From Actinomadura luteofluorescens (GTDB lineage Bacteria; Actinomycetota; Actinomycetes; Streptosporangiales; Streptosporangiaceae), in contig NZ_JACCBA010000001.1 of the NCBI RefSeq assembly GCF_013409365.1, positions 1,612,001 through 1,676,000 on the forward strand: a DNA stretch of 64,000 bases, read 5' to 3'. The position numbers were made by a program, and so were the translations under genes. Of the stretch, positions 1 through 64,000 are shown one piece after another (positions within the stretch are counted from its first letter, which is position 1; each line of letters begins with the position of its first letter). Under the pieces are notes generated by a model, which had not been told where the DNA came from, ran no database searches, and saw only the letters and a list, made by a program, of their open reading frames with translations.

Positions 1-60
1 GCCCCCGCCCCCCACGCCGAAGACATCAAGACCCTCAAACGCCTCCGCGACGCTCCCTGA
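1..60 (+). CDS. C-terminal end of an unidentified protein (truncated by window edge)
   Basis: Frame 1 is open from the first base to a TGA at 58-60 and encodes the tail HAEDIKTLKRLRDAP. A strong hairpin terminator begins 24 bases after the stop, as expected for the end of a real gene. Only 19 residues are visible, so the product cannot be identified. Confidence 0.45.
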   Translation, partial: APAPHAEDIKTLKRLRDAP

Positions 61-83
61 CCCACCGCGGCAGTCCACCCCGC

Positions 84-122
84 AAGAGAAATTCCCCGGA
101 CACCGTCCGGGGAATTTCTCTT
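84..122. terminator. Bidirectional intrinsic terminator-like hairpin
   Basis: A perfect 18-bp inverted repeat (84-101 with 105-122) with a 3-nt loop. It lies between the plus-strand stop at 60 and the minus-strand stop at 130, so it can serve both convergent genes. The outer A/T part of the stem gives a U-rich 3' flank in either direction. Confidence 0.8.
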
Positions 123-129
123 CTCCAGG

Positions 130-315
130 TCAGACCAGGTCGTACCGCCCTCGCCGAATCTCCTCGAACAGAGCCGTCACCGAGGCGACACTGAACCGGT
201 GATACGACTCCTCAGGGCTCTTGCTGTCCCGCAGGGCCACCGACTTCTCAATGCGAGTCATCTCGACGCAGTCGGCTCCTCCATTGCCGCTGTACGAGGA
301 CTTTCGCCATTTCAT
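130..315 (-). CDS. DUF397 domain protein
   Basis: A 61-residue protein with the DUF397 hallmarks: an N-terminal WRKSSYSG, then GGADCVEM and VALRDSKSP. These small proteins are abundant in morphologically complex actinomycetes. They are usually encoded just downstream of an Scr1/DUF5753-type HTH regulator, as here, and are thought to act with it in a toxin-antitoxin-like or developmental role. The ATG at 315 overlaps the upstream stop as ATGA and has a GGTGGAG-like ribosome site. A GTG at 324 would add three residues but has no usable site. Translation is therefore probably coupled to the upstream gene. Confidence 0.85.
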   Translation of the reverse strand: MKWRKSSYSGNGGADCVEMTRIEKSVALRDSKSPEESYHRFSVASVTALFEEIRRGRYDLV

Positions 316-1142
316 GGTCTCCACCTTTCAACTGCTTTCGCCATCAATTCGACCGACTGCTCTACCGGCAAGGCCCTGTCGCGGAGCGCCTCCCACACGC
401 GCTCCATGGTCGCGACATCCTCCGCGTGTTCGAGAACGTCTCCGCTGAAGGCGTCATCGACGTAGGCGAAGGACCGCCCGTCCATGGTGGCGATATGGAA
501 GTTGCCGGCGAGCCCGGCATATTCCCCCACACTCACGGGGACGACGTTGATGCGCACGTTCGGATACTCGGCGACTTCCAAAAGCTTCAAAACCTGATCG
601 CACATGACCTCCGCACCGCCGATCGCCCGATAGAACAGCGCTCCTTCGTCTATGACCGCGATGAACATCGCGTCGTTCTCCGGAGAAAGAATCGACTGCC
701 GATCCACTCTCGCCCGAACCTGTTCATCGACGTTGTCCGTGCGCCTTCCCGAGGAGACGATGACCGCGCGGGCATACTCCGGGGTCTGCAGCAGCCCGGG
801 AACGAGAAGCGGATGGTAGGAACGAAGAAGCGACGCGTGCTCCTCGACCTCCCGCCACCGGTCCATGAATTCCGGCGCATGCTCGTCTTTCACGAGGTCG
901 CGGCCCATTTCAGACAATAGACCTTTCGTTTGAAAGATGTCATCCATCCGGTTCAGATCATCGGATCGCGGCACCCGCCGGCCACTCTCCCACGCCTTGA
1001 CGAGCGACTCGCTCCTGTACACCAGTTTGGCCAACCCGGCAGTAGTCATGATCTTGCTCGTCTCCGAGTCGATCACGGACTCGCGCAGCCGCCGGATCTG
1101 CCTGGCGAGGAACCGGCGAGGGGTCATGCGGTTATTGGCCAT
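312..1142 (-). CDS. Scr1-family helix-turn-helix regulator (DUF5753)
   Basis: A 276-residue protein. Residues about 5-65 form an XRE-type HTH (ARQIRRLRE, then TTAGLAKLVYRSESLVKAWE). The rest matches the DUF5753 effector domain, with LVPGLLQTPEYARAV and a long region ending VERWRP. Members pair with DUF397 proteins and influence development or antibiotic production in Streptomyces. The ATG at 1142 is preferred because GAGGTG lies about nine bases upstream; a GTG at 1154 is also in frame but sits on that site. The gene is divergent from the ATPase gene at 1284, so the 141-bp gap probably holds both promoters. The ligand is unknown. Confidence 0.85.
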   Translation of the reverse strand: MANNRMTPRRFLARQIRRLRESVIDSETSKIMTTAGLAKLVYRSESLVKAWESGRRVPRSDDLNRMDDIFQTKGLLSEMGRDLVKDEHAPEFMDRWREVEEHASLLRSYHPLLVPGLLQTPEYARAVIVSSGRRTDNVDEQVRARVDRQSILSPENDAMFIAVIDEGALFYRAIGGAEVMCDQVLKLLEVAEYPNVRINVVPVSVGEYAGLAGNFHIATMDGRSFAYVDDAFSGDVLEHAEDVATMERVWEALRDRALPVEQSVELMAKAVERWRP

Positions 1143-1283
1143 GAGCGGATACACCTCGATACGCCGGGGGGACGGGTCTTGTCAGTCCGCTGTAGTTGTG
1201 CCTGACCTTCCGAGACTATCCCCACCCCCTCACCCTGAGAATGGCGAACACCCAAGACAGAACGAGGAAGGGGGCGGCCGGGA

Positions 1284-1652
1284 GTGATCGTTTTCAGACC
1301 CGAGTTGGAGAAGGTGAGGATCGCACGCGATCACGTCGCCGAGATCACCACCGATTGGCCGGTTAATGAGTACTTCATCCGTTTAGTCGCATCCGAATTA
1401 GTCACCAACGCGGTCCGGCATGCCGCCACCGAGGTGATCCGGGTCCATGCCTGCGCCGGCGAGGGCGTGTACGTGATCGAGGTCTGGGACGCCGACCGAA
1501 GGCCCCCCGTCCCCGCCGCGCAGCCGCTCTGCCCCGAGTCACCTGGCGGGCGCGGGCTCTGGATCGTCACCGACTACGCCGACCGCTGGGGCGTCCGCCA
1601 CGACGACGATGACGGCGGCAAGGTCGTCTACGCCCAGTGGACCCGGCCTTGA
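1284..1652 (+). CDS. RsbW/SpoIIAB-like ATP-binding protein (HATPase_c_2)
   Basis: A 122-residue single-domain GHKL ATPase. The N box is ELVTNAVRHA near residues 40-50, and the G box is GGRGLWIV near 90-97. This is the anti-sigma/serine kinase fold common in actinomycetes, often encoded beside Scr1 and DUF397 genes. The family phosphorylates anti-anti-sigma proteins or binds sigma factors; no partner is visible in this window. The GTG start follows a GGAAGGGGG stretch. The stop overlaps the next small gene, so the plus-strand set 1284-2160 looks like one transcript. Confidence 0.8.
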   Translation: MIVFRPELEKVRIARDHVAEITTDWPVNEYFIRLVASELVTNAVRHAATEVIRVHACAGEGVYVIEVWDADRRPPVPAAQPLCPESPGGRGLWIVTDYADRWGVRHDDDDGGKVVYAQWTRP

Positions 1653-1861
1653 CCCCCGAGCAGCTCGTCGCCGACACCCTGTTCCAGCGCGCCGTCCTGA
1701 GCGTCTACGGCCCGTGGCTCACGTCCAGGGCGGTGGGCCTCGCCGAGCGCCGCCGCGCGGTGACACGCGTCCACCACGCCCGCCTCGCCCTCGCCGCACG
1801 CGAACCGAACACCCCGTCCCACACCAGCGGCCTCTCCCCAGAAAAGGACACTCCCCCATGA
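1637..1861 (+). CDS. Small conserved-context hypothetical protein
   Basis: A 74-residue protein I do not recognise, basic and Ala/Arg-rich (AVGLAERRRAVTRVHHARLALAA). The case for a real gene is its packing. It begins inside the last codons of the ATPase gene (GTG at 1637, or TTG at 1649 overlapping the TGA). Its own stop overlaps the next start as ATGA. It lacks signal and membrane segments. Translational coupling between the RsbW-like ATPase and the BldC-like regulator is the simplest reading. Confidence 0.6.
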   Translation: MDPALTPEQLVADTLFQRAVLSVYGPWLTSRAVGLAERRRAVTRVHHARLALAAREPNTPSHTSGLSPEKDTPP

Positions 1862-2160
1862 CCGGTAGGCCGAGAAGCAACCGCCCCCTGATCGTCAACG
1901 GCTGGGACTTCGGTCCCCACCAGCTCCTCTCCCCGGGAGACGTAGCCAAGATCTTCCGCGTCACCCCCAAGACCGTGGGCCAGTGGGCCGAGCAGGGAAA
2001 ACTGACCAGCGTCCGCACCCCGGGAGGAGCCCGCCGCTTCAGCCGCCACCAGATAGAGCACTACCTGCACAACGAACACCCCCACCCCATGACCGAGACC
2101 AGCAGTGAGCCGCGAAAGCCCAGCGGACCACAACCGCAACCGTCGAACGAGAAGACCTAA
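1858..2160 (+). CDS. BldC/MerR-like DNA-binding protein
   Basis: A 100-residue protein with a winged HTH at about residues 22-70: LLSPGDVAKIFRVTPKTVGQ, followed by GKLTSVRTPGGARRFSRHQI. This closely follows the BldC pattern, which in Streptomyces binds tandem direct repeats to control development. It differs in a 20-residue N-terminal extension and a polar, Pro/Ser-rich C-terminal tail. It lies in a four-gene neighbourhood of developmental-type regulators, with its start coupled (ATGA) to the preceding small gene. A phage-excisionase-like role is less likely because no integrase is present. Confidence 0.8.
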   Translation: MTGRPRSNRPLIVNGWDFGPHQLLSPGDVAKIFRVTPKTVGQWAEQGKLTSVRTPGGARRFSRHQIEHYLHNEHPHPMTETSSEPRKPSGPQPQPSNEKT

Positions 2161-2745
2161 GCCGTCGAACGAGACAACCCCAGCCGCCACAGCAACCCCA
2201 CAACAACCTGGGGGGCCGCGATCGCGTCCGAAGGCAGGTTCGAGCCTGCGAGAACCTGATCGCGAAGCGAGCCGCAAGGCGAGCCGAAGCGATGCCAGCG
2301 ATCGCCCGCTTTTATCGACGATGGAGGGCCGCCAGGCCCGAAGGAGGAGAAAAAAGCAATAAAAAAGAGCTCGGGCGTCGCTGAACAACCCCCCGACTGT
2401 TCAGCGACGCCCGAGCCACAGGTCGCGGGATCCCACCCCCCCGGTACGGGATCCTGCGACTCACGATCCGGCGTTGTCGCCGGATCTCCGGATTTGCTCT
2501 TGTGGGAGGGTCTGCGGCCGGGGGCCGCCCGCCCCTCCTCGGCGGTGTGACGTGTGGTGCCACTGAGAACATTAGAGGGGGTCCGCCACCTGGGGACAGG
2601 GGGACGGCGCGGCTCTCGATGAACGGTGCGTAGTCAGAGATATACGGAGCGTAGTCATCGGATGAACGGTCTCTGCGGCGGGACGAGCGGTCGCGGGGCG
2701 GTGGGCGGGGGGCGGGGCGCCATCGCGAACGGTTCATATCGGGGC
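2161..2745. other. Convergent intergenic region with repeats and hairpins
   Basis: This 585-bp gap between a plus-strand and a minus-strand stop contains no convincing gene. It holds a repeat-like segment at 2258-2296 related to the dispersed element at 11354 and 47651. It also holds a strong minus-strand terminator (2369-2416), a perfect 9-bp stem with TTGT loop at 2465-2486, and an inverted repeat near 2422-2460. Two copies of a GCGTAGTCA-like word near 2628-2660 are unexplained. Confidence 0.6.
2369..2416 (-). terminator. Strong intrinsic terminator, minus strand
   Basis: A perfect 19-bp stem (2369-2387 with 2398-2416) with a 10-nt loop. On the minus strand it is followed by two runs of six T (complement of 2361-2366 and 2350-2355), a textbook rho-independent terminator. 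It lies about 330 bp beyond the symporter stop and probably ends that operon; on the plus strand it has no T tract. Confidence 0.85.
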
Positions 2746-4449
2746 TCAGCGGGCGAAAACGTCCTCCGGTAGGTGCAGTTTCGTCAGGGCGCGGTCGGCG
2801 CGGCGGGGAACGCGGCGGCGGGTCAGGAGCGAGACGGCGACCATGACGGCGAACGCGGCGGGGGCGGCCAGGGCGGCGGGTTCGGCCACGGCGGCGGCGG
2901 GCCAGCCCGTCAGGGGGACCTCGTACAGGTGCAGGACGCCGGACGTGACGGCGAGGCCGGTGCCGACGAGCAGGCCGGCGCCGGCGCCGGCGGCGGTGAG
3001 GCCGCGCCACCAGATGGCGAGGAGGAGGAGCGGGCACAGGGAGCACGCCGACACGCAGAGCGCCAGGGCGACGAGGCCGGCGGCGCCCTGCGTCCCGATC
3101 CTCGGGAGCAGGGCGAGCGGGACGATGAGCGCGAACACGGTGGCGATGCGGAAGGAGGCGGTGCCGCTGCGGCGGGCGCACTGGGTGACCGTGCCCGCGA
3201 TGGTGACGACGAGGCCGCAGGAGGTGGAGATGAACGCGGCGAAGGCGCCGAGGGTGATGAGCCCGGTGAGCAGCGCGCCGGCCGGGCCGGGGACGCGCTG
3301 GGGCAGCAGCAGGACGGTCGCGTCGGTGTCGCCGGTCATCAGCAGTTCGGGCGCGTAGAGGCGTCCCATGGACGCGTAGATGGTGGGGAAGACGTAGAAG
3401 AGCGCGAGGAGGAGCGGGACGAGGGCGGCCGTGCGGCGGGCGGTGCTTCCGTTCGGGTTGGTGTAGAAGCGGATGAGGACGTGGGGCAGCCCCATGGTGC
3501 CGAGCAGGATGCCCAGGAGCGCCGAGTACGTGCGGTAGAAGCCGTGCTCCTCCCCGCGGCCGAAGGGGGTGGCCCAGGTCTGGCCGCTCTGGACGGGGAG
3601 TCGTTCGGCGTGGGGCACCGGCGCTCCGGCCGGGAAGACCACTTCGGCGCCGGGTCCGATGGTGTGCCGCCCCGCGGCGAGCGTCATCGCCCCGCCGCCG
3701 TGGCGGACGCCGTCCACGCGTCCCCGGGCGGTGACCAGGACGGCGGCGGGCGCGGTGACCACCGCCTCGGTGCTCACGCGGACCCGGGTGGAGTGCGCGA
3801 ACCGCGCGGGCCCGCCGGCGAGGGGGTCGGGGCGGCCGTCCATCTGCCACATGGCCAGCAGCGCCAGGGCGGGGACGGCCAGGGCGACCAGTTTCACCCA
3901 GAACTGGATGCTCTGGACGGCGGTGATGCTGCACATCCCGCCGGAGGCGACGAGCAGCAGCGTGACCGCGACGACGACGGCCCAGCCCGCCCACACCGGG
4001 GCCCCGGTCATCACGCGCAGGGTCACGCCGGCGCCCTGGAACTGCGGCAGCAGGTAGAACCAGCCGATGAAGCAGACGCAGCAGGTGACGATGCGCCGCA
4101 CGGCCGGGGAGCCGAGCCTCCACTCGGCGAAGTCGGAGACGGTGTAGGCGCCCGACCTGCGCAGCGGCGCGGTGACGAACGCCAGGAGCAGGACGTGTCC
4201 GGCGGTCGCCGCGACCGGCAGCCACAGCATGTCGGCGCCGTAGGCGAGCACCAGCCCGGCGGTGCCGAGGAACGCGGCGGCGGACAGGTACTCGCCGCCG
4301 ATCGCCGACGCGTTCCGCCAGGGAGTGACGCCCCGGGAGGCGACCAGGAGGTCGGAGGCGGTGCAGGCGGAGCGGCGGTCGCACGCGCCGAGCGCGGCGG
4401 ACGCGACCAGCAGCAGCAGGAGCGCCGCCGCCACCGCCGCGGCGGTCAT
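2746..4449 (-). CDS. Sodium:solute symporter, cation acetate symporter-like
   Basis: A 567-residue membrane protein of the SSS family with about 12-13 hydrophobic segments. The early SSS core is GGEYLSAAAFLGTAG near residue 52, and the motif SITAVQSIQFWVKLVAL follows. It resembles ActP/MctC-type monocarboxylate symporters. An extra soluble stretch of about 90 residues after residue 210 (around LAAGRHTIGPGAEVV) interrupts the membrane core. The gene is last in a four-gene operon behind a LytS-type kinase, LytTR regulator and small membrane partner, overlapping the latter by ATGA. That arrangement resembles kinase-controlled pyruvate or acetate uptake systems. The substrate (acetate, pyruvate or another short acid) is inferred, not shown. 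Confidence 0.85.
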   Translation of the reverse strand: MTAAAVAAALLLLLVASAALGACDRRSACTASDLLVASRGVTPWRNASAIGGEYLSAAAFLGTAGLVLAYGADMLWLPVAATAGHVLLLAFVTAPLRRSGAYTVSDFAEWRLGSPAVRRIVTCCVCFIGWFYLLPQFQGAGVTLRVMTGAPVWAGWAVVVAVTLLLVASGGMCSITAVQSIQFWVKLVALAVPALALLAMWQMDGRPDPLAGGPARFAHSTRVRVSTEAVVTAPAAVLVTARGRVDGVRHGGGAMTLAAGRHTIGPGAEVVFPAGAPVPHAERLPVQSGQTWATPFGRGEEHGFYRTYSALLGILLGTMGLPHVLIRFYTNPNGSTARRTAALVPLLLALFYVFPTIYASMGRLYAPELLMTGDTDATVLLLPQRVPGPAGALLTGLITLGAFAAFISTSCGLVVTIAGTVTQCARRSGTASFRIATVFALIVPLALLPRIGTQGAAGLVALALCVSACSLCPLLLLAIWWRGLTAAGAGAGLLVGTGLAVTSGVLHLYEVPLTGWPAAAVAEPAALAAPAAFAVMVAVSLLTRRRVPRRADRALTKLHLPEDVFAR

Positions 4450-4925
4450 CGCCGGCCCGCCGGTCGGGTGAGGTCGCGTTCGGCGCGTTCGGCGCGGCCG
4501 AGCTGGCGGAACGACACCGCGACCCAGACCGGCTGGATGCCGAAGGCGAGGACGAGCCAGGGCAGCGGGACGCCGTGCACGCGGATCCGCGCCACCGCCG
4601 GGACGATCGCCATCAGCGCGGGGAGCGCCGTCACCACGGTCATGACGAGCGCGCCGGTGCCGAGGGCGGTGCGCAGCTGGGCGCGGATGAGGTGGCGGGT
4701 CTCGGCGGCGCTGAGCGGTGGCCCGGAGGCGGGCGGGGCGGACAGGGACAGGTCGGTATCGGGCGGGTCGGTATCCACCGGGCCGGCCGCGGGCGCCGCC
4801 GTCCCGGTGGCCTGGGCCGTGCCCGCCGCCGTGCCCGCCGCCGTGCCCGCCGCCGCGCCCTCCGGCGGCGCGAGGGGGCGGACGGCCGCCGCCCCCGCCA
4901 CCGCGTCGCGGCGTTCATCGGTCAT
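4446..4925 (-). CDS. Small membrane partner of the symporter (DUF485-like role)
   Basis: A 159-residue protein with an Ala/Gly/Pro-rich N-terminal half, including three AAGT repeats, then two hydrophobic segments near residues 95-115 and 120-140. It ends FRQLGRAERAERDL. Two-helix proteins of this size commonly precede acetate-type SSS symporters (DUF485 family). I call it by position and topology because the sequence match is weak. It overlaps the response regulator stop by 11 bp and the symporter start by 4 bp, so it should be made with both. The low-complexity linker looks like replication slippage of a GCCGCCGTGCCC-type unit. Confidence 0.7.
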   Translation of the reverse strand: MTDERRDAVAGAAAVRPLAPPEGAAAGTAAGTAAGTAQATGTAAPAAGPVDTDPPDTDLSLSAPPASGPPLSAAETRHLIRAQLRTALGTGALVMTVVTALPALMAIVPAVARIRVHGVPLPWLVLAFGIQPVWVAVSFRQLGRAERAERDLTRPAGRR

Positions 4926-5712
4926 CGCGGCCCTCCCCCGGGACTCGGGCGTCCTCGTCCGGCTGGTGGAACTTGCGGACCAGCAGGTCCCGGACCTCGC
5001 GGGTGTGGCGGCGGCTGACCTGCAGCAGCTCGTCCCCGATCTGGACGGCGGCCCGGCCGCCGTCGAAGCGCAGCTCGGTGATGTGCGCGGCCGCGACGAG
5101 GGTGCTGCGGTGGATCCGGATGAACCCGGCGCCCTCCCACCGCCTGGAGAGCGCCGACAGCGGCATGCGGACGAGGTAGCCGCCGTCGGCGGTGTGCAGC
5201 CGCACGTAGTCGCCCTGCGCCTCGACGTGGGTCACGGCGCGGCGCGACACCAGCCGCGTCCGACCGCCGAGCTCGACGGGGATCATCTCGTCGTCGGGGT
5301 CGGGGGAGGCCTCCCCGGCGGGCGGGGACGGCCGGCGCACGGCCGCCGCCACGCGCCGGACCGACTCGGCCAGCCGCTCCGGGCGGACGGGCTTCAGCAG
5401 GTAGTCGAGCGCGCCGAGCTCGTAGGCGGTGACGGCGCAGTCGTCGTGCGCGGTCACGAACACCACGTGCGGCGGCGCGGCGAACCCGGTCAGCAGCCGG
5501 GTGAAGTCGAGCCCGTCGAGGCCCGGCATGCGGATGTCGAGGAACACGGCGTCGAGGCGCTCCCCCTCGACGAGCATCCGGCTCAGGTCGCGGAGCGCGG
5601 CCGAGGCGTCCGCGGCGCCGGTGACCCGCCCGATCCGCGGGTCGTTCCTGAGCAGGTAGGTCAGCTCCTCCAGGGCCGGGCGTTCATCGTCGACGGCGAG
5701 GACGTGAAGCAT
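4915..5712 (-). CDS. LytTR-family response regulator
   Basis: A 265-residue regulator. The receiver occupies about residues 1-118, with the phospho-acceptor in AVFLDIRMPG and a conserved Lys in LLKPVRPE. A LytTR DNA-binding domain covers about 150-250 (VTHVEAQGDYVRLHT, GFIRIHRSTLVA). The family binds direct repeats rather than using a helix-turn-helix. The kinase encoded immediately upstream is its cognate partner, and the downstream transporter is the likely target. I chose the ATG at 5712 because MLHVLAVDDE is a normal receiver start. A TTG 36 bp upstream is in frame but would add an unusual extension. Confidence 0.9.
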   Translation of the reverse strand: MLHVLAVDDERPALEELTYLLRNDPRIGRVTGAADASAALRDLSRMLVEGERLDAVFLDIRMPGLDGLDFTRLLTGFAAPPHVVFVTAHDDCAVTAYELGALDYLLKPVRPERLAESVRRVAAAVRRPSPPAGEASPDPDDEMIPVELGGRTRLVSRRAVTHVEAQGDYVRLHTADGGYLVRMPLSALSRRWEGAGFIRIHRSTLVAAAHITELRFDGGRAAVQIGDELLQVSRRHTREVRDLLVRKFHQPDEDARVPGEGRDDR

Positions 5713-5789
5713 GAGGGCGACTTTGCCGCGATTACCGTCTGTCCGCAATCGGTTCCGAAAAGTGAGTGGCGTGTCGCCCGGATCGCCCC

Positions 5790-7115
5790 TCAGTCGGGAA
5801 AGACGCCCGGACGGTACTTCGGGACGCGTAATTTGACCTTTGTTCCGGCGCCGAGCGCTGTCTCGACGGTGAGGCCGTACTCGTCCCCGTAGACCTGGCG
5901 CATGCGCGCGTCGACGTTCGCGAGGCCGATGCCGGGGGCGCCCTCAGGCCGGTCGTGGGTGGCGACGCTCCCCCAGCCGGTGGGCCCGGGACGTCCGAGG
6001 GGCGCCGAGAGGATCTCTTCGAGGCGTTCGGGATCCATGCCGATCCCGTCGTCCTCGACGCTGATCGCGGCCTCGGCGCCCGAGTCGCGGGCCACGATCG
6101 AGATGTGGAACGCCCGGCGGCCCCCGGCCATGCCGTGCCGGACGGCGTTCTCGACTAGGGGCTGGAGCGCGAGGAACGGGACGGCGACCGGCAGCACCTC
6201 GGGCGCGACCTCGACGTTGCACTGCAGCCGCTCGCCGAATCTGGCGCGCTCCAGAAGCAGGTAGCGGTCGATCGAGCGCAGCTCGTCGGCGAGTGTGGTG
6301 AAGTCGCGCGGGTTGCGGAAGGAGTAGCGGGCGAAGTCGGCGAAGTCGAGCAGCAGGCCGCGGGCCCGCTCGGGGTCGGTGCGGACGAACGAGGCGATCG
6401 TGGTCAGCGAGTTGTAGACGAAGTGCGGCGAGATCTGCGCCCGCAGCGCGCGCATCTCGGCCTCGGCGAGGCGGACGCGGACCGAGTCGAGCCCGGCCAG
6501 TTCGAGCTGCCCGGTGACGAGCCTGGCCGCCTCCCCGACCGCGCGGACCCGCGCGGCGGACGGGCTCGGCCAGTACGCGGTCAGCGTGCCCTCGACGCGG
6601 CCCTCGACGGTGAGGGGGGCGATCATCGCGACCTGGACGCCGCAGTGCGGGTCGCCGCAGGCGAGCGGCTCGGGTGCGATGACCCGGGGCCTGCCGGAGG
6701 TGAGGACGGGCAGCGCGTGCGCGACGGCCTCTCCCGCGTGGGCGCCGCGGCCGGTGCCGTCCCAGGCCAGCAGCCGCGGCGCGGCGCCCGCGCCGTCACC
6801 GGGATCGCCGGGTTTGCCGGGGTCGCCGGCGCCGTCAGGGTCGTCGGGCGGGCGCGCCGCCACGATCGCGACCGCCTCGGCGCCGAGCAGGGAGCGCAGC
6901 AGCCGGGTCGCCCTGCGCGCGGCGGCGCCGGTGAGCCCGGCCCGCAGCGGGGGCGCGGCGTGCGCGACCAGGTGCAGGGCGGCGAGGGCCGCCGCTTCCG
7001 CCGGGTCGGCCCGCCCTCGCCGCGGCAGCAGGCACCACCGGCGCGGCGCCCAGACCCCGCTGGCCCCGGCTGCCGCGGCGCACACCACGACATCTGTGAC
7101 GGACGGTAGGTCCAT
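5790..7115 (-). CDS. LytS/YehU-type sensor histidine kinase
   Basis: A 441-residue kinase. An N-terminal hydrophobic segment and basic stretch lead into a GAF-like sensory region (about 60-220). The His_kinase domain has the LytS phospho-acceptor box SPHFVYNSL near residue 235, and the ATPase N box is ENAVRHG near 340. There is no multi-spanning 5TM-Lyt domain, so the signal is probably sensed through the GAF-like region. It forms a pair with the LytTR regulator downstream and heads the symporter operon. The start lies eight bases after a TACCGT box, consistent with a leaderless mRNA. Confidence 0.88.
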   Translation of the reverse strand: MDLPSVTDVVVCAAAAGASGVWAPRRWCLLPRRGRADPAEAAALAALHLVAHAAPPLRAGLTGAAARRATRLLRSLLGAEAVAIVAARPPDDPDGAGDPGKPGDPGDGAGAAPRLLAWDGTGRGAHAGEAVAHALPVLTSGRPRVIAPEPLACGDPHCGVQVAMIAPLTVEGRVEGTLTAYWPSPSAARVRAVGEAARLVTGQLELAGLDSVRVRLAEAEMRALRAQISPHFVYNSLTTIASFVRTDPERARGLLLDFADFARYSFRNPRDFTTLADELRSIDRYLLLERARFGERLQCNVEVAPEVLPVAVPFLALQPLVENAVRHGMAGGRRAFHISIVARDSGAEAAISVEDDGIGMDPERLEEILSAPLGRPGPTGWGSVATHDRPEGAPGIGLANVDARMRQVYGDEYGLTVETALGAGTKVKLRVPKYRPGVFPD

Positions 7116-7123
7116 GGAAACTT

Positions 7124-7129
7124 ACGGTA
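7124..7129 (-). promoter_or_regulatory. -10 box of a leaderless promoter for the kinase operon
   Basis: On the minus strand the sequence reads TACCGT, then eight bases, then the ATG at 7115. This TANNNT box 6-8 nt from the start is typical of leaderless transcripts in actinobacteria. No clear -35 is visible. Confidence 0.5.
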
Positions 7130-7240
7130 ATGGCTATCATCGCCGCGGGTGCGCCTGTTGCCGATTTACCGAGGTCTCGAATGGGACACGCTCGCTCCCC
7201 CCGAACGGCCCGCTCCGGCGGACCAATCGCGGCGGACCGG

Positions 7241-7864
7241 TCACAGCGGGGGCGACTCGCCCTCGTCCTCCTGGTATGAGTAGCGCTGCTCCCGCCACGG
7301 GTCGGCGACGTTGTGGTAGCCGCGCTCCTCCCAGAAACCCCGCCGGTCCTTCACCAGGTACTCCACGCCCCGGACCCATTTCACGCTCTTCCACGCGTAC
7401 AGGTGCGGGATGACGATGCGGACGGGGAAGCCGTGGTCGGGGGTGAGGCGCTCGCCGTCGCGGTGGGTGGCGAACATCGTCCCGTCGGCGAGGAAGTCGC
7501 CCATCCGGATGTTGGCGCTGTAGCCGTACTCGGCCCAGACCATGACGTGCGTGACGTCCGGCGCGGGCGGCGCCAGTTCGGTGATCGTCGCGCCGGGGAC
7601 GCCCCGCCACTCGTTGTCCGGGATGGTGAACTTGGTGACGCAGTGGAAGTCGGCGACCGAGGCGGCCTTCGGCAGCGCGTCGAACTCGTCCCAGGTCCAG
7701 CGGTGCTGCTCCCCCGACTCGGTGGCGCCGAAGACCCGGAAATCCCAGTCCTTGGGACGGAACTTCGGCACGGGACCGTAGTGCAGGACGGGCCAGCCCC
7801 GGGGGACGTACTGCCCGGGCGGCAGCTCGCCCGGCTGCGGCGCGGACTGTTCGGGGTGGGTCAT
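7241..7864 (-). CDS. Sulfite oxidase-like molybdopterin oxidoreductase
   Basis: A 207-residue single-domain protein of the oxidoreductase molybdopterin-binding family (YedY/MsrP-like). The Moco-ligating cysteine lies in DFHCVTKF near residue 82. Other family motifs are SANIRMGDF, RLTPDHGFPVRIVIPHLYAWK and KWVRGVEY. It has no signal peptide and no heme or dimerisation domain, so it is probably a cytoplasmic short form; its substrate is unknown. The chosen ATG at 7864 avoids an unlikely upstream extension. It is transcribed away from the aromatic leader peptide gene. Confidence 0.88.
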   Translation of the reverse strand: MTHPEQSAPQPGELPPGQYVPRGWPVLHYGPVPKFRPKDWDFRVFGATESGEQHRWTWDEFDALPKAASVADFHCVTKFTIPDNEWRGVPGATITELAPPAPDVTHVMVWAEYGYSANIRMGDFLADGTMFATHRDGERLTPDHGFPVRIVIPHLYAWKSVKWVRGVEYLVKDRRGFWEERGYHNVADPWREQRYSYQEDEGESPPL

Positions 7865-7940
7865 GACGCGGCCATCCTGCCATCCGGAGTGAGCTGAGCC
7901 ATATCCGGGGTGCGTGCGGGCCGCCGGCCCGGACATCGGC

Positions 7941-7946
7941 TAGGCT
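7941..7946 (+). promoter_or_regulatory. -10 box before the aromatic leader peptide
   Basis: TAGGCT followed by seven bases and the leader ATG at 7954. The spacing implies that transcription starts at or next to the leader start codon. The -35 is not obvious. Confidence 0.5.
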
Positions 7947-7953
7947 CTTCCCC

Positions 7954-8022
7954 ATGCGCAACGTCGTGTATTTCTTTTGGCCCGACCAGCCCGGACGGCT
8001 GGTCTGCCAGACGCTGCGCTGA
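7954..8022 (+). CDS. Aromatic leader peptide (attenuator) upstream of DAHP synthase
   Basis: A 22-residue ORF that begins MRNVVYFFWPDQ: Tyr-Phe-Phe-Trp in a row. It lies about 100 bp before the first enzyme of aromatic amino acid synthesis, whose pathway makes exactly these residues. A TAGGCT -10 box lies seven bases before its ATG, so it is probably leaderless. Overlapping alternative hairpins and a 14-bp terminator-like stem follow, the arrangement of ribosome-mediated attenuation. Ribosome stalling at the YFFW codons during shortage would favour read-through into aroF. The regulatory function is inferred from arrangement only. Confidence 0.75.
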   Translation: MRNVVYFFWPDQPGRLVCQTLR

Positions 8023-8029
8023 CAGACCA
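7984..8029 (+). promoter_or_regulatory. Mutually exclusive hairpins in the DAHP synthase leader
   Basis: Bases 7984-7991 pair with 7997-8004 (8 bp, 5-nt loop). Bases 8000-8006 can instead pair with 8023-8029 (TGGTCTG with CAGACCA). The two stems share 8000-8004, so only one can form at a time. A ribosome held at the YFFW codons (7969-7980) would cover the approach to the first stem. Confidence 0.55.
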
Positions 8030-8035
8030 CTAAGG

Positions 8036-8069
8036 CGAAAGCCCCGGGCCGGCCGGCCCGGGGCTTTCG
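8036..8069 (+). terminator. Attenuator-type terminator hairpin before DAHP synthase
   Basis: A nearly perfect palindrome: 14-15 bp stem, GGCC loop, core AAAGCCCCGGGCC. It lies 14 bases after the leader peptide stop and 54 bases before the enzyme start. The U tract after it is short, as usual for high-GC actinobacteria. Confidence 0.7.
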
Positions 8070-8122
8070 TCGTTCCGGGGACCGGCCGGCCTCCCGGGGC
8101 ATGAACGAGAGGCAGCAGACCC

Positions 8123-9169
8123 ATGGTCGTCGTCATGGCCCCGGAGGCCAGCGAAGCGGATGTCCGAGCCGTCGTCTCACTGGTCGAGACGGCGGGAGGC
8201 GACGCCTTCGTCAGCCGCGGCGTGGAGCGGACCATCGTCGGGCTGGTGGGCGACGTCCAGCAGTTCGGCTCGCTGAACCTGCGCGGGATGCGCGGCGTGA
8301 GCGACGTCATCCGCATCTCGGCGCCCTACAAGCTGGTGAGCCGCGAGAACCACGCCGAGCGGTCGGTCGTCCGGGTCGGCGGGGTGCCGATCGGCCCCGG
8401 CACCATGACCCTGATCGCGGGCCCGTGCGCGGTGGAGACCCCCGAGCAGACCCTCGGCGCGGCGCAGATGGCGCAGGCCGCGGGCGCGACGCTGCTGCGC
8501 GGCGGCGCGTTCAAGCCGCGCACGTCGCCGTACGCGTTCCAGGGCCTCGGGGAGGCCGGGCTGCGCATCCTCGCGGACGTCCGCGAGGAGACCGGCATGC
8601 CGATCGTCACCGAGGTCGTGGACGCCGCCGACGTCGAGCTGGTCGCCTCCTACGCCGACATGCTCCAGATCGGCACCCGCAACGCGCAGAACTTCGCGCT
8701 CCTGCAGGCCGCCGGCGAGGCGGGCAAGCCGGTGATGCTGAAGCGCGGCATGAACGGGACGATCGAGGAGTGGCTGATGGCCGCCGAGTACGTCGCGCAG
8801 CGCGGCAACCTCGACATCGTGCTGTGCGAGCGGGGCATCCGCACGTTCGAGCGGGCGACCCGCAACACCCTCGACATCTCCGCGGTGCCGGTGGCGCAGC
8901 GCCTCTCCCACCTGCCGGTCATCGTGGACCCGTCGCACTCGGGCGGCAGCCGCGACCTCGTCCTGCCGCTGACCCGCGCGGCGATCGCGGTCGGCGCCGA
9001 CGGCGTGATCATCGACGTGCACCCGCACCCGGAGACCGCCCTGTGCGACGGCCCGCAGGCCCTGGTGGACGGCGACCTGCGCGAGCTCGCCAAGCTCGTG
9101 CGCGACCTGCCCCCGATCGTCGGCCGCTCCCTAACCCGGAGCGAGGACCCCGACGCGGTGCCCGCCTGA
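8123..9169 (+). CDS. aroF: 3-deoxy-7-phosphoheptulonate (DAHP) synthase, class I-beta
   Basis: A 348-residue enzyme condensing phosphoenolpyruvate and erythrose 4-phosphate, the entry step of the shikimate pathway. Residues 1-65 form a ferredoxin-like/ACT-type N-terminal domain (MVVVMAPEASEADVRAV), the kind that mediates Tyr/Phe feedback in related enzymes. The barrel carries LIAGPCAVE, RGGAFKPRTSPYAFQG, MLKRG and IIDVHPHPE. It is preceded by a leader peptide and attenuator, so both transcript read-through and allostery probably tune flux. The ATG at 8123 follows a GAGAGGCAG stretch. Confidence 0.93.
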   Translation: MVVVMAPEASEADVRAVVSLVETAGGDAFVSRGVERTIVGLVGDVQQFGSLNLRGMRGVSDVIRISAPYKLVSRENHAERSVVRVGGVPIGPGTMTLIAGPCAVETPEQTLGAAQMAQAAGATLLRGGAFKPRTSPYAFQGLGEAGLRILADVREETGMPIVTEVVDAADVELVASYADMLQIGTRNAQNFALLQAAGEAGKPVMLKRGMNGTIEEWLMAAEYVAQRGNLDIVLCERGIRTFERATRNTLDISAVPVAQRLSHLPVIVDPSHSGGSRDLVLPLTRAAIAVGADGVIIDVHPHPETALCDGPQALVDGDLRELAKLVRDLPPIVGRSLTRSEDPDAVPA

Positions 9170-9193
9170 CCCGGGCAGGTATCGTCCTGAACC

Positions 9194-9235
9194 ATGGCTT
9201 ACTGGGCACCCGACTGCGGCCCGCCGCGCTCCTGA
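9194..9235 (+). CDS. Candidate leader peptide MAYWAPDCGPPRS upstream of EamA exporter
   Basis: A 13-residue ORF whose ATG lies eight bases after a TATCGT box (9180-9185), a typical leaderless promoter spacing. It carries Tyr-Trp at positions 3-4 and is followed by a long stem (9267-9307) before the transporter at 9363. The arrangement repeats that of the DAHP synthase leader just upstream and suggests attenuation. The inducing signal and the relevance of Tyr/Trp are inferred. Confidence 0.45.
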   Translation: MAYWAPDCGPPRS

Positions 9236-9266
9236 CGGGGCGTAGCGACCGCATTCCCTGCTGATC

Positions 9267-9307
9267 ACGGCACGGCCCGGCGCGATCACGCGCCCGGGCC
9301 GCGCCGT
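9267..9307 (+). terminator. Terminator-like hairpin between leader ORF and exporter gene
   Basis: ACGGC (9267-9271) pairs with GCCGT (9303-9307). GGCCCGG-CGCG pairs with CGCG-CCCGGGCC across an ATCA loop, with one bulged C. It lacks a clear U tract. It could end the aroF transcript or attenuate the exporter. Confidence 0.5.
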
Positions 9308-9362
9308 CCTGCGCCCCGAATCCGGATCTTCCCTTCCGATTCGAGCCCAGGAGCCCTTCTCC

Positions 9363-10322
9363 GTGTCACAGAACACCTCCCTCAGCCGCGCCTCCGGCAA
9401 GCTCTCGCGGTCCCCTGCCCGGCGCGGCGGCGCCGACGTCCTGCTGGCGGCGACCCTGTGGGGGACGACCGGCACCGTCCGCACGTTCGCGGACGGAGCG
9501 TCCCCCTACTCGGTCGCCGCGATCCGCATCATCATCGGCGGCCTGGTGCTGCTGGCCCTCGCCGCGTCCACGCGCGGCGGCGCGGGGCTGCGCCGCCTGG
9601 TGACCGATCGCCGCAACCTGCCGCTCGTCGGGCTCGGCGCGGCCGCCATCACCGTGTACCAGACGGCGTTCTTCGTCGCCGCCGGCCGCACCGGCGTCGC
9701 CGTCGGCACCGTCGTCACGATCGGCAGCGCGCCCGTGTTCACCGGCGTGATCGGGCTGATCGCCCGCCGGTCCGTGCCGACCGGACGGTGGACGCTCGCC
9801 ACGGCCGGCGCCGTCGCGGGCTGCGCGCTGCTCGTCGGCGGCGGCCGGGACGCGGGCGCGGAGCCGCTCGGCATCGGGCTGGCCCTGCTGTCCGGGCTGT
9901 CGTACGCGGGGTACGCGACGGTGGCGTCCGTCCTCATCACCCGGGGCGAGGAGGACCGCGCGGTCGCCGCGGCGCTGTTCGGCACGGCGGCCCTCCCGAT
10001 GGTCCCCGTGCTGCTCGCGGGGCCCACGGGCTGGCTGCTCACCGGCGGCGGCGCGCTCATCGCGCTCTACCTCGGCGTGGTCACCACGGGCGGCGGCTAC
10101 CTGCTGTTCGCCCGGGGCCTGCGGACGACGCCCGCGACGACGGCGACGACCCTGACGCTCGCGGAGCCGGCGGTGGCGGCCGTGCTCGGCACGGCCCTGC
10201 TGGGCGAGCGGCTGGGCGGCGCGGCGCTGGGCGGCCTCGCGCTGCTGGCGGCGAGCCTGGTGGTCCTCGTGGCGCCCGCCCGCCCGCCGGCGCGGCCGCG
10301 ACGCGCGCGCACAGGGCGGTAA
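9363..10322 (+). CDS. EamA/DMT-family exporter
   Basis: A 319-residue protein with about ten membrane segments arranged as two EamA repeats: DVLLAATLWGTTGTV starts the first, and LALLSGLSYAGYATV begins the second. The family includes metabolite and amino-acid exporters such as YddG and RhtA. Substrate cannot be read from sequence, but the position after DAHP synthase and a Tyr/Trp-containing leader makes an aromatic amino acid or precursor worth testing. The GTG start follows AGGAG with suitable spacing. The C-terminus is Arg/Pro-rich. Confidence 0.85.
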   Translation: MSQNTSLSRASGKLSRSPARRGGADVLLAATLWGTTGTVRTFADGASPYSVAAIRIIIGGLVLLALAASTRGGAGLRRLVTDRRNLPLVGLGAAAITVYQTAFFVAAGRTGVAVGTVVTIGSAPVFTGVIGLIARRSVPTGRWTLATAGAVAGCALLVGGGRDAGAEPLGIGLALLSGLSYAGYATVASVLITRGEEDRAVAAALFGTAALPMVPVLLAGPTGWLLTGGGALIALYLGVVTTGGGYLLFARGLRTTPATTATTLTLAEPAVAAVLGTALLGERLGGAALGGLALLAASLVVLVAPARPPARPRRARTGR

Positions 10323-10375
10323 CGAATTGGTCTGAACCATTGGCCGGGCGCGGCGCGGCGAGGATGATGACCGGC

Positions 10376-11278
10376 ATGACGACGGGAGATGGTGACGCCG
10401 GGGGGCGGCTCTTCCCGGAGGACCTGGACGGCGTCGACCCGGTCGCCGCGGTGCTGCTGGCGGACGCCCGCCGCGCCCTCGCCGCCTACCCGGAACTGGT
10501 GGCCCTCGGCGCCGTGTACACGGCCGCCGAGCGCGTTCCGGGCGGCTGGCAGGTGGTGTGCCCGTTCGACCCGCTGCCGCAGGGCGCGCGCGAGATCCTC
10601 GCCGACCACCTGGAGGACCGGGCCGCGCCGGGATCCGGCGCGCGGGCACGCGACCTGGCGGCCGCGGCCCGGACGCTGCGGCGCGAGCCGGTCGACGAGG
10701 TGGTCGCCGGCGGCCGGCGGTTCCGGATCGCGCGGATCGAGCAGCTGGCCCGCACCGGCCCGGACGGGCCGGAGCCGCCCCGGCCGACCGACCTCGACCC
10801 GCTCCCGGCGGGCGGCCGCGTCCCGCCGGCCCGGCCGCACGAGCTGCTGCCGGACGAGGGCCCGACGTCCGACCTCGCGACCGCCGAGCTGCTGTGCCAG
10901 GTGCTGGACGCCGCAGCCGCCACGGGCAACGAGCCGTCCGGCGCGTTCCTCACCCCGGTCGCGCTGGCGCCCGCGTTCACCGTCGCCGAGCGCGGCGAGC
11001 GGCGCTGGCGGCCCGTGGGGCGCCTGTACGACGCGCCACAGCAGGCCCGCGACTCGCTGGCCACGTACTTCAGGCACGTGGTGCCCGTGGTGGAGAGCCC
11101 CGCCGAGGCCGACGTCGCCCGGTTCGCCGAGGCGGCGGAGCTGATGGAGGACGAGAGCCGCCGCAACGGCATCGCCGTCGCGGGCCGCCGCTTCCGGATC
11201 GTCCGCATCGAGCGGATCACCCTGATGGGCCCGGACGGGCCCGAGCCGCCGCGCCCGACGGACTTCGACGCCCGCTAG
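10376..11278 (+). CDS. DUF5954 family protein with internal duplication
   Basis: A 300-residue soluble protein matching the actinobacterial DUF5954 family, of unknown function. It has two related halves, each ending in a RRFRI-RIE block followed by GPDGPEPPRPTD (residues about 110-145 and 265-300). Each half begins with a YTAAERVPGGW- or FTVAERGERRW-type segment, pointing to tandem domain duplication. I chose the ATG at 10376, which has GAGG at a usable distance; ATGs at 10364 and 10367 are in frame but too close. A weak dre-like palindrome (10328-10339) lies upstream. Confidence 0.75.
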   Translation: MTTGDGDAGGRLFPEDLDGVDPVAAVLLADARRALAAYPELVALGAVYTAAERVPGGWQVVCPFDPLPQGAREILADHLEDRAAPGSGARARDLAAAARTLRREPVDEVVAGGRRFRIARIEQLARTGPDGPEPPRPTDLDPLPAGGRVPPARPHELLPDEGPTSDLATAELLCQVLDAAAATGNEPSGAFLTPVALAPAFTVAERGERRWRPVGRLYDAPQQARDSLATYFRHVVPVVESPAEADVARFAEAAELMEDESRRNGIAVAGRRFRIVRIERITLMGPDGPEPPRPTDFDAR

Positions 11279-11312
11279 CCGTGTTTCAAGGTCCCGGCTC
11301 GCTGTGTTTCAA

Positions 11313-11522
11313 CAGTCCCGGCCCACTTCGCTCGCCTGGCGGCTGTGTTGATTCAGTCCCGGCCCACTTCGCTCGCCTGGCGGCTCGCTACGTGACCGGG
11401 CCTGGGCGAACGCGGCATCGCTTCGCGATCTGCCCGGTGCCGCTCGCCTCCGGCTTCGCGGCACCGGGCAGGTCACGCGTTCGCGCGCGTGGACGAGGCC
11501 ACCTCGAGACAGGACCTGGCCG
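11313..11522. repeat. Dispersed structured repeat, copy 1
   Basis: A 169-bp core (11354-11522) matches 47651-47819 without gaps, with about 18 mismatches by eye. Its first 32 bases are duplicated in tandem at 11313-11344. Internal pairings are GCGAACGCG (11406-11414) with CGCGTTCGC (11476-11484), and a 12-bp perfect stem 11430-11441 with 11460-11471. It fills the gap between convergent stops (11278 plus, 11544 minus). A frame runs through it, but I treat it as a non-coding element. Confidence 0.85.
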
Positions 11523-11543
11523 AGGCGTGCGCGGGCGGTCCGA

Positions 11544-12788
11544 TCAGACCGCGGGGTCGCCGTAGGCGGGGCGGTGCTCCTGGACGGACGCGGCGAGCTG
11601 GTCGGCGAGCTCGCCGACGTCGAGGCGCTTCTCGATCTGCCGCAGGTCTTCGATCTTGGCCCGGGTCTCGGCGCGGCGGGGCGCGAGCAGGGTGCAGCAG
11701 TCCTCGTCGGGCAGCTCGGAGATCGTCAGGGTGCGGATGCGGCGCGCCTGGTCCATGATCTCGACCTTGTCCATGCCGACGAGGGGGCGCAGGATCGGCA
11801 GCTCGACGGCGTCGTCCAGCGCGGTGATGTTGGCGAGGGTCTGGCTGGACACCTGCCCGAGCGCGTCACCGGTGATCAGCGCGGAGCCGCGCAGCCGCCG
11901 GGCGAGGACCTCCCCGGTGCGCAGCATCAGCCGCCGCTGCGCGATCACCGCGAGCTTGTCGGCGCCGGACGACTTGATCTGCTGCTGCGCCTTGCCGAAC
12001 GGCACGACGAACAGCCGGGACCCGGTCTGGAACTTGTCCAGCTCGCGGACCAGCGCGTACGCCTTGTAGATCGACTCGGGGCCGGTGAACGGCATGCCGG
12101 AGAAGTGCAGGTAGTCGACGCGCAGGCCGCGGCGCATCATCCGGTACGCGGCGACGGGCGAGTCGATGCCGCCCGACATCAGCACCAGGCCGCGGCCGCT
12201 CATCCCGACGGGCAGGCCGCCCTGGCCGGGCAGGCCGCCGGAGTAGACGAACACCTCGTCGCGGTCGACCTCGATCGACAGGGTGTGGTCGGGGTGCTTC
12301 AGCCGGACGGGCTGGCCGTAGCGGGCGGTGACGAGCGTGCCGATGTGCCGGTCGAGCTCGGTGGAGGTCATCGGGAACCGCTTGTCGCGGCGCCGGGACC
12401 GGACGGCGAACGAGCCGGTCCGCCCGTCCATGAGCTCCAGGGCGGCGCGCTCGACGCTGGGGAGGTCCTTGCCGACCCGCCAGGCGCGGTGCGCCCACAC
12501 GATGCCCATGACGTCGGTGATCCGCTGCGCGACCCGCTCCATGGTGGCCAGGTCGGCGTCGTGCTTGCGCACGATGAACACGCCGTGCCGGCGGACGACG
12601 TCGACCCGGGCGACCGGCCGGACGGCGGTGCGCACGTTGTCGGCGAGGCGGCGCTCGAACTGCTCGCGGTTCTTGCCCTTGAGGACGACCTCGCCCAGTT
12701 TGAGCAGCACGCACGGCTCGCCGTCGACCGGCGACTGCTCCCGGACGTCCGCCGCCGCGGTGCCGGGCGCGGTGTCGAGCGTGGTCAT
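11544..12788 (-). CDS. thiI: tRNA 4-thiouridine synthase ThiI
   Basis: A 414-residue enzyme that adenylates U8 of tRNA for sulfur insertion and can supply sulfur for thiazole. An N-terminal ferredoxin-like/THUMP region (residues about 25-180) precedes the PP-loop ATPase, with LMSGGIDSPVAAYRMM near 200. The motif EDCCTLLAPRRAET lies near 365. There is no C-terminal rhodanese domain, as in many Gram-positive ThiI proteins, so sulfur must come from another carrier; a cysteine desulfurase and TusA are encoded at 62.7 kb. The ATG follows GGAGGATC. Its leader contains an unusual 13-bp long-range inverted repeat (12802-12880). Confidence 0.92.
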   Translation of the reverse strand: MTTLDTAPGTAAADVREQSPVDGEPCVLLKLGEVVLKGKNREQFERRLADNVRTAVRPVARVDVVRRHGVFIVRKHDADLATMERVAQRITDVMGIVWAHRAWRVGKDLPSVERAALELMDGRTGSFAVRSRRRDKRFPMTSTELDRHIGTLVTARYGQPVRLKHPDHTLSIEVDRDEVFVYSGGLPGQGGLPVGMSGRGLVLMSGGIDSPVAAYRMMRRGLRVDYLHFSGMPFTGPESIYKAYALVRELDKFQTGSRLFVVPFGKAQQQIKSSGADKLAVIAQRRLMLRTGEVLARRLRGSALITGDALGQVSSQTLANITALDDAVELPILRPLVGMDKVEIMDQARRIRTLTISELPDEDCCTLLAPRRAETRAKIEDLRQIEKRLDVGELADQLAASVQEHRPAYGDPAV

Positions 12789-12801
12789 GCGTGATCCTCC
12801 T

Positions 12802-12880
12802 GGCGGGAACAGGGTAAAGAGAGGACCTCCAGTGTGGCCCAGAGAGGCCAACACCGCGACCCGCATTCCCTGTTCCCGCC
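12802..12880 (-). promoter_or_regulatory. Structured leader element upstream of thiI
   Basis: GGCGGGAACAGGG (12802-12814) is perfectly complementary to 12868-12880 and encloses 53 nt. Inside, GTGTGGCC (12832-12839) pairs with GGCC-ACAC (12846-12854, one bulge). On the minus strand the closing stem ends just before the AGGAGG ribosome site of thiI. It could be a cis-regulatory RNA or simply the pfkA terminator; the large internal region favours the former. Confidence 0.5.
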
Positions 12881-12891
12881 CGGCGGGACGA

Positions 12892-13917
12892 TCAGCCGAA
12901 GAAGACCTCGGCCTCGGAGTAGCGCTCCAGCGGGACGGTCTTGAGCTCCTTCGTCGCCTCGTCGAGGCCGACGCGGATGATGTCGGTGCCCTGGAGGGCG
13001 ACCATCTTGCCGTAGTCGCCGTCCTTGACGGCGTCGATCGCCTGGAGGCCGAAGCGGGTGGCGAGGACGCGGTCGAACGCGGTGGGGGTGCCACCGCGCT
13101 GGATGTGCCCGAGCACGGTGGCGCGGGCCTCCTTGCCGGTGCGCTTCTCGATCTCGTCGGCGAGGGCCTGCCCGATGCCGCCGAGCCGGACGTGCCCGAA
13201 CGCGTCGCGCTCACCGGTCTGCAGCTGCATCTGCCCGTCGACGGGGTGCGCGCCCTCCGACACCACGATGATCGGGGCGTAGCGGGTCTTGAACCGGCTC
13301 TCCACGTACTGGCAGACCTTCTCGATGTCGAAGGGCCGCTCGGGGATGAGGATGACGTTGGCGCCGGCGGCCATGCCGACGTGCAGCGCGATCCAGCCCG
13401 CGTGCCGGCCCATGACCTCGCAGATCAGCGCGCGGTGGTGGCTCTCGGCGGTGGTGTGCAGCCGGTCGACGGCCTCCACGCCGATGTTCACCGCGGTGTC
13501 GAACCCGAAGGTGTAGTCGGTCGCGTTCAGGTCGTTGTCGATCGTCTTCGGGACGCCGACGACGTTGACGCCGTTCTTGTACAGCTCGCTCGCGACGCCG
13601 AGGGTGTCCTCGCCGCCGATGGCGATCAGCGCGTCCACGCCGAGGCCGGCGAGGTTGTCCTTGATCCGCTCGACGCCGCCCTCGACCTTGACCGGGTTGG
13701 TCCGCGACGAGCCGAGGATCGTCCCGCCGCGGGGCAGGATCCCGCGCACGGCCTGGACGTCGAGGGCCACGGTGTCGCCTTCGAGCGGTCCGCGCCAGCC
13801 GGCCCGGAAGCCGACGAACTCGTAGCCGTAGACCTGGACGCCCTTGCGGACGACCGCGCGTATCACCGCGTTCAGGCCGGGGCAGTCCCCGCCTCCGGTC
13901 AGCACTCCGACGCGCAT
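12892..13917 (-). CDS. pfkA: 6-phosphofructokinase
   Basis: A 341-residue enzyme phosphorylating fructose 6-phosphate in glycolysis. Motifs are LTGGGDCPGLNAVIR at the N-terminus, AIGGEDTLGVA near residue 100, PKTIDNDL near 123, and MGRHAGWIAL near 167. The GGED and PKTIDND residues belong to the actinobacterial subgroup that includes both ATP-dependent (Streptomyces) and PPi-dependent (Amycolatopsis) enzymes, so the phosphoryl donor cannot be assigned by eye. The ATG has a GAGAAGGTGA site. A perfect TGGTCTAGACCA palindrome about 110 bp upstream matches the DasR operator, suggesting control by aminosugar availability. Confidence 0.93.
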   Translation of the reverse strand: MRVGVLTGGGDCPGLNAVIRAVVRKGVQVYGYEFVGFRAGWRGPLEGDTVALDVQAVRGILPRGGTILGSSRTNPVKVEGGVERIKDNLAGLGVDALIAIGGEDTLGVASELYKNGVNVVGVPKTIDNDLNATDYTFGFDTAVNIGVEAVDRLHTTAESHHRALICEVMGRHAGWIALHVGMAAGANVILIPERPFDIEKVCQYVESRFKTRYAPIIVVSEGAHPVDGQMQLQTGERDAFGHVRLGGIGQALADEIEKRTGKEARATVLGHIQRGGTPTAFDRVLATRFGLQAIDAVKDGDYGKMVALQGTDIIRVGLDEATKELKTVPLERYSEAEVFFG

Positions 13918-14024
13918 GCCGTCACCTTCTCCCGCCACCGGGCTCCTCCCTCGCTCCACGTTCTCAAGACTAGTCGTCGCACGCGGCGGCACGGGCCCTT
14001 CACCGGATGTCCCGGCGCGCCGCC

Positions 14025-14040
14025 ATTGGTCTAGACCATA
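14025..14040. promoter_or_regulatory. DasR-responsive element (dre)-like operator
   Basis: ATTGGTCTAGACCATA contains the perfect 12-bp palindrome TGGTCTAGACCA (14027-14038), the core of the dre consensus bound by GntR-family DasR in Streptomyces. It lies 110 bp upstream of the pfkA start and 47 bp from the MNIO-cassette stop at 14087. Both genes point left, so pfkA is the natural target. Confidence 0.75.
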
Positions 14041-14086
14041 GTCCGTGCAGGGGGTCGCGCGGCACTTCGCCGGCGGGACGGCGCCC

Positions 14087-14536
14087 TCAGCCGGACGGAT
14101 CCCGGCCGAAGACGCGGACCCACCTCCCGAGGACCACCACCGCTCCCCCCGGCACGCGCCGCGCCGCCGCCCGGCGCGGGCGCGGCGGGTCCTGCCCGTC
14201 ATAGGACCATCGCGCCTCGGCCAGCGCGAGTTCCCGCGCCGCGTCTCCGGCGAACCGGTCCCGGTTCTCGCGCGCGAAGTCCCAGCCGTCCCGGAGGGAG
14301 CCGCGCGTCGGGCGCTCGGCGGCCCACGCGGCGAAGGCCGCCTTCCAGGACGTCCCGTACGACTCGGCCAGCGAGGGCCAGGCGCGGGCGACCTCGCCCG
14401 CCCGCTTGAGCAGGATCCCGTGCGCGGCGGCCCGCACCGCGCCGGCGTCGAAGCCCTCCGGCATCGGGCCGCCCGCCGTCATGGCCCGCACGAGCGCCTC
14501 CTGCGCCGCGGCCAGCCCGGCGTCGAATTCGCTCAC
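14087..14536 (-). CDS. Small partner protein of the DUF692/MNIO cassette
   Basis: A 149-residue, mostly helical protein (ALVRAMTAGGPMPEGFDAGA, then SLAESYGTSWKAAFAAW). It ends in an Arg/Pro-rich tail with a short hydrophobic stretch (VPGGAVVVLGRWVRV). It resembles small actinobacterial proteins annotated after SCO6045 that accompany DUF692 enzymes. MNIO enzymes normally need a partner that binds the substrate leader (DUF2063, TglB or MbnC types). By position this is the candidate, though no such domain is obvious by eye. Its GTG start overlaps the enzyme stop as GTGA, arguing for equimolar production. Confidence 0.7.
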   Translation of the reverse strand: MSEFDAGLAAAQEALVRAMTAGGPMPEGFDAGAVRAAAHGILLKRAGEVARAWPSLAESYGTSWKAAFAAWAAERPTRGSLRDGWDFARENRDRFAGDAARELALAEARWSYDGQDPPRPRRAAARRVPGGAVVVLGRWVRVFGRDPSG

Positions 14537-15342
14537 GTGACGGGCTCCATCCCGGAGGCCGCGGCGATGGCGTCCAGCTCGGCGCGCAGCTCGGCGGCGG
14601 GTGGGTAGCGGCCGTCGCGCTCCAGCAGGAAGCCGGGCGGGCGGTGCCGCGCGCACAGCTCCGCGACCAGCTCCAGCACCTCGTTGGGAACGGCGGCGGC
14701 GTGCGTGTCGTGGTACCGCCCGCCCTCCTGCGAGCCGCCCGCGACATGGCAGTAGGCGATGCGCTCCAGGGGTAGGCGGGCGAGGAGGTCCGCGGGGTCC
14801 TCGCCCCGGTTGCGCGCGTTGGCGTACACGTTGGCGACGTCCAGCAGCAGGAGGGCGCCGGTGCGCTCCAGCAGCTCGGTCAGGAAGTCGGCCTCGGTGT
14901 ACTCGGCGTCAGGCCAGTCGAAGAGCGCGGCGATGGGCTCGACGGCCAGCGGGACGGGCAGCTCCGCCTGCGTCCGGCGGATGTTGGCGGTCAGCGCGTC
15001 CAGCGCGGCGCGGGTGCGCGGAACCGGCAGCAGGTGCCCGGCCTCGACACCGCCCGCGCGGACGAACGCGACGTGCTCGCTCACCAGCGGCGCGCCGAGC
15101 GCCTCGGCGCAGGCGGCCAGGCGCGCGACGCGCTCGGCGGCCACGGGCTCGGCGCCGCCGAGCGACAGCCGCACCCCGTGCGGGACGATCGCCGCGCCGC
15201 GGTCGCGCAGCGCGAGCAGCTCGGGGACGGGCGCCGCCGGGTGCACCGACTCGGCGATCACCTCGGTGAAGCGCAGCCCCGGCAGCGCGCCGACGAACCC
15301 GCTGATCTCGGGGCGCCAGCCGATCCCCACGCCCAGCCGCAT
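14533..15342 (-). CDS. DUF692/MNIO-family iron-dependent oxidative enzyme
   Basis: A 269-residue TIM-barrel protein of the DUF692 family, multinuclear non-heme iron enzymes that modify cysteines and other residues in ribosomal peptides (MbnB, TglH). Probable metal ligands and substrate residues can be seen in order: EVIAESVH, IVPHGVRLSLGG, LVSEHVAF, VEPIA, LLDVANVYANARN, IAYCHVAGG, YHDTHAA and FLLERDG. The usual EN motif after the mid-barrel strand reads EP here, a possible divergence. The start at 15342 lies one base after the stop of the Cys/Gly-tail membrane protein, whose tail is the obvious candidate substrate. The substrate is inferred, not shown. Confidence 0.85.
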   Translation of the reverse strand: MRLGVGIGWRPEISGFVGALPGLRFTEVIAESVHPAAPVPELLALRDRGAAIVPHGVRLSLGGAEPVAAERVARLAACAEALGAPLVSEHVAFVRAGGVEAGHLLPVPRTRAALDALTANIRRTQAELPVPLAVEPIAALFDWPDAEYTEADFLTELLERTGALLLLDVANVYANARNRGEDPADLLARLPLERIAYCHVAGGSQEGGRYHDTHAAAVPNEVLELVAELCARHRPPGFLLERDGRYPPAAELRAELDAIAAASGMEPVT

Positions 15343-15343
15343 C

Positions 15344-16339
15344 TCAGCCCCCTCCGCCGCAGCCGCCGCCACCACCGCACCCGCCTCCCCCACCGCAGCC
15401 GCTCCCGCCGCCGCAGCCGCTTCCGCCGCCGCACGAGCCGCCGCCTCCGCAGGAGGAGGACGAGCACACCGAGGCGGTCGAGTTGCAGGAGGAGCCCGAG
15501 TAGCCGCCAGAGGAGGCCGCGACCCCGGCCATCTCCAGGTACCGGCCGAGCCCCACGGTCTGGGCGAACACCGGGTCGAGCGCCATCAGCGCGGCCGTGC
15601 CGAACAGCGCCACGCCCATCAGCACGGCGGGCGCCGGGAGCCCGGCGTAGGACGGCTGGTTCGCCGGGTCGAGGGCGGGCTGGGACGCCTTGATCCGCTC
15701 GACGGCCAGCTCGCCCTCCCGCGTCCGCTCGGCGCCCGCGTCGAGGCCGATGGCTCCGGCGCCGAGGCCGACCAGCGCGGCCATCGGGACGAGCTTGCCG
15801 AACCCGCTGAAGGCGTCGCTCACGACGAAGGCGGCGAAGCCGACCAGGATCCAGCCGAACATGACCAGCTGGAGGGTGCGCAGCCGGCGGCGCCCGGCCG
15901 GCGCGAGCACCATGCCCTGCGCGGCGAGACCGTCGCGGAGCTGGTCGAGCGCCGCGCGCACGCCCGGCTCGGCGGTGAGTTCGGCCAGCGTCCCGGCCCG
16001 CAGGTGGGCGACCGCCCCGAAGACCGCCGTGTCCAGCGGCGTCCCGGCCGCGCGCGGGCCGCCGGCGGACGGCTCGGTGGCCAGCAGCCGGCCGTCGGCG
16101 TAGGCGTCGGCCGCGCCGTCCAGGCGCAGCGCCGTGATCGAGGCGGCGATCGCGTGCCGCCCTCCGCCCTGCAGGTAGGCGACCTCGTACGGGTGCGGAT
16201 CGCGCGCCGTGCCTTGGCGCCGGGGCGACCCCCGCAGCACCGCGGCCCGCATCCGGCGCAGGAACGCCAGCAGCACGAGCCCGATCAGGAAGTGGGCCGC
16301 GAGGAACCCCAGCGCGGGGCCCAGGATCTCGTCCGCCAT
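15344..16339 (-). CDS. TIGR04222-type membrane protein with Cys/Gly-rich tail
   Basis: A 331-residue protein. A hydrophobic N-terminal segment (about 4-26) is followed by a soluble region (AVFGAVAHLRAGTLAELTAE) and three further membrane segments near 150-172, 180-198 and 236-256. The last 50 residues are Ser/Gly/Cys only, with eight cysteines, ending in repeated GCGGGGGC units. This is the TIGR04222 architecture, whose genes sit beside DUF692 genes in actinobacteria. The tail resembles a precursor peptide fused to a membrane carrier: a substrate for cysteine modification or a metal-binding appendage. It is first in the three-gene cassette. Confidence 0.85.
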   Translation of the reverse strand: MADEILGPALGFLAAHFLIGLVLLAFLRRMRAAVLRGSPRRQGTARDPHPYEVAYLQGGGRHAIAASITALRLDGAADAYADGRLLATEPSAGGPRAAGTPLDTAVFGAVAHLRAGTLAELTAEPGVRAALDQLRDGLAAQGMVLAPAGRRRLRTLQLVMFGWILVGFAAFVVSDAFSGFGKLVPMAALVGLGAGAIGLDAGAERTREGELAVERIKASQPALDPANQPSYAGLPAPAVLMGVALFGTAALMALDPVFAQTVGLGRYLEMAGVAASSGGYSGSSCNSTASVCSSSSCGGGGSCGGGSGCGGGSGCGGGGGCGGGGGCGGGG

Positions 16340-16401
16340 GACGTGCTCCCCTCGCTATGCGCCTTTGCGGGATGAGACGCAGGCGCCGCCGCGGCGGTTC
16401 G

Positions 16402-17079
16402 CTACTCCTCCTCGTCGAGCCCCTTCTCGATGGCGTAGCGGACGAGTTCGACGCGGTTGTGCAGCTGGAGCTTGCCGAGCGTGTTCTGCACGTGGTTCTG
16501 CACCGTCCGGTGGGACAGGACGAGGCGCTGCGCGATCTGCTTGTACGTCAGCCCCTTCGCGACGAGGCGCAGCACCTCGGTCTCGCGCTCGGTCAGCCGC
16601 GGCGCGTCGTCGTCCTCGCGGGCGGGGGCGGCGGCGAGGCGGCGGTACTCGCCGAGGACGAGCCCGGCGAGCCCGGGGGTGAAGACGGCGTCGCCCTCGC
16701 CGGTCCGCCGGACGGCGTCGAGGAACTCCTCGCGGGCGGCGGACTTGAGCAGGTAGCCGGTCGCGCCCGCCTTCACCGCCTCCAGGACGTCCTGCTGCTC
16801 GCCGCTCGCCGACAGCACCAGCACCCGGACGGGCGGGTCGGCGGCGGCGAGGCGCCGGGTCACCTCGACCCCGCTGAGGTCGGGCAGCTGGAGGTCGACC
16901 ACGGCGACCTGCGGCCTCGCCGCGGCGGCGATGCGGACCGCGGCGCGGCCCTCCCCCGCCGTCGCGACCACGTCGTGGCCGGCCTCGGCCAGGTCGCGGG
17001 CGACCGCCTCGCGCCACATCGGATGGTCGTCCACGACCATGACCCGCAGGGGCCGGAAGGGAACGTCGCTCACGGTCAC
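16402..17079 (-). CDS. LuxR/NarL-family response regulator
   Basis: A 225-residue regulator. The receiver domain covers about residues 10-130, with the phospho-acceptor in VAVVDLQLPD and Lys in GYLLKSA. A LuxR HTH covers about 155-215 (LTERETEVLRLVAKGLTYKQ, then VQNHVQNTLGKLQL). The GTG start overlaps the stop of the upstream kinase as GTGA, so the pair is made together. The resemblance is to MacR-type regulators paired with DUF5931 kinases in Streptomyces. Its targets are not evident; the adjacent MNIO cassette reads in the same direction 62 bp downstream. Confidence 0.9.
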   Translation of the reverse strand: MTVSDVPFRPLRVMVVDDHPMWREAVARDLAEAGHDVVATAGEGRAAVRIAAAARPQVAVVDLQLPDLSGVEVTRRLAAADPPVRVLVLSASGEQQDVLEAVKAGATGYLLKSAAREEFLDAVRRTGEGDAVFTPGLAGLVLGEYRRLAAAPAREDDDAPRLTERETEVLRLVAKGLTYKQIAQRLVLSHRTVQNHVQNTLGKLQLHNRVELVRYAIEKGLDEEE

Positions 17080-18260
17080 ACCCTAGCCCGGGGCACGGTC
17101 ATCTCGACCTCGGTCCCCTCGCCCTCCGCGGAGACGATCGCCACGGTCCCGCCGAGGTCGGCGATGCGGCCGCGGATGGACTGGGCGACGCCGAGCCGCC
17201 CGTCCGCCGCCGCCCGGTCCAGGCGCCCCGGGGGCATGCCCGGGCCGTCGTCGCGGACGCTGACGGTGACCTCGCCCTCGCCGTCCTCCAGCAGGACCCA
17301 CGCGCGGGCCTCCTCACCGCAGTGCCGCCGGACATTGTCGAGGGCCGCCGCCACCGCCGCCCCGACCTCCCCGGCTGCGTGCGCCGGGAGCCGCACCTCC
17401 GTGGCGGGCGTCGAGACCGTCACGAAGGTGGAGGCGTGCCCGGTGAGCAGCGGGCGCAGGTCCGTCCCGGCCCCGGAGACGTCCGCGGGCGGCGCCGCCG
17501 GGCCCGCGCCGATGAGGGCGCGCAGCGCCGCCTCCTGCTCGCCCGCGAGGCGGCCGAGCTCGGCCGCCTCGCCGCCGAGCTCGCCGCCGCGCCGCTGCAC
17601 CATCGCCAGGACCTGCAGCACCGAGTCGTGGATGCGGCGCGCCAGCCGCTCCCGCTCCCGGGTCGCCGCCTCCAGCTCGACGGCCCGCGCCAGCCGCGCC
17701 TCCGCCTCCCGCGCCAGCCGCACGACGTGCCCGACGACGAGGCCCGCGAGGAACAGCAGCACGATGCCGTTGAACGTCGTCCCGCCGATGCCGCCGCTCG
17801 TCCCGGCGACCGCGTGCACCATGAGGTTCGCGGCGGCCAGGACGGCCGCGGCGGCGATGCCGGCCCGCCGGCCCCCGGCGACCGCCCACGCCAGCACCGC
17901 GGCCGCCACCCACGACACCGGCAGCGTCGGGCGGCCGGCCGAGATGTTCGGGGACGTCTCCACCCACGCCGTCGCCAGCACGCACCCCGCCGCGACGGCG
18001 AGGTCGGCGCCCAGCAGCGCCCTGCCCCGCGGGCCCGGGCCGCCCGGGGCGAACGCGGCGGGCCTGAAGGCGAACGACGCGTAGCCCGTCCACGCGGCCA
18101 TGACGGCGAGGACGGCCCATCCGCCGAGCGGGTGGGCGTAGCCGCCGGAGTTCATGGCGATCACGACCGCCGCGTAGCACAGGGCGAGCCCGCGGTAGAC
18201 GGCCACGGCGCGCCACAGCGCGGTCTCCAGGCCCGTCCCGCGCGGCTCAGCCGCGGTCAC
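17076..18260 (-). CDS. DUF5931/MacS-like sensor histidine kinase
   Basis: A 394-residue kinase with about five to six N-terminal membrane helices (residues 15-165), a coiled linker, and a DHp region with the NarX-type box ERLARRIHDSVLQVL near 205. Its HATPase has VAAALDNVRRHC and DDGPGMPPGRL. The MacS-like subgroup senses cell-envelope or metabolic cues through the membrane part. The GTG start overlaps the acyltransferase stop by 14 bp, and the stop overlaps the cognate regulator start. plsC-like gene, kinase and regulator are therefore one operon. Confidence 0.88.
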   Translation of the reverse strand: MTAAEPRGTGLETALWRAVAVYRGLALCYAAVVIAMNSGGYAHPLGGWAVLAVMAAWTGYASFAFRPAAFAPGGPGPRGRALLGADLAVAAGCVLATAWVETSPNISAGRPTLPVSWVAAAVLAWAVAGGRRAGIAAAAVLAAANLMVHAVAGTSGGIGGTTFNGIVLLFLAGLVVGHVVRLAREAEARLARAVELEAATRERERLARRIHDSVLQVLAMVQRRGGELGGEAAELGRLAGEQEAALRALIGAGPAAPPADVSGAGTDLRPLLTGHASTFVTVSTPATEVRLPAHAAGEVGAAVAAALDNVRRHCGEEARAWVLLEDGEGEVTVSVRDDGPGMPPGRLDRAAADGRLGVAQSIRGRIADLGGTVAIVSAEGEGTEVEMTVPRARV

Positions 18261-18981
18261 TCAGCCCTCCGTCGTCCTCGACCGGACGCACCTCCTTGCC
18301 GGCCATCTCGGCCTTCACCTCGGCGGAGTACCGGTCGACGTACTCCTGCCCGGACAGCCTCTGGATCGCCATCATGATCTCGTCGGTGATCTCGCGGAGC
18401 ACCTCGTGGTCGTCCTCGCGCCCGTAGTGGCGGGAGAAGTCCAGGGGCTCGCCGAACCGCACGCCCGGCCGGATCCCGAGCCGCGGGTACGGCCTGCCGG
18501 GCGGCATCAGCTCGAACGTGTTGACCATCGCCATCGGGATCACCGGCACCCGCGACTTCAGCGCCAGCCGCGCGACCCCCGTCTTGCCGCGGTACAGCCG
18601 GTTGTCGGGCGCCCGGGTGCCCTCGGGGTAGATGCCGAGCAGCTTGCCCTCGCCGAGGATGCGCAGCCCCGTCCGCAGCGCCGCCTCGGCCGCCGAGCCG
18701 CCGGTCCGGTCGACCGGCACCACCCCGACGCCGGTGAAGAAGCCCTTGCTGACCAGCCCCTTGATCCCCCGGCCGGTGAAGTACTCCTCCTTGCCGATGA
18801 AGAAGATCGGGCGCATCAGGGGCAGCGGGCCGAAGAAGTGGTCGGCGAACGACAGGTGGTTGCTCACCATCAGCGCCGGCCCGCGCTTCGGGACGTTGCG
18901 CACCCCCCGGTTCCGCGGCCACCACAGCAGGTACATGACCGGGGTGAGGACGATCCTCAGCAGGATCCAGAACCAGAGCAT
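18247..18981 (-). CDS. 1-acyl-sn-glycerol-3-phosphate acyltransferase (PlsC-like)
   Basis: A 244-residue membrane-associated acyltransferase that makes phosphatidic acid or a related lipid. It begins with one hydrophobic helix. The catalytic NHLSFADH (H-X4-D) lies near residue 41, the glycerol-phosphate site GVVPVDRTGG near 88, and YPEGTRAPD near 115. A C-terminal extension of about 50 residues is charged. The ATG at 18981 follows GGAAAGGTG. It heads the operon with the two-component pair. Several actinobacterial paralogues exist, so the exact acyl acceptor is not certain. Confidence 0.88.
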   Translation of the reverse strand: MLWFWILLRIVLTPVMYLLWWPRNRGVRNVPKRGPALMVSNHLSFADHFFGPLPLMRPIFFIGKEEYFTGRGIKGLVSKGFFTGVGVVPVDRTGGSAAEAALRTGLRILGEGKLLGIYPEGTRAPDNRLYRGKTGVARLALKSRVPVIPMAMVNTFELMPPGRPYPRLGIRPGVRFGEPLDFSRHYGREDDHEVLREITDEIMMAIQRLSGQEYVDRYSAEVKAEMAGKEVRPVEDDGGLSDRG

Positions 18982-19349
18982 CGTATGCGGGCACCTTTCC
19001 CTCGGACCGGACGCCCCCGCGCGGGCGTGCCCCGGTCCTGGCCGACGGGAGACGATGGGACATCCTCCCACTCTCCGTCCCACCGATCTACCGGCCGGTA
19101 CCGCGCACCGGAACGCGACCGCCCGGCGGCGGACCGGGAATAACCGTAGGCTCGGAGCGGTAAATCTCAATCGGGTGCGCCGGGGGGCTTGTCCCGGGCG
19201 GCGCAGCGAATACCGTGGGACACACGTTTCGGGGTGTCCGGGAGAGTCCTCCGCGCGGAGGCGACCGGGCACCACATGTCAATGGGGGGAGCGGAGGCCG
19301 CCATGCCGGTGCTGTCGGTCACGCCGGAGTCGTCGAAGGAGCCGGCCCC
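18982..19349. other. Divergent promoter region between plsC-like gene and membrane protein gene
   Basis: A 368-bp gap between divergent starts. It contains a plausible plus-strand promoter at 19189-19216 and a short reading frame at 19276/19303-19353 that overlaps the next start. Several short palindromes in the left half do not form a recognisable RNA. Confidence 0.5.
19189..19216 (+). promoter_or_regulatory. Predicted promoter for the acidic membrane protein gene
   Basis: TTGTCC (19189-19194), a 16-bp spacer and TACCGT (19211-19216) resemble a housekeeping sigma promoter. The start codon is about 130 bp downstream, leaving room for the short ORF in the leader. Confidence 0.45.
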
Positions 19350-19353
19350 GTGA
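19303..19353 (+). CDS. Possible 16-residue upstream ORF
   Basis: ATG CCG GTG ... TGA encodes MPVLSVTPESSKEPAP and its stop overlaps the GTG start of the next gene (GTGA). A GGAGCGGAGG purine run precedes it; ATGs at 19276 and 19282 are also in frame. It may serve only to couple translation of the downstream gene. Confidence 0.3.
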   Translation: MPVLSVTPESSKEPAP

Positions 19354-20210
19354 ATCGCCGTGGCAATGGACTGTCAGCGGAGACCTACGCCCCACTGGTC
19401 GACCTCGCGCCGCATCTCGCGGACGCGATGCTGTCGGCCCTCGGCGAGGCGGGCGTCGCGGCCTACGCGGCGTCCCCGTCCGGGCTGCCGGAGATCGCCG
19501 AGGCGCCCGCGGAGCCGGTCGCCGGCGACGTCCTCGACCGGCTGTACGTGGACGTGGAGATGAAGCCGGCCGCCGAGGGCATCCTGCGCGTGCACCTCGC
19601 GCGCCTGCGCGAGGCCTCCGCACGCGGCTCCGACGGCGAGCACGAGGGCGCCGAGCTCAACGACGCCGACCTGCTCGGCGCCGGCCGGCCCGACCCCGCC
19701 GAGCGCACCGAGACCGGCCTGGCCGACCCTGGCGCGGGCCAGGCGGGCGGCGCCGCCGAGCGCGACGAGGACGCCATCTGGGCCGAGATCGTCGCCGGGT
19801 ACGACGCCGTCCCCGAGGGCGACGAGGTCCCGTGGCCCGACGAGGAGAACATCCGCGAGCCCGCCGACCCCCCGGGCGAGGGTGAGGACCGCACCGGGCG
19901 GCTGCCCCGCGCCCGCGTGATCAGGCCGGTCGAGGAGCCCGCGTTCCCCGCCGGCGACGACGATGACGACGAGGGGCACTACGTCCCGCCCCCTCCCCCG
20001 CCGCTGCCGAGCGCCGACCCGCTCACCAAGGGCGCCTGGATCGCGCTGATCGGCGGCCCCGTCTACCTGCTGGTCACCGTCATCCTCGACTGGGAGGTCC
20101 CCGGCTGGGCCGCCTTCCTCGCCGTCGCGGCCTTCATCGGCGGCTTCGTCACCCTCGTCCTGCGCATGGGCGACGAGCCCCGCGACCCCGACGACGGGGC
20201 CGTCGTCTAG
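19350..20210 (+). CDS. Acidic actinobacterial membrane protein, function unknown
   Basis: A 286-residue protein. The N-terminal 65 residues are helical (YAPLVDLAPHLADAMLSAL). The middle is strongly acidic and disordered, with a run of Asp and a proline block. Two membrane segments lie near the C-terminus (about 225-245 and 250-272), then a short charged tail. A large cytoplasmic domain anchored by a hairpin is the likely topology. Homologous proteins occur across Streptosporangiales and Streptomyces beside this acyltransferase and exonuclease set, but no function is known to me. The GTG follows GAAGGAG at good spacing. Its stop shares the palindrome CTAG with the convergent gene. Confidence 0.75.
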   Translation: MNRRGNGLSAETYAPLVDLAPHLADAMLSALGEAGVAAYAASPSGLPEIAEAPAEPVAGDVLDRLYVDVEMKPAAEGILRVHLARLREASARGSDGEHEGAELNDADLLGAGRPDPAERTETGLADPGAGQAGGAAERDEDAIWAEIVAGYDAVPEGDEVPWPDEENIREPADPPGEGEDRTGRLPRARVIRPVEEPAFPAGDDDDDEGHYVPPPPPPLPSADPLTKGAWIALIGGPVYLLVTVILDWEVPGWAAFLAVAAFIGGFVTLVLRMGDEPRDPDDGAVV

Positions 20211-20902
20211 GGCGTCTCCAGCTCGGCCAGCAGGGGCCGGTGGTCGGTGGCCAGGGGGTGGTCCCCGGCGTCGTCGGGCGGTACCCCGCACGCGGCGACC
20301 CGCACGGCCGGGTCGGCGAAGACGCCGTCGATGCGGCGCTTCGGGGCGCGCGCGGTGAAGGTGAGCTCCCCGCCTGCCGGAGCGGCCGCGTAGCCGTCCT
20401 GGAAGCGGCCGGCCAGCAGTGACCAGGACGGTCCGCCCGGCTCCTCGTTGACGTCGCCCGCGAGCACGACCGGGGCGCCGTGGCGGGCGCGGGCGCGGTC
20501 GAGGTGGGCGAGGATCTCGTGGACGTGCCGCAGCCGCGGGCCGTCCGCCAGGTCCAGGTGGGTGCTCGCGGCGATCAGGCGGGCGCCGCCGACCTCCAGG
20601 ACGGCGATCGCGAGGGCGCGGCGGTGCAGGCCCGGGTCCGGGGTGAGCAGGTGGAACTCGCGGGCCACGCGGCGCACGTGCGGCGCGGCGAGGACTGCGA
20701 GCCCGCAGGCCCGCCGCCCCGCCGCGATCCGCAGGCCGCAGTCCCGCGCCAGGCGGCGGCGCCGGAGCCGCCAGCCCCAGAAGCGCGGGACCTCCTGCAC
20801 GCACACCACGTCCGGGGCGTTCGCGCGGACGACGCGGGCCACGGCGGCCGGGTCGTCGCGCAGCGACCGGATGTTGTACGAGAGCAACCGGACGGCGGTC
20901 AC
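20207..20902 (-). CDS. Endonuclease/exonuclease/phosphatase family protein
   Basis: A 231-residue protein of the EEP superfamily of Mg-dependent phosphodiesterases. Conserved residues appear in order: RLLSYNIRSLRDD at the N-terminus, VVCVQEVPRFW near 35, IAASTHLDLAD near 110, VVLAGDVNEEPGG near 145 and DHPLATDHRPLL at the end. It has no signal peptide. The GTG start lies two bases after the glucokinase stop, so the two are probably co-transcribed. Whether it acts on nucleic acid, sphingomyelin-like lipids or inositol phosphates cannot be told. Confidence 0.85.
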   Translation of the reverse strand: MTAVRLLSYNIRSLRDDPAAVARVVRANAPDVVCVQEVPRFWGWRLRRRRLARDCGLRIAAGRRACGLAVLAAPHVRRVAREFHLLTPDPGLHRRALAIAVLEVGGARLIAASTHLDLADGPRLRHVHEILAHLDRARARHGAPVVLAGDVNEEPGGPSWSLLAGRFQDGYAAAPAGGELTFTARAPKRRIDGVFADPAVRVAACGVPPDDAGDHPLATDHRPLLAELETP

Positions 20903-20904
20903 GC

Positions 20905-21873
20905 CTAGACGATCACGTCCTGGAACGGGCGGACGCGGGCCAGGTCGGCGGCGCCGACGATGCCCGCCGCCGAGCCCAGCTCGGCGATCCGGATGTCGGG
21001 CAGCGGGCGGTGGCCGCGACCGGTCAGGGCGTCCTCGAACGCGGAGCGGATCGGATCGAGCAGCAGGTCTCCGGCGTCCGACAGGCCGCCGCCGATGATG
21101 AACGCGCCCGGGTCGAGGATCGCGCTGAGGTCGGCCAGGCCCTGGCCCGCCCAGTGCGCGATCGTCCGGAAGCACTCCAGCGCCGCCTTGTCGCCCTCCC
21201 TGGCCGCCTGCGACACCTCGGGGCCGCTGATGCCCTCGGGCCGGCCGCCGCCGAGCTCCAGCAGGCGCCCGGCCATCGCGGGCGCCACCCGGGCCAGGTC
21301 GCGTGCCTCGTGCACGAGGGCGTTGCCGCTGGCGTACTGCTCCCAGCAGCCGCGGTTGCCGCAGCCGCAGCGGCGCCCGTCCGGGACGACCCGGAAGTGC
21401 CCCATCTCGGCGCCGATGCCGAACCGGCCCCGGTACAGCTCGCCGTTGATGATGATGCCGCCGCCGATGCCGGTGCCGAGGGCCACCAGGACGAGGAAGT
21501 TCTCACCGCGCCCGGCGCCGAACCGGGCCTCGCCCCACGCGGTGGCGTTGCCGTCGTTCTCCACGACGACCGGCAGCCCGACGAGGCTCTCCACCTTCTC
21601 CTTGATCGGCTCGTCCCGCCAGGCGAGGTTCGGCGCGAACAGCACGGTGGAGCGGGTCTCGTCGACGAAGCCCGCGGTGCCGAGCCCGACCGCCGCGACC
21701 TCCTCGTACTTGCCCTTGAGCAGGTCGACGACCTCGGCGATGGTCTCGGCGGTCTCTTTGGGGTTGGTCGAGGGAGTCGGCCGGCGGACCTTCTCCAGGA
21801 TCGTTCCCCGGTCGTCGACGACCCCCGCGGCCACCTTCGTGCCGCCCACATCCACGCCGATGGTCAGGGCCAT
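20905..21873 (-). CDS. glkA: ROK-family glucokinase
   Basis: A 322-residue sugar kinase. The N-terminal ATP motif is IGVDVGGTKVAAGVVD, the sugar-binding segment is VVENDGNATAWGEA near 105, and the phosphate loop is LVALGTGIGGGI near 128. The ROK zinc site is GHFRVVPDGRRCGCGNRGCW near 160-180. It closely matches Streptomyces GlkA, which phosphorylates glucose and is central to carbon catabolite repression. The ATG follows GGAGGAAGG. The gene starts an operon with the EEP phosphodiesterase and follows the DUF5304 gene. Confidence 0.92.
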   Translation of the reverse strand: MALTIGVDVGGTKVAAGVVDDRGTILEKVRRPTPSTNPKETAETIAEVVDLLKGKYEEVAAVGLGTAGFVDETRSTVLFAPNLAWRDEPIKEKVESLVGLPVVVENDGNATAWGEARFGAGRGENFLVLVALGTGIGGGIIINGELYRGRFGIGAEMGHFRVVPDGRRCGCGNRGCWEQYASGNALVHEARDLARVAPAMAGRLLELGGGRPEGISGPEVSQAAREGDKAALECFRTIAHWAGQGLADLSAILDPGAFIIGGGLSDAGDLLLDPIRSAFEDALTGRGHRPLPDIRIAELGSAAGIVGAADLARVRPFQDVIV

Positions 21874-21922
21874 GTAACCCTTCCTCCTCCTCGCGTCGCC
21901 CCTGGCTGGAGCCACTCCCGCT

Positions 21923-22444
21923 CTACCCGATGTCGATGGGGCCGCCGGTGGCGGCCGACCACGGGTCGCCCGGATCGGGACGTTCCGACCGATCGGACGT
22001 ACCCGCCCGCGCGCCCTCCGACGCCTCCGGCGGCCCGGTCCGGCCGGGCCCGCCCGTCCGGTGCGCCTCCCGCGCCCGGTCGGACGGCCGGGTCCGGTCG
22101 AACGCGGCCGCGACGTCCAGGGCGGCGGCGACCAGCGACCGCCCGGCCTCGCGCAGGTGCCGCCCCACGTCGCCGCCCGACTCCCGCTTGATCGCGATGG
22201 CCCGGCAGACCGGGCAGTCGCGGCACTCGGGGGCGCCGGTGGCGATGTGCGGCCCGCGGGCGTCCGCGCCGGGCCCGCCGGACGTCTCGTCGGCGATGGC
22301 ACGGTCCCACACGTTCCCGCCCGGCTCGTCCGGCTCGCCGCCCCGGCCCGCGCGCCCGTCCCGGCCGCCGCCGCCCACCCGTCTGATCAACGCGTCGACG
22401 AGCTTCGCCGCCTCGTCCAGGACGTCGCCCGACTGGTCGCTCAT
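21923..22444 (-). CDS. DUF5304 family protein
   Basis: A 173-residue, mostly disordered protein. The N-terminal helix (SGDVLDEAAKLVDALIRRVG) is amphipathic. A short CRDCPVC motif near residue 75, with ATGAPEC before it, suggests a small metal-binding knuckle. A second helix (LREAGRSLVAAALDVAAAFD) follows, and the tail is Gly/Pro/Arg-rich. This matches the DUF5304 family, conserved next to glucokinase and SRPBCC genes in actinomycetes and of unknown function. There is no signal peptide. Confidence 0.75.
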   Translation of the reverse strand: MSDQSGDVLDEAAKLVDALIRRVGGGGRDGRAGRGGEPDEPGGNVWDRAIADETSGGPGADARGPHIATGAPECRDCPVCRAIAIKRESGGDVGRHLREAGRSLVAAALDVAAAFDRTRPSDRAREAHRTGGPGRTGPPEASEGARAGTSDRSERPDPGDPWSAATGGPIDIG

Positions 22445-22521
22445 GTCTCCATCTTCCATCCGTCGTCGGCGTGAACGGTATCGCCTCCGCGCCGTGTTCA
22501 GGCCACCACCCCGCGGCGGGC

Positions 22522-22956
22522 TCAGCCCTCCACGTGGCGCTTGAGGCCCTTGAGGGCTGAGTCGATGATCCGCTTCTCGCCCTTGCGCTTCACCATGCCG
22601 ATCATGGGGATGCGGACGTCCACCGCCAGCTCGTAGGTCACCTCGGTGACGCCGCCCTCCTCCGCCAGGTCGTAGGTGCCGTGCAGCCCGGTGACGACCG
22701 TGCCCGGCTCCACCAGCTCCCACGTCACCCGGTCGTCGCCCTCCCAGGTGTAGGCGAGCCCGACGGTGTCGCTGAACGGGCCGCCGTCGAACGTGAGCCG
22801 GGCGCGGGCGGCCCGGCCGTCCTCGCCCCTGTCCTGCACGGTGAACTCGCGGATGCCGCTCGCCCACTCCGGGTACGCCTCGAGATCGGCGATCACCGCC
22901 ATGATCTCGGCCTTTCCGGCCTTGACCGTGACGGAGGAACTCGTGCGGTCCGCCAT
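22522..22956 (-). CDS. SRPBCC-family protein (polyketide cyclase/START-like fold)
   Basis: A 144-residue single-domain protein: SSVTVKAGKAEIMAVIADLE, then YPEWASGIREFTV, and a C-terminal helix ending LKGLKRHVEG. This is the hydrophobic-ligand-binding helix-grip fold. In actinobacteria this gene sits with DUF5304 and a FadD-type ligase, hinting at a lipid or acyl ligand, but no ligand can be read from the sequence. The start is the ATG at 22956 after a GGAGGGAGACGC stretch. Confidence 0.82.
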   Translation of the reverse strand: MADRTSSSVTVKAGKAEIMAVIADLEAYPEWASGIREFTVQDRGEDGRAARARLTFDGGPFSDTVGLAYTWEGDDRVTWELVEPGTVVTGLHGTYDLAEEGGVTEVTYELAVDVRIPMIGMVKRKGEKRIIDSALKGLKRHVEG

Positions 22957-23018
22957 CTGCGTCTCCCTCCGGCTCGCCCCGAACCCCTGCGGGCTCGCTG
23001 TCCCTAGAGAAGTATGGT

Positions 23019-23786
23019 TCACACCGTCAGGACGTAAGGCACACCGCGCGCACGGAAGTGCCCGACGTTCACGCATTCGGTGCGGCCGATGCGGATGCGG
23101 CTCGCGAGCGGCTGGTGGACGTGCCCGAACAGCACGTACCTCGGCTGCGTGCGGTGGATCGCCTCCAGGATCGCCTCGCTGCCGCGCTCGAACCTGCGCG
23201 CCACGGTGTCGTACAGCAGGTCGGGGACGGCGGGCGGGATGTGGCTGCACAGCACGTCCACCTCGCCGACCGCCTCGACCTTGGCCGCGAAGGCCTCCTC
23301 GTCCAGCTCGTAAGGGGTGCGGTACTCGGTGCGCAGGCCGCCCCCGACGAACCCGAACCGCAGGCCGCCGATCTCGGTGGTCTCGCCGTCCAGGACGTGG
23401 TGGCCGTCGCGCAGGTGCGCGTCCCACAGCCGGGGGACGTCGACGTTGCCGTAGGTCAGGTACGCCGGGGCGGGCATGGCCGCGAACAGCTCGGCGTACT
23501 GGCGGTTCACGGCCCGCTCGATGTGCGGCCGGGCGTCCCCGTCGAGCGAGGCCCACAGCCCCCGGGAGAACTCGCGGGCCTCGTCGAAGCGCTTCTCGGT
23601 CCGCAGCCCGATGAAGCGGTCGGCGTTGTCCTGGCCGAACAGGTCGGCGAAGATCCCCTGCCCGTGGTCGTGGTAGTCGATGAACAGGATCAGGTCGCCC
23701 AGGCAGATGAGCGCGTCCGCCCCGTCCGCCGCGCCCGCCAGCGCGTCCGCGCGGCCGTGGACGTCGCTCACCACATGGATCCTCAT
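23019..23786 (-). CDS. Metallophosphoesterase family protein
   Basis: A 255-residue calcineurin-like phosphoesterase. Metal ligands occur in VVSDVHGRADAL, ICLGDLILF, YLTYGNVDVPR, VLCSHIPP near 195 and FGHVHQPLASRI near 228. It has no signal peptide, so it acts in the cytoplasm. A TACATT box six bases before the ATG suggests a leaderless transcript. Substrate is unknown: close families act on cyclic nucleotides, phosphoproteins or nucleotidyl-lipids. Confidence 0.85.
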   Translation of the reverse strand: MRIHVVSDVHGRADALAGAADGADALICLGDLILFIDYHDHGQGIFADLFGQDNADRFIGLRTEKRFDEAREFSRGLWASLDGDARPHIERAVNRQYAELFAAMPAPAYLTYGNVDVPRLWDAHLRDGHHVLDGETTEIGGLRFGFVGGGLRTEYRTPYELDEEAFAAKVEAVGEVDVLCSHIPPAVPDLLYDTVARRFERGSEAILEAIHRTQPRYVLFGHVHQPLASRIRIGRTECVNVGHFRARGVPYVLTV

Positions 23787-23842
23787 GAACCGAATGTAAT
23801 GGCGCCGACCACCGGAGTGAACGGGCGTCCGCCGGAAGGCCG

Positions 23843-24538
23843 TCAGCCGGCGGCGGCCGCCACGAGGGTGCGCCACTCGCGCACCAGGGCGGGGTCGACC
23901 GGCGCGTCCCAGTCGCCGTCCGGGCGCACGGCCGTGCCCACGTGGAACGCGGTGACGCCCGCGGCGGCGAGGACGGCGACGTGCTTGCGGCGCAGCCCGC
24001 CCCCGGCCATGATCATCTCGGCGGCGGCGGGGTCCCCGACCGCGCGCCGGACGAGCACGTCGACCCCCGCGTCCACGCCGCGGGCCGAACCCGCCGTCAG
24101 CACGGTGTCCAGGCGTCCGCCGAACGCGCGTACGGCGTTCCACGCCTGGGCCGGGTCGGCGGCGTGGTCCAGCGCCCGGTGGAAGGTCCAGGGCAGCGGG
24201 TCGGTGTCGGCGGCGAGCTTGCCGGTGGCGCCCGCGTCGACATGCCCGGAGGAGTCGAGGAAGCCGAGCACGAACCCGTCCGCGCCCGCGGCGGCGAGGC
24301 CCGCTGCGGCGCGCCGCAGCCGGTCCAGCTCGGCGCCGGTGGTGCGGAACCCCGCGTTGGCGCGCAGCATCACCCGCATCGGCAGGGACGTGGCCTCCCG
24401 GATGGCCGCGACCAGGTCGGGGTCGGGGGTGAGCCCGTCCGCTGCCATGTCGGCGACGACCTCGATGCGGTCGGCGCCGCCCTCCTGCGCCGCGCGGGCG
24501 TCGGCGGCGGACAGCGCGATCACTTCGAGCAGCGACAT
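23843..24538 (-). CDS. cutC: CutC family protein
   Basis: A 231-residue TIM-barrel protein beginning LLEVIALSAADARAAQEGGA and continuing DRIEVVADMAADGLTPD. The family signatures FHRALDHAADP and VLTAGSARGVDAGVDVL are present. CutC was linked to copper homeostasis in E. coli, but the biochemical role is unresolved and copper binding is disputed. No copper gene lies nearby. The ATG at 24538 is the first good start before the barrel. Confidence 0.85.
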   Translation of the reverse strand: MSLLEVIALSAADARAAQEGGADRIEVVADMAADGLTPDPDLVAAIREATSLPMRVMLRANAGFRTTGAELDRLRRAAAGLAAAGADGFVLGFLDSSGHVDAGATGKLAADTDPLPWTFHRALDHAADPAQAWNAVRAFGGRLDTVLTAGSARGVDAGVDVLVRRAVGDPAAAEMIMAGGGLRRKHVAVLAAAGVTAFHVGTAVRPDGDWDAPVDPALVREWRTLVAAAAG

Positions 24539-24775
24539 GGCGACCCCCGGAACCCGTTTGCGTTGTGCGACCGGCTCCAGGGTAGGCGACCCGGCGGCGG
24601 GCGCCGGGAGCCGGCGGGCGGTCTTTGCCGTGCCGTTAACCGCCGGGGTTCGCGGCACGATTCCTACTCGTGGGTATCATGCGGCAACGGAGGAGTTCGC
24701 GCGCCGCGGGCCGGACGGCCCGAGCGCGCCGCGGACCCTCCCGCCGTCCTCGAAGACCGACGACAGGAGTGGGCC

Positions 24776-26566
24776 GTGCGCGAGTTCAGCGTCCCCGCGA
24801 TGGTGGAGGTCCCCGACTCCGCCACTCTGACCGACGCGCCCTTCGCCCGGGCCGCCGAAGAGCCCGGCCGGATCGTGCTGCGCCGCAAGAACGGCGACGC
24901 GTGGAGCGCCGTCACCGCGGCGGAGTTCGCCGCCGAGACGGCGGGGGTCGCCAAGGGCCTGGCCGCCGCCGGCGTCGAGCCCGGCGACCGGGTGTGCCTG
25001 CTGTCGCGGACCCGCTACGAGTGGACGGTCCTGGACTACGCGATCTGGGCGGCGGGCGCGGTCTCCGTCCCGATCTACGAGACGTCCTCCGCCGAGCAGA
25101 TCGAGTGGATCGTCGGCGACTCCGGGGCCAGGGCGGTGTTCGCCGAGACCGCCGCGCACGTGGCGACCGTCGAGGAGATCCGCGACCGGCTCCCCGGGCT
25201 GGCGCACGTGTGGGGCATCGACGCGGGCGGCGTCGCGGAGGTCACCCGGCTCGGCGCGGACGTCGGCGACGACGTCGTCGAGGAGCGCCGCCGGTCCCGC
25301 CGCGCCGCGGACATCGCCACGCTCGTCTACACCTCCGGCACCACCGGGCGCCCCAAGGGCTGCGAGATCACCCATGGGAACCTGGTGTCGACCGCCCGCA
25401 ACGCCGTGCAGGGGGCGATCGCCGAGATCGCCGTCGAGGGCAGCTCCACGCTGCTGTTCCTGCCGCTGGCGCACGTGTTCGCCCGGCTGATCGAGGTCGC
25501 CACCATCGAGGGCGGCATCGTGCTCGGGCACAGCGACGTCCCGAACCTGCTGCCGGACCTGGCCTCGTTCCGGCCGACGTTCCTGCTGGCCGTCCCGCGC
25601 GTGTTCGAGAAGGTCTACAACGGCGCCGAGCAGAAGGCCGCGGCCGACGGCAAGGGCAAGATCTTCAAGACGGCGGCGGAGACCGCGGTCGCCTACAGCC
25701 GGGCGCTGGACGACGGCGGCCCCGGCCTCGGGCTGAAGGCCCGGCACCGCGTCTTCGACGTGCTCGTGTACCGCAAGCTGCGCGCCGCGGTCGGCGGCAG
25801 GGTGCAGTACGCGGTGTCCGGCGGCGCCGCGCTCGGCGAGCGGCTCGGGCACTTCTTCCGCGGCGTCGGGATCACGATCCTGGAGGGCTACGGGCTCACC
25901 GAGACGACCGCGCCCGCCGCCGTCAACCGGCCCTCCGCCATCAAGATCGGCACGGTGGGCAGGCCGATCCCCGGCGTCGACGTGCGCATCGCCGAGGACG
26001 GCGAGGTCCTCGTGCGCGGCGTCGACGTCATGCGCGGCTACTGGAACAACGAGGCCGCCACCAAGGAGGCCCTGGAGGACGGCTGGTTCCACACCGGCGA
26101 CCTCGGCTCCCTCGACGAGGAGGGCTTCCTGCGGATCACCGGCCGGAAGAAGGAGATCCTCGTCACCGCGGCGGGCAAGAACGTGGCGCCCGCCCCGCTG
26201 GAGGACCGGCTCCGCGCCCACCCGCTGATCAGCCAGTGCCTCGTCGTCGGCGACGGCCGCAAGTTCATCAGCGCGCTCGTCACCCTGGACGAGGAGGCGC
26301 TCGGCCCGTGGAAGGCCCGGCACGGCAAGCCGGCGGAGATGACGGTGGACGAGCTGCGCCGCGACCCCGACCTCGTCGCCGAGATCGAGGCCGCGGTCGC
26401 CGACGCCAACAAGTCGGTCAGCCACGCTGAGGCGATCAAGAAGCACGTCGTCCTCGGCGTCGACTTCACCGAGGAGGCCGGCCACATGACGCCGAGCCTG
26501 AAGGTGAAGCGCAACGTGGTGATGAAGGACTTCGCCGACGAGATCGACGCCCTCTACACCGGCTGA
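24776..26566 (+). CDS. Long-chain fatty acid-CoA ligase (FadD15-like)
   Basis: A 596-residue adenylate-forming enzyme activating fatty acids as acyl-AMP and then acyl-CoA. Motifs in order: phosphate-binding LVYTSGTTGRPKGCEITHGN near 180-200, FLLAVPRVFEKVYNGAEQKA near 265, the core GYGLTETTAPAAVNRP near 375, WFHTGDLGSLDEEGFLRITG near 440, and the acyl-transfer Lys in SLKVKRN near the end. It is close to the FadD15/Acsl class of actinobacteria. The GTG start follows CAGGAG. It is divergent from cutC and converges on the SDR-type gene with a 13-bp overlap. Confidence 0.92.
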   Translation: MREFSVPAMVEVPDSATLTDAPFARAAEEPGRIVLRRKNGDAWSAVTAAEFAAETAGVAKGLAAAGVEPGDRVCLLSRTRYEWTVLDYAIWAAGAVSVPIYETSSAEQIEWIVGDSGARAVFAETAAHVATVEEIRDRLPGLAHVWGIDAGGVAEVTRLGADVGDDVVEERRRSRRAADIATLVYTSGTTGRPKGCEITHGNLVSTARNAVQGAIAEIAVEGSSTLLFLPLAHVFARLIEVATIEGGIVLGHSDVPNLLPDLASFRPTFLLAVPRVFEKVYNGAEQKAAADGKGKIFKTAAETAVAYSRALDDGGPGLGLKARHRVFDVLVYRKLRAAVGGRVQYAVSGGAALGERLGHFFRGVGITILEGYGLTETTAPAAVNRPSAIKIGTVGRPIPGVDVRIAEDGEVLVRGVDVMRGYWNNEAATKEALEDGWFHTGDLGSLDEEGFLRITGRKKEILVTAAGKNVAPAPLEDRLRAHPLISQCLVVGDGRKFISALVTLDEEALGPWKARHGKPAEMTVDELRRDPDLVAEIEAAVADANKSVSHAEAIKKHVVLGVDFTEEAGHMTPSLKVKRNVVMKDFADEIDALYTG

Positions 26567-27222
26567 GCCAGCGCGGCGACGGCGTCCCCGATCGGGGTCG
26601 AGCCGTTGAGCAGGTCCAGCGTGAGGCGGCGGACGTCGCCGGCGTCCAGCAGCGCCGCGACGACCGCCGCGACGTCGTCGCGGGTGACCGCGCCGTGCCC
26701 GATCGGCGGCTCGGCCAGCGCCACCAGGCCGGTGGGCGGGTCGTCGGTGAGGCGGCCCGGCCGCAGGATCAGCCAGTCCAGGGCGTCGCGGCGCCTCAGG
26801 TCGTCCTCGGCCTCGCCCTTGGCCCTGATGTAGGCCTCCCAGACCTCGCCGCGCCCGGGCGCGGGCGGCTCGCCCGCGCCCATCGCGGAGATCTGCACGA
26901 AGCCGCGGACCCCCGCGCGTTCGGCGGCGTCGGCCGCGAGCACCGCGGCGCCGCGGTCGACGGTGTCCTTGCGCGACACTCCGCTGCCCGGCCCCGCGCC
27001 CGCGGCGAACACGACGGCGTCCGCGCCGGTCAGATGGTCGGCGAGCTCGTCGAGGGTCGCCGACTCCAGGTCGCACACGACCGGCCCGGCGCCGGTGTCC
27101 CGGACGTCGCCGGCGTGGCCGGGGTTGCGGATGATGCTCAGCACGGTGTCCCCCCGTGCGGACAGCAGCCGGGACAGCCGCAGTGCGATCTGCCCGTGCC
27201 CGCCCGCGATCACGATGTTCAT
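26554..27222 (-). CDS. NAD(P)-binding SDR-like protein (NmrA/atypical SDR)
   Basis: A 222-residue Rossmann protein. The dinucleotide site is IVIAGGHGQIALRLSRLLSA at the N-terminus. ADAVVFAAGAGPGSG, VQISAMGAG and YIRAKGEAEDDL give the YxxxK-like motif of atypical SDRs. It belongs to the NAD(P)H-binding, YwnB/HSCARG-like group, often redox sensors or reductases; no substrate is evident. A TACGAT box six bases from the ATG suggests a leaderless transcript. Its C-terminus overlaps the convergent FadD-type gene by 13 bp. Confidence 0.85.
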   Translation of the reverse strand: MNIVIAGGHGQIALRLSRLLSARGDTVLSIIRNPGHAGDVRDTGAGPVVCDLESATLDELADHLTGADAVVFAAGAGPGSGVSRKDTVDRGAAVLAADAAERAGVRGFVQISAMGAGEPPAPGRGEVWEAYIRAKGEAEDDLRRRDALDWLILRPGRLTDDPPTGLVALAEPPIGHGAVTRDDVAAVVAALLDAGDVRRLTLDLLNGSTPIGDAVAALAQPV

Positions 27223-27292
27223 GCCGCGATCGTAGGACGCCGCGGACCCGGACGCGCGGACGCGCGGCCGGGTCCCGGCGGGTCGGAGCCGT

Positions 27293-28720
27293 TCAGCGGC
27301 GGCGCTTGATCCGCGTCCCGGCCCTGCCGTTGATCGCGTTGACGGCCTTCGCCATGAGCTGGTCGTCCATCACGTTGATGAGGTCGCCGTGGTCGGTCAC
27401 CGGGTCGTGGCCCGACTCGGGGAAGCTGTCCAGCGCGAACGCCAGCGGCTTGGCGGGCAGGTTGTAGGCCAGCGTCATCCGCAGCTGCGGCACCGCCTTC
27501 GTGCCCTGCGGGCACTGCCCCGTCGCCTGGTCCGGGAACCGGATGTGGTCGCGGTGGTTGGCGCTGTCGGTGTTCTGGCCGTCCCAGCAACTCGGGAAGT
27601 TCAGCACGCGCAGCACCTTGCTGCCCCGCGGGCACAGCGGGTACTTGTCGGTGAACGCCCGGTTCTCGAATCCGGTGCACGTCCAGCTGGCGTGCGCGTT
27701 CTTCAGGCCGTTCGTCACCGCCTTGGCGTCACCGGTGGCGACCCGGATGAACCGCGGCATCGCGGTCACCTTGCTGCGCGGGTTGCCGAGGAACTGGAGC
27801 TTCACGCTCGACGGCGTGACGATGCTGCCGGTGTTGCCGTCCGCCTGGCTCTGCTGCGCGCGATCGGAGTCGTCCTGGCCGTTGCGGAGCCGGATCACCG
27901 GCCAGAAGTAGGCCGACTTGTCGCCGTTGGTGCAGGTCGTCCCGGCGGCGGCAAAGGTCTCGTCGGTGGAGAACGCGTTCGTGTCGAGGTTGCCCACGTA
28001 GTCGTGGATGTGGTGCGCGCCGTTCACGACGCCGGGGGCCGCGAGCACGTTGTCGGGGTTGCTGTGGGCCTGGCCCTTGTTCACACCGCAACTGGAGGCG
28101 AACACGCCGGTCGAGGCCTGGCGGCTGCGGCGCGGCTGCCGCACACGTGGCGCCTTGCGGATGTCGACGAACTGGTCGGCGCGCAGGCTCGGATTCGCCG
28201 GAGCCTGCCCGCCGTTCTGCCCGCCGTTCTGGCCGCCGTTCTGGCCGTTGCCCTGCCCGCCTCCGGGCTGCTGACCGCCCTGCGGGTCGGCCGGGGGTGT
28301 CGTCTGGCCGCCCTGCGGGTCGGCCGGCGGGGTGGTCTGGCCGCCGTCGATCGGGCCGCCATCGCCCATCTGACCGCCGTCACCCATCTGGCCACCGTCG
28401 CCCATTTGACCGCCGTCGCCCATCTGGCCACCATCGCCCATTTGACCGCCGTCGCCCATTTGACCGCCGTCGCCCATCTGGCCGCCTCCGGGCTGCTGAC
28501 CGCCCTGCGGGTCGGCCGGCGGCGTCGTCCGGCCGGAGCCCTGGAGCTTCGGAACGCCGGAGCCGTCCGCGGGCAGCGCCGGATAGGCGGCCGGGCCCGC
28601 CGCCGCGGTGGTCACGGGAATGTACGGCTGCGCCGCCGCGCCGGGGGTCCCCTGGCAGGCCGTCGCGACGAGGGTGAACGCCGGGATCAACACGGCGAAG
28701 GCTTTCTTCTTTCGTCCCAT
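27293..28720 (-). CDS. DUF1996 lipoprotein with QMGDGG tandem repeats
   Basis: A 475-residue exported protein. The signal sequence ends in LVATAC, a lipobox, so it is likely lipid-anchored. Residues about 60-170 are low complexity, with seven perfect QMGDGG repeats flanked by TTPPADPQGGQ repeats and NGGQ units. The DUF1996 domain covers about 205-455, recognised by NGAHHIHDYVGN, FWPVIRLRNG, WTCTGF and SCWDGQNTDSANHRDHIRFP. DUF1996 occurs in secreted actinobacterial and fungal proteins with unknown role; its conserved His/Cys suggest a metal or carbohydrate site. The repeat region probably spans the cell wall. Confidence 0.85.
   Translation of the reverse strand: MGRKKKAFAVLIPAFTLVATACQGTPGAAAQPYIPVTTAAAGPAAYPALPADGSGVPKLQGSGRTTPPADPQGGQQPGGGQMGDGGQMGDGGQMGDGGQMGDGGQMGDGGQMGDGGQMGDGGPIDGGQTTPPADPQGGQTTPPADPQGGQQPGGGQGNGQNGGQNGGQNGGQAPANPSLRADQFVDIRKAPRVRQPRRSRQASTGVFASSCGVNKGQAHSNPDNVLAAPGVVNGAHHIHDYVGNLDTNAFSTDETFAAAGTTCTNGDKSAYFWPVIRLRNGQDDSDRAQQSQADGNTGSIVTPSSVKLQFLGNPRSKVTAMPRFIRVATGDAKAVTNGLKNAHASWTCTGFENRAFTDKYPLCPRGSKVLRVLNFPSCWDGQNTDSANHRDHIRFPDQATGQCPQGTKAVPQLRMTLAYNLPAKPLAFALDSFPESGHDPVTDHGDLINVMDDQLMAKAVNAINGRAGTRIKRRR
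28363..28490. repeat. 18-bp coding tandem repeat in the DUF1996 gene
   Basis: Seven near-identical 18-bp units, each containing CCCATCTG or CCCATTTG, encode QMGDGG on the minus strand. Units differ only at third positions, so copy number may vary between strains. Confidence 0.85.
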
Positions 28721-28750
28721 CGAAAAACTGCTCCCTTTGCGGGGTGTACG

Positions 28751-29383
28751 TCAGTGCAGGGCGCGCCTGGGAACCAGGCCCGTGCTCTCCAGCAGCGACA
28801 TGTGCGTGTTGACGAATTTCAGGCACCGTTCGGCGAACGCGCGGATCTCGGTGTTCTCGGTCGCCGCGCGCACCTTGGCGATGACGGTGAAGACCTGCCC
28901 GTGGGCGGCACGCAACCGCAGCACGAACGTCTTGTCATAGTCGGCGCCGTATTTTCCCGACATCTCCCTCAGCCAGCTCTTCTGGCTGCCGTTGGGCTCG
29001 TTGGGAAGGAGTACGCCCAGCTTCTGCGCCTCGGCGCGGGTGTCGGCGTCCAGCTGCATGTGCTGGCGCATGATGATCTCGCCGACCTCCTTCACCCGGG
29101 GGCTGGACGCGCGCTGCGCGGCCTGCTGCCCGGCGGGCATCTCCCAGAGGCCGGCCTGCCGGACCTTGACCAGGAGCTGCCTGTCCAGAGTGCTGAGCCG
29201 CCCCCAGCGGGTGTTGACGGTGCCACCGAGGTTCGCCGCGCCGCTCGCGGGCGTGCCGACCGGGCTCATGACGACCGCGAAGGCCGCCACGACGGCGGCC
29301 ACGGCCGCCAGTACCAGCAGCAGGCGTCCTTTGCCGAGGCGCGGGAGCGTGCGCTTTCCGGCGATTCCGTAGGATTTCCTCAA
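28751..29383 (-). CDS. DUF4142 domain exported protein
   Basis: A 210-residue protein with an N-terminal membrane/signal segment (LLLVLAAVAAVVAAFAVVM). The ferritin-like helical DUF4142 domain follows (DRQLLVKVRQAGLWEMPAGQ, then VKEVGEIIMRQHMQLDADTR). The likely start is TTG at 29383, which has GGAGGGA at good spacing; no ATG lies nearby. The family is exported and of unknown function. It is the gene immediately upstream of the DUF1996 lipoprotein (30-bp gap), and the two are probably one transcript. The C-terminal part has RAAHGQVFTVIAKVR. Confidence 0.8.
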   Translation of the reverse strand: MRKSYGIAGKRTLPRLGKGRLLLVLAAVAAVVAAFAVVMSPVGTPASGAANLGGTVNTRWGRLSTLDRQLLVKVRQAGLWEMPAGQQAAQRASSPRVKEVGEIIMRQHMQLDADTRAEAQKLGVLLPNEPNGSQKSWLREMSGKYGADYDKTFVLRLRAAHGQVFTVIAKVRAATENTEIRAFAERCLKFVNTHMSLLESTGLVPRRALH

Positions 29384-29507
29384 GGGCTCTCGTCCCTCCT
29401 TTCAAGGATCTCTCGACGGACCCGGCGCGGGTTCGTCCGGAGATACGCACCGGCCCACCGTCCGGGTTCAACGATGTCCACCTGTTGTCATTTCTTCGCG
29501 CGGGAAT

Positions 29508-31019
29508 TCAGCGCCGCGACGGCGCTCCGGGAACTCCGCCGACGACTCGCAGCGCCAATGCAGGGCACATCGCGACCGCCTTCTGGACGTCCTTCTCCAT
29601 CCATGAGGGAATGTCGGTGCCGAGCACGACGGGAAAGCCGTACCGGTCGAGCTGGATCAGCTCGGGCACGAGATAGGCGCACAGGCCGTGCCCGTCGCAC
29701 CGGCTCCAGTCGATCGCGACCCGCCCCTCCGAGCCGTCCGGCACCGGCAGCGGCAGGACCCCGTAGGTCGACTGGCCGCACCCGCCGCCCCACCGGTGCT
29801 CCTCGATGTCGGCGGTGAAGGCCTCCATCGCCGACAGGACGAACCTCGCCGTCCCGTCGGGGTGGGTGCAGGCGCCGCGGCCCCGGCCGACGCCGGCCGC
29901 GCGGCGCACGTCCTCCGCCGTCCCGGCCCCCTCGGTGAGCGCCATCAGCGACCGGACGACGTCGGGCAGCCCGAGCCGGCACGGCCCGCATTGCCCGGCG
30001 GACTGCGCGGCGAGGTACGACGCGATCCGCGTGACCTCGCCGAGCGGGCAGGTGCCCTGGGTGAGCGGCAGGATGATCCCGGCGCCCACCGTCCCGCCCA
30101 CGCGCCGCATCCCGGCGCGCGACAGCACCGCCCGCGACACCGCGGCCGGGTCGAGCCACATCCCGTGGTACCCGCCGACGAGCACGCCCGGCGACGGCGG
30201 CACCTCGCAGTGGTCAAGGACGGCCCGCAGCGGCGTGCCGAGCGGCGCCTCCACGACCTGCGTCCCGCCGATCGTCAGCAGCGTGGTGCCCGGCTCGTCG
30301 TCGGTCCCGGCCGAGGCGTACAGGTCGGGGCCAAGGGAGACCAGCACCGCCAGCTGCGCGAACGTCTCGGTGTTGGACAGCAGCGTCGGGAAGCCGTCCA
30401 CCCCCGAGTCGGACGCGCGGACCTTGACTCCCGGCGGGATCGGCGTCTCCCCGTTGATCGCGCGGATCACCGCGCCGCTCTCCCCCGAGATGAACCGCTC
30501 CGTCAGCCGCACGACCCGGGCGGGCATCCGCCGCTCGCTGATCGCGGCGCGGACCGACCGGGCGGCCTCGTCGCTCTCGACGGCCAGCACGATCCGCTGG
30601 GTGCCGAGCGCGCTCGCCGCGATCTGCGCGCCGTCGAGCACCAGGTGCGGGGCCCTGCCGAGCAGCACCTTGTCCTTGGCGCTGCCGGGCTCGCCCTCGG
30701 CGCCGTTGACCACCACGACGACATCCTCGCTGGACCCGCGCTCGTCGCCCTTCTCGCCGGGCAGCAGCGCGGTCCGGTCGGCGGTCGGGTGGTTGACCCG
30801 CGCGGCGACCGCCATCAGCTTGCGGGCGAACGGGAACCCCGCCCCGCCCCGCCCCCTCAGGTCGACCTGTTCGGCCATGCGCACCAGGTCGTCCAGCGCC
30901 GGCGCGCGGAGCCTGCCGTGCACCGCCAGATGTCGGTCGAGGTCCAGCCGGTCGAACCGGTCGAACCCGAGCGTCAGCCGCGGCCCGCCGATATTGGAGA
31001 CGGTGACGGTCGAGGTCAT
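29508..31019 (-). CDS. NuoF-like flavoprotein fused to a ferredoxin
   Basis: A 503-residue protein. Residues about 40-330 match the complex I 51-kDa (NuoF) fold: DLRGRGGAGFPFARK (FMN/NADH loop), VVVNGAEGEPGSAKDK and an SLBB-like region. The NuoF iron-sulfur end has SAGQCGPCRLG near 350 and a later Cys in GACTHPDG. A C-terminal ferredoxin (about 425-490) reads CDGHGLCAYLVPELI, then MCPALAL, the pattern of a 3Fe-4S type with one ligand missing. It overlaps the membrane heme-type protein by ATGA, suggesting a membrane-tethered electron transfer unit. Partners beyond that are unknown. Confidence 0.82.
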   Translation of the reverse strand: MTSTVTVSNIGGPRLTLGFDRFDRLDLDRHLAVHGRLRAPALDDLVRMAEQVDLRGRGGAGFPFARKLMAVAARVNHPTADRTALLPGEKGDERGSSEDVVVVVNGAEGEPGSAKDKVLLGRAPHLVLDGAQIAASALGTQRIVLAVESDEAARSVRAAISERRMPARVVRLTERFISGESGAVIRAINGETPIPPGVKVRASDSGVDGFPTLLSNTETFAQLAVLVSLGPDLYASAGTDDEPGTTLLTIGGTQVVEAPLGTPLRAVLDHCEVPPSPGVLVGGYHGMWLDPAAVSRAVLSRAGMRRVGGTVGAGIILPLTQGTCPLGEVTRIASYLAAQSAGQCGPCRLGLPDVVRSLMALTEGAGTAEDVRRAAGVGRGRGACTHPDGTARFVLSAMEAFTADIEEHRWGGGCGQSTYGVLPLPVPDGSEGRVAIDWSRCDGHGLCAYLVPELIQLDRYGFPVVLGTDIPSWMEKDVQKAVAMCPALALRVVGGVPGAPSRR

Positions 31020-31948
31020 CGGATCACCTCGGTGTCACGGCCCTGGCCGGTGACGGGCATGCCGCGCGGGTCCGCGACGGTCCTGCGGGAGTCGTCGAGG
31101 TCCCGCCGGACGCCGAAGTCCCGGCGGCCGCCGAAGTCGCGCGGGTCGTCGGTGTCGCGCGGGTCGTCGAAGCGGTCCTCCCCCGCCCGGGCGCGCGCCC
31201 TCGCGGCGGCGCGTCCCTCCTCGTGCTCGCGCGCCGCCATGGCGCGCCGGTCGCGGCGCCGTCCCGCGCCGTCCGGCAGCGAGTACGCCTCGACGTCCTC
31301 GCCCGCCAGGTGGACGTCCCGCGGCTTGATCACCACGACCATGCGGGTGACCAGGGCGAGCACGACGAACACGACGCTCATCACGTAGCTGAGGACGACC
31401 CACGGCGCCGCGGCCCGCCCGGTGATCAGGCCGTGCACGATCGCGAGCGGCCAGGACACGTAGGCGACGGCGTGCATCGACCGCCACACCCAGGCCTTGC
31501 CGCGCAGCGCGAACCGCGCCCGCATCAGCCCGGTGACCACGATGAGGAGCATCAGGTCGGAGGCGATGGTGCCGAGGCCGATCGCGCCGCCGTCCGGCAC
31601 GACGATCTGGACGGGCAGCGCGAGGCCGCTCATCACCTTCACCGTGACGTGCGCGACCAGCATCGCCGTCGCGATGACGGCGGAGGCGCGGTGCACCGCC
31701 TGGGCGAGCACCCGGTGCCGGATCTTCAGGATGAGGCGCTCGGTGGCCAGCAGCCCGCTCATCACCGCGGTGGTGAGGGCGACCAGCGCGAAGACCCCCG
31801 CGTAGAAGCTGAGGAAGTACTGCACGTTCGCGACCGCGACGGCGCCCTGCGGGGTCGCCGCGCCGACCAGCACCAGCACCGCGCCGGCGAGCACCACGCG
31901 CAGCGCCCAGGCGGGCACCGCGGGATCATCACTGTTGCGCATTCGCAC
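31016..31948 (-). CDS. Ferric reductase-like/heme b-type membrane protein
   Basis: A 310-residue membrane protein with six predicted helices over residues 15-205. Helices 3 and 5 each hold paired histidines: QAVHRASAVIATAMLVAHVT and SMHAVAYVSWPLAIVHG. This is the spacing of bis-heme cytochromes in the ferric reductase-like superfamily. The C-terminal 90 residues are charged and repetitive (DPRDTDDPRDFG), a cytoplasmic tail that could dock the flavoprotein encoded next. The GTG at 31948 has AGGAG nine bases upstream and is preferred to the ATG at 31942. Electron acceptor unknown. Confidence 0.8.
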   Translation of the reverse strand: MRMRNSDDPAVPAWALRVVLAGAVLVLVGAATPQGAVAVANVQYFLSFYAGVFALVALTTAVMSGLLATERLILKIRHRVLAQAVHRASAVIATAMLVAHVTVKVMSGLALPVQIVVPDGGAIGLGTIASDLMLLIVVTGLMRARFALRGKAWVWRSMHAVAYVSWPLAIVHGLITGRAAAPWVVLSYVMSVVFVVLALVTRMVVVIKPRDVHLAGEDVEAYSLPDGAGRRRDRRAMAAREHEEGRAAARARARAGEDRFDDPRDTDDPRDFGGRRDFGVRRDLDDSRRTVADPRGMPVTGQGRDTEVIR

Positions 31949-31964
31949 CGCTCGGACTCCTGTT

Positions 31965-34013
31965 CTAGGTGGCGGCCGGCGCCGGGGCTCCGGCCGATCC
32001 GGCGCCGTCCTTCTTCGGCTTCGCGCCGGGGGACGGAGATGACGACGGAGGGTCGTCCGCGGCGGGGACCGGGCCGAGGTTGGCCAGCAGGCCCCCGGGA
32101 AGCACCTGCAGGACGCCGCGTTCGGCGAAGCCGAGGAGCGGCTTGGCGCGCTCGCGGAACGTCCAGCCGCCGATCTCGGCGCCGTCGAGCGGGACCGCCC
32201 CGCCGCCGCGGCGCAGCCCGAAGGCGACCTCGGGGCCCGGCGCGGCCGCCCCGCCGCAGGGCCGGGCGGCGCCGGTGCGGCCGAGCGCGTCGCCCTGCGC
32301 GACGACGCTGCCGTCGCGCAGCTCGGTCACGCTCCGCATGCCGTAGTACGTGGACGCGAGGCCGCTCGGGTGGATCACCATGACCACCGCACCGGCCTGG
32401 CCGGAGCAGAACCGGTAGAGCCGTCCGGCGCCGGCGGCGAGGACGCGGCCGTCGCCGCCCGAGAAGGCCAGCGACGCCAGCGGGCGCGAGGACGCGGCGT
32501 CGTCGGAGGTCGTCATCGACCACGCCTCCCCCGTCTTCCAGGGCAGCATCAGCCGGTCGCCCGCCCGCGTCCCGTTGACGAGCGTGGTGGCCTGCGCGGC
32601 GCTGAGCGCGCCGTACTTGCGCAGGAGCCGCGACTCCGACGGCGACATGAGGTTCGCGGGGGCGGCTCCGAGGAGCGCGGCGAAGGTCGTCGCGCCCGAC
32701 AGCCCGACCTGCCACTGCCGGCCCGTCCAGTGGGCGGCGTAGAAGGCGAGCTCGGGGCCGGCCGCGCTGGACTCGGGAACCGGGATCGCGCTCGTGCCGA
32801 AGACCCAGGTCCGGTCGGCGCTCTGGCGGGTGGCGCCCACGAACGGCTGCCGCGTCAGCGCCGCACCGTAGGCCTGCCGCGCCGCGGCGCCCCGCTGGGC
32901 CAGCGTCAGCTTGCGGACCTGCGTGGCGAGGACCCCGAGGTCGGGTCCCGCCGGAGGGGCGGCCGTGCCGCCGCCGGTCCCGGGCCGCTGCTGGGGCTGC
33001 TGGGGCCGCGCGGGTGTCCCGCCCGTGCCGGGCTTCGGCGGCCGGATCGCGCGCTGCGAGCCGACCGGTCCCGAGGAGCCGCCGACGGGCCCGCCGTCGA
33101 GCAGGGCCCGCTCGGCGATGCCCAGCAGGGACAGCCCGACCGCGGTGGACAGGACGATCGCGCCGATGCTCAGCCGGTCGGCGGGCCGCCTGCCGCGGCG
33201 CGGCGTCGCCTTCGGCCCGGGGCGCGGCGGCGACTGGCGGCGGCGCTGCTCCGGTCGGGCGGGCCTGCGCCGGGAGCCGTCCCGCCCCGCGCGCGGCGGC
33301 TCCGCACGGCGGGGACGCCCGCCCCGCGCGGGGAACTCGCGGGACCGATCCCTCGCGGAGCGTCCCGCGCGCCCGCCGAGCCCCTCGACCCTGGCATCGA
33401 ACCTTTCGGTGCGGTCGTCGCGCGGCTTGCCGCGGGCGTCGGGGCGCTCCGTCCGTGCGTCCCGCTCGGCGCGGGGGGTGGGACGCCCGGTCGGGGTGTC
33501 GCGCCGCGTGGCCCGCGCGTCGAGCTGCTCGGTGCGGGCGTCGGGCTGCTCGGTGCGGGCGTCCCGCCGCGCGTTCCGGGGGGCCGGCCGCTCGCCTCGG
33601 GCGTCGGGGCGCTCCGGTCGGGCGTCCCGGCGCGTGCGGGCGGCGTAGCCCGCGGGGTCGTAGCTGCCGCGCGCGTCGAAACGCTCGCTCGCGGCGTCGC
33701 CGCGCCGTTCGGCGGGCTCCGGCCACTGCGCCCGGGGGCGCGGCCGCTCGGTGCCCTTGCCGGAACGGCGCGCGCGGGCCTTGGACTCGCGGCGCTTGAT
33801 CTCGCGCCGCGACGGCTCGCGCCGCGACGCTCCGCGGCCCCGCTCGGACCAGTCCGGCTGCTCCGACCACCAGGACCCTTCGGGCCACTGGGGGTCCCCG
33901 GACCGGAGCCCCCGCTCGGGCTCGGGTCTCGTGGACGGGCGCGCGGGCGTCTCGGCCCACGGTGAAGCATGCGTTTGGCCCTGGGACGCATGCCCGTAAT
34001 CGCGTCGCGCCAT
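31965..34013 (-). CDS. Membrane-anchored degenerate LasA/M23-like protein
   Basis: A 682-residue protein. Residues 1-290 are highly charged low complexity with many DARTERPDAR-like units. One membrane helix (LSIGAIVLSTAVGLSLLGIA) lies near 300, then a Pro/Gly linker. The last 330 residues follow the LasA/M23 plan (LMLPWKTGEAWSM, VMVIHPSGLASTYYGM, VVAQGDALGRTG). The zinc ligands appear lost: the HxH segment reads GPEVAFGL and the first His-Asp pair reads SLAFSGG. It may therefore be a non-catalytic LytM-type activator or wall binder. The ATG follows AGGAGAGG. It starts the operon with the redox pair, 17 bp upstream. Confidence 0.75.
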   Translation of the reverse strand: MARRDYGHASQGQTHASPWAETPARPSTRPEPERGLRSGDPQWPEGSWWSEQPDWSERGRGASRREPSRREIKRRESKARARRSGKGTERPRPRAQWPEPAERRGDAASERFDARGSYDPAGYAARTRRDARPERPDARGERPAPRNARRDARTEQPDARTEQLDARATRRDTPTGRPTPRAERDARTERPDARGKPRDDRTERFDARVEGLGGRAGRSARDRSREFPARGGRPRRAEPPRAGRDGSRRRPARPEQRRRQSPPRPGPKATPRRGRRPADRLSIGAIVLSTAVGLSLLGIAERALLDGGPVGGSSGPVGSQRAIRPPKPGTGGTPARPQQPQQRPGTGGGTAAPPAGPDLGVLATQVRKLTLAQRGAAARQAYGAALTRQPFVGATRQSADRTWVFGTSAIPVPESSAAGPELAFYAAHWTGRQWQVGLSGATTFAALLGAAPANLMSPSESRLLRKYGALSAAQATTLVNGTRAGDRLMLPWKTGEAWSMTTSDDAASSRPLASLAFSGGDGRVLAAGAGRLYRFCSGQAGAVVMVIHPSGLASTYYGMRSVTELRDGSVVAQGDALGRTGAARPCGGAAAPGPEVAFGLRRGGGAVPLDGAEIGGWTFRERAKPLLGFAERGVLQVLPGGLLANLGPVPAADDPPSSSPSPGAKPKKDGAGSAGAPAPAAT

Positions 34014-34488
34014 GCCCTCTCCTGTGGAGGAGACGGAGAGCACGGCGAACGCCGGTAGGTTCCGCGCCGCCGGGCCTGTCGCCCGGCGGCCGTCCCGCTG
34101 AGACATGACGGGACCGTGATGTCGGAGCCCGCTCGCTCCCACCACGATCCCCGGAACGGATTCTCGCGAATCCGCCCGATCACTCCGGGAGCATACGCCC
34201 CTGAAGCCTCGTAGATGTCAATCGATGCCAGAAAAGGCCGGTGACTCTCGTCCTGCGGGGCTGCGCTCATCACCTGTACGCACGGAGGCCGCCACAGGTT
34301 CACGCCTTCCGGCGCGAGTTCCGGTACCCCTCCCACCTGGGCGGATCGACATTCCGGCGGACAACGGGCTTAGTGACGGCTGATCCGCCCATTAAGTGCG
34401 GGTTAACGCCACCGCGGCGGGCGGCCGGCGGCCCTAACGTCGGAAAAGCCGGCGGCCATGGACGCGGGCGGCGGCAGGAGGTGGCCCC
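34014..34488. other. Intergenic region upstream of the LasA-like gene
   Basis: A 475-bp gap between divergent starts. It contains AT-richer stretches than its surroundings, such as 34195-34240 and 34368-34430 (TTAGTGACGG, CATTAAGTGCGGGTTAACG), which may hold the two promoters. I see no RNA motif or gene in it. Confidence 0.4.
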
Positions 34489-34866
34489 ATGACACGATCA
34501 CCGCGACACGGGATCAGCCCGGGGGCCTCCTCTGCCTCCCGCGCGTCCACGGCCGGGCACCGTCGCGGGGCCGGGCCCCACGGTGCCGCACGCCGGGGCC
34601 GTGCCCCGCGCTCCCGTCCACGCGTACCCGATCCGTTCCCGCCTGCCGGCCCGCACGGCGCGCCCGTCTCCTGGTCCTCCCCCACGAGGGCGCCGGGCGG
34701 GCAGGCGGCGGATCACGCCCACCCCGTCTCGGCAGGGGCGGTCCGCGCGGAACCGGTCTCCGGGGGCGGGGCATGCGCCCGCGGCGCCGTTCCGGGCCCG
34801 GACGCCTTCGAGCGTCCGGGCCCGGAGCGGCGTGCCCGCGGGTCCGGCGTGTTCAGGCGCCTTTGA
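34489..34866 (+). CDS. Orphan Arg/Pro/Gly-rich hypothetical protein
   Basis: A 125-residue basic, low-complexity protein (GISPGASSASRAS, then RRGRAPRSRPRVPDPFPPA) with no recognisable domain, signal or membrane segment. The supporting evidence is a near-perfect ribosome site, AGGAGGTGG, seven bases before the ATG, and a strong terminator just after the stop. Against it, the composition is what random high-GC DNA gives and overlapping frames are also open. It could encode a disordered protein or be a non-coding transcript. Confidence 0.4.
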   Translation: MTRSPRHGISPGASSASRASTAGHRRGAGPHGAARRGRAPRSRPRVPDPFPPAGPHGAPVSWSSPTRAPGGQAADHAHPVSAGAVRAEPVSGGGACARGAVPGPDAFERPGPERRARGSGVFRRL

Positions 34867-34879
34867 GCCGCCGTCCCTG

Positions 34880-34920
34880 GGACGAGGACCCGCCTACGGC
34901 GCGGGGGCGGGTCCTCGTCC
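34880..34920. terminator. Terminator hairpin between convergent genes
   Basis: A perfect 15-bp stem (34880-34894 with 34906-34920) with an 11-nt loop, lying between the plus-strand stop at 34866 and the minus-strand stop at 34936. Confidence 0.75.
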
Positions 34921-34935
34921 TGGGGGCGGTGTCGT

Positions 34936-36063
34936 TCAGGGCACGAGCAGCTTTCCCAGACGGGCCGCCTGGACGTCCCAGCGCCACTCGCGTTCGACCC
35001 AGGCCCGGCCCTTCTCCCCCATGACGCGAGCCCGGTCCGGGTCCGCGAGGAGGCCCGCCACGGCCTCGGCGATGTCGGGGACGGAGCGGCCCGGGACCAC
35101 AAGGCCCGTCTCGCCGTCCAGGACGGCGTCGGGGGCGCCGCCTGAGTCGCCCGCGACGACCGGGAGCCCGGTCGCGGACGCCTCCAGGTACACGATGCCG
35201 AGGCCTTCCACGTCAAGGCCACGGCGGCGCGTGCGGCAGGGCATCGCGAAGACGTCGCCCGCGTCGAAGTGGGCGGGCAGCTCTTCCCAGGGCACGCCGC
35301 CGGTGAAGACGACCGAACGGCCCACGTCGAGGGACGCGGCAAGGCGTTCCAGGTCGCCGCGGTACGGGCCGCCGCCGACGAGGAGAAGTGCGGCGTCCGG
35401 CACGGACTTCAGGACGCGCGGCCAGGCGTGGAGCAGGGCGTCCTGCCCCTTGCGCGGGACCAGGCGGGACACGCACACCGCCACCGGACGTCCGGCCAGC
35501 CCGTGCCGCTCCCGGATCTCCGCCCCGCCGGCGCCCCGGTGGAAGAGCGTCTCGTCGACGCCGGGCGCGAGCCGGGCCATCCGCGCCGCCGCCTCGGGCG
35601 ACAGGGCCCGCGCCATCCGGGAGCGGGTGTACTCGCCGAGGTAGGTCAGGACGTCGACACCGTCCCCGATGCGGCCCAGCAGGGTGCGCGCCACCGGCAG
35701 CGACGCCCAGCCGGCCTCGTGCCCGTGCGTGATCCCGACGAGCCGCCGCGCCCCGCGGCGCCGCAGCGCCGGGGCCAGCAGGCCGAGCGGTGCCGCCGCC
35801 CCGAACACGACCGAGTCGCAGCGCTCCGCGCGCAGCACGTCCGCGGCCCGGCGCAGCACGCCCGGCTCCGGAAGCATGAGGGAGCCCGGATGCCGGACGA
35901 CGGGGAACGGCTGCGCCGCGTCGAACTCCGCGGCGCCCTTCCAGGCCGGGGCGTAGACGACGACCGAACCGGGCGGGCGCCGCACGGCGAGGCCGTGCAC
36001 GAACGCCTGGATGCCGCCCGGCCGCGGCGGGAAGTCGTTGGTGACGAACAGCGTCCTGGTCAT
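34936..36063 (-). CDS. GT4 mannosyltransferase, PimB-like
   Basis: A 375-residue GT-B glycosyltransferase of family GT4. The N-terminal FVTNDFPPRPGGIQAFVHGL is typical of mycobacterial PimB. GITHGHEAGWASLP, SRLVPRKGQDALLHAWP near 205 and the donor-binding EGLGIVYLEASATGLPV near 290 follow. PimB adds the second mannose to phosphatidylinositol monomannoside at the inner membrane using GDP-mannose. By family this is the likely role, though other alpha-mannosyl or glucosyl transfers cannot be excluded. The gene follows the qcr operon, separated by a terminator. Confidence 0.85.
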   Translation of the reverse strand: MTRTLFVTNDFPPRPGGIQAFVHGLAVRRPPGSVVVYAPAWKGAAEFDAAQPFPVVRHPGSLMLPEPGVLRRAADVLRAERCDSVVFGAAAPLGLLAPALRRRGARRLVGITHGHEAGWASLPVARTLLGRIGDGVDVLTYLGEYTRSRMARALSPEAAARMARLAPGVDETLFHRGAGGAEIRERHGLAGRPVAVCVSRLVPRKGQDALLHAWPRVLKSVPDAALLLVGGGPYRGDLERLAASLDVGRSVVFTGGVPWEELPAHFDAGDVFAMPCRTRRRGLDVEGLGIVYLEASATGLPVVAGDSGGAPDAVLDGETGLVVPGRSVPDIAEAVAGLLADPDRARVMGEKGRAWVEREWRWDVQAARLGKLLVP

Positions 36064-36085
36064 CGCGGGCGGCCCGGCACGCGGA

Positions 36086-36119
36086 AGGGCCCGCCACCGG
36101 CGGTGCGGTGACGGGCCCT
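36086..36119 (-). terminator. Terminator of the qcr operon
   Basis: AGGGCCCG (36086-36093) pairs with CGGGCCCT (36112-36119), with further internal pairing of CCACCG and CGGTG. On the minus strand it follows the qcrB stop at 36134 by about 15 bases, before the mannosyltransferase start. Confidence 0.65.
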
Positions 36120-36133
36120 CGATGCGCGAACGG

Positions 36134-37762
36134 TCAGTGCCTGACCTCGTGCGACGTGGCGCCGCCCTCGATCTCGGCCTGCTCGCCGTGCGGGTGCTCC
36201 TCGACGGGGATGTCGTCGAAGGTCCACGCGCGGTTGAGCCGCGAGCGCAGGTGCCCGATCGGCCCCTTGGTGCCGGGCGCCGGGATGCCCTTGGCGTCCC
36301 GGGCCGGGGCCTCGGGCCGGGTGTTCTCCTTGGAGAGCAGGACGTGCCGCTCCTCCTCGCGCGGCGCCTCGTGCCGCTCGGAGAACTTCCCGTCCGGCGA
36401 CATCATGATCACGCCGGCCTCCACGCCGTGCCCGATGACGTCGGCGTCCTTGCGCTGCAGGCCCAGGCAGATCCGCTTGGTGACGATGAACGCCACGATC
36501 GGCCCGAGGAAGAACGCGACCCGGAAGAACCACGTCGTCGCGAACAGCGACACGTGGAACTTGTCCGCGATGACGTCGTTGGCGCCGGCGACCCACAGCA
36601 GCCCGTAGAAGGTGACCGCCGCGATGCCCGTCGCCGTGCGGACCGGGGCGTTGCGCGGCCGCTCGTTCACGTGGTGGTGGCGCTTGTCGCCGGTCACCCA
36701 CTGCTCGACGAACGGCCAGGCGGCCGCGCCGCCGAACACGATGCCGAGCGGGACCAGCGCCGGGATCAGCACGTTGAAGCTGACCGTGTGGCCCCAGGCG
36801 GAGACCTCCCAGTTCGGCATGATGCGCAGCGCGCCTTCGAGGACGCCCATGTACCAGTCGGGCTGGGAGCCCGAGGAGATCGCGCCGGGGTCGTACGGGC
36901 CGAACAGCCAGATCGGGTTGATCTGCGCGAACGCGCCGAGCAGCGCCAGGACGCCGAAGGTGAACAGGAAGTAGGCGCCCGTCTTGGCCATGAAGACCGG
37001 GTAGAACGGGTAGCCGTACACCTGCTGCTCGCTCTGGTTCTTGACCGGCATCGCCGTGTGCTTCTGCACCCACATGATCATCATGTGCGCGGTGACCATG
37101 CCGAGCAGCAGCCCCGGGATCAGCAGGATGTGCAGCATGTACAGGCGCGGGACGATGTCCTGGCCGGGGAACTCGCCGCCGAACAGGAACATGTAGATGT
37201 AGGTTCCGACCACCGGGATCGACTCCGCGACGCCCTGCGTGATGCGCAGGCCGGTGCCGGACAGCAGGTCGTCGGGCAGCGAGTACCCGAACAGGCCCTC
37301 CAGCATGCCCAGCGTGAACATGCCGATGCCGATCAGCCAGTTCAGCTCGCGCGGCTTGCGGTAGGCGCCGGTGAAGAACACGCGCAGCATGTGCGCGAGG
37401 ATCGACGCCATGAACAGGATCGCGGCCCAGTGGTGGATCTGCCGCATGAGCAGGCCGCCGCGCACGTCGAACGTGATGTGCAGCGTCGAGGCGTAGGCCT
37501 CGGACATCTTCACGCCCTGCAGCTTCGTGTACGAGCCGTTGTACACGGTCTCCGTCATGCTCGGCTGGAACCAGAGCGTCAGGAACGTCCCGGTCAGCAG
37601 CAGGATGATGAAGGAGTACAGGGCGATCTCGCCCAGCATGAAGGACCAGTGGTCCGGAAAGACCTTCTTCATGTTCCGCTTGAAGAAGGTGGTGGAGCCG
37701 AGGCGGTCGTCGAGGAACGTCAGCGGCGCCTCGACCGCCTTCGGAGCTGTCGCCTCGCTCAT
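36134..37762 (-). CDS. qcrB: Ubiquinol/menaquinol-cytochrome c reductase cytochrome b subunit
   Basis: A 542-residue integral subunit of the bc1 complex that oxidises menaquinol. Heme-binding segments include RQIHHWAAILFMASILAHML and YMLHILLIPGLLLG; PEW-type quinone residues appear as PDWYMGVLEG. The C-terminal extension of about 120 residues (after MSPDGKFSERHE) is typical of actinobacterial QcrB. It is the last gene of ctaE-qcrC-qcrA-qcrB. The start overlaps the qcrA stop by ATGA, ensuring stoichiometric synthesis. Confidence 0.95.
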   Translation of the reverse strand: MSEATAPKAVEAPLTFLDDRLGSTTFFKRNMKKVFPDHWSFMLGEIALYSFIILLLTGTFLTLWFQPSMTETVYNGSYTKLQGVKMSEAYASTLHITFDVRGGLLMRQIHHWAAILFMASILAHMLRVFFTGAYRKPRELNWLIGIGMFTLGMLEGLFGYSLPDDLLSGTGLRITQGVAESIPVVGTYIYMFLFGGEFPGQDIVPRLYMLHILLIPGLLLGMVTAHMMIMWVQKHTAMPVKNQSEQQVYGYPFYPVFMAKTGAYFLFTFGVLALLGAFAQINPIWLFGPYDPGAISSGSQPDWYMGVLEGALRIMPNWEVSAWGHTVSFNVLIPALVPLGIVFGGAAAWPFVEQWVTGDKRHHHVNERPRNAPVRTATGIAAVTFYGLLWVAGANDVIADKFHVSLFATTWFFRVAFFLGPIVAFIVTKRICLGLQRKDADVIGHGVEAGVIMMSPDGKFSERHEAPREEERHVLLSKENTRPEAPARDAKGIPAPGTKGPIGHLRSRLNRAWTFDDIPVEEHPHGEQAEIEGGATSHEVRH

Positions 37763-38856
37763 CCGCGCTCCCAGAAGCTCGGTCCGACGGGTTCGTGGTA
37801 GTCGCTCGTGGCGATGAGGTACCCGTCCTCGACGGACAGCGGCAGCTGCGGCAGCGACCGGGCCGCCGGCCCGAAGATGACCTTCGCCGCGTCGGTGGCG
37901 TCGAACGTCGACTGGTGGCACGGGCACAGGATGTGGTGGGTGGTCTGCTCGTACAGGGCCGCGGGGCAGCCGACGTGCGTGCAGACCTTGGAGTAGGCGA
38001 CGATCCCGTTGACGTGCCAGTTCTCGCGGCCCTTGGCGGGCTTGAACTGGTCCGCGGGGATGTTGATGAGGATGGTGACGGCCTTGGCGTTCTGGGTCAG
38101 CACCTGGTCCTCGGGGAGCTCCTCCTCGATCCCCTCCGGCAGGACGGTGATCATCGAGCCCGGGGAGGAGAAGTCGCTGACCCGCAGCGGCTTGTTGGTG
38201 CCGTCCACGACCAGGCGAGCGCCCTTCTTGCCCTCGGCCTGCGCCTTCTTGACGGCCTCGCCCCAGTAGGTGTGGCGGAGCCGCTTCTCCGGCAGCGGGC
38301 CGAGGTCGCGCAGCAGCACCAGCGGGGCCAGGCCGAGCGGCGCGGCGGCCAGCAGCAGCGTGCGGCGCAGCAGGGGCCGCTTGGTGATGCCGCTGTCGTC
38401 GGCGCCTTCCAGGAAGTCCTCGGTGAAGGCCGCCCGGGTCTCCTCGTCGGCGGCCAGCTCGTGCCGCTCCTGGACGATCGGCTTGCTGGTCATCAGGCGG
38501 CGCACCCAGATGGTGACGCCGAAGGCAAGCGCGAGGAACGACAGCGCCATCAGGCCGCCGAGCCACAGGTTGCTCTCGCGCGCCCGGCTGACGCCGTGCA
38601 TGCCGCCGTCGCGGCCGCTCCAGCCGATGAAGTAGGCGATGAACGCCACGCTGGCGGCGAACGCGACCAGGAAGAGCGTCGCGACGATCCGCTCGGCGCG
38701 CTTGGCCGACGCCTCGTCGAGCTGGTCTCCCACGCCCGCGGGCGCCGAGATGTCGTCCTCGGCCAGCAGGGCCTTCTCCCGCGCGGGGGACGGCGTGCCG
38801 ATCACGCGTTCGCGCGGGCCGGGCCGGCCCGCCGTGTCCTTGTTGTCGTCGCTCAT
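37759..38856 (-). CDS. qcrA: Rieske iron-sulfur subunit of cytochrome bc1
   Basis: A 365-residue protein. After a charged N-terminal 65 residues it has three membrane helices (about 67-90, 108-130 and 176-195), as in actinobacterial QcrA. The Rieske domain carries KVCTHVGCPA near 285 and LCPCHQSTFD near 300, with two Cys and two His binding the 2Fe-2S cluster. It passes electrons from menaquinol to the diheme QcrC. The ATG at 38856 overlaps the qcrC stop (ATGA); an ATG 39 bases upstream is in frame but gives no improvement. Confidence 0.94.
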   Translation of the reverse strand: MSDDNKDTAGRPGPRERVIGTPSPAREKALLAEDDISAPAGVGDQLDEASAKRAERIVATLFLVAFAASVAFIAYFIGWSGRDGGMHGVSRARESNLWLGGLMALSFLALAFGVTIWVRRLMTSKPIVQERHELAADEETRAAFTEDFLEGADDSGITKRPLLRRTLLLAAAPLGLAPLVLLRDLGPLPEKRLRHTYWGEAVKKAQAEGKKGARLVVDGTNKPLRVSDFSSPGSMITVLPEGIEEELPEDQVLTQNAKAVTILINIPADQFKPAKGRENWHVNGIVAYSKVCTHVGCPAALYEQTTHHILCPCHQSTFDATDAAKVIFGPAARSLPQLPLSVEDGYLIATSDYHEPVGPSFWERG

Positions 38857-39764
38857 GACTTCTTCAGCTTCTTCGGCTTCTTCGCGGTGATCCACATGGC
38901 GGCCAGGACCAGCAGGCCGATGCCGGCCAGCCAGCCGGCCAGCCCCTCGGTCACCGGGCCGATGCGGCCGAGGCCGTTACCGCCGGGGTTCGGTTCCTCG
39001 CGCGTCTGGACGAGGTAGGCGATGATCGCCTGCTTGTCCTTCGGCGTGAGCGTGGTGTCGTTGAACACCGGCATCGCCTGCGGGCCGGTCAGCATGGCCT
39101 CGTACATCTGCGTGGGCGTGACGTCGGCGTTCGACAGCGAGGGCGCGTACTTCCCGCCGGTCAGAGCGCCGCCCTGGCCGGTGAAGTTGTGGCACTGCGC
39201 GCAGTTGGTGCGGAACAGCTTCCCGCCGAGCGCGACGTTGCCGGTCTTCGGGTCCACGGCCGACGCCGGGGGGACCGCCGGGCCGCCGCCGAGCGAGGCG
39301 ACGTAGGCGCTCAGGTCGGACAGGTTCTTCTCGGCCTGCGCCTTCTGCTTCTCGGCCGCCTCCCGCTTGTCCTTCTCCTCGTAGTCGGTCTTGAGCGAGG
39401 TGTTGAACTCGGGGATCGGCGTCTTGCGCGGGATCTGCGCGCCGGGGTTCGCCGCCGGCATGCGGCCCGAGCCGACCTGGAAGTCGACGGCCGCGGCGCC
39501 CACGCCGATGAGGCTCGGGGCGATCGGGTTGCCCTTGGCGTCCTTGGTGCCCTCGGCGTTCAGCCCGTGGCAGCTCGCACAGTTCTTGTTGAAGAGCTGC
39601 TGGCCGTTCTTCAGGTCCTGCGCCGCCTGGGCGGTGGTCTGCGCCTCTGCGCGGTCAGTCCGCGGCGAGAAGCCGGCGTAGATCGCGCCGATCGCCGCCA
39701 GGGCCGCCAGCACGACGGCGTAGCCCGCCCACGGGCGCCGTCGCCATGCGGTGATCCTTTTCAC
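38853..39764 (-). CDS. qcrC: Diheme cytochrome c subunit of the bc1 complex
   Basis: A 303-residue protein with an N-terminal membrane anchor (AGYAVVLAALAAIGAIYAGF) and two c-type heme sites, NCASCHGLN near residue 62 and NCAQCHNFT near 190. A C-terminal membrane helix (GLAGWLAGIGLLVLAAMWI) ends in a Lys-rich tail. Actinobacteria use this diheme subunit to bridge bc1 to the aa3 oxidase without soluble cytochrome c. Sites are on the outer face. The start is GTG, since no ATG lies in frame near KRITAWRRR. Confidence 0.94.
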   Translation of the reverse strand: MKRITAWRRRPWAGYAVVLAALAAIGAIYAGFSPRTDRAEAQTTAQAAQDLKNGQQLFNKNCASCHGLNAEGTKDAKGNPIAPSLIGVGAAAVDFQVGSGRMPAANPGAQIPRKTPIPEFNTSLKTDYEEKDKREAAEKQKAQAEKNLSDLSAYVASLGGGPAVPPASAVDPKTGNVALGGKLFRTNCAQCHNFTGQGGALTGGKYAPSLSNADVTPTQMYEAMLTGPQAMPVFNDTTLTPKDKQAIIAYLVQTREEPNPGGNGLGRIGPVTEGLAGWLAGIGLLVLAAMWITAKKPKKLKKS

Positions 39765-39808
39765 GGAAGTCCCCGTTCGGGTCAAGTCGGTCGGGTCGGT
39801 CGGGTCGT

Positions 39809-40456
39809 TCAGAGGTCGAGCAGGTAGACGACCGAGAACAGGCCGATCCACACCACGTCGACGAAGTGCCAGTAGTAGGAGACGACGATCGCGCTCGTCG
39901 CCTGCTCGTGCGTCCACCGTTTGGCGGCGTAGGTGCGTCCCAGGAGGAACAGGAACGCGACGAGGCCGCCGACGACGTGCAGGCCGTGGAAGCCGGTGGC
40001 CAGGTAGAAGACCGAGCCGTAGGCCGAGGACGAGAAGGTGAGGCCGTCCTTGGAGACCAGCTGGGAGTACTCGTAGCCCTGGCCGGCGACGAAGTAGGCG
40101 CCCATGAGGAACGAGAGCACGTACCACTCGCGCAGGCCCCAGCGCGCCACGTTGAACACGCTTCCGTCACGTCCGACCTTGCCCGCCTCGGCCTTGAACA
40201 CGCCCATCTGGCAGGTGACCGAGGAGAGCACCAGGACGGTCGTGTTGATCGCCGAAAGCGGCAGGTCCAGCGGGGCGCCCGGCCAGGCGTGGTGGCCGGA
40301 CTGGCCGATCGTCACAGAGCGGATCGTGAAGAACATCGCGAACAGCGCCGCGAAGAACATCAGCTCGGACGACAGCCAAACGATCGTCCCCACGCTGACC
40401 AGATTGGGACGGTTCGCCCGTGCGTGAGGTGTTGTCTCTATCGCGGATGCTGTCAC
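39809..40456 (-). CDS. ctaE: Cytochrome c oxidase subunit III
   Basis: A 215-residue membrane protein with about five helices. Conserved segments are [26 protein letters not shown] [14 protein letters not shown], and [20 protein letters not shown] at the C-terminus. It is the structural subunit of the aa3 oxidase and leads the qcr operon; other subunits are encoded at 59.6-62.5 kb. The GTG start follows an AATAAT-type box at about six bases, suggesting a leaderless operon transcript. Confidence 0.94.
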
Positions 40457-40543
40457 GCCAGCATTATTGCGCCCCTATCCAGTGAGTGACGCATGACCCC
40501 CCTCCTTGGGTTCCCCGAGCGTGTCACCAGTGCCGCGACCCGG

Positions 40544-40549
40544 TACCCT
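40544..40549 (+). promoter_or_regulatory. -10 box of a leaderless promoter
   Basis: TACCCT followed by seven bases and the ATG at 40557. No ribosome site precedes that ATG, so a leaderless transcript is the best explanation. A poorer alternative is the ATG at 40581, which has GGAGAG four bases away. Confidence 0.5.
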
Positions 40550-40556
40550 CACGTCC

Positions 40557-40979
40557 ATGAGCACCGCCCCGGAGAGTCCGATGAAGATCCTCGTCTACAG
40601 CGACGACGCGAACACCCGCGCCGAGATCCGGATGGCGATCGGGCGCCGGCCCGCCGCCGACCTCCCCAAGGTCGAGTTCGAGGAGTGCGCCACCCAGCCG
40701 GCCGTCGTGGCGCGGCTCGACCAGGGCGGCGTCGACGTCCTGATCGTCGACGGCGAGGCGCAGCCCGCGGGCGGTCTCGGCGTGTGCCGGCAGGCCAAGG
40801 ACGAGGTGTACGACTGCCCGCCCGTCCTCGCGGTCATCGGCCGCCGCGACGACGGCTGGCTCGCCACCTGGTCGCGCGCCGACGCCGTGGTGGGCCTGCC
40901 CATCGACCCGATGGCCTTCGCGAACGCCCTCGCCGGCCTCATGCGGCAGCGGCTCCAGAACCGCCTTCCGGCCTTGTAG
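40557..40979 (+). CDS. Receiver-like (pseudo-response-regulator) protein
   Basis: A 140-residue single-domain protein. It looks like a CheY-type receiver: [16 protein letters not shown], then LIVDGEA with an Asp in the usual phospho-acceptor strand, and LAVIGRRDD. The conserved Lys after the fourth strand is replaced ([11 protein letters not shown]), so it may not respond normally. No output domain is attached. It is the first gene of a plus-strand pair with trpD. The function is unknown; a protein-protein signalling role is inferred. Confidence 0.75.
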
Positions 40980-41035
40980 CCCCCCCGCACGACGCACCGC
41001 CCCTACAACGCACCCACCACGACCCTGTAGGCGAC

Positions 41036-42085
41036 ATGGACGCGCGCACCACCTGGCCCGGACTGCTCAACGCCCTCGTGTCGGGCGACTCGCTGTCCAG
41101 CGAGGAGACCTCCTGGGCCATGAACAGCATCATGTCCGGCGAGGCCACCGACGTGCAGATCGCGGGCTTCGCCGTGGCGCTGCGCGCCAAGGGCGAGACG
41201 GTCGAGGAGGTCACCGGCCTCGCCAGGGGCATGATGGACAACGCCACGCCCATCGAGGTGCCCGGCCGCATCGCCGACCTCGTCGGGACGGGCGGCGACC
41301 GGGGCCACACCGTCAACATCTCCACGATGGCCGCCGTGGTGGCGGCCGCGGCGGGCGTGCGGGTCGTCAAGCACGGCAACCGGGCCGCGTCGTCCTCCTG
41401 CGGCGCCGCCGACCTGCTGGAGCACCTGGGCGTCGCGATCGACCTGTCCCCCGAGGCCACCGCCCGGGTCGCCGACGAGGTCGGCATCACCTTCTGCTTC
41501 GCGCCGCTCTACCACCCGGCGCTGAAGTACGCCTCGCGCACCCGCAGCGAGCTGGGCACTCCGACGGTCTTCAACTTCCTCGGCCCGCTGACGAACCCGG
41601 CGCGCCCCCTGGCCCAGGCCGTCGGGGTCTTCCACCCGCGGATGGCGGGCGTGATGGCGGGCGTGTTCGCCGCGCGCGGCTGCTCCTCGCTGGTGTTCCG
41701 GGGCGACGACGGGCTCGACGAGCTGACCACCACGGGCACCTCCACGGTGTGGGTCGTGCGCGACGGGACGGCGACGGAGACGACGTTCGACCCCGCCGAC
41801 CTCGGCATCCCGCCGGCGAAGCCGGAGGACCTGCGCGGCGCCGACGCGGTGTTCAACGGGCGGGTGGCGCGCGAGACGTTCGACGGGCGGCCGGGGCCCG
41901 TCCGCGACATGGTCCTGCTGAACGCCGCCGCGCTGATCACCGCCTACGAGGGGGCGCCGCCCGCCGGCGACCTCACCGCCACGCTGGGGGCCGCCTACGA
42001 GCGCGCCGCCGCAGCGGTCGATTCGGGAGGCGCCGCCACCCTCCTCGACCGCTGGGTCGACGCCTCCCGGCGCCTGCGGGGCTGA
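41036..42085 (+). CDS. trpD: Anthranilate phosphoribosyltransferase
   Basis: A 349-residue enzyme joining anthranilate with PRPP in tryptophan synthesis. The PRPP/glycine motif is [17 protein letters not shown] near 82-98; [20 protein letters not shown] follows near 113. Anthranilate-contact residues lie in [12 protein letters not shown] and the domain end [13 protein letters not shown]. It is separate from the rest of the trp genes, as often in actinomycetes. The 56-bp gap from the receiver gene suggests co-transcription. I saw no leader peptide directly upstream. Confidence 0.94.
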
Positions 42086-42120
42086 CGCTCAGCCCCGGCT
42101 CACCGCCGCCTCGCCCCGGC

Positions 42121-42930
42121 TCACGCGACGCCGCGGGCGCCGCTGGACAGCCGCTGCGCGATCCAGATCGGGATCACCGACAGGACGATCAGGGCCGCGG
42201 CGAGCACGTTGACCACCGGGGCCTGGTTGGGCCGGAACAGGTTGCTGAAGATCCAGATCGGCAGGGTCTGGGCGCCCGGCCCGGCGGTGAACGTGGTCAC
42301 GATGATCTCGTCGAAGGACAGCGCGAACGACAGCAGACCGCCGGCGAGCAGCGCCGAGCGCAGCGCCGGGAACGTGACATGCCAGAACGTCTGGAACGTG
42401 TCGGCGCCGAGGTCGGCGGACGCCTCCTCCAGGCTGGTGCCCGTGCGCCGCAGCCGGGCGAGCACGTTGTTGAAGATCGTGACGACGCAGAACGTGGCAT
42501 GCCCGACGATCACGGTGAACAGGCCGAGCCCGATCCCGAGCGGCTTCAGCACCACCTGGAAGGCGTTGCTGAGCGCGATGCCGGTGACGATGCCGGGCAG
42601 CGCGATCGGCAGCACGACGACCAGCGACACCGTCTCGCGTCCGAAGAACCGGTACCGCGACACCGCGAAGGCGGCCATGCTGCCGAGGACGAGCGCGACG
42701 GCCGTCGCGCCGAGGCCCGCCTTCACGCTGGTGAGGACGGCCTCCCGGGCGCCCTCGTTGTGCAGCGCCTGCGACCACCAGCGCCCGGTGAACCCGGGCG
42801 GCGGCCAGCCGAACGCGCTGTCGGCGTTGAAGGAGTTGACCAGCACGACCAGCAGCGGCACGTAGATGACGGCGAGTCCGAGGAACATCACGACGCGCAG
42901 CGCGATCCGCGCGGCGGGCGAGAGGGTCAT
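42121..42930 (-). CDS. ABC transporter permease (PotC-like)
   Basis: A 269-residue permease with six helices and the EAA loop LEEASADLGADTFQTFWHVTFP near 170. It is the second permease of a polyamine-type uptake system. The start overlaps the stop of the first permease by one base (TGATG). It matches PotC/YdcV-like family members; the actual cargo may be a polyamine, an amine or a related compound. It is the last gene of the minus-strand operon. Confidence 0.88.
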   Translation of the reverse strand: MTLSPAARIALRVVMFLGLAVIYVPLLVVLVNSFNADSAFGWPPPGFTGRWWSQALHNEGAREAVLTSVKAGLGATAVALVLGSMAAFAVSRYRFFGRETVSLVVVLPIALPGIVTGIALSNAFQVVLKPLGIGLGLFTVIVGHATFCVVTIFNNVLARLRRTGTSLEEASADLGADTFQTFWHVTFPALRSALLAGGLLSFALSFDEIIVTTFTAGPGAQTLPIWIFSNLFRPNQAPVVNVLAAALIVLSVIPIWIAQRLSSGARGVA

Positions 42931-43844
42931 CACAGCTCCCTGAGCGCGCCGGTGCGGCGGGCCGCGGCGAGGTAGCCGAGCATCACCACCACCGGGATCG
43001 TGGCGACCGCCGCCGCGAAGGGCAGGTTGTTGGCGGCGCCGATGTTGTCGTAGACGACGTTGCCGAGCAGCTGGCTCCGGCCGCCGACGATCTTCACGGT
43101 GATGTAGTCGCCGAGCGACAGCGAGAACGTGAAGATCGATCCGGCCACCAGTGAGGGGAAGACCAGCGGCAGCACGACCGACCGCAGGGTGCGCAGCGGG
43201 CGCGCGCCGAGGTCGCCGGAGGCGTCCAGCAGCGAGTCCGGGAGCCGCTCCAGGCCCGCGTACAGCGGCAGGATCATGTAGGGCAGCCACAGGTAGGCCA
43301 GCACGATCACGGTCGCCGTGAGGCCGTAGCCGGGGCTGGAGAGCCCGAACGGGCCCAGCACCTGGTCGAGGAGGCCGCCCTGCGACAGCATCACCCGCCA
43401 CGCGTACGCCTTGACGAGGTAGGCGGCCCACAGCGGCGCCAGGATCGCGATCACCAGGTAGGGCCGGTGCCGCGGCCTGGCGACCTTGGCCATGTACAGC
43501 GCCATCGGGAAGCCGATCGCGGTGTCGATGAGGGTGACGGCCGCCGCGACGCCGAGGCTGCGCAGCGCGACCGTCCGGTAGACCGGTTCGTCGAGCAGGG
43601 TCTGGAAGTTGGCGAGCGTGAACTGCCGCACGACCTCGCCGGTGAAGACGTCGGTGGTCCAGAACGCGGTCAGGAAGATCGCGGCGAGGGCGCCGAGATA
43701 GACGACGACCAGCCAGGCGAGCGGCGCCGACAGCAGCAGCGACAGGCGCAGCCGCGGGCGGCGGTGCAGCAGGGCCGCCGCCCGGCGCCGGATACCCGGC
43801 GCCGGGCGGCCGTCCTTCCCGCCGGTGAGGGCGGAGCCGGTCAT
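42930..43844 (-). CDS. ABC transporter permease (PotB-like)
   Basis: A 304-residue permease with six helices and a basic N-terminal extension. The EAA-type motif is SLLDASGDLGARPLRTLRSV near 210. It forms a heterodimer with the permease encoded downstream, and both dock on the ATPase encoded at 45.1 kb. The ATG overlaps the substrate-binding protein stop (ATGA). Cargo is inferred only from the family. Confidence 0.88.
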   Translation of the reverse strand: MTGSALTGGKDGRPAPGIRRRAAALLHRRPRLRLSLLLSAPLAWLVVVYLGALAAIFLTAFWTTDVFTGEVVRQFTLANFQTLLDEPVYRTVALRSLGVAAAVTLIDTAIGFPMALYMAKVARPRHRPYLVIAILAPLWAAYLVKAYAWRVMLSQGGLLDQVLGPFGLSSPGYGLTATVIVLAYLWLPYMILPLYAGLERLPDSLLDASGDLGARPLRTLRSVVLPLVFPSLVAGSIFTFSLSLGDYITVKIVGGRSQLLGNVVYDNIGAANNLPFAAAVATIPVVVMLGYLAAARRTGALREL

Positions 43845-45049
43845 CCCTTGATCGTGGTCCACGCCTGGGTCCACTTGGAGTAGTCGACGCACTTGACGTC
43901 CTTGCGCCCGTCGAGGCACTGGGCGATCGGCGTCGTCCAGAAGTGCACCTTCGAGAAGTAGTTCTCGTCGGTGGCGTGGAAGGTGTCGCAGTGGGTCTTG
44001 TCCGCGGTCTCCCGGCACGCCTTGGCGTTCGCCGGGGCCTCACCGAACCACTCGGCGACCTGCGCGTTCGCCTTGGGGGACACGATCCAGTCCATCCACT
44101 TGTAGGCGCAGTTGGGGTGCTTGGCCTTCGCGCCGACCATCCAGGTGTCCGACCAGCCGGTGGAGCCCTCCTTGGGCAGGGCCACCTCGACCGGGGCCTT
44201 CTCGCCCTTGGCGAGGTTGGCGATGACCTGCCACGTCGTCCCGAGGACCGAGTCGCCGCTCTTGAACGCCTGGACCTCCTTGGTGTAGTCGGACCAGTAC
44301 TCGCCGACGAGCCCGTGCTGGGTCTTCAGCAGCTCGACGGCCGCGTCGAACTGCTTCTGGTCGAGCGCGTACGGGTCCTTGATGCCGAGCTCGGGCTTGG
44401 CCGTCTTCAGGTAGAGGGCGGCGTCGGCGATGTAGATCGGCGAGTCGTAGGCGGTGATCTTCCCCTTGTACGGGGAGTTCGCGTCGAACACCGCGCCCCA
44501 CGAGTCGGGGACCGTCTTGACCTTGTCGGTGCGCCACATGAGCAGGTTGGCGCCGCGGCCGTGCGGGATGCCGTAGGCGACGTTGTTCACCGAGTTCCAC
44601 GGCTTCATCTTCAGCCCGGCGAAGATGTCGGCGTAGTTCGGCACGAGCCCGGTGTTGACCGGCGCGACCGTCCCGGAGGCGATCAGCCGCAGCGAGGCGT
44701 CGCCGGAGGCGGAGACCGCGTCGTACTCACCGGTCTTCATCAGGGTCACCATCTCGTCGGACGTGCCGGCGACCTTGGTGTTGACCTTGCAGCCGGTCTG
44801 CTTCTCGAACGGGGTGACCCAGTCGACCTTGGGGTCGTTGGAGCCGTCCTCGGCGTACCCGGCCCAGGCGACCAGGTTGACCTGGCCCTCGCCCTGGCCG
44901 AGCGACTTCTGCATCGCGACCTTGGGGACCGGGAAGCCGCCCTGCCCTGCTCCGCTCGCCTTGTCGCCCGAGTCGCCGCCGCAGGCGGCGGCCGCCAGTC
45001 CGATCGCCAGCGTCGCCGCAGCGGCGGCCGCCATGCGCGTGGACCACAT
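43841..45049 (-). CDS. Polyamine-type ABC substrate-binding lipoprotein
   Basis: A 402-residue extracellular solute receptor. The signal peptide ends at LAAAAC, a lipobox, so it is lipid-anchored outside. The fold is PotD-like: LVAWAGYAEDG, WVTPFEKQTGCKVNTKVAG and DAVSASGDASLRLIASG occur in order, with SDTWMVGAKAKHPNCAY later. Four C-terminal cysteines (CAYKW, ACRETADKTHCDTF, QCLDG, KCVDY) are unusual and may form disulfides. It is second in the operon, after the ATPase. PotD relatives bind spermidine or putrescine; here the ligand is inferred. Confidence 0.9.
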   Translation of the reverse strand: MWSTRMAAAAAATLAIGLAAAACGGDSGDKASGAGQGGFPVPKVAMQKSLGQGEGQVNLVAWAGYAEDGSNDPKVDWVTPFEKQTGCKVNTKVAGTSDEMVTLMKTGEYDAVSASGDASLRLIASGTVAPVNTGLVPNYADIFAGLKMKPWNSVNNVAYGIPHGRGANLLMWRTDKVKTVPDSWGAVFDANSPYKGKITAYDSPIYIADAALYLKTAKPELGIKDPYALDQKQFDAAVELLKTQHGLVGEYWSDYTKEVQAFKSGDSVLGTTWQVIANLAKGEKAPVEVALPKEGSTGWSDTWMVGAKAKHPNCAYKWMDWIVSPKANAQVAEWFGEAPANAKACRETADKTHCDTFHATDENYFSKVHFWTTPIAQCLDGRKDVKCVDYSKWTQAWTTIKG

Positions 45050-45098
45050 GGGGAACTCCTTATTTTCGGGGGTTTTTTCGGGGGTTTTCTGGGGTGGT

Positions 45099-46136
45099 TC
45101 AGGGGGTGGGGGCCGGCGTGGAGCCGGCCCCCGACACGTGGAACTCGTGGGCCTCGTGCCAGCTGATCCGGACGCGCGCGCCGCGCCGGCCCATGACGTC
45201 CATGGAGGAGGTCCGCAGGTTCTGCTCCAGCGCGACGACCCGTTCCCCCGACTCCAGGTCGATCACGAAGCGGGTGACCGCGCCCGCGTAGACGACCTCG
45301 GCGACCGTGCCGAGCGCGTGCCGGTCCCCCGCGTCCGGCCCGTCCGCGGCGCCGTCCCCGTGGACGTGGAGCTTCTCCGGGCGCACGCAGACGTCGCCGA
45401 TGCGGTTGGTCGTCCCGACGAAGCCGGCCACGAACTCGGTGGCGGGCCGCTCGTACACCTCGGCCGGCGTGCCGACCTGCTGGACCCGGCCGCCGTCGAG
45501 GACCGCGACCCGGTCGCTGAGGGTCAGCGCCTCCTCCTGGTCGTGGGTGACGAACACGAAGGTGATGCCGGCCCTGCGCTGGATGCTCTTCAGCTCGACC
45601 TGCATCTCCTCGCGCAGCTTCAGGTCCAGCGCGCCGAGCGGCTCGTCCAGCAGCAGCACCTTCGGCTCGTTCACGAGGGCCCGGGCGAGCGCGACCCGCT
45701 GGCGCTGGCCGCCCGACAGCTCGGCGGGCCGCCTCGCGTGCATCGCGTCGAGCCGGACGCTGCGCAGCGCCTCCAGGGCCCGCTCGCGGCGCTTGGCCTT
45801 CGGCACCCGCCGCACCTTCAGGCCGTACTCGACGTTGCGGAGCACGTCCAGGTGCGGGAAGAGCGCGTAGTCCTGGAAGACGGTGTTGACGTCACGGTCG
45901 AACGGCGCGAGTCCGGTCACGTCCCTGCCGCCGAGTTCGATCGTTCCAGAGGTCGGCCGCTCGAAGCCCGCGATGAGCCGCAGCACGGTCGTCTTCCCCG
46001 ACCCGGACGGGCCGAGCATGGAGAAGAACTCGCCGTCCCCGATGTCGAGGTCGACGCCCGCCACCGCCTCGACGGGGCCGAATGTCTTGCGCAGATCGCG
46101 GATCCTCACCGCTGAAGCCGGCATGACCGAAAACAT
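45099..46136 (-). CDS. ABC transporter ATP-binding protein (PotA-like)
   Basis: A 345-residue ATPase. Walker A is LGPSGSGKTT near residue 43, the signature LSGGQRQRVALARAL near 140, and Walker B VLLLDEPLGALD near 160. A C-terminal TOBE-type domain (about 260-335) is typical of PotA/MalK subfamilies and may sense substrate or regulators. The start is uncertain: ATG at 46136 has no ribosome site and may be leaderless, and ATG at 46124 is also in frame. It is the first gene of the transporter operon and is divergent from a GntR regulator 67 bp away. Confidence 0.9.
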   Translation of the reverse strand: MFSVMPASAVRIRDLRKTFGPVEAVAGVDLDIGDGEFFSMLGPSGSGKTTVLRLIAGFERPTSGTIELGGRDVTGLAPFDRDVNTVFQDYALFPHLDVLRNVEYGLKVRRVPKAKRRERALEALRSVRLDAMHARRPAELSGGQRQRVALARALVNEPKVLLLDEPLGALDLKLREEMQVELKSIQRRAGITFVFVTHDQEEALTLSDRVAVLDGGRVQQVGTPAEVYERPATEFVAGFVGTTNRIGDVCVRPEKLHVHGDGAADGPDAGDRHALGTVAEVVYAGAVTRFVIDLESGERVVALEQNLRTSSMDVMGRRGARVRISWHEAHEFHVSGAGSTPAPTP

Positions 46137-46159
46137 ATGGATTCATAGGTTTAAGTTCA

Positions 46160-46189
46160 AGTGATGTTCCGGTATCACTGTGTCGACAC
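46160..46189. promoter_or_regulatory. Candidate operator between transporter operon and gntR
   Basis: Two adjacent palindromes: AGTGAT (46160-46165) with ATCACT (46174-46179) around an 8-bp spacer, and the perfect GTGTCGACAC at 46180-46189. Both lie in the 66-bp divergent gap. They are plausible binding sites for the GntR protein but match no known consensus exactly. Confidence 0.5.
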
Positions 46190-46202
46190 CGGGAGGGGGC
46201 CC

Positions 46203-46919
46203 ATGGACAGCGCGCACCTCGTCGTGTTCGCTCCCGTCGACAACACCGCGCGGGTGCACGCCGTCGTGCGACGCCTGAGCGACGCGATCGCGCTCGGCCT
46301 CCTCGCGGACGGCGAGCAGCTGCCCAGTGAGACCGACCTGTCGGCTTATCTCGGTGTTTCGACGGTCACACTACGCGAAGCGCTGATGGCCTTGCGTCAG
46401 CAAGGCCTCATCGAGACCCGCCGGGGGCGCGGCGGCGGCAGCTTCGTCCGGGCTCCTGCCAGGGCATTCGACCTCGGCGAGCGGTTGCGTTCGCTCAGCG
46501 CGGAAGAGCTCCGCGATCTCGGCGACCACTACGCCGCCGTCGCCGGCGCCGCCGCCCGGCTCGCCGCCGCACGGTCGCTGCCCGGCGACGTCCGGCGGCT
46601 GCGGCGGTCGCTGGAGGAGATGGCCGGGGCGGACCCCGGCGCCGGGATGTGCCGGCTGGACGGCCGCTTCCACCTGGAGATCGCCGCCGCCTCCCAGTCC
46701 GGCCGGCTCACCCGGGAGGAGATCCGGCTCCAGGCCGAGATCGGGCCGCTGATCTGGGCCGCGCACGACCTGCCCGAACGGCGCGGGCCCGTCGAGGCCG
46801 AGCACGCCCGGCTCGTCGAGGCGATCGAGGCCGCCGACGGCGCCGGAGCGCGCGATGTAGCTGAAAGCCACGTCTCGAATGCGGTAGAACGTCTGATTGA
46901 ACGACGGCTCGCACTCTGA
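46203..46919 (+). CDS. GntR-family (FadR/FCD-type) regulator
   Basis: A 238-residue regulator. An N-terminal winged HTH (about 18-85) has LADGEQLPSETDLSAYLGVS followed by TLREALMALRQQGLIETRRG. A helical FCD effector domain covers about 100-225, with the metal-type residues DGRFHLEIAAAS and the final EAEHARLVEAIEAAD. The gene is divergent from the polyamine-type transporter and is the obvious candidate to control it. The ATG follows GGGAGGGGG. It is probably co-transcribed with the Cache-domain gene 17 bp downstream. Confidence 0.88.
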   Translation: MDSAHLVVFAPVDNTARVHAVVRRLSDAIALGLLADGEQLPSETDLSAYLGVSTVTLREALMALRQQGLIETRRGRGGGSFVRAPARAFDLGERLRSLSAEELRDLGDHYAAVAGAAARLAAARSLPGDVRRLRRSLEEMAGADPGAGMCRLDGRFHLEIAAASQSGRLTREEIRLQAEIGPLIWAAHDLPERRGPVEAEHARLVEAIEAADGAGARDVAESHVSNAVERLIERRLAL

Positions 46920-46936
46920 GACCCCGAGGGGGACCC

Positions 46937-47638
46937 ATGCCCGCCGAGCCACCGGCCGTCGGCGCGGCGGCGGCCCACGTCCGCGCGACCCTGGACGGCG
47001 TCTTCACCACCGTGGCCCAGGTGCGCGACGCGACGGCGCGCTGCCTCGATGACGTCCGCCGCGCCGGGCGCGCCCCTGCCCGCGCCGACCTCGCCGCGCT
47101 GCGCCCGCTGCTGATCTCCCATCTCGGCCCGCTCGTCTGCGGCCTGGGGTTCATCGCCGCGCCGGGCCTGCTCGCCGACGCCGCCTGGTACATGGAGTGG
47201 TGGCAGACCGGCCCGGCCGGACGGCCGTCCCAGCTGCTGCGCGACCTGAACCCCGAGAGCAGCGTCCTGTACGACTACACCGACTGGGAGTGGTTCACGG
47301 GACCGCGGAGCGGCGCCGAGAAGACCGTCTGCGGCCCCTACGTCGACTACCTGTGCAGCGACGAGTACGTCCTGACCCTGTCGGCGCCGGTGCGCGCCGG
47401 CGGGGAGTTCGCGGGCGTCGCGGCCGCCGACGTGTTCGCCCGGACGTTCGAGAACGAGGTCGTCCCGGCGCTGCGGGAGATCCCCGCGCCCGCGTTCGTC
47501 GTCAACGCCCCCGGCCGCGTGATGGCCTCCAACACCGCCAACTGGCCGCCGGGCGCCGTGTACCGCGAAGCGCCCGGCTACGCCGCCCGCCCCTGCGGAG
47601 GCGGCATCGACCGCATCGCCCTCGTCGTCGGCGCCTAG
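46937..47638 (+). CDS. Cache/PDC-type sensory domain protein without output domain
   Basis: A 233-residue soluble protein. The N-terminal half is helical (HVRATLDGVFTTVAQVRDAT). A Cache-like segment follows, with WYMEWWQTG, YDYTDWEWFTGP, GPYVDYLCSDEYVLTLSAPV and GGEFAGVAAADVFA. Cache domains usually lie outside the membrane in receptors; here there is no signal peptide, membrane helix or kinase part. It may act as a cytoplasmic amine-binding sensor paired with the GntR regulator and transporter. The ATG follows GAGGGGGACCC. Confidence 0.75.
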   Translation: MPAEPPAVGAAAAHVRATLDGVFTTVAQVRDATARCLDDVRRAGRAPARADLAALRPLLISHLGPLVCGLGFIAAPGLLADAAWYMEWWQTGPAGRPSQLLRDLNPESSVLYDYTDWEWFTGPRSGAEKTVCGPYVDYLCSDEYVLTLSAPVRAGGEFAGVAAADVFARTFENEVVPALREIPAPAFVVNAPGRVMASNTANWPPGAVYREAPGYAARPCGGGIDRIALVVGA

Positions 47639-47650
47639 TCTGTGTGCTCA

Positions 47651-47819
47651 CAGTCCCGGCCCACTTCGCTCGCCTGGCGGCTCGCTACGTGACCGGCACT
47701 GAGCGAACGCGGCATCGCTTCGCGATCTGGCCGGCTCCGCTCGCCTCCGGCCTCGCTCCACCGGCCAGCTCACGCGTTCGCGAGCATGACCGAGGCCACT
47801 TCTAGACAGGCCCTGGCCG
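47651..47819. repeat. Dispersed structured repeat, copy 2
   Basis: Same 169-bp core as 11354-11522, no gaps. The stem CTGGCCGG (47727-47734) with CCGGCCAG (47761-47768) replaces CTGCCCGG/CCGGGCAG of copy 1, so one base pair is flipped in a compensatory way. GCGAACGCG (47703-47711) with CGCGTTCGC (47773-47781) is conserved. It too lies between convergent stops (47638 plus, 47825 minus). Confidence 0.85.
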
Positions 47820-47824
47820 CAGAG

Positions 47825-48112
47825 TCAGTCGGCGTCGGGGAGGCCGAGAGAGAAGGCCTGCTCCAGGTCGTGCTGGGAGTAGGTGCGGAACGCGATGTGG
47901 GTCTCGGTGCCGGCGATGCCGGGGACCTTGTTGATGCGGCCCGGGATCACGTCGTTGAGCTCCTCGTGGCGGCGCACCCGGACCATCACCATGAGGTCGT
48001 GGTCGCCGGTGATGGAGTACACCTCGCTGACGCCGTCCAGCGCGGCGATCGTCTCGGCCACCTCGTGGATGCGCGCGACGTCGGCCTTGACGAACACGAT
48101 CGCAGTGACCAC
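47825..48112 (-). CDS. Stand-alone RAM (Lrp/AsnC ligand-binding) domain protein
   Basis: A 95-residue protein that is only the effector domain of an Lrp/AsnC regulator: AIVFVKADVARIHEVAETIA, then LDGVSEVYSITGDHDLMVMV and PGIAGTETHIAFRTYSQHDL. No DNA-binding domain is present. Such SraM-type proteins bind amino acids and may modulate full-length Lrp proteins through mixed oligomers. The GTG start at 48112 is followed immediately by the family pattern. It follows the repeat element convergently. Confidence 0.87.
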   Translation of the reverse strand: MVTAIVFVKADVARIHEVAETIAALDGVSEVYSITGDHDLMVMVRVRRHEELNDVIPGRINKVPGIAGTETHIAFRTYSQHDLEQAFSLGLPDAD

Positions 48113-48226
48113 TGCACCCCTCCCCCACAGAAACGGACGCTCCGACCCTATCGGGGGCCCGGCGGCGCGAGCGCGAGGGGAGGCCCGGTGGGGGCGGGGA
48201 CCCGCGCCGGGCGGGCCGCGGGACGG

Positions 48227-48976
48227 TCAGCCGCGGCTCAGCGCGGCCAGGCGGTGGGCCGGACCGGCGCGGCGGGCCAGGAGCGCGAACACCACACCCG
48301 CCACGAAGCCGTAGATGTGCGCGGTGTAGGCGACATTGCTCTTCTGGTCGCCCAGGGACAGCCACTGCAGCACGAACCAGTAGCCGAGCACCACCCACAC
48401 CGGCAGGCGGATGAAGATGACCGGCGGCACCCAGCTGACGACGCGGCCCCGCGGGTTGAGGATCACGTAGGCGCCCATCACCCCGGCGATGGCACCGGAC
48501 GCGCCGATGAGCGGGACGGTGGAGTCGGGCGACGTCCACGCGAACCCGTACACGGCGACGAGCCCGAACACCAGGTAGGCGAGCAGGTAGCGCCATCGCC
48601 CGAGCCGGTCTTCCACGCCCATGCCGACGACGAACAGAAAGACCAGGTTGCCGAGCAGGTGCATGGCGCTGGAGTGCAGGAACATCGAGGTGAACGCTGC
48701 AGTCCAGGGCGCCTTGCGGAACTTCGAGGGCCCGCAGTCGTGCACGACCCCGGCCGGCAGCGGCTGCTGGTCGCCGGTGGTCAGCTCCTTCGGCACGGCG
48801 CCGTACTCGAACGTGAACTGAGTGGCCCTGCACTCGCGGACCGAGCCCTTGCCGTACCAGGCGGCGAAGTTCGACATCGGGGTGAGGAGGAAGACCACCA
48901 CGTTGACGGCGATCAGCAGGTAGGTGACCCAGGGGACGCGCCGCGCAGGCTGACTGTCGTAGAGAGGCAGTGCCAT
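48227..48976 (-). CDS. Rhomboid-family intramembrane serine protease
   Basis: A 249-residue membrane protein. The HxxxN motif is MHLLGNLVFLFVVG near 115, the catalytic serine motif is GASGAIAGVMGAY near 173, and the catalytic His is in YTAHIYGFVAGVV near 225. An N-terminal cytoplasmic/extracellular loop of about 65 residues holds CRATQFTFEYG. Rhomboids cut transmembrane segments of other proteins; substrates here are unknown. It reads in the same direction as the RAM-domain gene but has a separate 114-bp gap. Confidence 0.9.
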   Translation of the reverse strand: MALPLYDSQPARRVPWVTYLLIAVNVVVFLLTPMSNFAAWYGKGSVRECRATQFTFEYGAVPKELTTGDQQPLPAGVVHDCGPSKFRKAPWTAAFTSMFLHSSAMHLLGNLVFLFVVGMGVEDRLGRWRYLLAYLVFGLVAVYGFAWTSPDSTVPLIGASGAIAGVMGAYVILNPRGRVVSWVPPVIFIRLPVWVVLGYWFVLQWLSLGDQKSNVAYTAHIYGFVAGVVFALLARRAGPAHRLAALSRG

Positions 48977-49010
48977 GCGGGGTCGTCCTCCGGTTGCCGG
49001 GTGTACACGG

Positions 49011-50861
49011 TCACCTTAGTGGGCGGCGGGGCCCGCGATGGGCCCCCTCGGGCCGCTCGTAGCTCCGGTCGTAGGCCTTGTCGATCCACTCGCGCAGCCC
49101 CTCGGCGCCGTGCAGCGGGCACGTCCACGGGCCGTCGACCTCGACCAGGCGGACGCCGGGCAGGTCGAGCCAGCGCAGGACGCACTCCATCTCCTCGGCG
49201 GTCGCGCCCTGCGAGGGGGGCGCGCCGAGCGCGACGCCGCCGGGCGCCTCGCCGGAGGGCGGGAAGACCGTCTCGGCCGTCGCGATGAGCGCGTCGACGT
49301 AGGGCCGGGGCCGGGCGTTCGCGGGGACGGTTCCGGCGGCGGCGAGCCGGCCGTACCGCACGACCGACAGCTCCCACCCGCCGTCGAAGGCGGGACGGGC
49401 GGCCACGAGCTGGGGCAGCCGCGCCAGCGCCGCGAGCCGCTGCCCGCGCGCGGCGGCCCGGACGAACGCCGCGAGCCGGTCGCGCTGGGCGGCGGCCTCC
49501 TCGTAGCGCAGCTCGGAGGCCAGCCGGTCGATGCGGACCTGCGCGGCGGCCACGACGGGCCGGACGTCGCCCTCCATGATCGAGCGGGCCGTCCCGGTGT
49601 GCACGGCGTAGGCGTCGGCGGACTCGCGGCCGTCGCACGGCGCGCCGCACCGGCCGAGGTCGGCGAGCGCGCACGAGCGCGCCTTGCCGCGCTCGATCAG
49701 CCGGAGCGTCAGCCGCTGCGTGCACTGCCGCAGCGGGACGGCCTCGTGCAGCGCGGCGCGGGCCTCCTCGGCCTGCCGCCGCGAGGAGATCGGCCCGAGG
49801 TAGCGGGCGCCGTCGGCGCGGCACTCCCGCACGATGGACAGCCGCGGGAAGGGCTCCACGGTCAGCTTCAGCCAGATGGCCCGCTCGGGCCACTTGGAGC
49901 GGCGGTTGTAGCGCGGCTTGTGCTCGGCGATCAGCCGGAGCTCGCGGACCTCGGCCTCCAGCCCCGTGGCGCACACGATGGTGCGGACGTTCTCGGCGAG
50001 GCCGACCATCTCCCGGACGCGCCAGCGCGTCTCCGAGCCGGTGAAGTAGCTGCGCACGCGCGAGCGCAGGTCGCCGCTCTTGCCCACGTAGAGCACCTCG
50101 CCGGCGTGGTCCTCGAACAGGTAGACGCCGGGGGTGGAGGGGACGTCGTCGGCGAGGTGCCGCTTGCGGCGCTGCTCGGGGGTGGGCGCCTTGGCGAAGC
50201 CGCGCATCTCCTCAAGCGAGGTGACGCCGAACGAGCCGAGCCGCTCGATCAGGCCGTGCAGCACCTCCACGGTGGCGCGGGCGTCGGCGAGGGCCCGGTG
50301 CGTCGGCTCGTTGGACGTCCGGAAGAAGCGGGCCAGCGTGCCGAGCTTGCAGTTGGGAACCTCGTCGCGCGACAGCACGCGCCGCGCCAGGTCGACGGTG
50401 TCGACGACCGCGAACGCGGGCCAGGCGTAGCCGTTGGCGGCGCACGCGGCCTTGAGGAAGCCGATGTCGAACGAGGCGTTGTGCGCGACGAGGACGCAGC
50501 CGCGCGCGAACTCCAGGAACGCCGGCAGCACCGACTCGATCCGCGGCGCGGCCGTCACCATCGCCGTGGTGATGCCGGTGAGCGCGGTGATGAACGGCGG
50601 GACCGGACCGCCCGGGTCGACCAGCGTGCCGAGTTCGCCGAGTTCCTCTCCGCCGCGCACCTTCACCGCGCCGATCTCGGTGATGGCCGAGTCGGCCGCC
50701 GAGCCGCCGGTGGTCTCCAGGTCGACCACCACGAAGGTGACGTCGCGGAGCGGAGTGCCGAGGTCGTCCAGGGTGCCCTGGACGCCGTGCCCCTGAACGC
50801 CGTCCCCCGGGGCTCCGCGCCCCTGGACCCCGCGCCCTTGGACACCGTGCGCAGCCGTCAT
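49011..50861 (-). CDS. DEDDh 3'-5' exonuclease fused to a UvrC-type GIY-YIG region
   Basis: A 616-residue fusion. Residues about 45-205 are an epsilon-like exonuclease: FVVVDLETTGG (D, E), LVAHNASFDIGFL (D) and HRALADARATVEVLHG (H, D). Residues about 235-320 are a GIY-YIG nuclease (TPGVYLFEDHAGEVLYVGKS and RVRSYFTG), then UvrC-like segments ending before the RNase H part. The N-terminus has repeated VQGRG/VQGHG units, probably slippage. This architecture is known in actinobacteria (DEDD exonuclease domain-containing); its repair role is not established. The ATG at 50861 is the first before the repeats. Confidence 0.9.
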   Translation of the reverse strand: MTAAHGVQGRGVQGRGAPGDGVQGHGVQGTLDDLGTPLRDVTFVVVDLETTGGSAADSAITEIGAVKVRGGEELGELGTLVDPGGPVPPFITALTGITTAMVTAAPRIESVLPAFLEFARGCVLVAHNASFDIGFLKAACAANGYAWPAFAVVDTVDLARRVLSRDEVPNCKLGTLARFFRTSNEPTHRALADARATVEVLHGLIERLGSFGVTSLEEMRGFAKAPTPEQRRKRHLADDVPSTPGVYLFEDHAGEVLYVGKSGDLRSRVRSYFTGSETRWRVREMVGLAENVRTIVCATGLEAEVRELRLIAEHKPRYNRRSKWPERAIWLKLTVEPFPRLSIVRECRADGARYLGPISSRRQAEEARAALHEAVPLRQCTQRLTLRLIERGKARSCALADLGRCGAPCDGRESADAYAVHTGTARSIMEGDVRPVVAAAQVRIDRLASELRYEEAAAQRDRLAAFVRAAARGQRLAALARLPQLVAARPAFDGGWELSVVRYGRLAAAGTVPANARPRPYVDALIATAETVFPPSGEAPGGVALGAPPSQGATAEEMECVLRWLDLPGVRLVEVDGPWTCPLHGAEGLREWIDKAYDRSYERPEGAHRGPRRPLR

Positions 50862-51023
50862 GTGCGCGACCGTAGAGGACCCCACCGACAGAACTTCGGG
50901 CCGCTAGGGTTGGGGGGCGCCGGGACGTCCCGCCGGGCGGGGGCCGCGAGGACGGGCGGGAGGCATCCCGCCGAGGGCCGGGCGCGATCCGTCCGATCGC
51001 ACGTCCGCCCTGGTTAGGGCGGG

Positions 51024-52430
51024 TTGCGCTCGGGAACACACAGCCCACCGGCGGCGCAGCCCGGAAGGAGCGGGGTCATCGACAGCGGTCCCGGAGCGAC
51101 CCCCGGCGACGGGGCGCCCGCGCAGAAGCCGACCCGCCCGCTGCCCGAGGCGGTGCGGCAGGGCGTGGTGGAGGTCGCCGCCGAGCTGATCGGGTCGCTG
51201 CCCCCGGACGAGGTCCCCGTGCCGCTGCGCCGGTTCGCCCGGTTCGAGCGCCGCAAGCGCGCCAGGCTCGCGGGCCAGCACATCGCGGCGGTGCTGGAGA
51301 AGGACGGGGAGTTCCGGCGCCGGGTCGCCGTGCCGCTGCGGGAGGCACAGGCCGACCTGGTGGAGGCGGTCGAGGACGGGAACGTCCCGCCCGCGGCCGA
51401 CCCGGTGCGCGTCGCGGTGCTGGCCTACCTGCTGCGCCCGGAGGGCTGGACCGCGCTGGTGGAGTCGGCGCGCGAGGAGCTGGCGCGCTCGGCGACCGCC
51501 TCGGAGGAGCAGGAGGCCGAGCGCCGCGTCGCCGCGCTGAAGGCCGAGCTGGCCGCGACCCGCGACGCCCGCGGCGCCGAGCTGGCCAAGCTGCGCGCCG
51601 AGTTGCGCGAGACCAAGACCGAGGTCTCGGAGCTGCGCCGCAAGCTGCACGACGCGCGCACCCGGTACCGGGCCGCGGAGGAGCACGCCCACGCGGTCGC
51701 GGCGGAGGCCGATCGCGAGCTCGCCGCCGCGCGCGAGTCGACCGCCGCGTCGGAGAAGGAGCTGCGCAGGTTGCGCGCCCGGGCCGCACGGGCGGAGGAG
51801 GCGGCGGAGGCCGCCAAGCGGGCCGCGCGCGAGGGGCGCAACGTCGACGACGTGCGGCTGCGGATGCTGCTGGACGCGCTCGTCGACGCGGCGCAGGGCG
51901 TCCGCCGGGAGCTGGCCCTGCCCTCCACCATCGGCCGCCCCGCCGACGCGGTCGGCGGGCTGGAGCCGGACCGGCTGGCGCACCGCGCGCTGCCCGGCCG
52001 GGCGCTGTCCGACAGCGATCCGCAGCTGCTGGACCGGCTGCTGACGCTTCCGCAGGTTCACCTGGTGGTGGACGGCTACAACGTCACGAAGACCGGGTAC
52101 GGGGAGCTGCCGCTCGCCGACCAGCGCAGCCGGCTGCTGTCGGGGCTCGGCGGGCTGGCCGCGCAGACACGCGCCGAGGTGACGTGCGTGTTCGACGGCG
52201 CGGAGCTGGAGGCGCCGGTCGCCATCGCGGCGCCGCGCGGGGTGCGGGTGCTGTTCAGTCGCCCGGGCCAGACGGCGGACGAGCTGATCGGCGAGCTCGT
52301 GCGGGCCGAGCCGCCGGGCCGGTCGGTGGTCGTGGTGTCGTCGGACCGGGAGGTCGCCGACGCCGCGCGGCGCGCCAGCGCGCGCCCGTGCCCGTCCTCT
52401 CTGCTGCTGCGGAGGCTGGGCCGTTCCTAA
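51024..52430 (+). CDS. NYN-domain (PIN-like) RNase-family protein with coiled coil; start uncertain
   Basis: A protein of about 450-468 residues. An N-terminal helical region (PLPEAVRQGVVEVAAELIG) is followed by a long coiled coil (about 135-265). The C-terminal NYN domain begins VHLVVDGYNVTKTGYGELPL and includes TCVFDGAELE and VVVVSSDREVADAARR, which give the acidic metal-binding residues of PIN-like nucleases. No ATG or GTG lies near the obvious ribosome site AAGGAG (51065-51070); the in-frame codon seven bases after it is ATC (51078). The given start is an upstream TTG at 51024, with weak support. RNA processing or decay is the likely role. Confidence 0.85.
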   Translation: MRSGTHSPPAAQPGRSGVIDSGPGATPGDGAPAQKPTRPLPEAVRQGVVEVAAELIGSLPPDEVPVPLRRFARFERRKRARLAGQHIAAVLEKDGEFRRRVAVPLREAQADLVEAVEDGNVPPAADPVRVAVLAYLLRPEGWTALVESAREELARSATASEEQEAERRVAALKAELAATRDARGAELAKLRAELRETKTEVSELRRKLHDARTRYRAAEEHAHAVAAEADRELAAARESTAASEKELRRLRARAARAEEAAEAAKRAAREGRNVDDVRLRMLLDALVDAAQGVRRELALPSTIGRPADAVGGLEPDRLAHRALPGRALSDSDPQLLDRLLTLPQVHLVVDGYNVTKTGYGELPLADQRSRLLSGLGGLAAQTRAEVTCVFDGAELEAPVAIAAPRGVRVLFSRPGQTADELIGELVRAEPPGRSVVVVSSDREVADAARRASARPCPSSLLLRRLGRS

Positions 52431-52601
52431 GGCTCCCATAAGGCTCCGATAAGGCAAGCCTCGCCGTACGTGATCATGGCGTCACTAAAAGTGGACAATA
52501 TCCATAGATGTCAATCAAAGAGTGATGAATCGGTTGTGACGGCTGTTGCCCCTCGCTAGTGTCGTCCGCTGACGTCGTGGACGAGAGGGGCGAAACTGAC
52601 C

Positions 52602-53651
52602 GTGGCCAATGATCACATCGGGGCACCGGCGCAGCGGCCTGGCCGCAGGGCAGGCTCTGCGGGCAGAGGCGTCTCCCGTCGCCTGGCGGCCGTCGCCGGC
52701 CTGACCGTGACGGTCTCCCTGACCTGCTCCCCGGTGGTGGCGCACGCCGAGCCCAAGCCGACCCGGGCGCAGGCCCAGAAGACGCTCGACAAGCTCAACG
52801 AGAAGATGGACCAGAAGGTCGAGCAGTTCAACCAGAACCGCGAGAAGCTCAAGGTCGCCAAGAAGAAGTTCGACTCGGCGACCAAGGCGAGCAAGCAGGA
52901 GCAGGCCAGCTTCGAGGAGCAGCGGTCCAAGATCGCTACGATGGCGGCCACCGCCTACAAGAACGGTGACTCGACCGACGTCACCGGCTTCGTGGGCAGC
53001 AACGACCCGCAGTCGATCCTCGACCAGGCGGCCGTCTTCTCGCACCTGTCGCAGGAGCGCAGCTCCCAGCTCACCCAGTTCCTCGCGACCGCCCAGCGGC
53101 TCCGCCGGGAGCAGGCTCAGGCGAAGTCCGCCTACGACGAGGTGAAGTCGAAGCAGGACGAGCTGAAGAAGCAGAAGCAGGAACTCGACAAGCAGGTGCA
53201 GAAGCAGAAGTCGCTCGTGCGCCGGCTCGGCGGGGGCACGACCAAGACCCCGGGCGGTGGCGGCAACACCGGCGGCACCTACAACGGCCCGGCGAGCGGG
53301 CCGGCGCGCTCGGCGCTCGACTTCGCCTACGCGCAGCTCGGCAAGCCCTACTCCTACGGCGCCGAGGGGCCGAGCTCCTACGACTGCTCCGGCCTGACCA
53401 TGAAGTCCTGGGCCGCCGCGGGCGTCGGCATCACCCGCACCACCAACTCGCAGTACGCCGCGACCAAGCGGGTGGCCAAGGAGAACCTGCAGCCGGGCGA
53501 CCTGGTGTTCTTCAGCAACCTCGGCCACGTCGGCCTCTACGTGGGCGGCGGCAAGATGATCCACGCCCCGCACACCGGCGACGTCGTCAGGATCGCCGAC
53601 ATCACCTCCGGCTACTACCTGAGCAACTACTACGGCGCCGGACGCCCCTGA
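52602..53651 (+). CDS. NlpC/P60 peptidoglycan endopeptidase (RipA-like)
   Basis: A 349-residue secreted enzyme. The signal peptide ends near residue 50 (SLTCSPVVAHA). A coiled-coil regulatory region covers about 55-210 with TMAATAYKNGD, then a Gly-rich linker and the NlpC/P60 domain (230-349). The catalytic Cys is in SSYDCSGLTM, the His in LGHVGLYVG and the third polar residue in MIHAP. It cuts stem peptides during division or growth, with the coiled coil likely autoinhibitory. The start is GTG with GAGAGGGGCG at a longish distance. A terminator follows at 53701. Confidence 0.9.
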   Translation: MANDHIGAPAQRPGRRAGSAGRGVSRRLAAVAGLTVTVSLTCSPVVAHAEPKPTRAQAQKTLDKLNEKMDQKVEQFNQNREKLKVAKKKFDSATKASKQEQASFEEQRSKIATMAATAYKNGDSTDVTGFVGSNDPQSILDQAAVFSHLSQERSSQLTQFLATAQRLRREQAQAKSAYDEVKSKQDELKKQKQELDKQVQKQKSLVRRLGGGTTKTPGGGGNTGGTYNGPASGPARSALDFAYAQLGKPYSYGAEGPSSYDCSGLTMKSWAAAGVGITRTTNSQYAATKRVAKENLQPGDLVFFSNLGHVGLYVGGGKMIHAPHTGDVVRIADITSGYYLSNYYGAGRP

Positions 53652-53700
53652 CACACGGCCCTGACGGTCCCCCTCGGGCGGGCTTGACGGACCCTCGTCG

Positions 53701-53731
53701 ACAACGGACCAGGCTTGACCTGGTCCGTTGT
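53701..53731 (+). terminator. Intrinsic terminator after the NlpC/P60 gene
   Basis: A perfect 13-bp stem (53701-53713 with 53719-53731), loop CTTGA, followed by TGATTTT. It lies 50 bp after the stop and separates this gene from the riboswitch promoter. Confidence 0.85.
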
Positions 53732-53746
53732 TGATTTTGGGGGGGT

Positions 53747-53774
53747 TTGCCTTCTTTTGGGGTTTTGGTACGTT
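53747..53774 (+). promoter_or_regulatory. Promoter of the c-di-AMP riboswitch/CHAP transcript
   Basis: TTGCCT (53747-53752), a 16-bp spacer and TACGTT (53769-53774) in an unusually T-rich stretch. It is the first good promoter after the terminator, giving a leader of roughly 860 nt before the CHAP gene. Confidence 0.55.
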
Positions 53775-53784
53775 GTCACCACTC

Positions 53785-54150
53785 ACGGCGCCCTCCAGAC
53801 GCCGTGGCCCCGCGGCGCCCACCAGGCGCCCCGGCCCCACGCGGCGCATCCAGCACCCGCGTGACGGCGGCGCGAGCCACGCGCCGCTCCCCCCAGGGCG
53901 GCACGCCCCACGTGCCGTCCCGCGGCGCCCGAAGGCGCCGCACGGTCTCGAAGCAGACCAGGCCGACCCCGTCCACCGGGCGCACGCCCGCAGCGTGCAT
54001 GGCGCTGAGCGCGCAGCCGCGGTGGCGTACACGGGGCAGGCCCCGGGCGGTCCCCGGAGACGGGACGCCGTCCGCCCACAACATCAGGCGCCGCTCGTTC
54101 GCACGCGGGAGACAGGTCCCGCGCCGGGCCCCATCTCGCCCCCAGGATCG
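53785..54150 (+). other. Hairpin-rich upstream part of the CHAP leader
   Basis: About 365 bp with no gene, full of short GC-rich stems such as CGGCGCCC...AGACGCCG, GCGGCGCCCGAAGGCGCCGC and GGCACG...CGTGCC. It precedes the two riboswitches and its role is unknown. A long open frame through it reflects composition only. Confidence 0.4.
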
Positions 54151-54154
54151 CAGC

Positions 54155-54345
54155 GGCAGCGCCGAATCCGCCTCAGCGCGGAGCCGGGGACCCACACCGC
54201 CGGAGTCCGGAGAACCTCTCCGGACGGGCATTCCGGCACCCGGGGTGAATCGGCGCGTCTCTCCCGGCAGTCCGGTGAGAGCCGCCGTAGGGCCACTTCC
54301 ACGCCCGAACCCGTCAGCTAACCCGGTAGGCGTCTGGAAGACAAG
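54155..54345 (+). ncRNA. ydaO-type c-di-AMP riboswitch, first copy
   Basis: Shows the family landmarks in order: GCCGAATCCG, GGAGCCGGGGACCCAC, CGGGGTGAATCGGCG, and the 3' CCGAACCCGTCAGCTAACCC followed by GGTAGGC. The class is known upstream of cell-wall hydrolase genes in actinobacteria, where high c-di-AMP lowers expression. Boundaries are approximate, recognised by eye. Confidence 0.8.
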
Positions 54346-54467
54346 GAGTGAATCCCGCAGCGTTACCTGGGGCGTGGCCGCCACGCGGTCACGCCCCCAC
54401 CCCCCTTTACTCCGCGGGCGCCATCGCCCGCCGAGATTCCCATCCGAACCGGCGTGCCCGCTCTCGG

Positions 54468-54635
54468 GCGCGTCACCGCCGAGTCCGCGGACCGCCGTGC
54501 CCCTGTGCGCGGCCCGTCGCGGAACCGGGGACCCACTGCGTCCTTTCGGGGTGAATCGGCCTGCCTTCGCGGGCCGTAGGGCGGCTTCCACGCCCGAACC
54601 CGTCAGCTAACCCGGTAGGCGGCATGGAAGTCGAG
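54468..54635 (+). ncRNA. ydaO-type c-di-AMP riboswitch, second copy
   Basis: CGCCGAGTCCGC, GGAACCGGGGACCCAC, GGGGTGAATCGGCC and CCGAACCCGTCAGCTAACCC-GGTAGGC repeat the first copy with a different middle. About 46 bases at the 3' end are nearly identical to copy 1 (54284-54332 against 54574-54622). It ends just before the GAGGAG ribosome site (54633) of the CHAP gene. Confidence 0.82.
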
Positions 54636-54646
54636 GAGATCCCCCC

Positions 54647-55495
54647 GTGCCACGCGCGCACTGCAAGAAGACCCCCGGCAGGCACCGCAAGCCGAACTCC
54701 CTGTCCCTCGCATGGCGGACGACCGGCGGCGTCGTCGTCGGCGCCGCCGTGCTCGGCACCGCCGCGGCCACCGCGAACGCGTCGGTCCTGCCGTTCGGTT
54801 CCACCCCGGTGAGCTCCGCCGCCGCCGACCTGGCCCCCGGCCTGACGGCGCGCGGCGCCCCGTCCGGGCGCACGTCCGGGCGCACGTCCGGGCCCGCGTC
54901 CGGGAAGGCGCCCAAACCCACCGCCTCGAAGGCCCCGGCCGCCAAGAGGGACGCCCGTCCCGAGCAGCCGCGGGCGAAGACCTCCGAGAAGGCCGCCGCG
55001 AAGTCGCGGCCCACCGCCGCGCAGGCCATCAGGCTCGCCCGCTCGCAGGTGGGCATCGAGGAGGACGGCGGCGGCGAGACCAAGTTCCAGGAGTGGTATA
55101 TGACCACGTCCCGCGCGCGGGAGACGCTCGCGCGCGACGGCGGCTCCCTCGACGGCTACGGCGACGCGAACTGGTGCGACATGTTCGTCTCCTGGGTGGG
55201 CGAGCAGATCGGCTTCAGCGAGCAGGTCGGCAGCGATGCCTGGACCGTCGCCCACGCCCGCTGGTTCCAGGAGCACGGCCGCTGGGGCACCGAGCCGAGG
55301 CCCGGCGCGATCGTCTTCTTCGCCTGGGACGGCGGCGAGTCCGTCGACGACATCGAGCACGTCGGCATGGTGGTCGAGAAGGTCGACGACGGCACGATCG
55401 AGACCGTCGAGGGCAACGCCGACAACGCCGTCCGTGTGAAGGAACGTTCCACAGACGTCGTCGTCGGCTACGGCTACCCGGACTACCGGTCGTGA
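54647..55495 (+). CDS. Exported CHAP-domain cell-wall protein
   Basis: A 282-residue protein. A signal segment (GGVVVGAAVLGTAAATANAS) ends near residue 46, followed by a disordered Ala/Lys/Pro linker. The CHAP domain covers about 125-282, with catalytic Cys in YGDANWCDMFVSWVG and His in DDIEHVGMVVEKV; Asn lies in VEGNADNAV. CHAP amidases or endopeptidases cut peptidoglycan. The GTG at 54647 follows GAGGAG. Tandem c-di-AMP riboswitches directly upstream imply that it is shut off when c-di-AMP is high, linking wall hydrolysis to turgor or osmotic state. Confidence 0.9.
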   Translation: MPRAHCKKTPGRHRKPNSLSLAWRTTGGVVVGAAVLGTAAATANASVLPFGSTPVSSAAADLAPGLTARGAPSGRTSGRTSGPASGKAPKPTASKAPAAKRDARPEQPRAKTSEKAAAKSRPTAAQAIRLARSQVGIEEDGGGETKFQEWYMTTSRARETLARDGGSLDGYGDANWCDMFVSWVGEQIGFSEQVGSDAWTVAHARWFQEHGRWGTEPRPGAIVFFAWDGGESVDDIEHVGMVVEKVDDGTIETVEGNADNAVRVKERSTDVVVGYGYPDYRS

Positions 55496-55521
55496 CGGCG
55501 CCCACCGCCCCGCGTCCTGCA

Positions 55522-55527
55522 TAGGAT
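55522..55527 (+). promoter_or_regulatory. -10 box of a leaderless promoter
   Basis: TAGGAT followed by seven bases and the ATG at 55535. The gene lacks a ribosome site, so a leaderless transcript is likely. Confidence 0.5.
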
Positions 55528-55534
55528 CGCGCCC

Positions 55535-56800
55535 ATGGAGGAAGGCCCCGGGCAGGACGCCCCCGTGACGCGGCGCAGGGTCCTCGCCCTCGGCGCGGGC
55601 GGGGCCGCCGTCCTCCTCGCCGGGGGCGCCGGCCTGGCCGGCTCGCGCTCCGGCGGCGGGGCGCCGGGCTCCGGAGCCCCCACCTCCCCGGCCGCCGGGA
55701 CGTTCAGCCCGGACACGGCCGCCGCCGTGCTCGCCAACCGCGCCCGCGCCGTCCGCGACGGCGACCGCATGGCGTTCCTCGCCACGGTGGGCAGCGCCCC
55801 CGCCGCCTTCCAGGACGCCCAGTCCCGCGTGTACGGGAACCTCCGGAAGCTTCCCCTGGAAGGCTGGCGGGAGCGCCTCGTCGACACCGAGGCCATGGAC
55901 GGCGCGACCGCCGTCGTCCGCGTCGAGGTGCGCTACCGGCTGCGCGGCTTCGACCGGGGCGACGTGGCCCGCACCCGCTACCTCACGCTGGCCCCCCGGG
56001 CCGGGACGTGGACGATCGTCGGCGACGGGACGTCCCGCGGCCTCGCCGACGACACCGACATCTGGGACTGCGGCCCCCTGGCGGTGGTCAGGGGGCGCTC
56101 CGGCCTCGTCATCGGCGACGGCGCCGGCCTCGGCGGCATCGCCGAACGGCTGGACGCCGCCGTCCCGGTCGTCACGTCCGTGGTCGGCAAGGCGTGGGCG
56201 CAGCGGGTCGTCGCGCTCGTCCCCGCCGACGCGACCCTCGCCTCCGCGCTCGCCGGCCCCGGGCAGAGCCTCGGCCAGATCGCCGCGCTCGCCACCGTGG
56301 CGCCCGCCGCCGGGGCCGGCCACGGCGAGGACCGCGTCATCGTCTCCCCCGGCACCTTCGGCCGCCTCAACGAGCTCGGCCGCGACGTCGTGCTCACCCA
56401 CGAGCTGACCCACGTCGCCACCGGCGGCGCCCGCGACCGGCGCACCCCGCTGTGGCTGATCGAGGGCTTCGCGGACTACGTCGGCTACCGGCGCGTCAAG
56501 ATCAGCACCCGGACGGCGGCGGGCGAGCTGCACCGCGAGGTCTCCGCCGGGCGCGCGCCGTCCGCGCTCCCCGCCGCCGACGCCTTCGCCGGCGGCTCCC
56601 CCCGCCTCTCCCAGGCCTACCAGGAGGCCTGGCTCGCCTGCCGGATGGTCGCCGACCGGTACGGTGAGGCGGCGCTGGTGCGGCTCTACCGGGCCGCCGG
56701 GCGCGCCCCGGAGGCCGCGGCGCTGCGCGACGTGCTCGGCCTCACCCGGGAGCGCTTCACCGCACTGTGGCGCGACTACGTGAAGGAGGAGCTCGCATGA
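55535..56800 (+). CDS. Exported gluzincin-type (MA-like) metallopeptidase
   Basis: A 421-residue protein. The N-terminus TRRRVLALGAGGAAVLLAGG resembles a Tat signal. The middle (60-160) is an NTF2-like/helical region. The peptidase region has VVLTHELTHVATGG near 288 (HExxH) and WLIEGFADYVGYRRV near 308, where Glu is the third zinc ligand of the gluzincin class. There is no further domain. Substrate is unknown. Its stop overlaps the next gene (ATGA), a Ste24-type protease, so the two proteases are co-expressed. Confidence 0.82.
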   Translation: MEEGPGQDAPVTRRRVLALGAGGAAVLLAGGAGLAGSRSGGGAPGSGAPTSPAAGTFSPDTAAAVLANRARAVRDGDRMAFLATVGSAPAAFQDAQSRVYGNLRKLPLEGWRERLVDTEAMDGATAVVRVEVRYRLRGFDRGDVARTRYLTLAPRAGTWTIVGDGTSRGLADDTDIWDCGPLAVVRGRSGLVIGDGAGLGGIAERLDAAVPVVTSVVGKAWAQRVVALVPADATLASALAGPGQSLGQIAALATVAPAAGAGHGEDRVIVSPGTFGRLNELGRDVVLTHELTHVATGGARDRRTPLWLIEGFADYVGYRRVKISTRTAAGELHREVSAGRAPSALPAADAFAGGSPRLSQAYQEAWLACRMVADRYGEAALVRLYRAAGRAPEAAALRDVLGLTRERFTALWRDYVKEELA

Positions 56801-58203
56801 GCGAGGCGGAGACCGACGAGGGACGGGCCGAGGGCGCCGCCGCCCGGACGCCCGGCGCCGCCCCCGCGCGGCGGCCCCGGATCGCCGCCGCCGTCAGCGC
56901 CGCCGTGCTCTTCGCCGGGGTCGCGACCGTCCTCGCGAAGACCACGCCGTGGAACCCGCTGCCCGGGCACGTCCCCGGCGGCCGCGTGACACCCGATCCC
57001 GCGCTGGACTTCACCCCCGCCGAGATCGCCCGCTCCCGCGCGTTCGACTCGGCCGTCAACCCGCCCGCCTACACCGGGCTCCTCGTCGGCCTCGCCCTGA
57101 TCCTGGTCCTGGGCCTCACGCCGCTGGGCGCCCGGTTCCTCGGCTGGGCCACCGCGAAGACCCGCCGCCGGCCGCTTCGGATCATCCTCGGGACCATGGC
57201 CCTGACCACGCTGCTGCGCGTCGCGGGGCTCCCGTTCGACGTCTGGGGCGAGTCCGTGCTGCGCCGGTACGGGCTGTCCACGCAGAGCTGGCCCTCGTGG
57301 CTCGTCGACCAGGCGAAGTCCCTCGCCCTCACGTGGGTCATCTACACGATCGCCCTGCTGCTCCTCTTCACCCTCACACGCCGCTTCCCGCGCTACTGGT
57401 GGACCGGCGCCGCCGCGGGCGGGTTCGTCCTCGTCGTCTTCGCCTCGTTCGTCTACCCGCTCGCCGTGGAGCCGGTGTTCAACAAGTTCCACTCGCTGCC
57501 GGCGGGGCCGCTGCGAAGCGACCTGCTGGCGATGGCCCGGCGGGACGGCGTGCCCGTCAAGGACGTCCTCGTCGCGGACGCCTCCCGCCGCACGACGTCG
57601 CTGAACGCCTACGTGTCGGGGTTCGGCTCCACGCGCCGCATCGTCCTCTACGACACGCTTCTGAAGTCGCCGCCCGCCCAGGTCGAGTCCATCGTCGGGC
57701 ACGAGCTCGGCCACGCCAAGCGCGACGACGTGCTGTGGGGCACGCTCGTGGGCGCGCTCGGCGTGGCCGGAGCCCTGTGCCTGCTGTACCTGCTGACGAC
57801 GTCCCCGCGCCTGCTGCGGCGCGCCGGGCTCGATCCCGACGCGACCGGCTCCGGCGCCACCGGACGTGACGCGCGCAGCGGCGGCGGGGCGGCCGACCCG
57901 AGGTCCATCGCGCTCCTCCTCGCGCTCGTGACGGCCGGGACGACGCTCGCCGCCCCCGTCCAGAACCTCGTGAGCCGCCGCATCGAGGCCCGCGCCGACG
58001 CGCACGCGCTGAACCTCACCCGCGACCCGGCGACGTTCGTGTCGATGCAGCACGCGCTGTCGGTGCGCAACATCTCCGACCTGGACCCCGACGCCGCGGA
58101 GTACCTGCTGTGGCTCACGCACCCCTCGGGCCCCGACCGGATCGCCATGGCCCGCGACTGGGCGCGCCTGCACCGCGTCCAGGTGCCGCCGCCGCTCCGG
58201 TAG
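56797..58203 (+). CDS. M48-family membrane metallopeptidase (Ste24-like)
   Basis: A 468-residue protein with about seven membrane helices and the M48 zinc site ESIVGHELGHAKRDDVLWG near 305 (HExxH). The third ligand Glu is in SRRIEARADAHAL near 395. A CAAX-type N-terminal domain (residues 60-250) includes YTGLLVGLALILV and SWPSWLVDQAKSLAL. It resembles Ste24/CAAX proteases; bacteria lack prenylation, so it probably cleaves membrane proteins. It has AAGGAGGAG before the ATG, and its stop lies seven bases from the convergent L,D-transpeptidase stop. Confidence 0.88.
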   Translation: MSEAETDEGRAEGAAARTPGAAPARRPRIAAAVSAAVLFAGVATVLAKTTPWNPLPGHVPGGRVTPDPALDFTPAEIARSRAFDSAVNPPAYTGLLVGLALILVLGLTPLGARFLGWATAKTRRRPLRIILGTMALTTLLRVAGLPFDVWGESVLRRYGLSTQSWPSWLVDQAKSLALTWVIYTIALLLLFTLTRRFPRYWWTGAAAGGFVLVVFASFVYPLAVEPVFNKFHSLPAGPLRSDLLAMARRDGVPVKDVLVADASRRTTSLNAYVSGFGSTRRIVLYDTLLKSPPAQVESIVGHELGHAKRDDVLWGTLVGALGVAGALCLLYLLTTSPRLLRRAGLDPDATGSGATGRDARSGGGAADPRSIALLLALVTAGTTLAAPVQNLVSRRIEARADAHALNLTRDPATFVSMQHALSVRNISDLDPDAAEYLLWLTHPSGPDRIAMARDWARLHRVQVPPPLR

Positions 58204-58210
58204 CCGCCGC

Positions 58211-59494
58211 TCAGTTGCCCTCGGCCCGCTGCTTCTCGGGTGCCTTGGGCTTGGCGCCCCGCTGGGCCGACAGGGTCGCCGCGTCCACGTGCGCGGCCGT
58301 CGTGACCGACCGCTTCAGGGCGCTGCCCTTCACCCAGTCCTGCCACTTCACCTGCCAGTACCCCCAGCCGTTCTCCGCGTCCAGCTCCCGGTCGCTGCCG
58401 GTCACCGTGATGGGGTCGCCCCGCTGGGAGAGGTTGTAGAACCACTTCGCGTTGGACGGGCTGACGTTGATGCAGCCGTGGCTGACGTTCTCGCTGCCCT
58501 GGGAGCCCACCGACCACGGGGCGCTGTGGACGTACTCGCCGCTGTCGGAGATCCGCACCGACTTGTAGACGGTGAGGCTGTAGTACCCGGCGCAGCCGGG
58601 GCCGCAGCCGTCCCACTCCGACGTCATGATGGTCGGGTCCTCCTTGCCCATGGCGAGGTGGACGCCGTTGGTGGTGGTGTACTTGCGCTCCCCGCCCTTC
58701 CCCATGCTCGTCGGGATCGTGCGGGCCTTCTTGCCGTTGATCCTCACGACCATCTTGTGGCTGTCCTCGCCGGCCGTGGAGACGTGCGAGTCGCCGACCT
58801 TGAAGTCGACGCCGTAGTCCTTCCCGCCGTACACGCCCTGCCCGGTGCGCACGCCGCTGAGGTGCGCCCGGAACGACACCTTCGTGTGGGCCGGCCAGTA
58901 GCTCCTCGTCCGGAACACCGCCTCCTGGCTGCCGAACCAGCTCCAGCCGCCCTCGACGGTCTTGTCGGCGGTGACCTCCAGGGCCCGCTCGACCGCCGCC
59001 CGGTCCTTCACCGCGCGGGCGAAGTGCACGATGATCGGGATGCCGACGCCGACGGTCTCCTTGTTGAACGGCGCCTCGATCGTGACGTCGTTGGTCTTCT
59101 TCACCTCGGCCGTGGAGAAGCCGCTGCGGACCGTACGGGTCCGGCCGTCCCGGCCGAGGGCGGTGGCCTGGACGGTGTACTCCGTGCCCGGCTTCAGCGT
59201 CCACCGGGACCGCCACCGCGTCCTGTCGGCGTTCAGGTCCCCCTCGACCGCGCCGGCCCTCGTCGCCACCGTCACGTTCTCGATCGTGCCCTGCCGCGCC
59301 TCGACGGCGATGGGGCTGTCCGGCCGCAGCTTCCCGCCCCCGTCCGGCGACACCGCGAGCTTCACCTCGTCCTTGCCCTGCGGTCCGGCGCCCCCCGAGC
59401 ACGCCGCGGCACCCGCGCCGACGAGCACACCGCCGACGACGAGCGCGGCGGTACGCCGCCCCCGGTCTCCCGGCCTTGAGCCACTCACCCGCAT
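58211..59494 (-). CDS. L,D-transpeptidase (Ldt_Mt-like, exported)
   Basis: A 427-residue exported enzyme that makes 3-3 crosslinks in peptidoglycan. The N-terminal hydrophobic segment (ALVVGGVLVGAGAAAC) may be a lipoprotein signal, but the lipobox is weak. Two Ig-like domains (about 45-265) contain FARAVKDRAAVERALEVTAD. The YkuD catalytic domain (270-390) has the nucleophile in NVSHGCINVSPSNAKWFY. The closest family is the mycobacterial LdtMt2 type. It converges with the M48 gene. Confidence 0.9.
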   Translation of the reverse strand: MRVSGSRPGDRGRRTAALVVGGVLVGAGAAACSGGAGPQGKDEVKLAVSPDGGGKLRPDSPIAVEARQGTIENVTVATRAGAVEGDLNADRTRWRSRWTLKPGTEYTVQATALGRDGRTRTVRSGFSTAEVKKTNDVTIEAPFNKETVGVGIPIIVHFARAVKDRAAVERALEVTADKTVEGGWSWFGSQEAVFRTRSYWPAHTKVSFRAHLSGVRTGQGVYGGKDYGVDFKVGDSHVSTAGEDSHKMVVRINGKKARTIPTSMGKGGERKYTTTNGVHLAMGKEDPTIMTSEWDGCGPGCAGYYSLTVYKSVRISDSGEYVHSAPWSVGSQGSENVSHGCINVSPSNAKWFYNLSQRGDPITVTGSDRELDAENGWGYWQVKWQDWVKGSALKRSVTTAAHVDAATLSAQRGAKPKAPEKQRAEGN

Positions 59495-59570
59495 GTGGAC
59501 CCCCCGGTCGTCCCACTGGGCGATCTGTCGGTTCCAGCCCGGTCGCTGGAAAGGCGCCCAGTATGTTCGA

Positions 59571-59608
59571 AAGGGCCGGTACCCGCTAGAAAGCGGACAC
59601 CGGCCCTT
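59571..59608 (-). terminator. Terminator of the ctaC-ctaD-ctaF operon
   Basis: AAGGGCCGGT (59571-59580) pairs with 59599-59608; CCGCT (59583-59587) pairs with AGCGG inside. On the minus strand TTTCGAAC follows, a weak U tract. It begins 20 bases after the ctaF stop. Confidence 0.75.
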
Positions 59609-59627
59609 GATGGGGTTCTTTTACTGA

Positions 59628-60038
59628 TCAGTGGGCGAAATGACCCCGGTAGTACTCGAACACCAGACCGACGGACGTGAGAATGGCGGCAGCGGCACCG
59701 AGGATCACCAGCCACCAGCCGAACACCACACCCAGCGCCACGGCCGTGGCCGACAGCGCGACGAACAGCGGCCACCAGCTGTGCGGGCTGAAGAAGCCCA
59801 GCTCGCCCGCCGCGTCCGCGATCTCGCCTTCCGGGTCGTCCTCGTACAGCGGCCCCGCGTTGGCGCGCTCGAGGCGCCGGACCGTGAAGTGGACGTAGAA
59901 CCCGATGAGCCCGGCGAGGCCGACCGCGAGCGCGAGCGCCGTCGTGCCCGTCCAGTCGTTGGACCAGAGCCAGTACACGACGTCGGTGGCGAGGAAGAAG
60001 ACCGCGCACCCGTAGAACATGAACGCCTGGACGCGCAT
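59628..60038 (-). CDS. ctaF: Cytochrome c oxidase subunit IV
   Basis: A 136-residue protein with four membrane helices (VFFLATDVVYWLW, ALAVGLAGLIGFYVHF, WPLFVALSATAVALGVVFG, WWLVILGAAAAILTSVG). This is the actinobacterial subunit IV of the aa3 oxidase. A charged loop (LYEDDPEGEIADAAGELGFF) follows helix 2. The gene is three bases from ctaD. It is not catalytic but needed for assembly in related species. Confidence 0.92.
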   Translation of the reverse strand: MRVQAFMFYGCAVFFLATDVVYWLWSNDWTGTTALALAVGLAGLIGFYVHFTVRRLERANAGPLYEDDPEGEIADAAGELGFFSPHSWWPLFVALSATAVALGVVFGWWLVILGAAAAILTSVGLVFEYYRGHFAH

Positions 60039-60041
60039 CGG

Positions 60042-61709
60042 CTACTCCCCCTTCGCCCCGGCCAGCTCGCCCTTGGCACCCACGTGCGGGTGGTGCAGGT
60101 CGAACGCCGGCCGCTCGGAACGGATCTTCGGGATCGAGTTGAAGTTGTGCCGCGGCGGCGGGCAGGACGTCGCCCACTCCAGCGAGTTGGAGTAGCCCCA
60201 CGGGTCGTCGACCTCGACGCGCGTGCCCCGCTTCCACGTGATGTAGAGGTTGTAGAAGAACGGCAGCATCGAGGCACCGAGGATGAACGAGAAGATGCTG
60301 GAGATCTCGTTCAGCCCGTGGAACTCGCTCGGGTAGTCGGCGTACCGGCGCGGCATGCCCGCGGCGCCCAGCCAGTGCTGGAGCAGGAACGTGCCGTGGA
60401 AGCCGATGAACAGCAGCCAGAAGTGGATCTTCCCGAGGGTGTCGTTCAGCATCTTGCCGGTGAACTTCGGCCACCAGAAGTAGAAGCCGGCGAACATCGC
60501 GAACACCACGGTGCCGAACACCACGTAGTGGAAGTGCGCCACGACGAAGTAGGAGTCCGACAGCTGGAAGTCCATCGGCGGCGACGCCAGGATGACGCCG
60601 GTGAGCCCGCCGAACAGGAACGTCACGAGGAAGCCCAGCGACCACAGCATCGGCGACTCGAACGTCAATTGTCCTCGCCAGATGGTCCCCACCCAGTTGA
60701 AGAACTTCACCCCCGTGGGAACGGCGATGAGGAACGTCATGAAGGAGAAGAACGGCAGCAGCACCTGGCCGGTGACGAACATGTGGTGCGCCCACACGGT
60801 GATGGACAGGCCCGCGATGGTGATGGTCGCGAAGACCAGGCCGATGTAGCCGAAGACGGGCTTGCGGCTGAACACCGGGAGGATCTCGGTCACGATGCCG
60901 AAGAACGGCAAGGCGATGATGTAGACCTCCGGATGCCCGAAGAACCAGAACAGGTGCTGCCACAGCAGCGCCCCGCCGTGCGCGGCGTCGAAGATGTGCG
61001 CGCCGAGCTTGCGGTCGGCCTCCAGCGCCAGCAGCGCGGCGGCGAGGACCGGGAACGCCAGCAGCACGAGGATCGAGGTGAGCAGCGCGTTCCAGGTGAA
61101 GATCGGCATCCGGAACATCGTCATGCCCGGCGCCCGCATGCACAGGATCGTGGTGATGAAGTTGACCGCGCCCATGATGGTGCCGAAGCCCGACATCGCC
61201 AGGCCCATCACCCACATGTCGCCGCCGACGCCCGGCGAGCGGACCGCGTCCGACAGCGGGGCGTAGGCGAACCAGCCGAAGCTGGCGGCGCCGCCCGGGG
61301 TCAGGAAGCCCGCGATGACGATCAGGCTGCCGAACAGGAACAGCCAGTACGCCAGCATGTTCAGCCGGGGGAACGCCACGTCGGGCGCGCCGATCTGCAG
61401 CGGCATGATGACGTTGGTGAAGCCCGCGAACAGCGGCGTCGCGAACATCAGCAGCATGATCGTGCCGTGCATGGTGAACAGCTGGTTGTACTGCTCGTTG
61501 CTGACGAACTGCAGGCCCGGCTCGAACAGCTCCATACGGATCAGCAGCGCGAGCACGCCGCCGAACAGGAACATCACGAACGAGGTGATCAGGTAGAGGT
61601 AGCCGATCACCTTGTGGTCGGTGGACGACATCCAGGACGCGATGATGCGCCCCTTGCTCGTCCGCGGCGCGGCGATCGGCGCGCTCGGTGCGTGACTCGT
61701 CGCGGTCAC
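60042..61709 (-). CDS. ctaD: Cytochrome c oxidase subunit I
   Basis: A 555-residue integral subunit that reduces oxygen at the heme a3-CuB centre and pumps protons. The CuB/Tyr motif is [15 protein letters not shown] near 245. The following helices carry [11 protein letters not shown] near 290, and [20 protein letters not shown] near 365 holds the a/a3 His ligands. It has twelve helices. The start overlaps the ctaC stop (ATGA). Together with ctaE and qcrCAB it forms the actinobacterial bc1-aa3 supercomplex. Confidence 0.96.
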
Positions 61710-62533
61710 TTGGCACCTCCCGCGGCCAGTGCTTGCTTCGAATCGGCGATGAACTTCTGGTACTGGTCCGGCGTCACGACCTTGAGCTGGAACAGCATCC
61801 GGCTGTGGTCGACCCCGCAGAGCTCGGCGCAGCGGCCCTCATAGGTGCCGAGCTTGTTCGCCGTGAACTCGAACTCGTTGGTGTAGCCCGGCATGACGTC
61901 CTTCTTGTAGATCAGTGCCGGCACCCAGAACGAGTGGATGACGTCGTTGGCGTGCAGGCGCACCCGCACCGTCTTGCCCGAGGGGATCGTCATCACCGGC
62001 TTGGCGGCGGCGGGCCCGTTCGGGGCGACGGGCTGGCCGACGACGGAGGCGACCGTCCTCTCCTTGCCCGCGGCGTCCTTCTCCTTGTAGTCGAACTGCC
62101 AGCTCCACTGGAAACCGATCACGTCGACGACCACCGCGGGATTCTTGGTGGTCTTCTCGACGAAGTTCTCGTCCCTGGCGGTGAAGTAGAACAGGACCGC
62201 GATGATGACGAACGGGACCGCCGTGTAGAGGATCTCGATCGGCATGTTGTAGCGGACCTGCGGCGGCAGGTCGTTGGAGCGCTTGCGGTGGAACAGCACC
62301 GCCCAGATGATCAGGCCCCAGACCACGGCCCCGACCGCGAACGCCGCGATCCAGGAGCCCTGCCAGAGCTTCAGCATGCGCTCGCCCTGGACGCTGATCG
62401 GCTCGGGCATGCCCAGGCGGCTGCCGCTGCACGCGGTCGCGGAGAGCGCCAGCAGCCCTAGCGCGCCGGCGCTTTTCAATGCGCGGCGACTGCGCACAGG
62501 CGTACGCCGCTCCCTAGAGCGGGTCGGACTCAC
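61706..62533 (-). CDS. ctaC: Cytochrome c oxidase subunit II
   Basis: A 275-residue lipoprotein. The signal ends ALSATACSG, with Cys at the lipobox. Two membrane helices ([17 protein letters not shown] and [19 protein letters not shown]) anchor it. The Cu-A domain has [16 protein letters not shown] and [14 protein letters not shown] near 240-253. It receives electrons from the QcrC hemes. The start is GTG at 62533 after a GGGGAAGG stretch. It is first in the ctaC-ctaD-ctaF operon and is divergent from the cysteine desulfurase gene. Confidence 0.95.
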
Positions 62534-62648
62534 GGAATGCCTTCCCCACGGATGAAAGCCCGGTCGGCCGGGCGGAGAGATCGGTGTTTACACGTGTGGT
62601 GGACACCCTAGCGCGAGGGTCGCGCGAACCCCCGATCGGGTGCCCGGT

Positions 62649-62654
62649 TAGTGT
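62649..62654 (+). promoter_or_regulatory. -10 box of a leaderless promoter
   Basis: TAGTGT followed by six bases and the GTG at 62661. No ribosome site lies between, so a leaderless transcript is likely. Confidence 0.5.
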
Positions 62655-62660
62655 TCTCAC

Positions 62661-63839
62661 GTGGCAGGATCGAGCACTCCGGGCGGCTACTTCGACGCCG
62701 CGTCCACCGAGCCTCCGCACCCGGCGGCGCGAGCCGCCCTGCTGGAGGCGCTGGACGCGGCCTGGGCCGACCCCGCCCGGCTCTACGGGGCGGCCCGCGG
62801 CACCCGGATGCTGCTCGACCGGGCGCGCGCGCGTGTCGCCGGCGTCCTGGGCGCCCGTGCCGACGAGGTGTCGTTCACCTCGTCGGGCACCCAGGCGGTG
62901 CACCTGGCGGTCCTCGGGGGGCTCCAGGCGCGCCGGCGCACCGGGCGGCACCTGGTGGCGAGCGCCGTCGAGCACTCCAGCGTCCTGCACGCCGCCGAGC
63001 TGCACGAGCGCGACGGCGGCGAGGTCACCCTCGTCGGCGTCGACCGGGCCGGCCGCGTCGACGCCGCCGAGTTCGCCGCGGCGCTGCGGCCCGACACCGC
63101 GCTGGCCTGCCTGCAGTCGGCCAACCACGAGGTCGGCACCCTCCAGCCCGTCGAGGAGGTCGCGCAGGCCTGCCGCGCGGCCGGCGTGCCGCTGTTCGTC
63201 GACGCGGCGCAGTCCCTCGGGCGGGCCGAGGTCCCCGGCGGGTGGTCCTACCTCGCCGGCAGCGCCCACAAGTGGGGCGGCCCGGCCGGCGTCGGCGTGC
63301 TCGCCGTCCGCAAGGGCACCCGGTGGCGCTCGCCGCTGCCGGCCGACGAGCGCGAGGCGCGCCGGGTCCCGGGGTTCGAGAACGTCCCCGCCATCGCCGC
63401 GGCCGCGGCCGCGCTGGTGGCCTACCGCGCCGACATGGCGGCGGACGCGCCGCGCGTCTCCGCTCTGGTGGACCGCATCCGGACGGAGGTACCGCAGACC
63501 GTCCCCGACGTCGAGGTGATCGGCGACCCGGTCCGCAGGCTCCCCCACCTGGTGACGTTCTCCTGCCTGTACGTGGAGGGCGAGGCGCTGCTGACCGAAC
63601 TCGACCGGCTGGGTTTCGCCGTTTCCTCCGGCAGCTCCTGCACGGCGGATACGCTGCGTCCGAGCCATGTGCTGGAGGCGATGGGAGTGATTACGCATGG
63701 GAACGTGCGGGTATCGCTGCCGCGAGGCGTCGGTTCGGAGGACGTCGGCCGCTTCCTCGCCGCGCTCCCCGATGCCGTCGCCCGCCTCCGCCGGACGACG
63801 ATGAACACCTTCGAGACAGGGAGGCGGTCGCGCCCATGA
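62661..63839 (+). CDS. Cysteine desulfurase (class V aminotransferase)
   Basis: A 392-residue PLP enzyme of the NifS/IscS type. Conserved segments: YFDAASTEPPHPAARAALLE, SFTSSGTQAVHLA, SAVEHSSVLHAAELHERDGG, ANHEVGTLQPVEEVA, VDAAQSLGRAEV and the Lys in LAGSAHKWGGPAGVG near 215. The active-site Cys is in SSGSSCTADTLRPSHVLEAMG near 340. It takes sulfur from Cys for Fe-S or tRNA thiolation. The TusA gene overlaps its stop (ATGA), so it feeds TusA. The start is GTG. Confidence 0.92.
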   Translation: MAGSSTPGGYFDAASTEPPHPAARAALLEALDAAWADPARLYGAARGTRMLLDRARARVAGVLGARADEVSFTSSGTQAVHLAVLGGLQARRRTGRHLVASAVEHSSVLHAAELHERDGGEVTLVGVDRAGRVDAAEFAAALRPDTALACLQSANHEVGTLQPVEEVAQACRAAGVPLFVDAAQSLGRAEVPGGWSYLAGSAHKWGGPAGVGVLAVRKGTRWRSPLPADEREARRVPGFENVPAIAAAAAALVAYRADMAADAPRVSALVDRIRTEVPQTVPDVEVIGDPVRRLPHLVTFSCLYVEGEALLTELDRLGFAVSSGSSCTADTLRPSHVLEAMGVITHGNVRVSLPRGVGSEDVGRFLAALPDAVARLRRTTMNTFETGRRSRP

Positions 63840-64000
63840 GGTTCCGAGGCCGTGCCAGGACCGGCGCACCGCCCGTCGACGCGGCGCCGCCCCCCGCGGA
63901 GCCGGAGGGCCCGCCGCCCGTGCTCGTCATCGACGCGCTCGGCCGCAAGTGCCCCATCCCGATCATCATGCTGGCCGAGCGGATCCGGGAGGTCCCGGTC
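63836..64000 (+). CDS. TusA-family sulfur carrier (truncated by window edge)
   Basis: Only the first 55 residues are visible. A disordered N-terminal extension (about 30 residues, Ala/Pro-rich) precedes the TusA start: VIDALGRKCPIPIIMLAERI, with the sulfur-carrying Cys in KCPIP. The ATG overlaps the desulfurase stop as ATGA. The family relays persulfide sulfur for tRNA or other thiolation. The rest lies beyond the window. Confidence 0.85.
   Translation, partial: MRFRGRARTGAPPVDAAPPPAEPEGPPPVLVIDALGRKCPIPIIMLAERIREVPV

Follow-up and report, generated by a model that had tools for sequence, protein, structure and literature searches.

The systems closest to the locus described here combine an MNIO (DUF692) enzyme with a partner protein and a cysteine-containing substrate. 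In the methanobactin (MbnABC) and TglAHI systems, an MNIO and its partner target Cys, as we propose below for the present cassette, but the precursors are separate short peptides. Bufferins (BufA/BufB/BufC) also have Cys-containing substrates, which carry Sec signal peptides and whose Cys residues become copper-chelating thiooxazoles, and their partners are DUF2063-RRE proteins of PME-type 1 (PMC12452194). The nearest description is found in the accessible text of the same paper (Antoine et al. 2025), in which TIGR04222 proteins, mostly of Actinomycetota, adjoin MNIOs and subsets with Cys tails are proposed as MNIO substrates. According to that text, TIGR04222 proteins account for 40% of more than 1,000 Cys-containing proteins that lack a signal peptide and are encoded before MNIO genes; their Ser/Gly/Cys C-terminal segments are described and placed in the periplasm; one third of the genomes with TIGR04222 have no MNIO; and many TIGR04222 clusters seem to have no partner gene, PME-type 2 partners being predicted in at least 10%. 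A TIGR04222 peptide also appears in a Pseudonocardia bacteriocin cluster in the accessible part of PMC5183585. The original prediction for our locus spoke of a new type of fused RiPP-like product, a claim to novelty that is not supported in that form, since PMC12452194 already contains both the link between TIGR04222 and MNIO and the proposal that the tail is a substrate. Beyond the printed account, we add the co-occurrence of tail and enzyme, enzyme-partner fusions, a probable cytoplasmic location of the tail, and apparent small substrates anchored by a transmembrane (TM) helix only.

The window, by which we mean the entire 64,000-nucleotide stretch of Actinomadura luteofluorescens DNA that was analysed, carries on its minus strand a tandem of a TIGR04222 membrane protein gene, an MNIO gene and a third small gene (Table 1). 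These are the same two families in tandem, with the same Ser/Gly/Cys C-terminus, as in the clusters of Antoine et al. Direct reading bore out the predicted gene order, the 1-bp gap (15343) between the TIGR04222 and MNIO genes, and the GTGA overlap (14536-14533) shared by the MNIO and third genes.

Table 1. Features of the TIGR04222-MNIO-partner cassette (positions in the window)
Feature	Position	Strand	Details
TIGR04222 membrane protein, putative MNIO substrate	15344..16339	-	331 aa; NCBIfam TIGR04222 88.7 bits, cut-off 43
MNIO (DUF692) enzyme	14533..15342	-	269 aa; Pfam PF05114 263 bits, cut-off 25
Probable partner protein, PF26136 family (SCO6045-like C-terminal domain)	14087..14536	-	149 aa, GTG start; homologues with PF26136
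Cys/Gly/Ser tail of TIGR04222 protein	15347..15487	-	residues 285-331, eight Cys; direct reading
TM1 hydrophobic segment, TIGR04222 protein	16259..16315	-	residues 9-27, then RRMRAAVLRGSPRR; Kyte-Doolittle 2.47 over 19 residues
TM2 hydrophobic segment, TIGR04222 protein	15821..15877	-	residues 155-173; Kyte-Doolittle 2.14
TM3 hydrophobic segment, TIGR04222 protein	15737..15793	-	residues 183-201; Kyte-Doolittle 1.70
H4, fourth hydrophobic helix, TIGR04222 protein	15578..15634	-	residues 236-254; Kyte-Doolittle 1.99

The tail had been described as about 50 residues made only of Ser, Gly and eight Cys. All eight Cys are present (residues 285, 292, 297, 303, 309, 315, 321 and 327), the last six spaced exactly six residues apart, but the pure run is shorter: it covers the last 40 residues (292-331), which consist of 26 Gly, 7 Cys and 7 Ser and nothing else. 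The first Cys sits in SSCNSTASVC, so that Asn, Thr, Ala and Val also occur there. A similar regularity was found in 96 distinct Cys tails (duplicates removed; largely from Micromonospora and its kin, judged by record titles), in which Gly or Ser precedes 430 of 450 Cys, Gly directly follows 382 of 449, the Cys-Cys spacing is six in 140 of 354 cases, and 71 of the 96 tails end in -CGG. GGC (Gly), AGC (Ser) and TGC (Cys) differ from one another by a single base, and drift could contribute to such tails.

Only three of the genes in this region appear to belong together. When eight window genes were compared with 150 loci, themselves chosen for having TIGR04222 or MNIO, the TIGR04222 gene recurred in 45, the MNIO gene in 119 and the partner gene in 66, while the other five recurred in 7 to 13. 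The flanking genes, named by eye, were considered as members of the unit and rejected: the upstream response regulator (13 loci) and kinase (9) and the downstream PfkA-like (12) and ThiI-like (10) genes recur mainly in Actinomadura-like loci, and we therefore treat them as bystanders. The response regulator and histidine kinase genes (window 16402-18260) lie upstream on the same strand, and 62 bp separate their end from the TIGR04222 gene. The genome itself (9.62 Mb) encodes one MNIO and two TIGR04222 proteins, and the Cys tail is found solely on the MNIO-linked copy; the second gene (L002, 1159-1812; the same gene in L089) has neither a Cys tail, clear TM segments nor a nearby MNIO. Directly upstream of this paralogue is a same-strand gene that by eye resembles an MsrB-type protein.

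The enzyme is a member of the PF05114 family, as judged by a passed profile cut-off and a preserved pattern of predicted metal ligands. Nine residues (H55, H90, E135, D168, N171, H199, D212, H214 and E241), which we take to be metal ligands, are invariant in 25 of 25 aligned MNIOs, so the predicted His/Asp/Glu pattern is fully conserved. At the positions included in the printed PDB alignments, these candidate ligands match the PDB relatives 8hci (presumably TglH) or 3bww. Among NCBIfam models, that of BufB (NF050167) scores best, with 177 bits, and remains below its cut-off of 310; the match to the MbnB model (TIGR04159) is weak, at 27.6 bits for a cut-off of 325. The window MNIO is thus nearest to BufB, and the likeness to bufferins may extend to a partner distantly related to DUF2063; unlike bufferins, the window substrate is an integral membrane protein, its MNIO stays under the BufB cut-off and its third protein has no DUF2063 match.

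The third protein had no match in NCBIfam or Pfam profiles. The best 120 of its 355 homologues all carry PF26136, some being named 'SCO6045-like C-terminal domain' proteins, and the top homologue is 97% identical and from Actinomadura luteofluorescens. That the third gene and the MNIO act together is supported most strongly by enzyme-partner fusion: of 100 MNIO loci from 92 genomes (out of a 394-genome sample, 94 genomes of which have an MNIO), 44 have the partner fused to the C-terminus of the enzyme and 43 have it as a separate gene, while no partner was found in the other 13. Likewise, the best 120 of 5730 homologues of one MNIO-PF26136 fusion all contain both PF05114 and PF26136. The third gene therefore probably encodes the MNIO's partner, and its presence in 87 of the 100 loci differs from the accessible account of Antoine et al., in which partners often seem to be missing; the fusions may explain those clusters. 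Together with the recurrence of the TIGR04222-MNIO-partner order across families, they also support the prediction that the three genes form one functional unit. DUF2063 (PF09836) had no match in the third protein or anywhere in its own genome. Comparison of the partner profile with nine DUF2063 proteins by hhalign gave 116 collinear columns with a score of 29.7 and P = 0.0011, at an HH probability of just 20%; controls scored 11.8 (reversed) and 10.5 and 16.0 (unrelated profiles). The alignment of the partner with a single DUF2063 protein was not significant, and the partner profile found no significant match among PDB sequences. On these profile comparisons, the PF26136 partner may be a distant DUF2063 or PME-type-2 protein.

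If the tail is the substrate, tail and enzyme should travel together, and the expected co-occurrence of DUF692 and TIGR04222 genes across actinobacteria was indeed found. In a set of 197 class genomes, TIGR04222 matches occurred in 68 (above the cut-off in 49) and an MNIO in 39. In the resulting sample of 62 TIGR04222 proteins over the cut-off (split matches merged, window included), Cys-tailed proteins had an adjacent MNIO in 23 cases and none in 5, whereas proteins without a Cys tail had one in 12 and none in 22 (Fisher p = 2.8e-4); the association also extends to an MNIO anywhere in the genome (Fisher p = 6.4e-3), both tests ignoring kinship. For the five unpaired tails, the genome encodes an MNIO at another place in three cases (G038, G100, G111); of the other two, one tail runs up to a contig edge and the other is in a doubtful frame. 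L071 (the contig edge) and L080 (Ser-rich rather than Gly-rich) are doubtful members of this group, and L075 was assigned manually to the tailed proteins. Around 99 MNIO loci from the class sample, the window itself being skipped, Cys tails occurred in 71 of 2014 same-strand ORFs of at least 60 aa within 2 kb of the MNIO, compared with 5 of 7026 other ORFs, which excludes chance as the reason for their proximity.

The same arrangement was seen among named loci, for which we took the best 80 of 570 confirmed MNIO loci ranked by similarity to the window's enzyme family, a lineage-biased set. All 80 have the partner after the MNIO and 73 have a TIGR04222 protein, 68 of these with a tail of at least three Cys. 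The remaining five comprise three that end in two-Cys CGG tails (L169, L176, L183), one with a longer Gly/Cys tail containing a masked stretch (L177) and one with none (L120). In six of the seven loci that lack TIGR04222, the MNIO lies at the end of a contig; the seventh (L170) contains an ORF with a Cys tail but no TIGR04222 match. In the broader sample, outside the family that we take to be Streptomyces (f18), a Cys tail was present in 48 of 52 loci with MNIO and PF26136 (38 on TIGR04222 proteins, 8 on single-TM mini-substrates and 2 on other carriers, L235 and L241), and four (L064, L093, L095, L102) had no Cys tail nearby. These counts leave out weak MNIO matches in G388 (2), G335:C116 (3 pieces) and G493:C6 (2), as well as L101 and L254, which fall below the 60-bit limit. 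Cys-tail ORFs without a TIGR04222 match in L050, L067, L230 and L232 were excluded by eye as Arg/Pro-rich, spurious frames, and the mini-substrate count leaves out additional ORFs in L060, L241 and L246.

The mini-substrates came to light through an apparent enzyme-tail fusion in L094, which was rejected when a frame check revealed that the overlap was a separate small ORF in another frame. Nine MNIO loci without a nearby TIGR04222 match (L092, L094, L096, L236, L237, L242, L247, L248 and L252; seven in family f17 and one each in f26 and f4), picked by eye among the Cys-tail ORFs without such a match, encode a peptide of 60-119 residues downstream of the MNIO instead. In each peptide, a short N-terminus leads into a single TM helix, which is followed by an Arg-rich stretch and a tail of Gly, Ser, His and Cys; the complete peptides contain 2-9 Cys. 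They usually begin at the end of the MNIO gene, the one in L096 being about 0.5 kb away, and L237 has two in tandem. From their sequences, these peptides are apparently minimal anchored MNIO substrates. The accessible part of PMC12452194 makes no mention of such TM-only mini-substrates.

Loci of f18 behave differently. The Streptomyces MNIO-PF26136 fusions (SCO6045-like) carry the same enzyme and partner domain on one chain, but the Cys tail lies within 3.5 kb in only 12 of 35 f18 loci with MNIO and partner and is missing within that distance in 23, the available flank being shorter than 3.5 kb in four of the 23. A Cys-less TIGR04222 gene is nearby in 16 of these 23, and a targeted protein search in ten tail-less f18 genomes gave no match in six and weak matches in four. 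Because the two tail-less f18 MNIOs in our alignment (L053, L090) retain all ligand residues, the enzymes of such loci may use a different substrate; alternatively, the tail may have been lost from them. A genome-wide scan for the end motif CGG-x-CGG-stop found 34 places in 30 of 197 genomes, nine of them known TIGR04222 tails, and was discarded as having no power, since a reversed control pattern gave about as many matches (41). The proposal that the tail is the MNIO substrate thus gains from the co-occurrence and from the nine loci in which an anchored tail is all that stands beside the enzyme, and is weakened by the tail-less f18 loci.

We interpret the cassette as a minimal post-translational modification unit and assign this explanation as a whole a probability of roughly 0.7. 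An MNIO in the cytoplasm, which the PF26136 partner would hold or activate, would oxidise Cys in the [G/S]-C-G repeats of the TIGR04222 tail. TM1, with the N-terminus outside, and a TM2-TM3 hairpin would anchor the TIGR04222 protein, and its core domain and tail would then lie in the cytoplasm within the enzyme's reach. The resulting tail, still tethered to the membrane, would carry several heterocycles formed from Cys, most likely of a thiooxazole-like kind, and might bind a soft metal such as copper or give thiol/redox protection at the inner membrane face. Thiooxazole-type modification and metal binding are suggested by analogy with BufB, the nearest named model, and copper in particular by analogy with bufferins.

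The side of the membrane on which the tail lies bears directly on this explanation. It is rather unlikely, in our judgement, that the tail is an MNIO substrate located outside, in the periplasm or at the cell surface, after modification preceding export or insertion, although the accessible text of PMC12452194 states an outside location from topology predictions, accompanied by AlphaFold2 models for a selection of proteins. The K+R pattern was scoreable in 115 of 137 distinct TIGR04222 proteins and not in the other 22. The charge pattern was N-out in all 85 scored Cys-tailed and all 30 scored tail-less proteins, K+R being most frequent in the stretches that follow TM1 and TM3 and in the one that precedes TM2. 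In a Cys-tailed set that included duplicates (the window, L062/L178), the averages were 10.9 inside and 0.9 outside, measured over unequal spans of 45 and about 17 residues. This pattern implies an N-out protein with its core domain inside, and the tail should then also be inside unless H4 spans the membrane, so that H4 decides its side. A 19-residue Kyte-Doolittle scan of 77 proteins found four hydrophobic segments in 35 and three in 36; four TM helices with the N-terminus outside would indeed place the tail outside. However, the H4 cores of Cys-tailed f18 copies in G039, G143, G173 and G182 contain polar or charged residues, and the mini-substrates, predicted to have one TM helix with Arg after it, need no H4. 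In all ten of these peptides, encoded at nine loci, the 20 residues that follow the sole TM helix include 4-7 K/R, and no more than one K/R precedes the helix. We thus consider a cytoplasmic tail, unlike the published placement, to be probable; the tail had been predicted to be displayed at the membrane, and the inner face is the likely side.

Two further readings dispense with an anchored, modified product. The tail might be left unmodified, as a Cys-rich low-complexity segment that buffers metals or thiols, with the MNIO acting on another substrate. GGC-rich DNA could by itself yield such a composition, many f18 loci have enzyme and partner with no tail nearby, and four Cys tails (L034, L052, L071, L075) have no MNIO near them. 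Yet three of those four genomes hold an MNIO elsewhere and the fourth tail is at a contig end, Cys tails cluster strongly near MNIOs, and the nine mini-substrate loci keep nothing but an anchored Cys tail beside the enzyme, which together make this reading unlikely. Alternatively, the tail could serve as a core peptide which, once modified, is cleaved off and set free as a diffusible RiPP. Methanobactin is one small MNIO product that is exported or released, and the mini-substrates resemble small precursors. Bufferins are likewise small and exported or released, according to the accessible part of PMC12452194. Against release, only the genes for TIGR04222 protein, MNIO and partner recur widely among the eight window genes compared, none of which looks protease- or exporter-like, no obvious conserved cleavage motif was seen by eye, and the membrane anchor is retained even in the mini-substrates; we regard this as very improbable.

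If the interpretation of the cassette as an anchored modification unit is correct, MNIO chemistry would also decorate the inner face of membrane proteins, beyond exported copper-binding peptides, and would modify a resident protein rather than make a released natural product. A wider generalization, which we advance tentatively and at somewhat less than even odds, is that actinobacterial MNIOs build permanently membrane-anchored, cytoplasm-facing arrays of modified Cys. Apart from a single TM helix, the substrate would need just an Arg-rich segment and a tail of Gly, Ser, His and Cys, giving anchored RiPPs of 60-119 residues without a TIGR04222 core, with the enzyme's partner fused in many lineages. 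The natural fusions and short substrates would then make reconstitution easier than with a 330-residue polytopic protein. As to function, the accessible part of PMC4991794 reports that SCO6045 is induced 3.0-fold by H2O2 alongside cysteine biosynthesis genes in an HbpS-SenS-SenR-dependent manner. SCO6045 is probably, from the family name, the S. coelicolor MNIO-PF26136 fusion, and its induction hints at a role in thiol or redox stress.

Several loci depart from the simple cassette in their gene content or setting. A bufferin-like cluster of MNIO and DUF2063 genes with a Cys-rich ORF upstream was seen in a genome of the same phylum (L103, 28-2370). Tandem TIGR04222 genes, both Cys-tailed, precede a single MNIO in L057, L115, L118 and L136, and in L043 and L044 two adjoining TIGR04222 genes, one Cys-tailed and one Cys-less, follow the MNIO. 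In L060, an extra Cys-rich ORF (6809-7168) with 7 Cys in its last 40 residues lies between the TIGR04222 and MNIO genes. Finally, a cassette of TIGR04222, MNIO and small protein genes is present in Tsukamurella tyrosinosolvens (L194, 534-3510), in a record whose annotation gives it as a plasmid of 33.5 kb.
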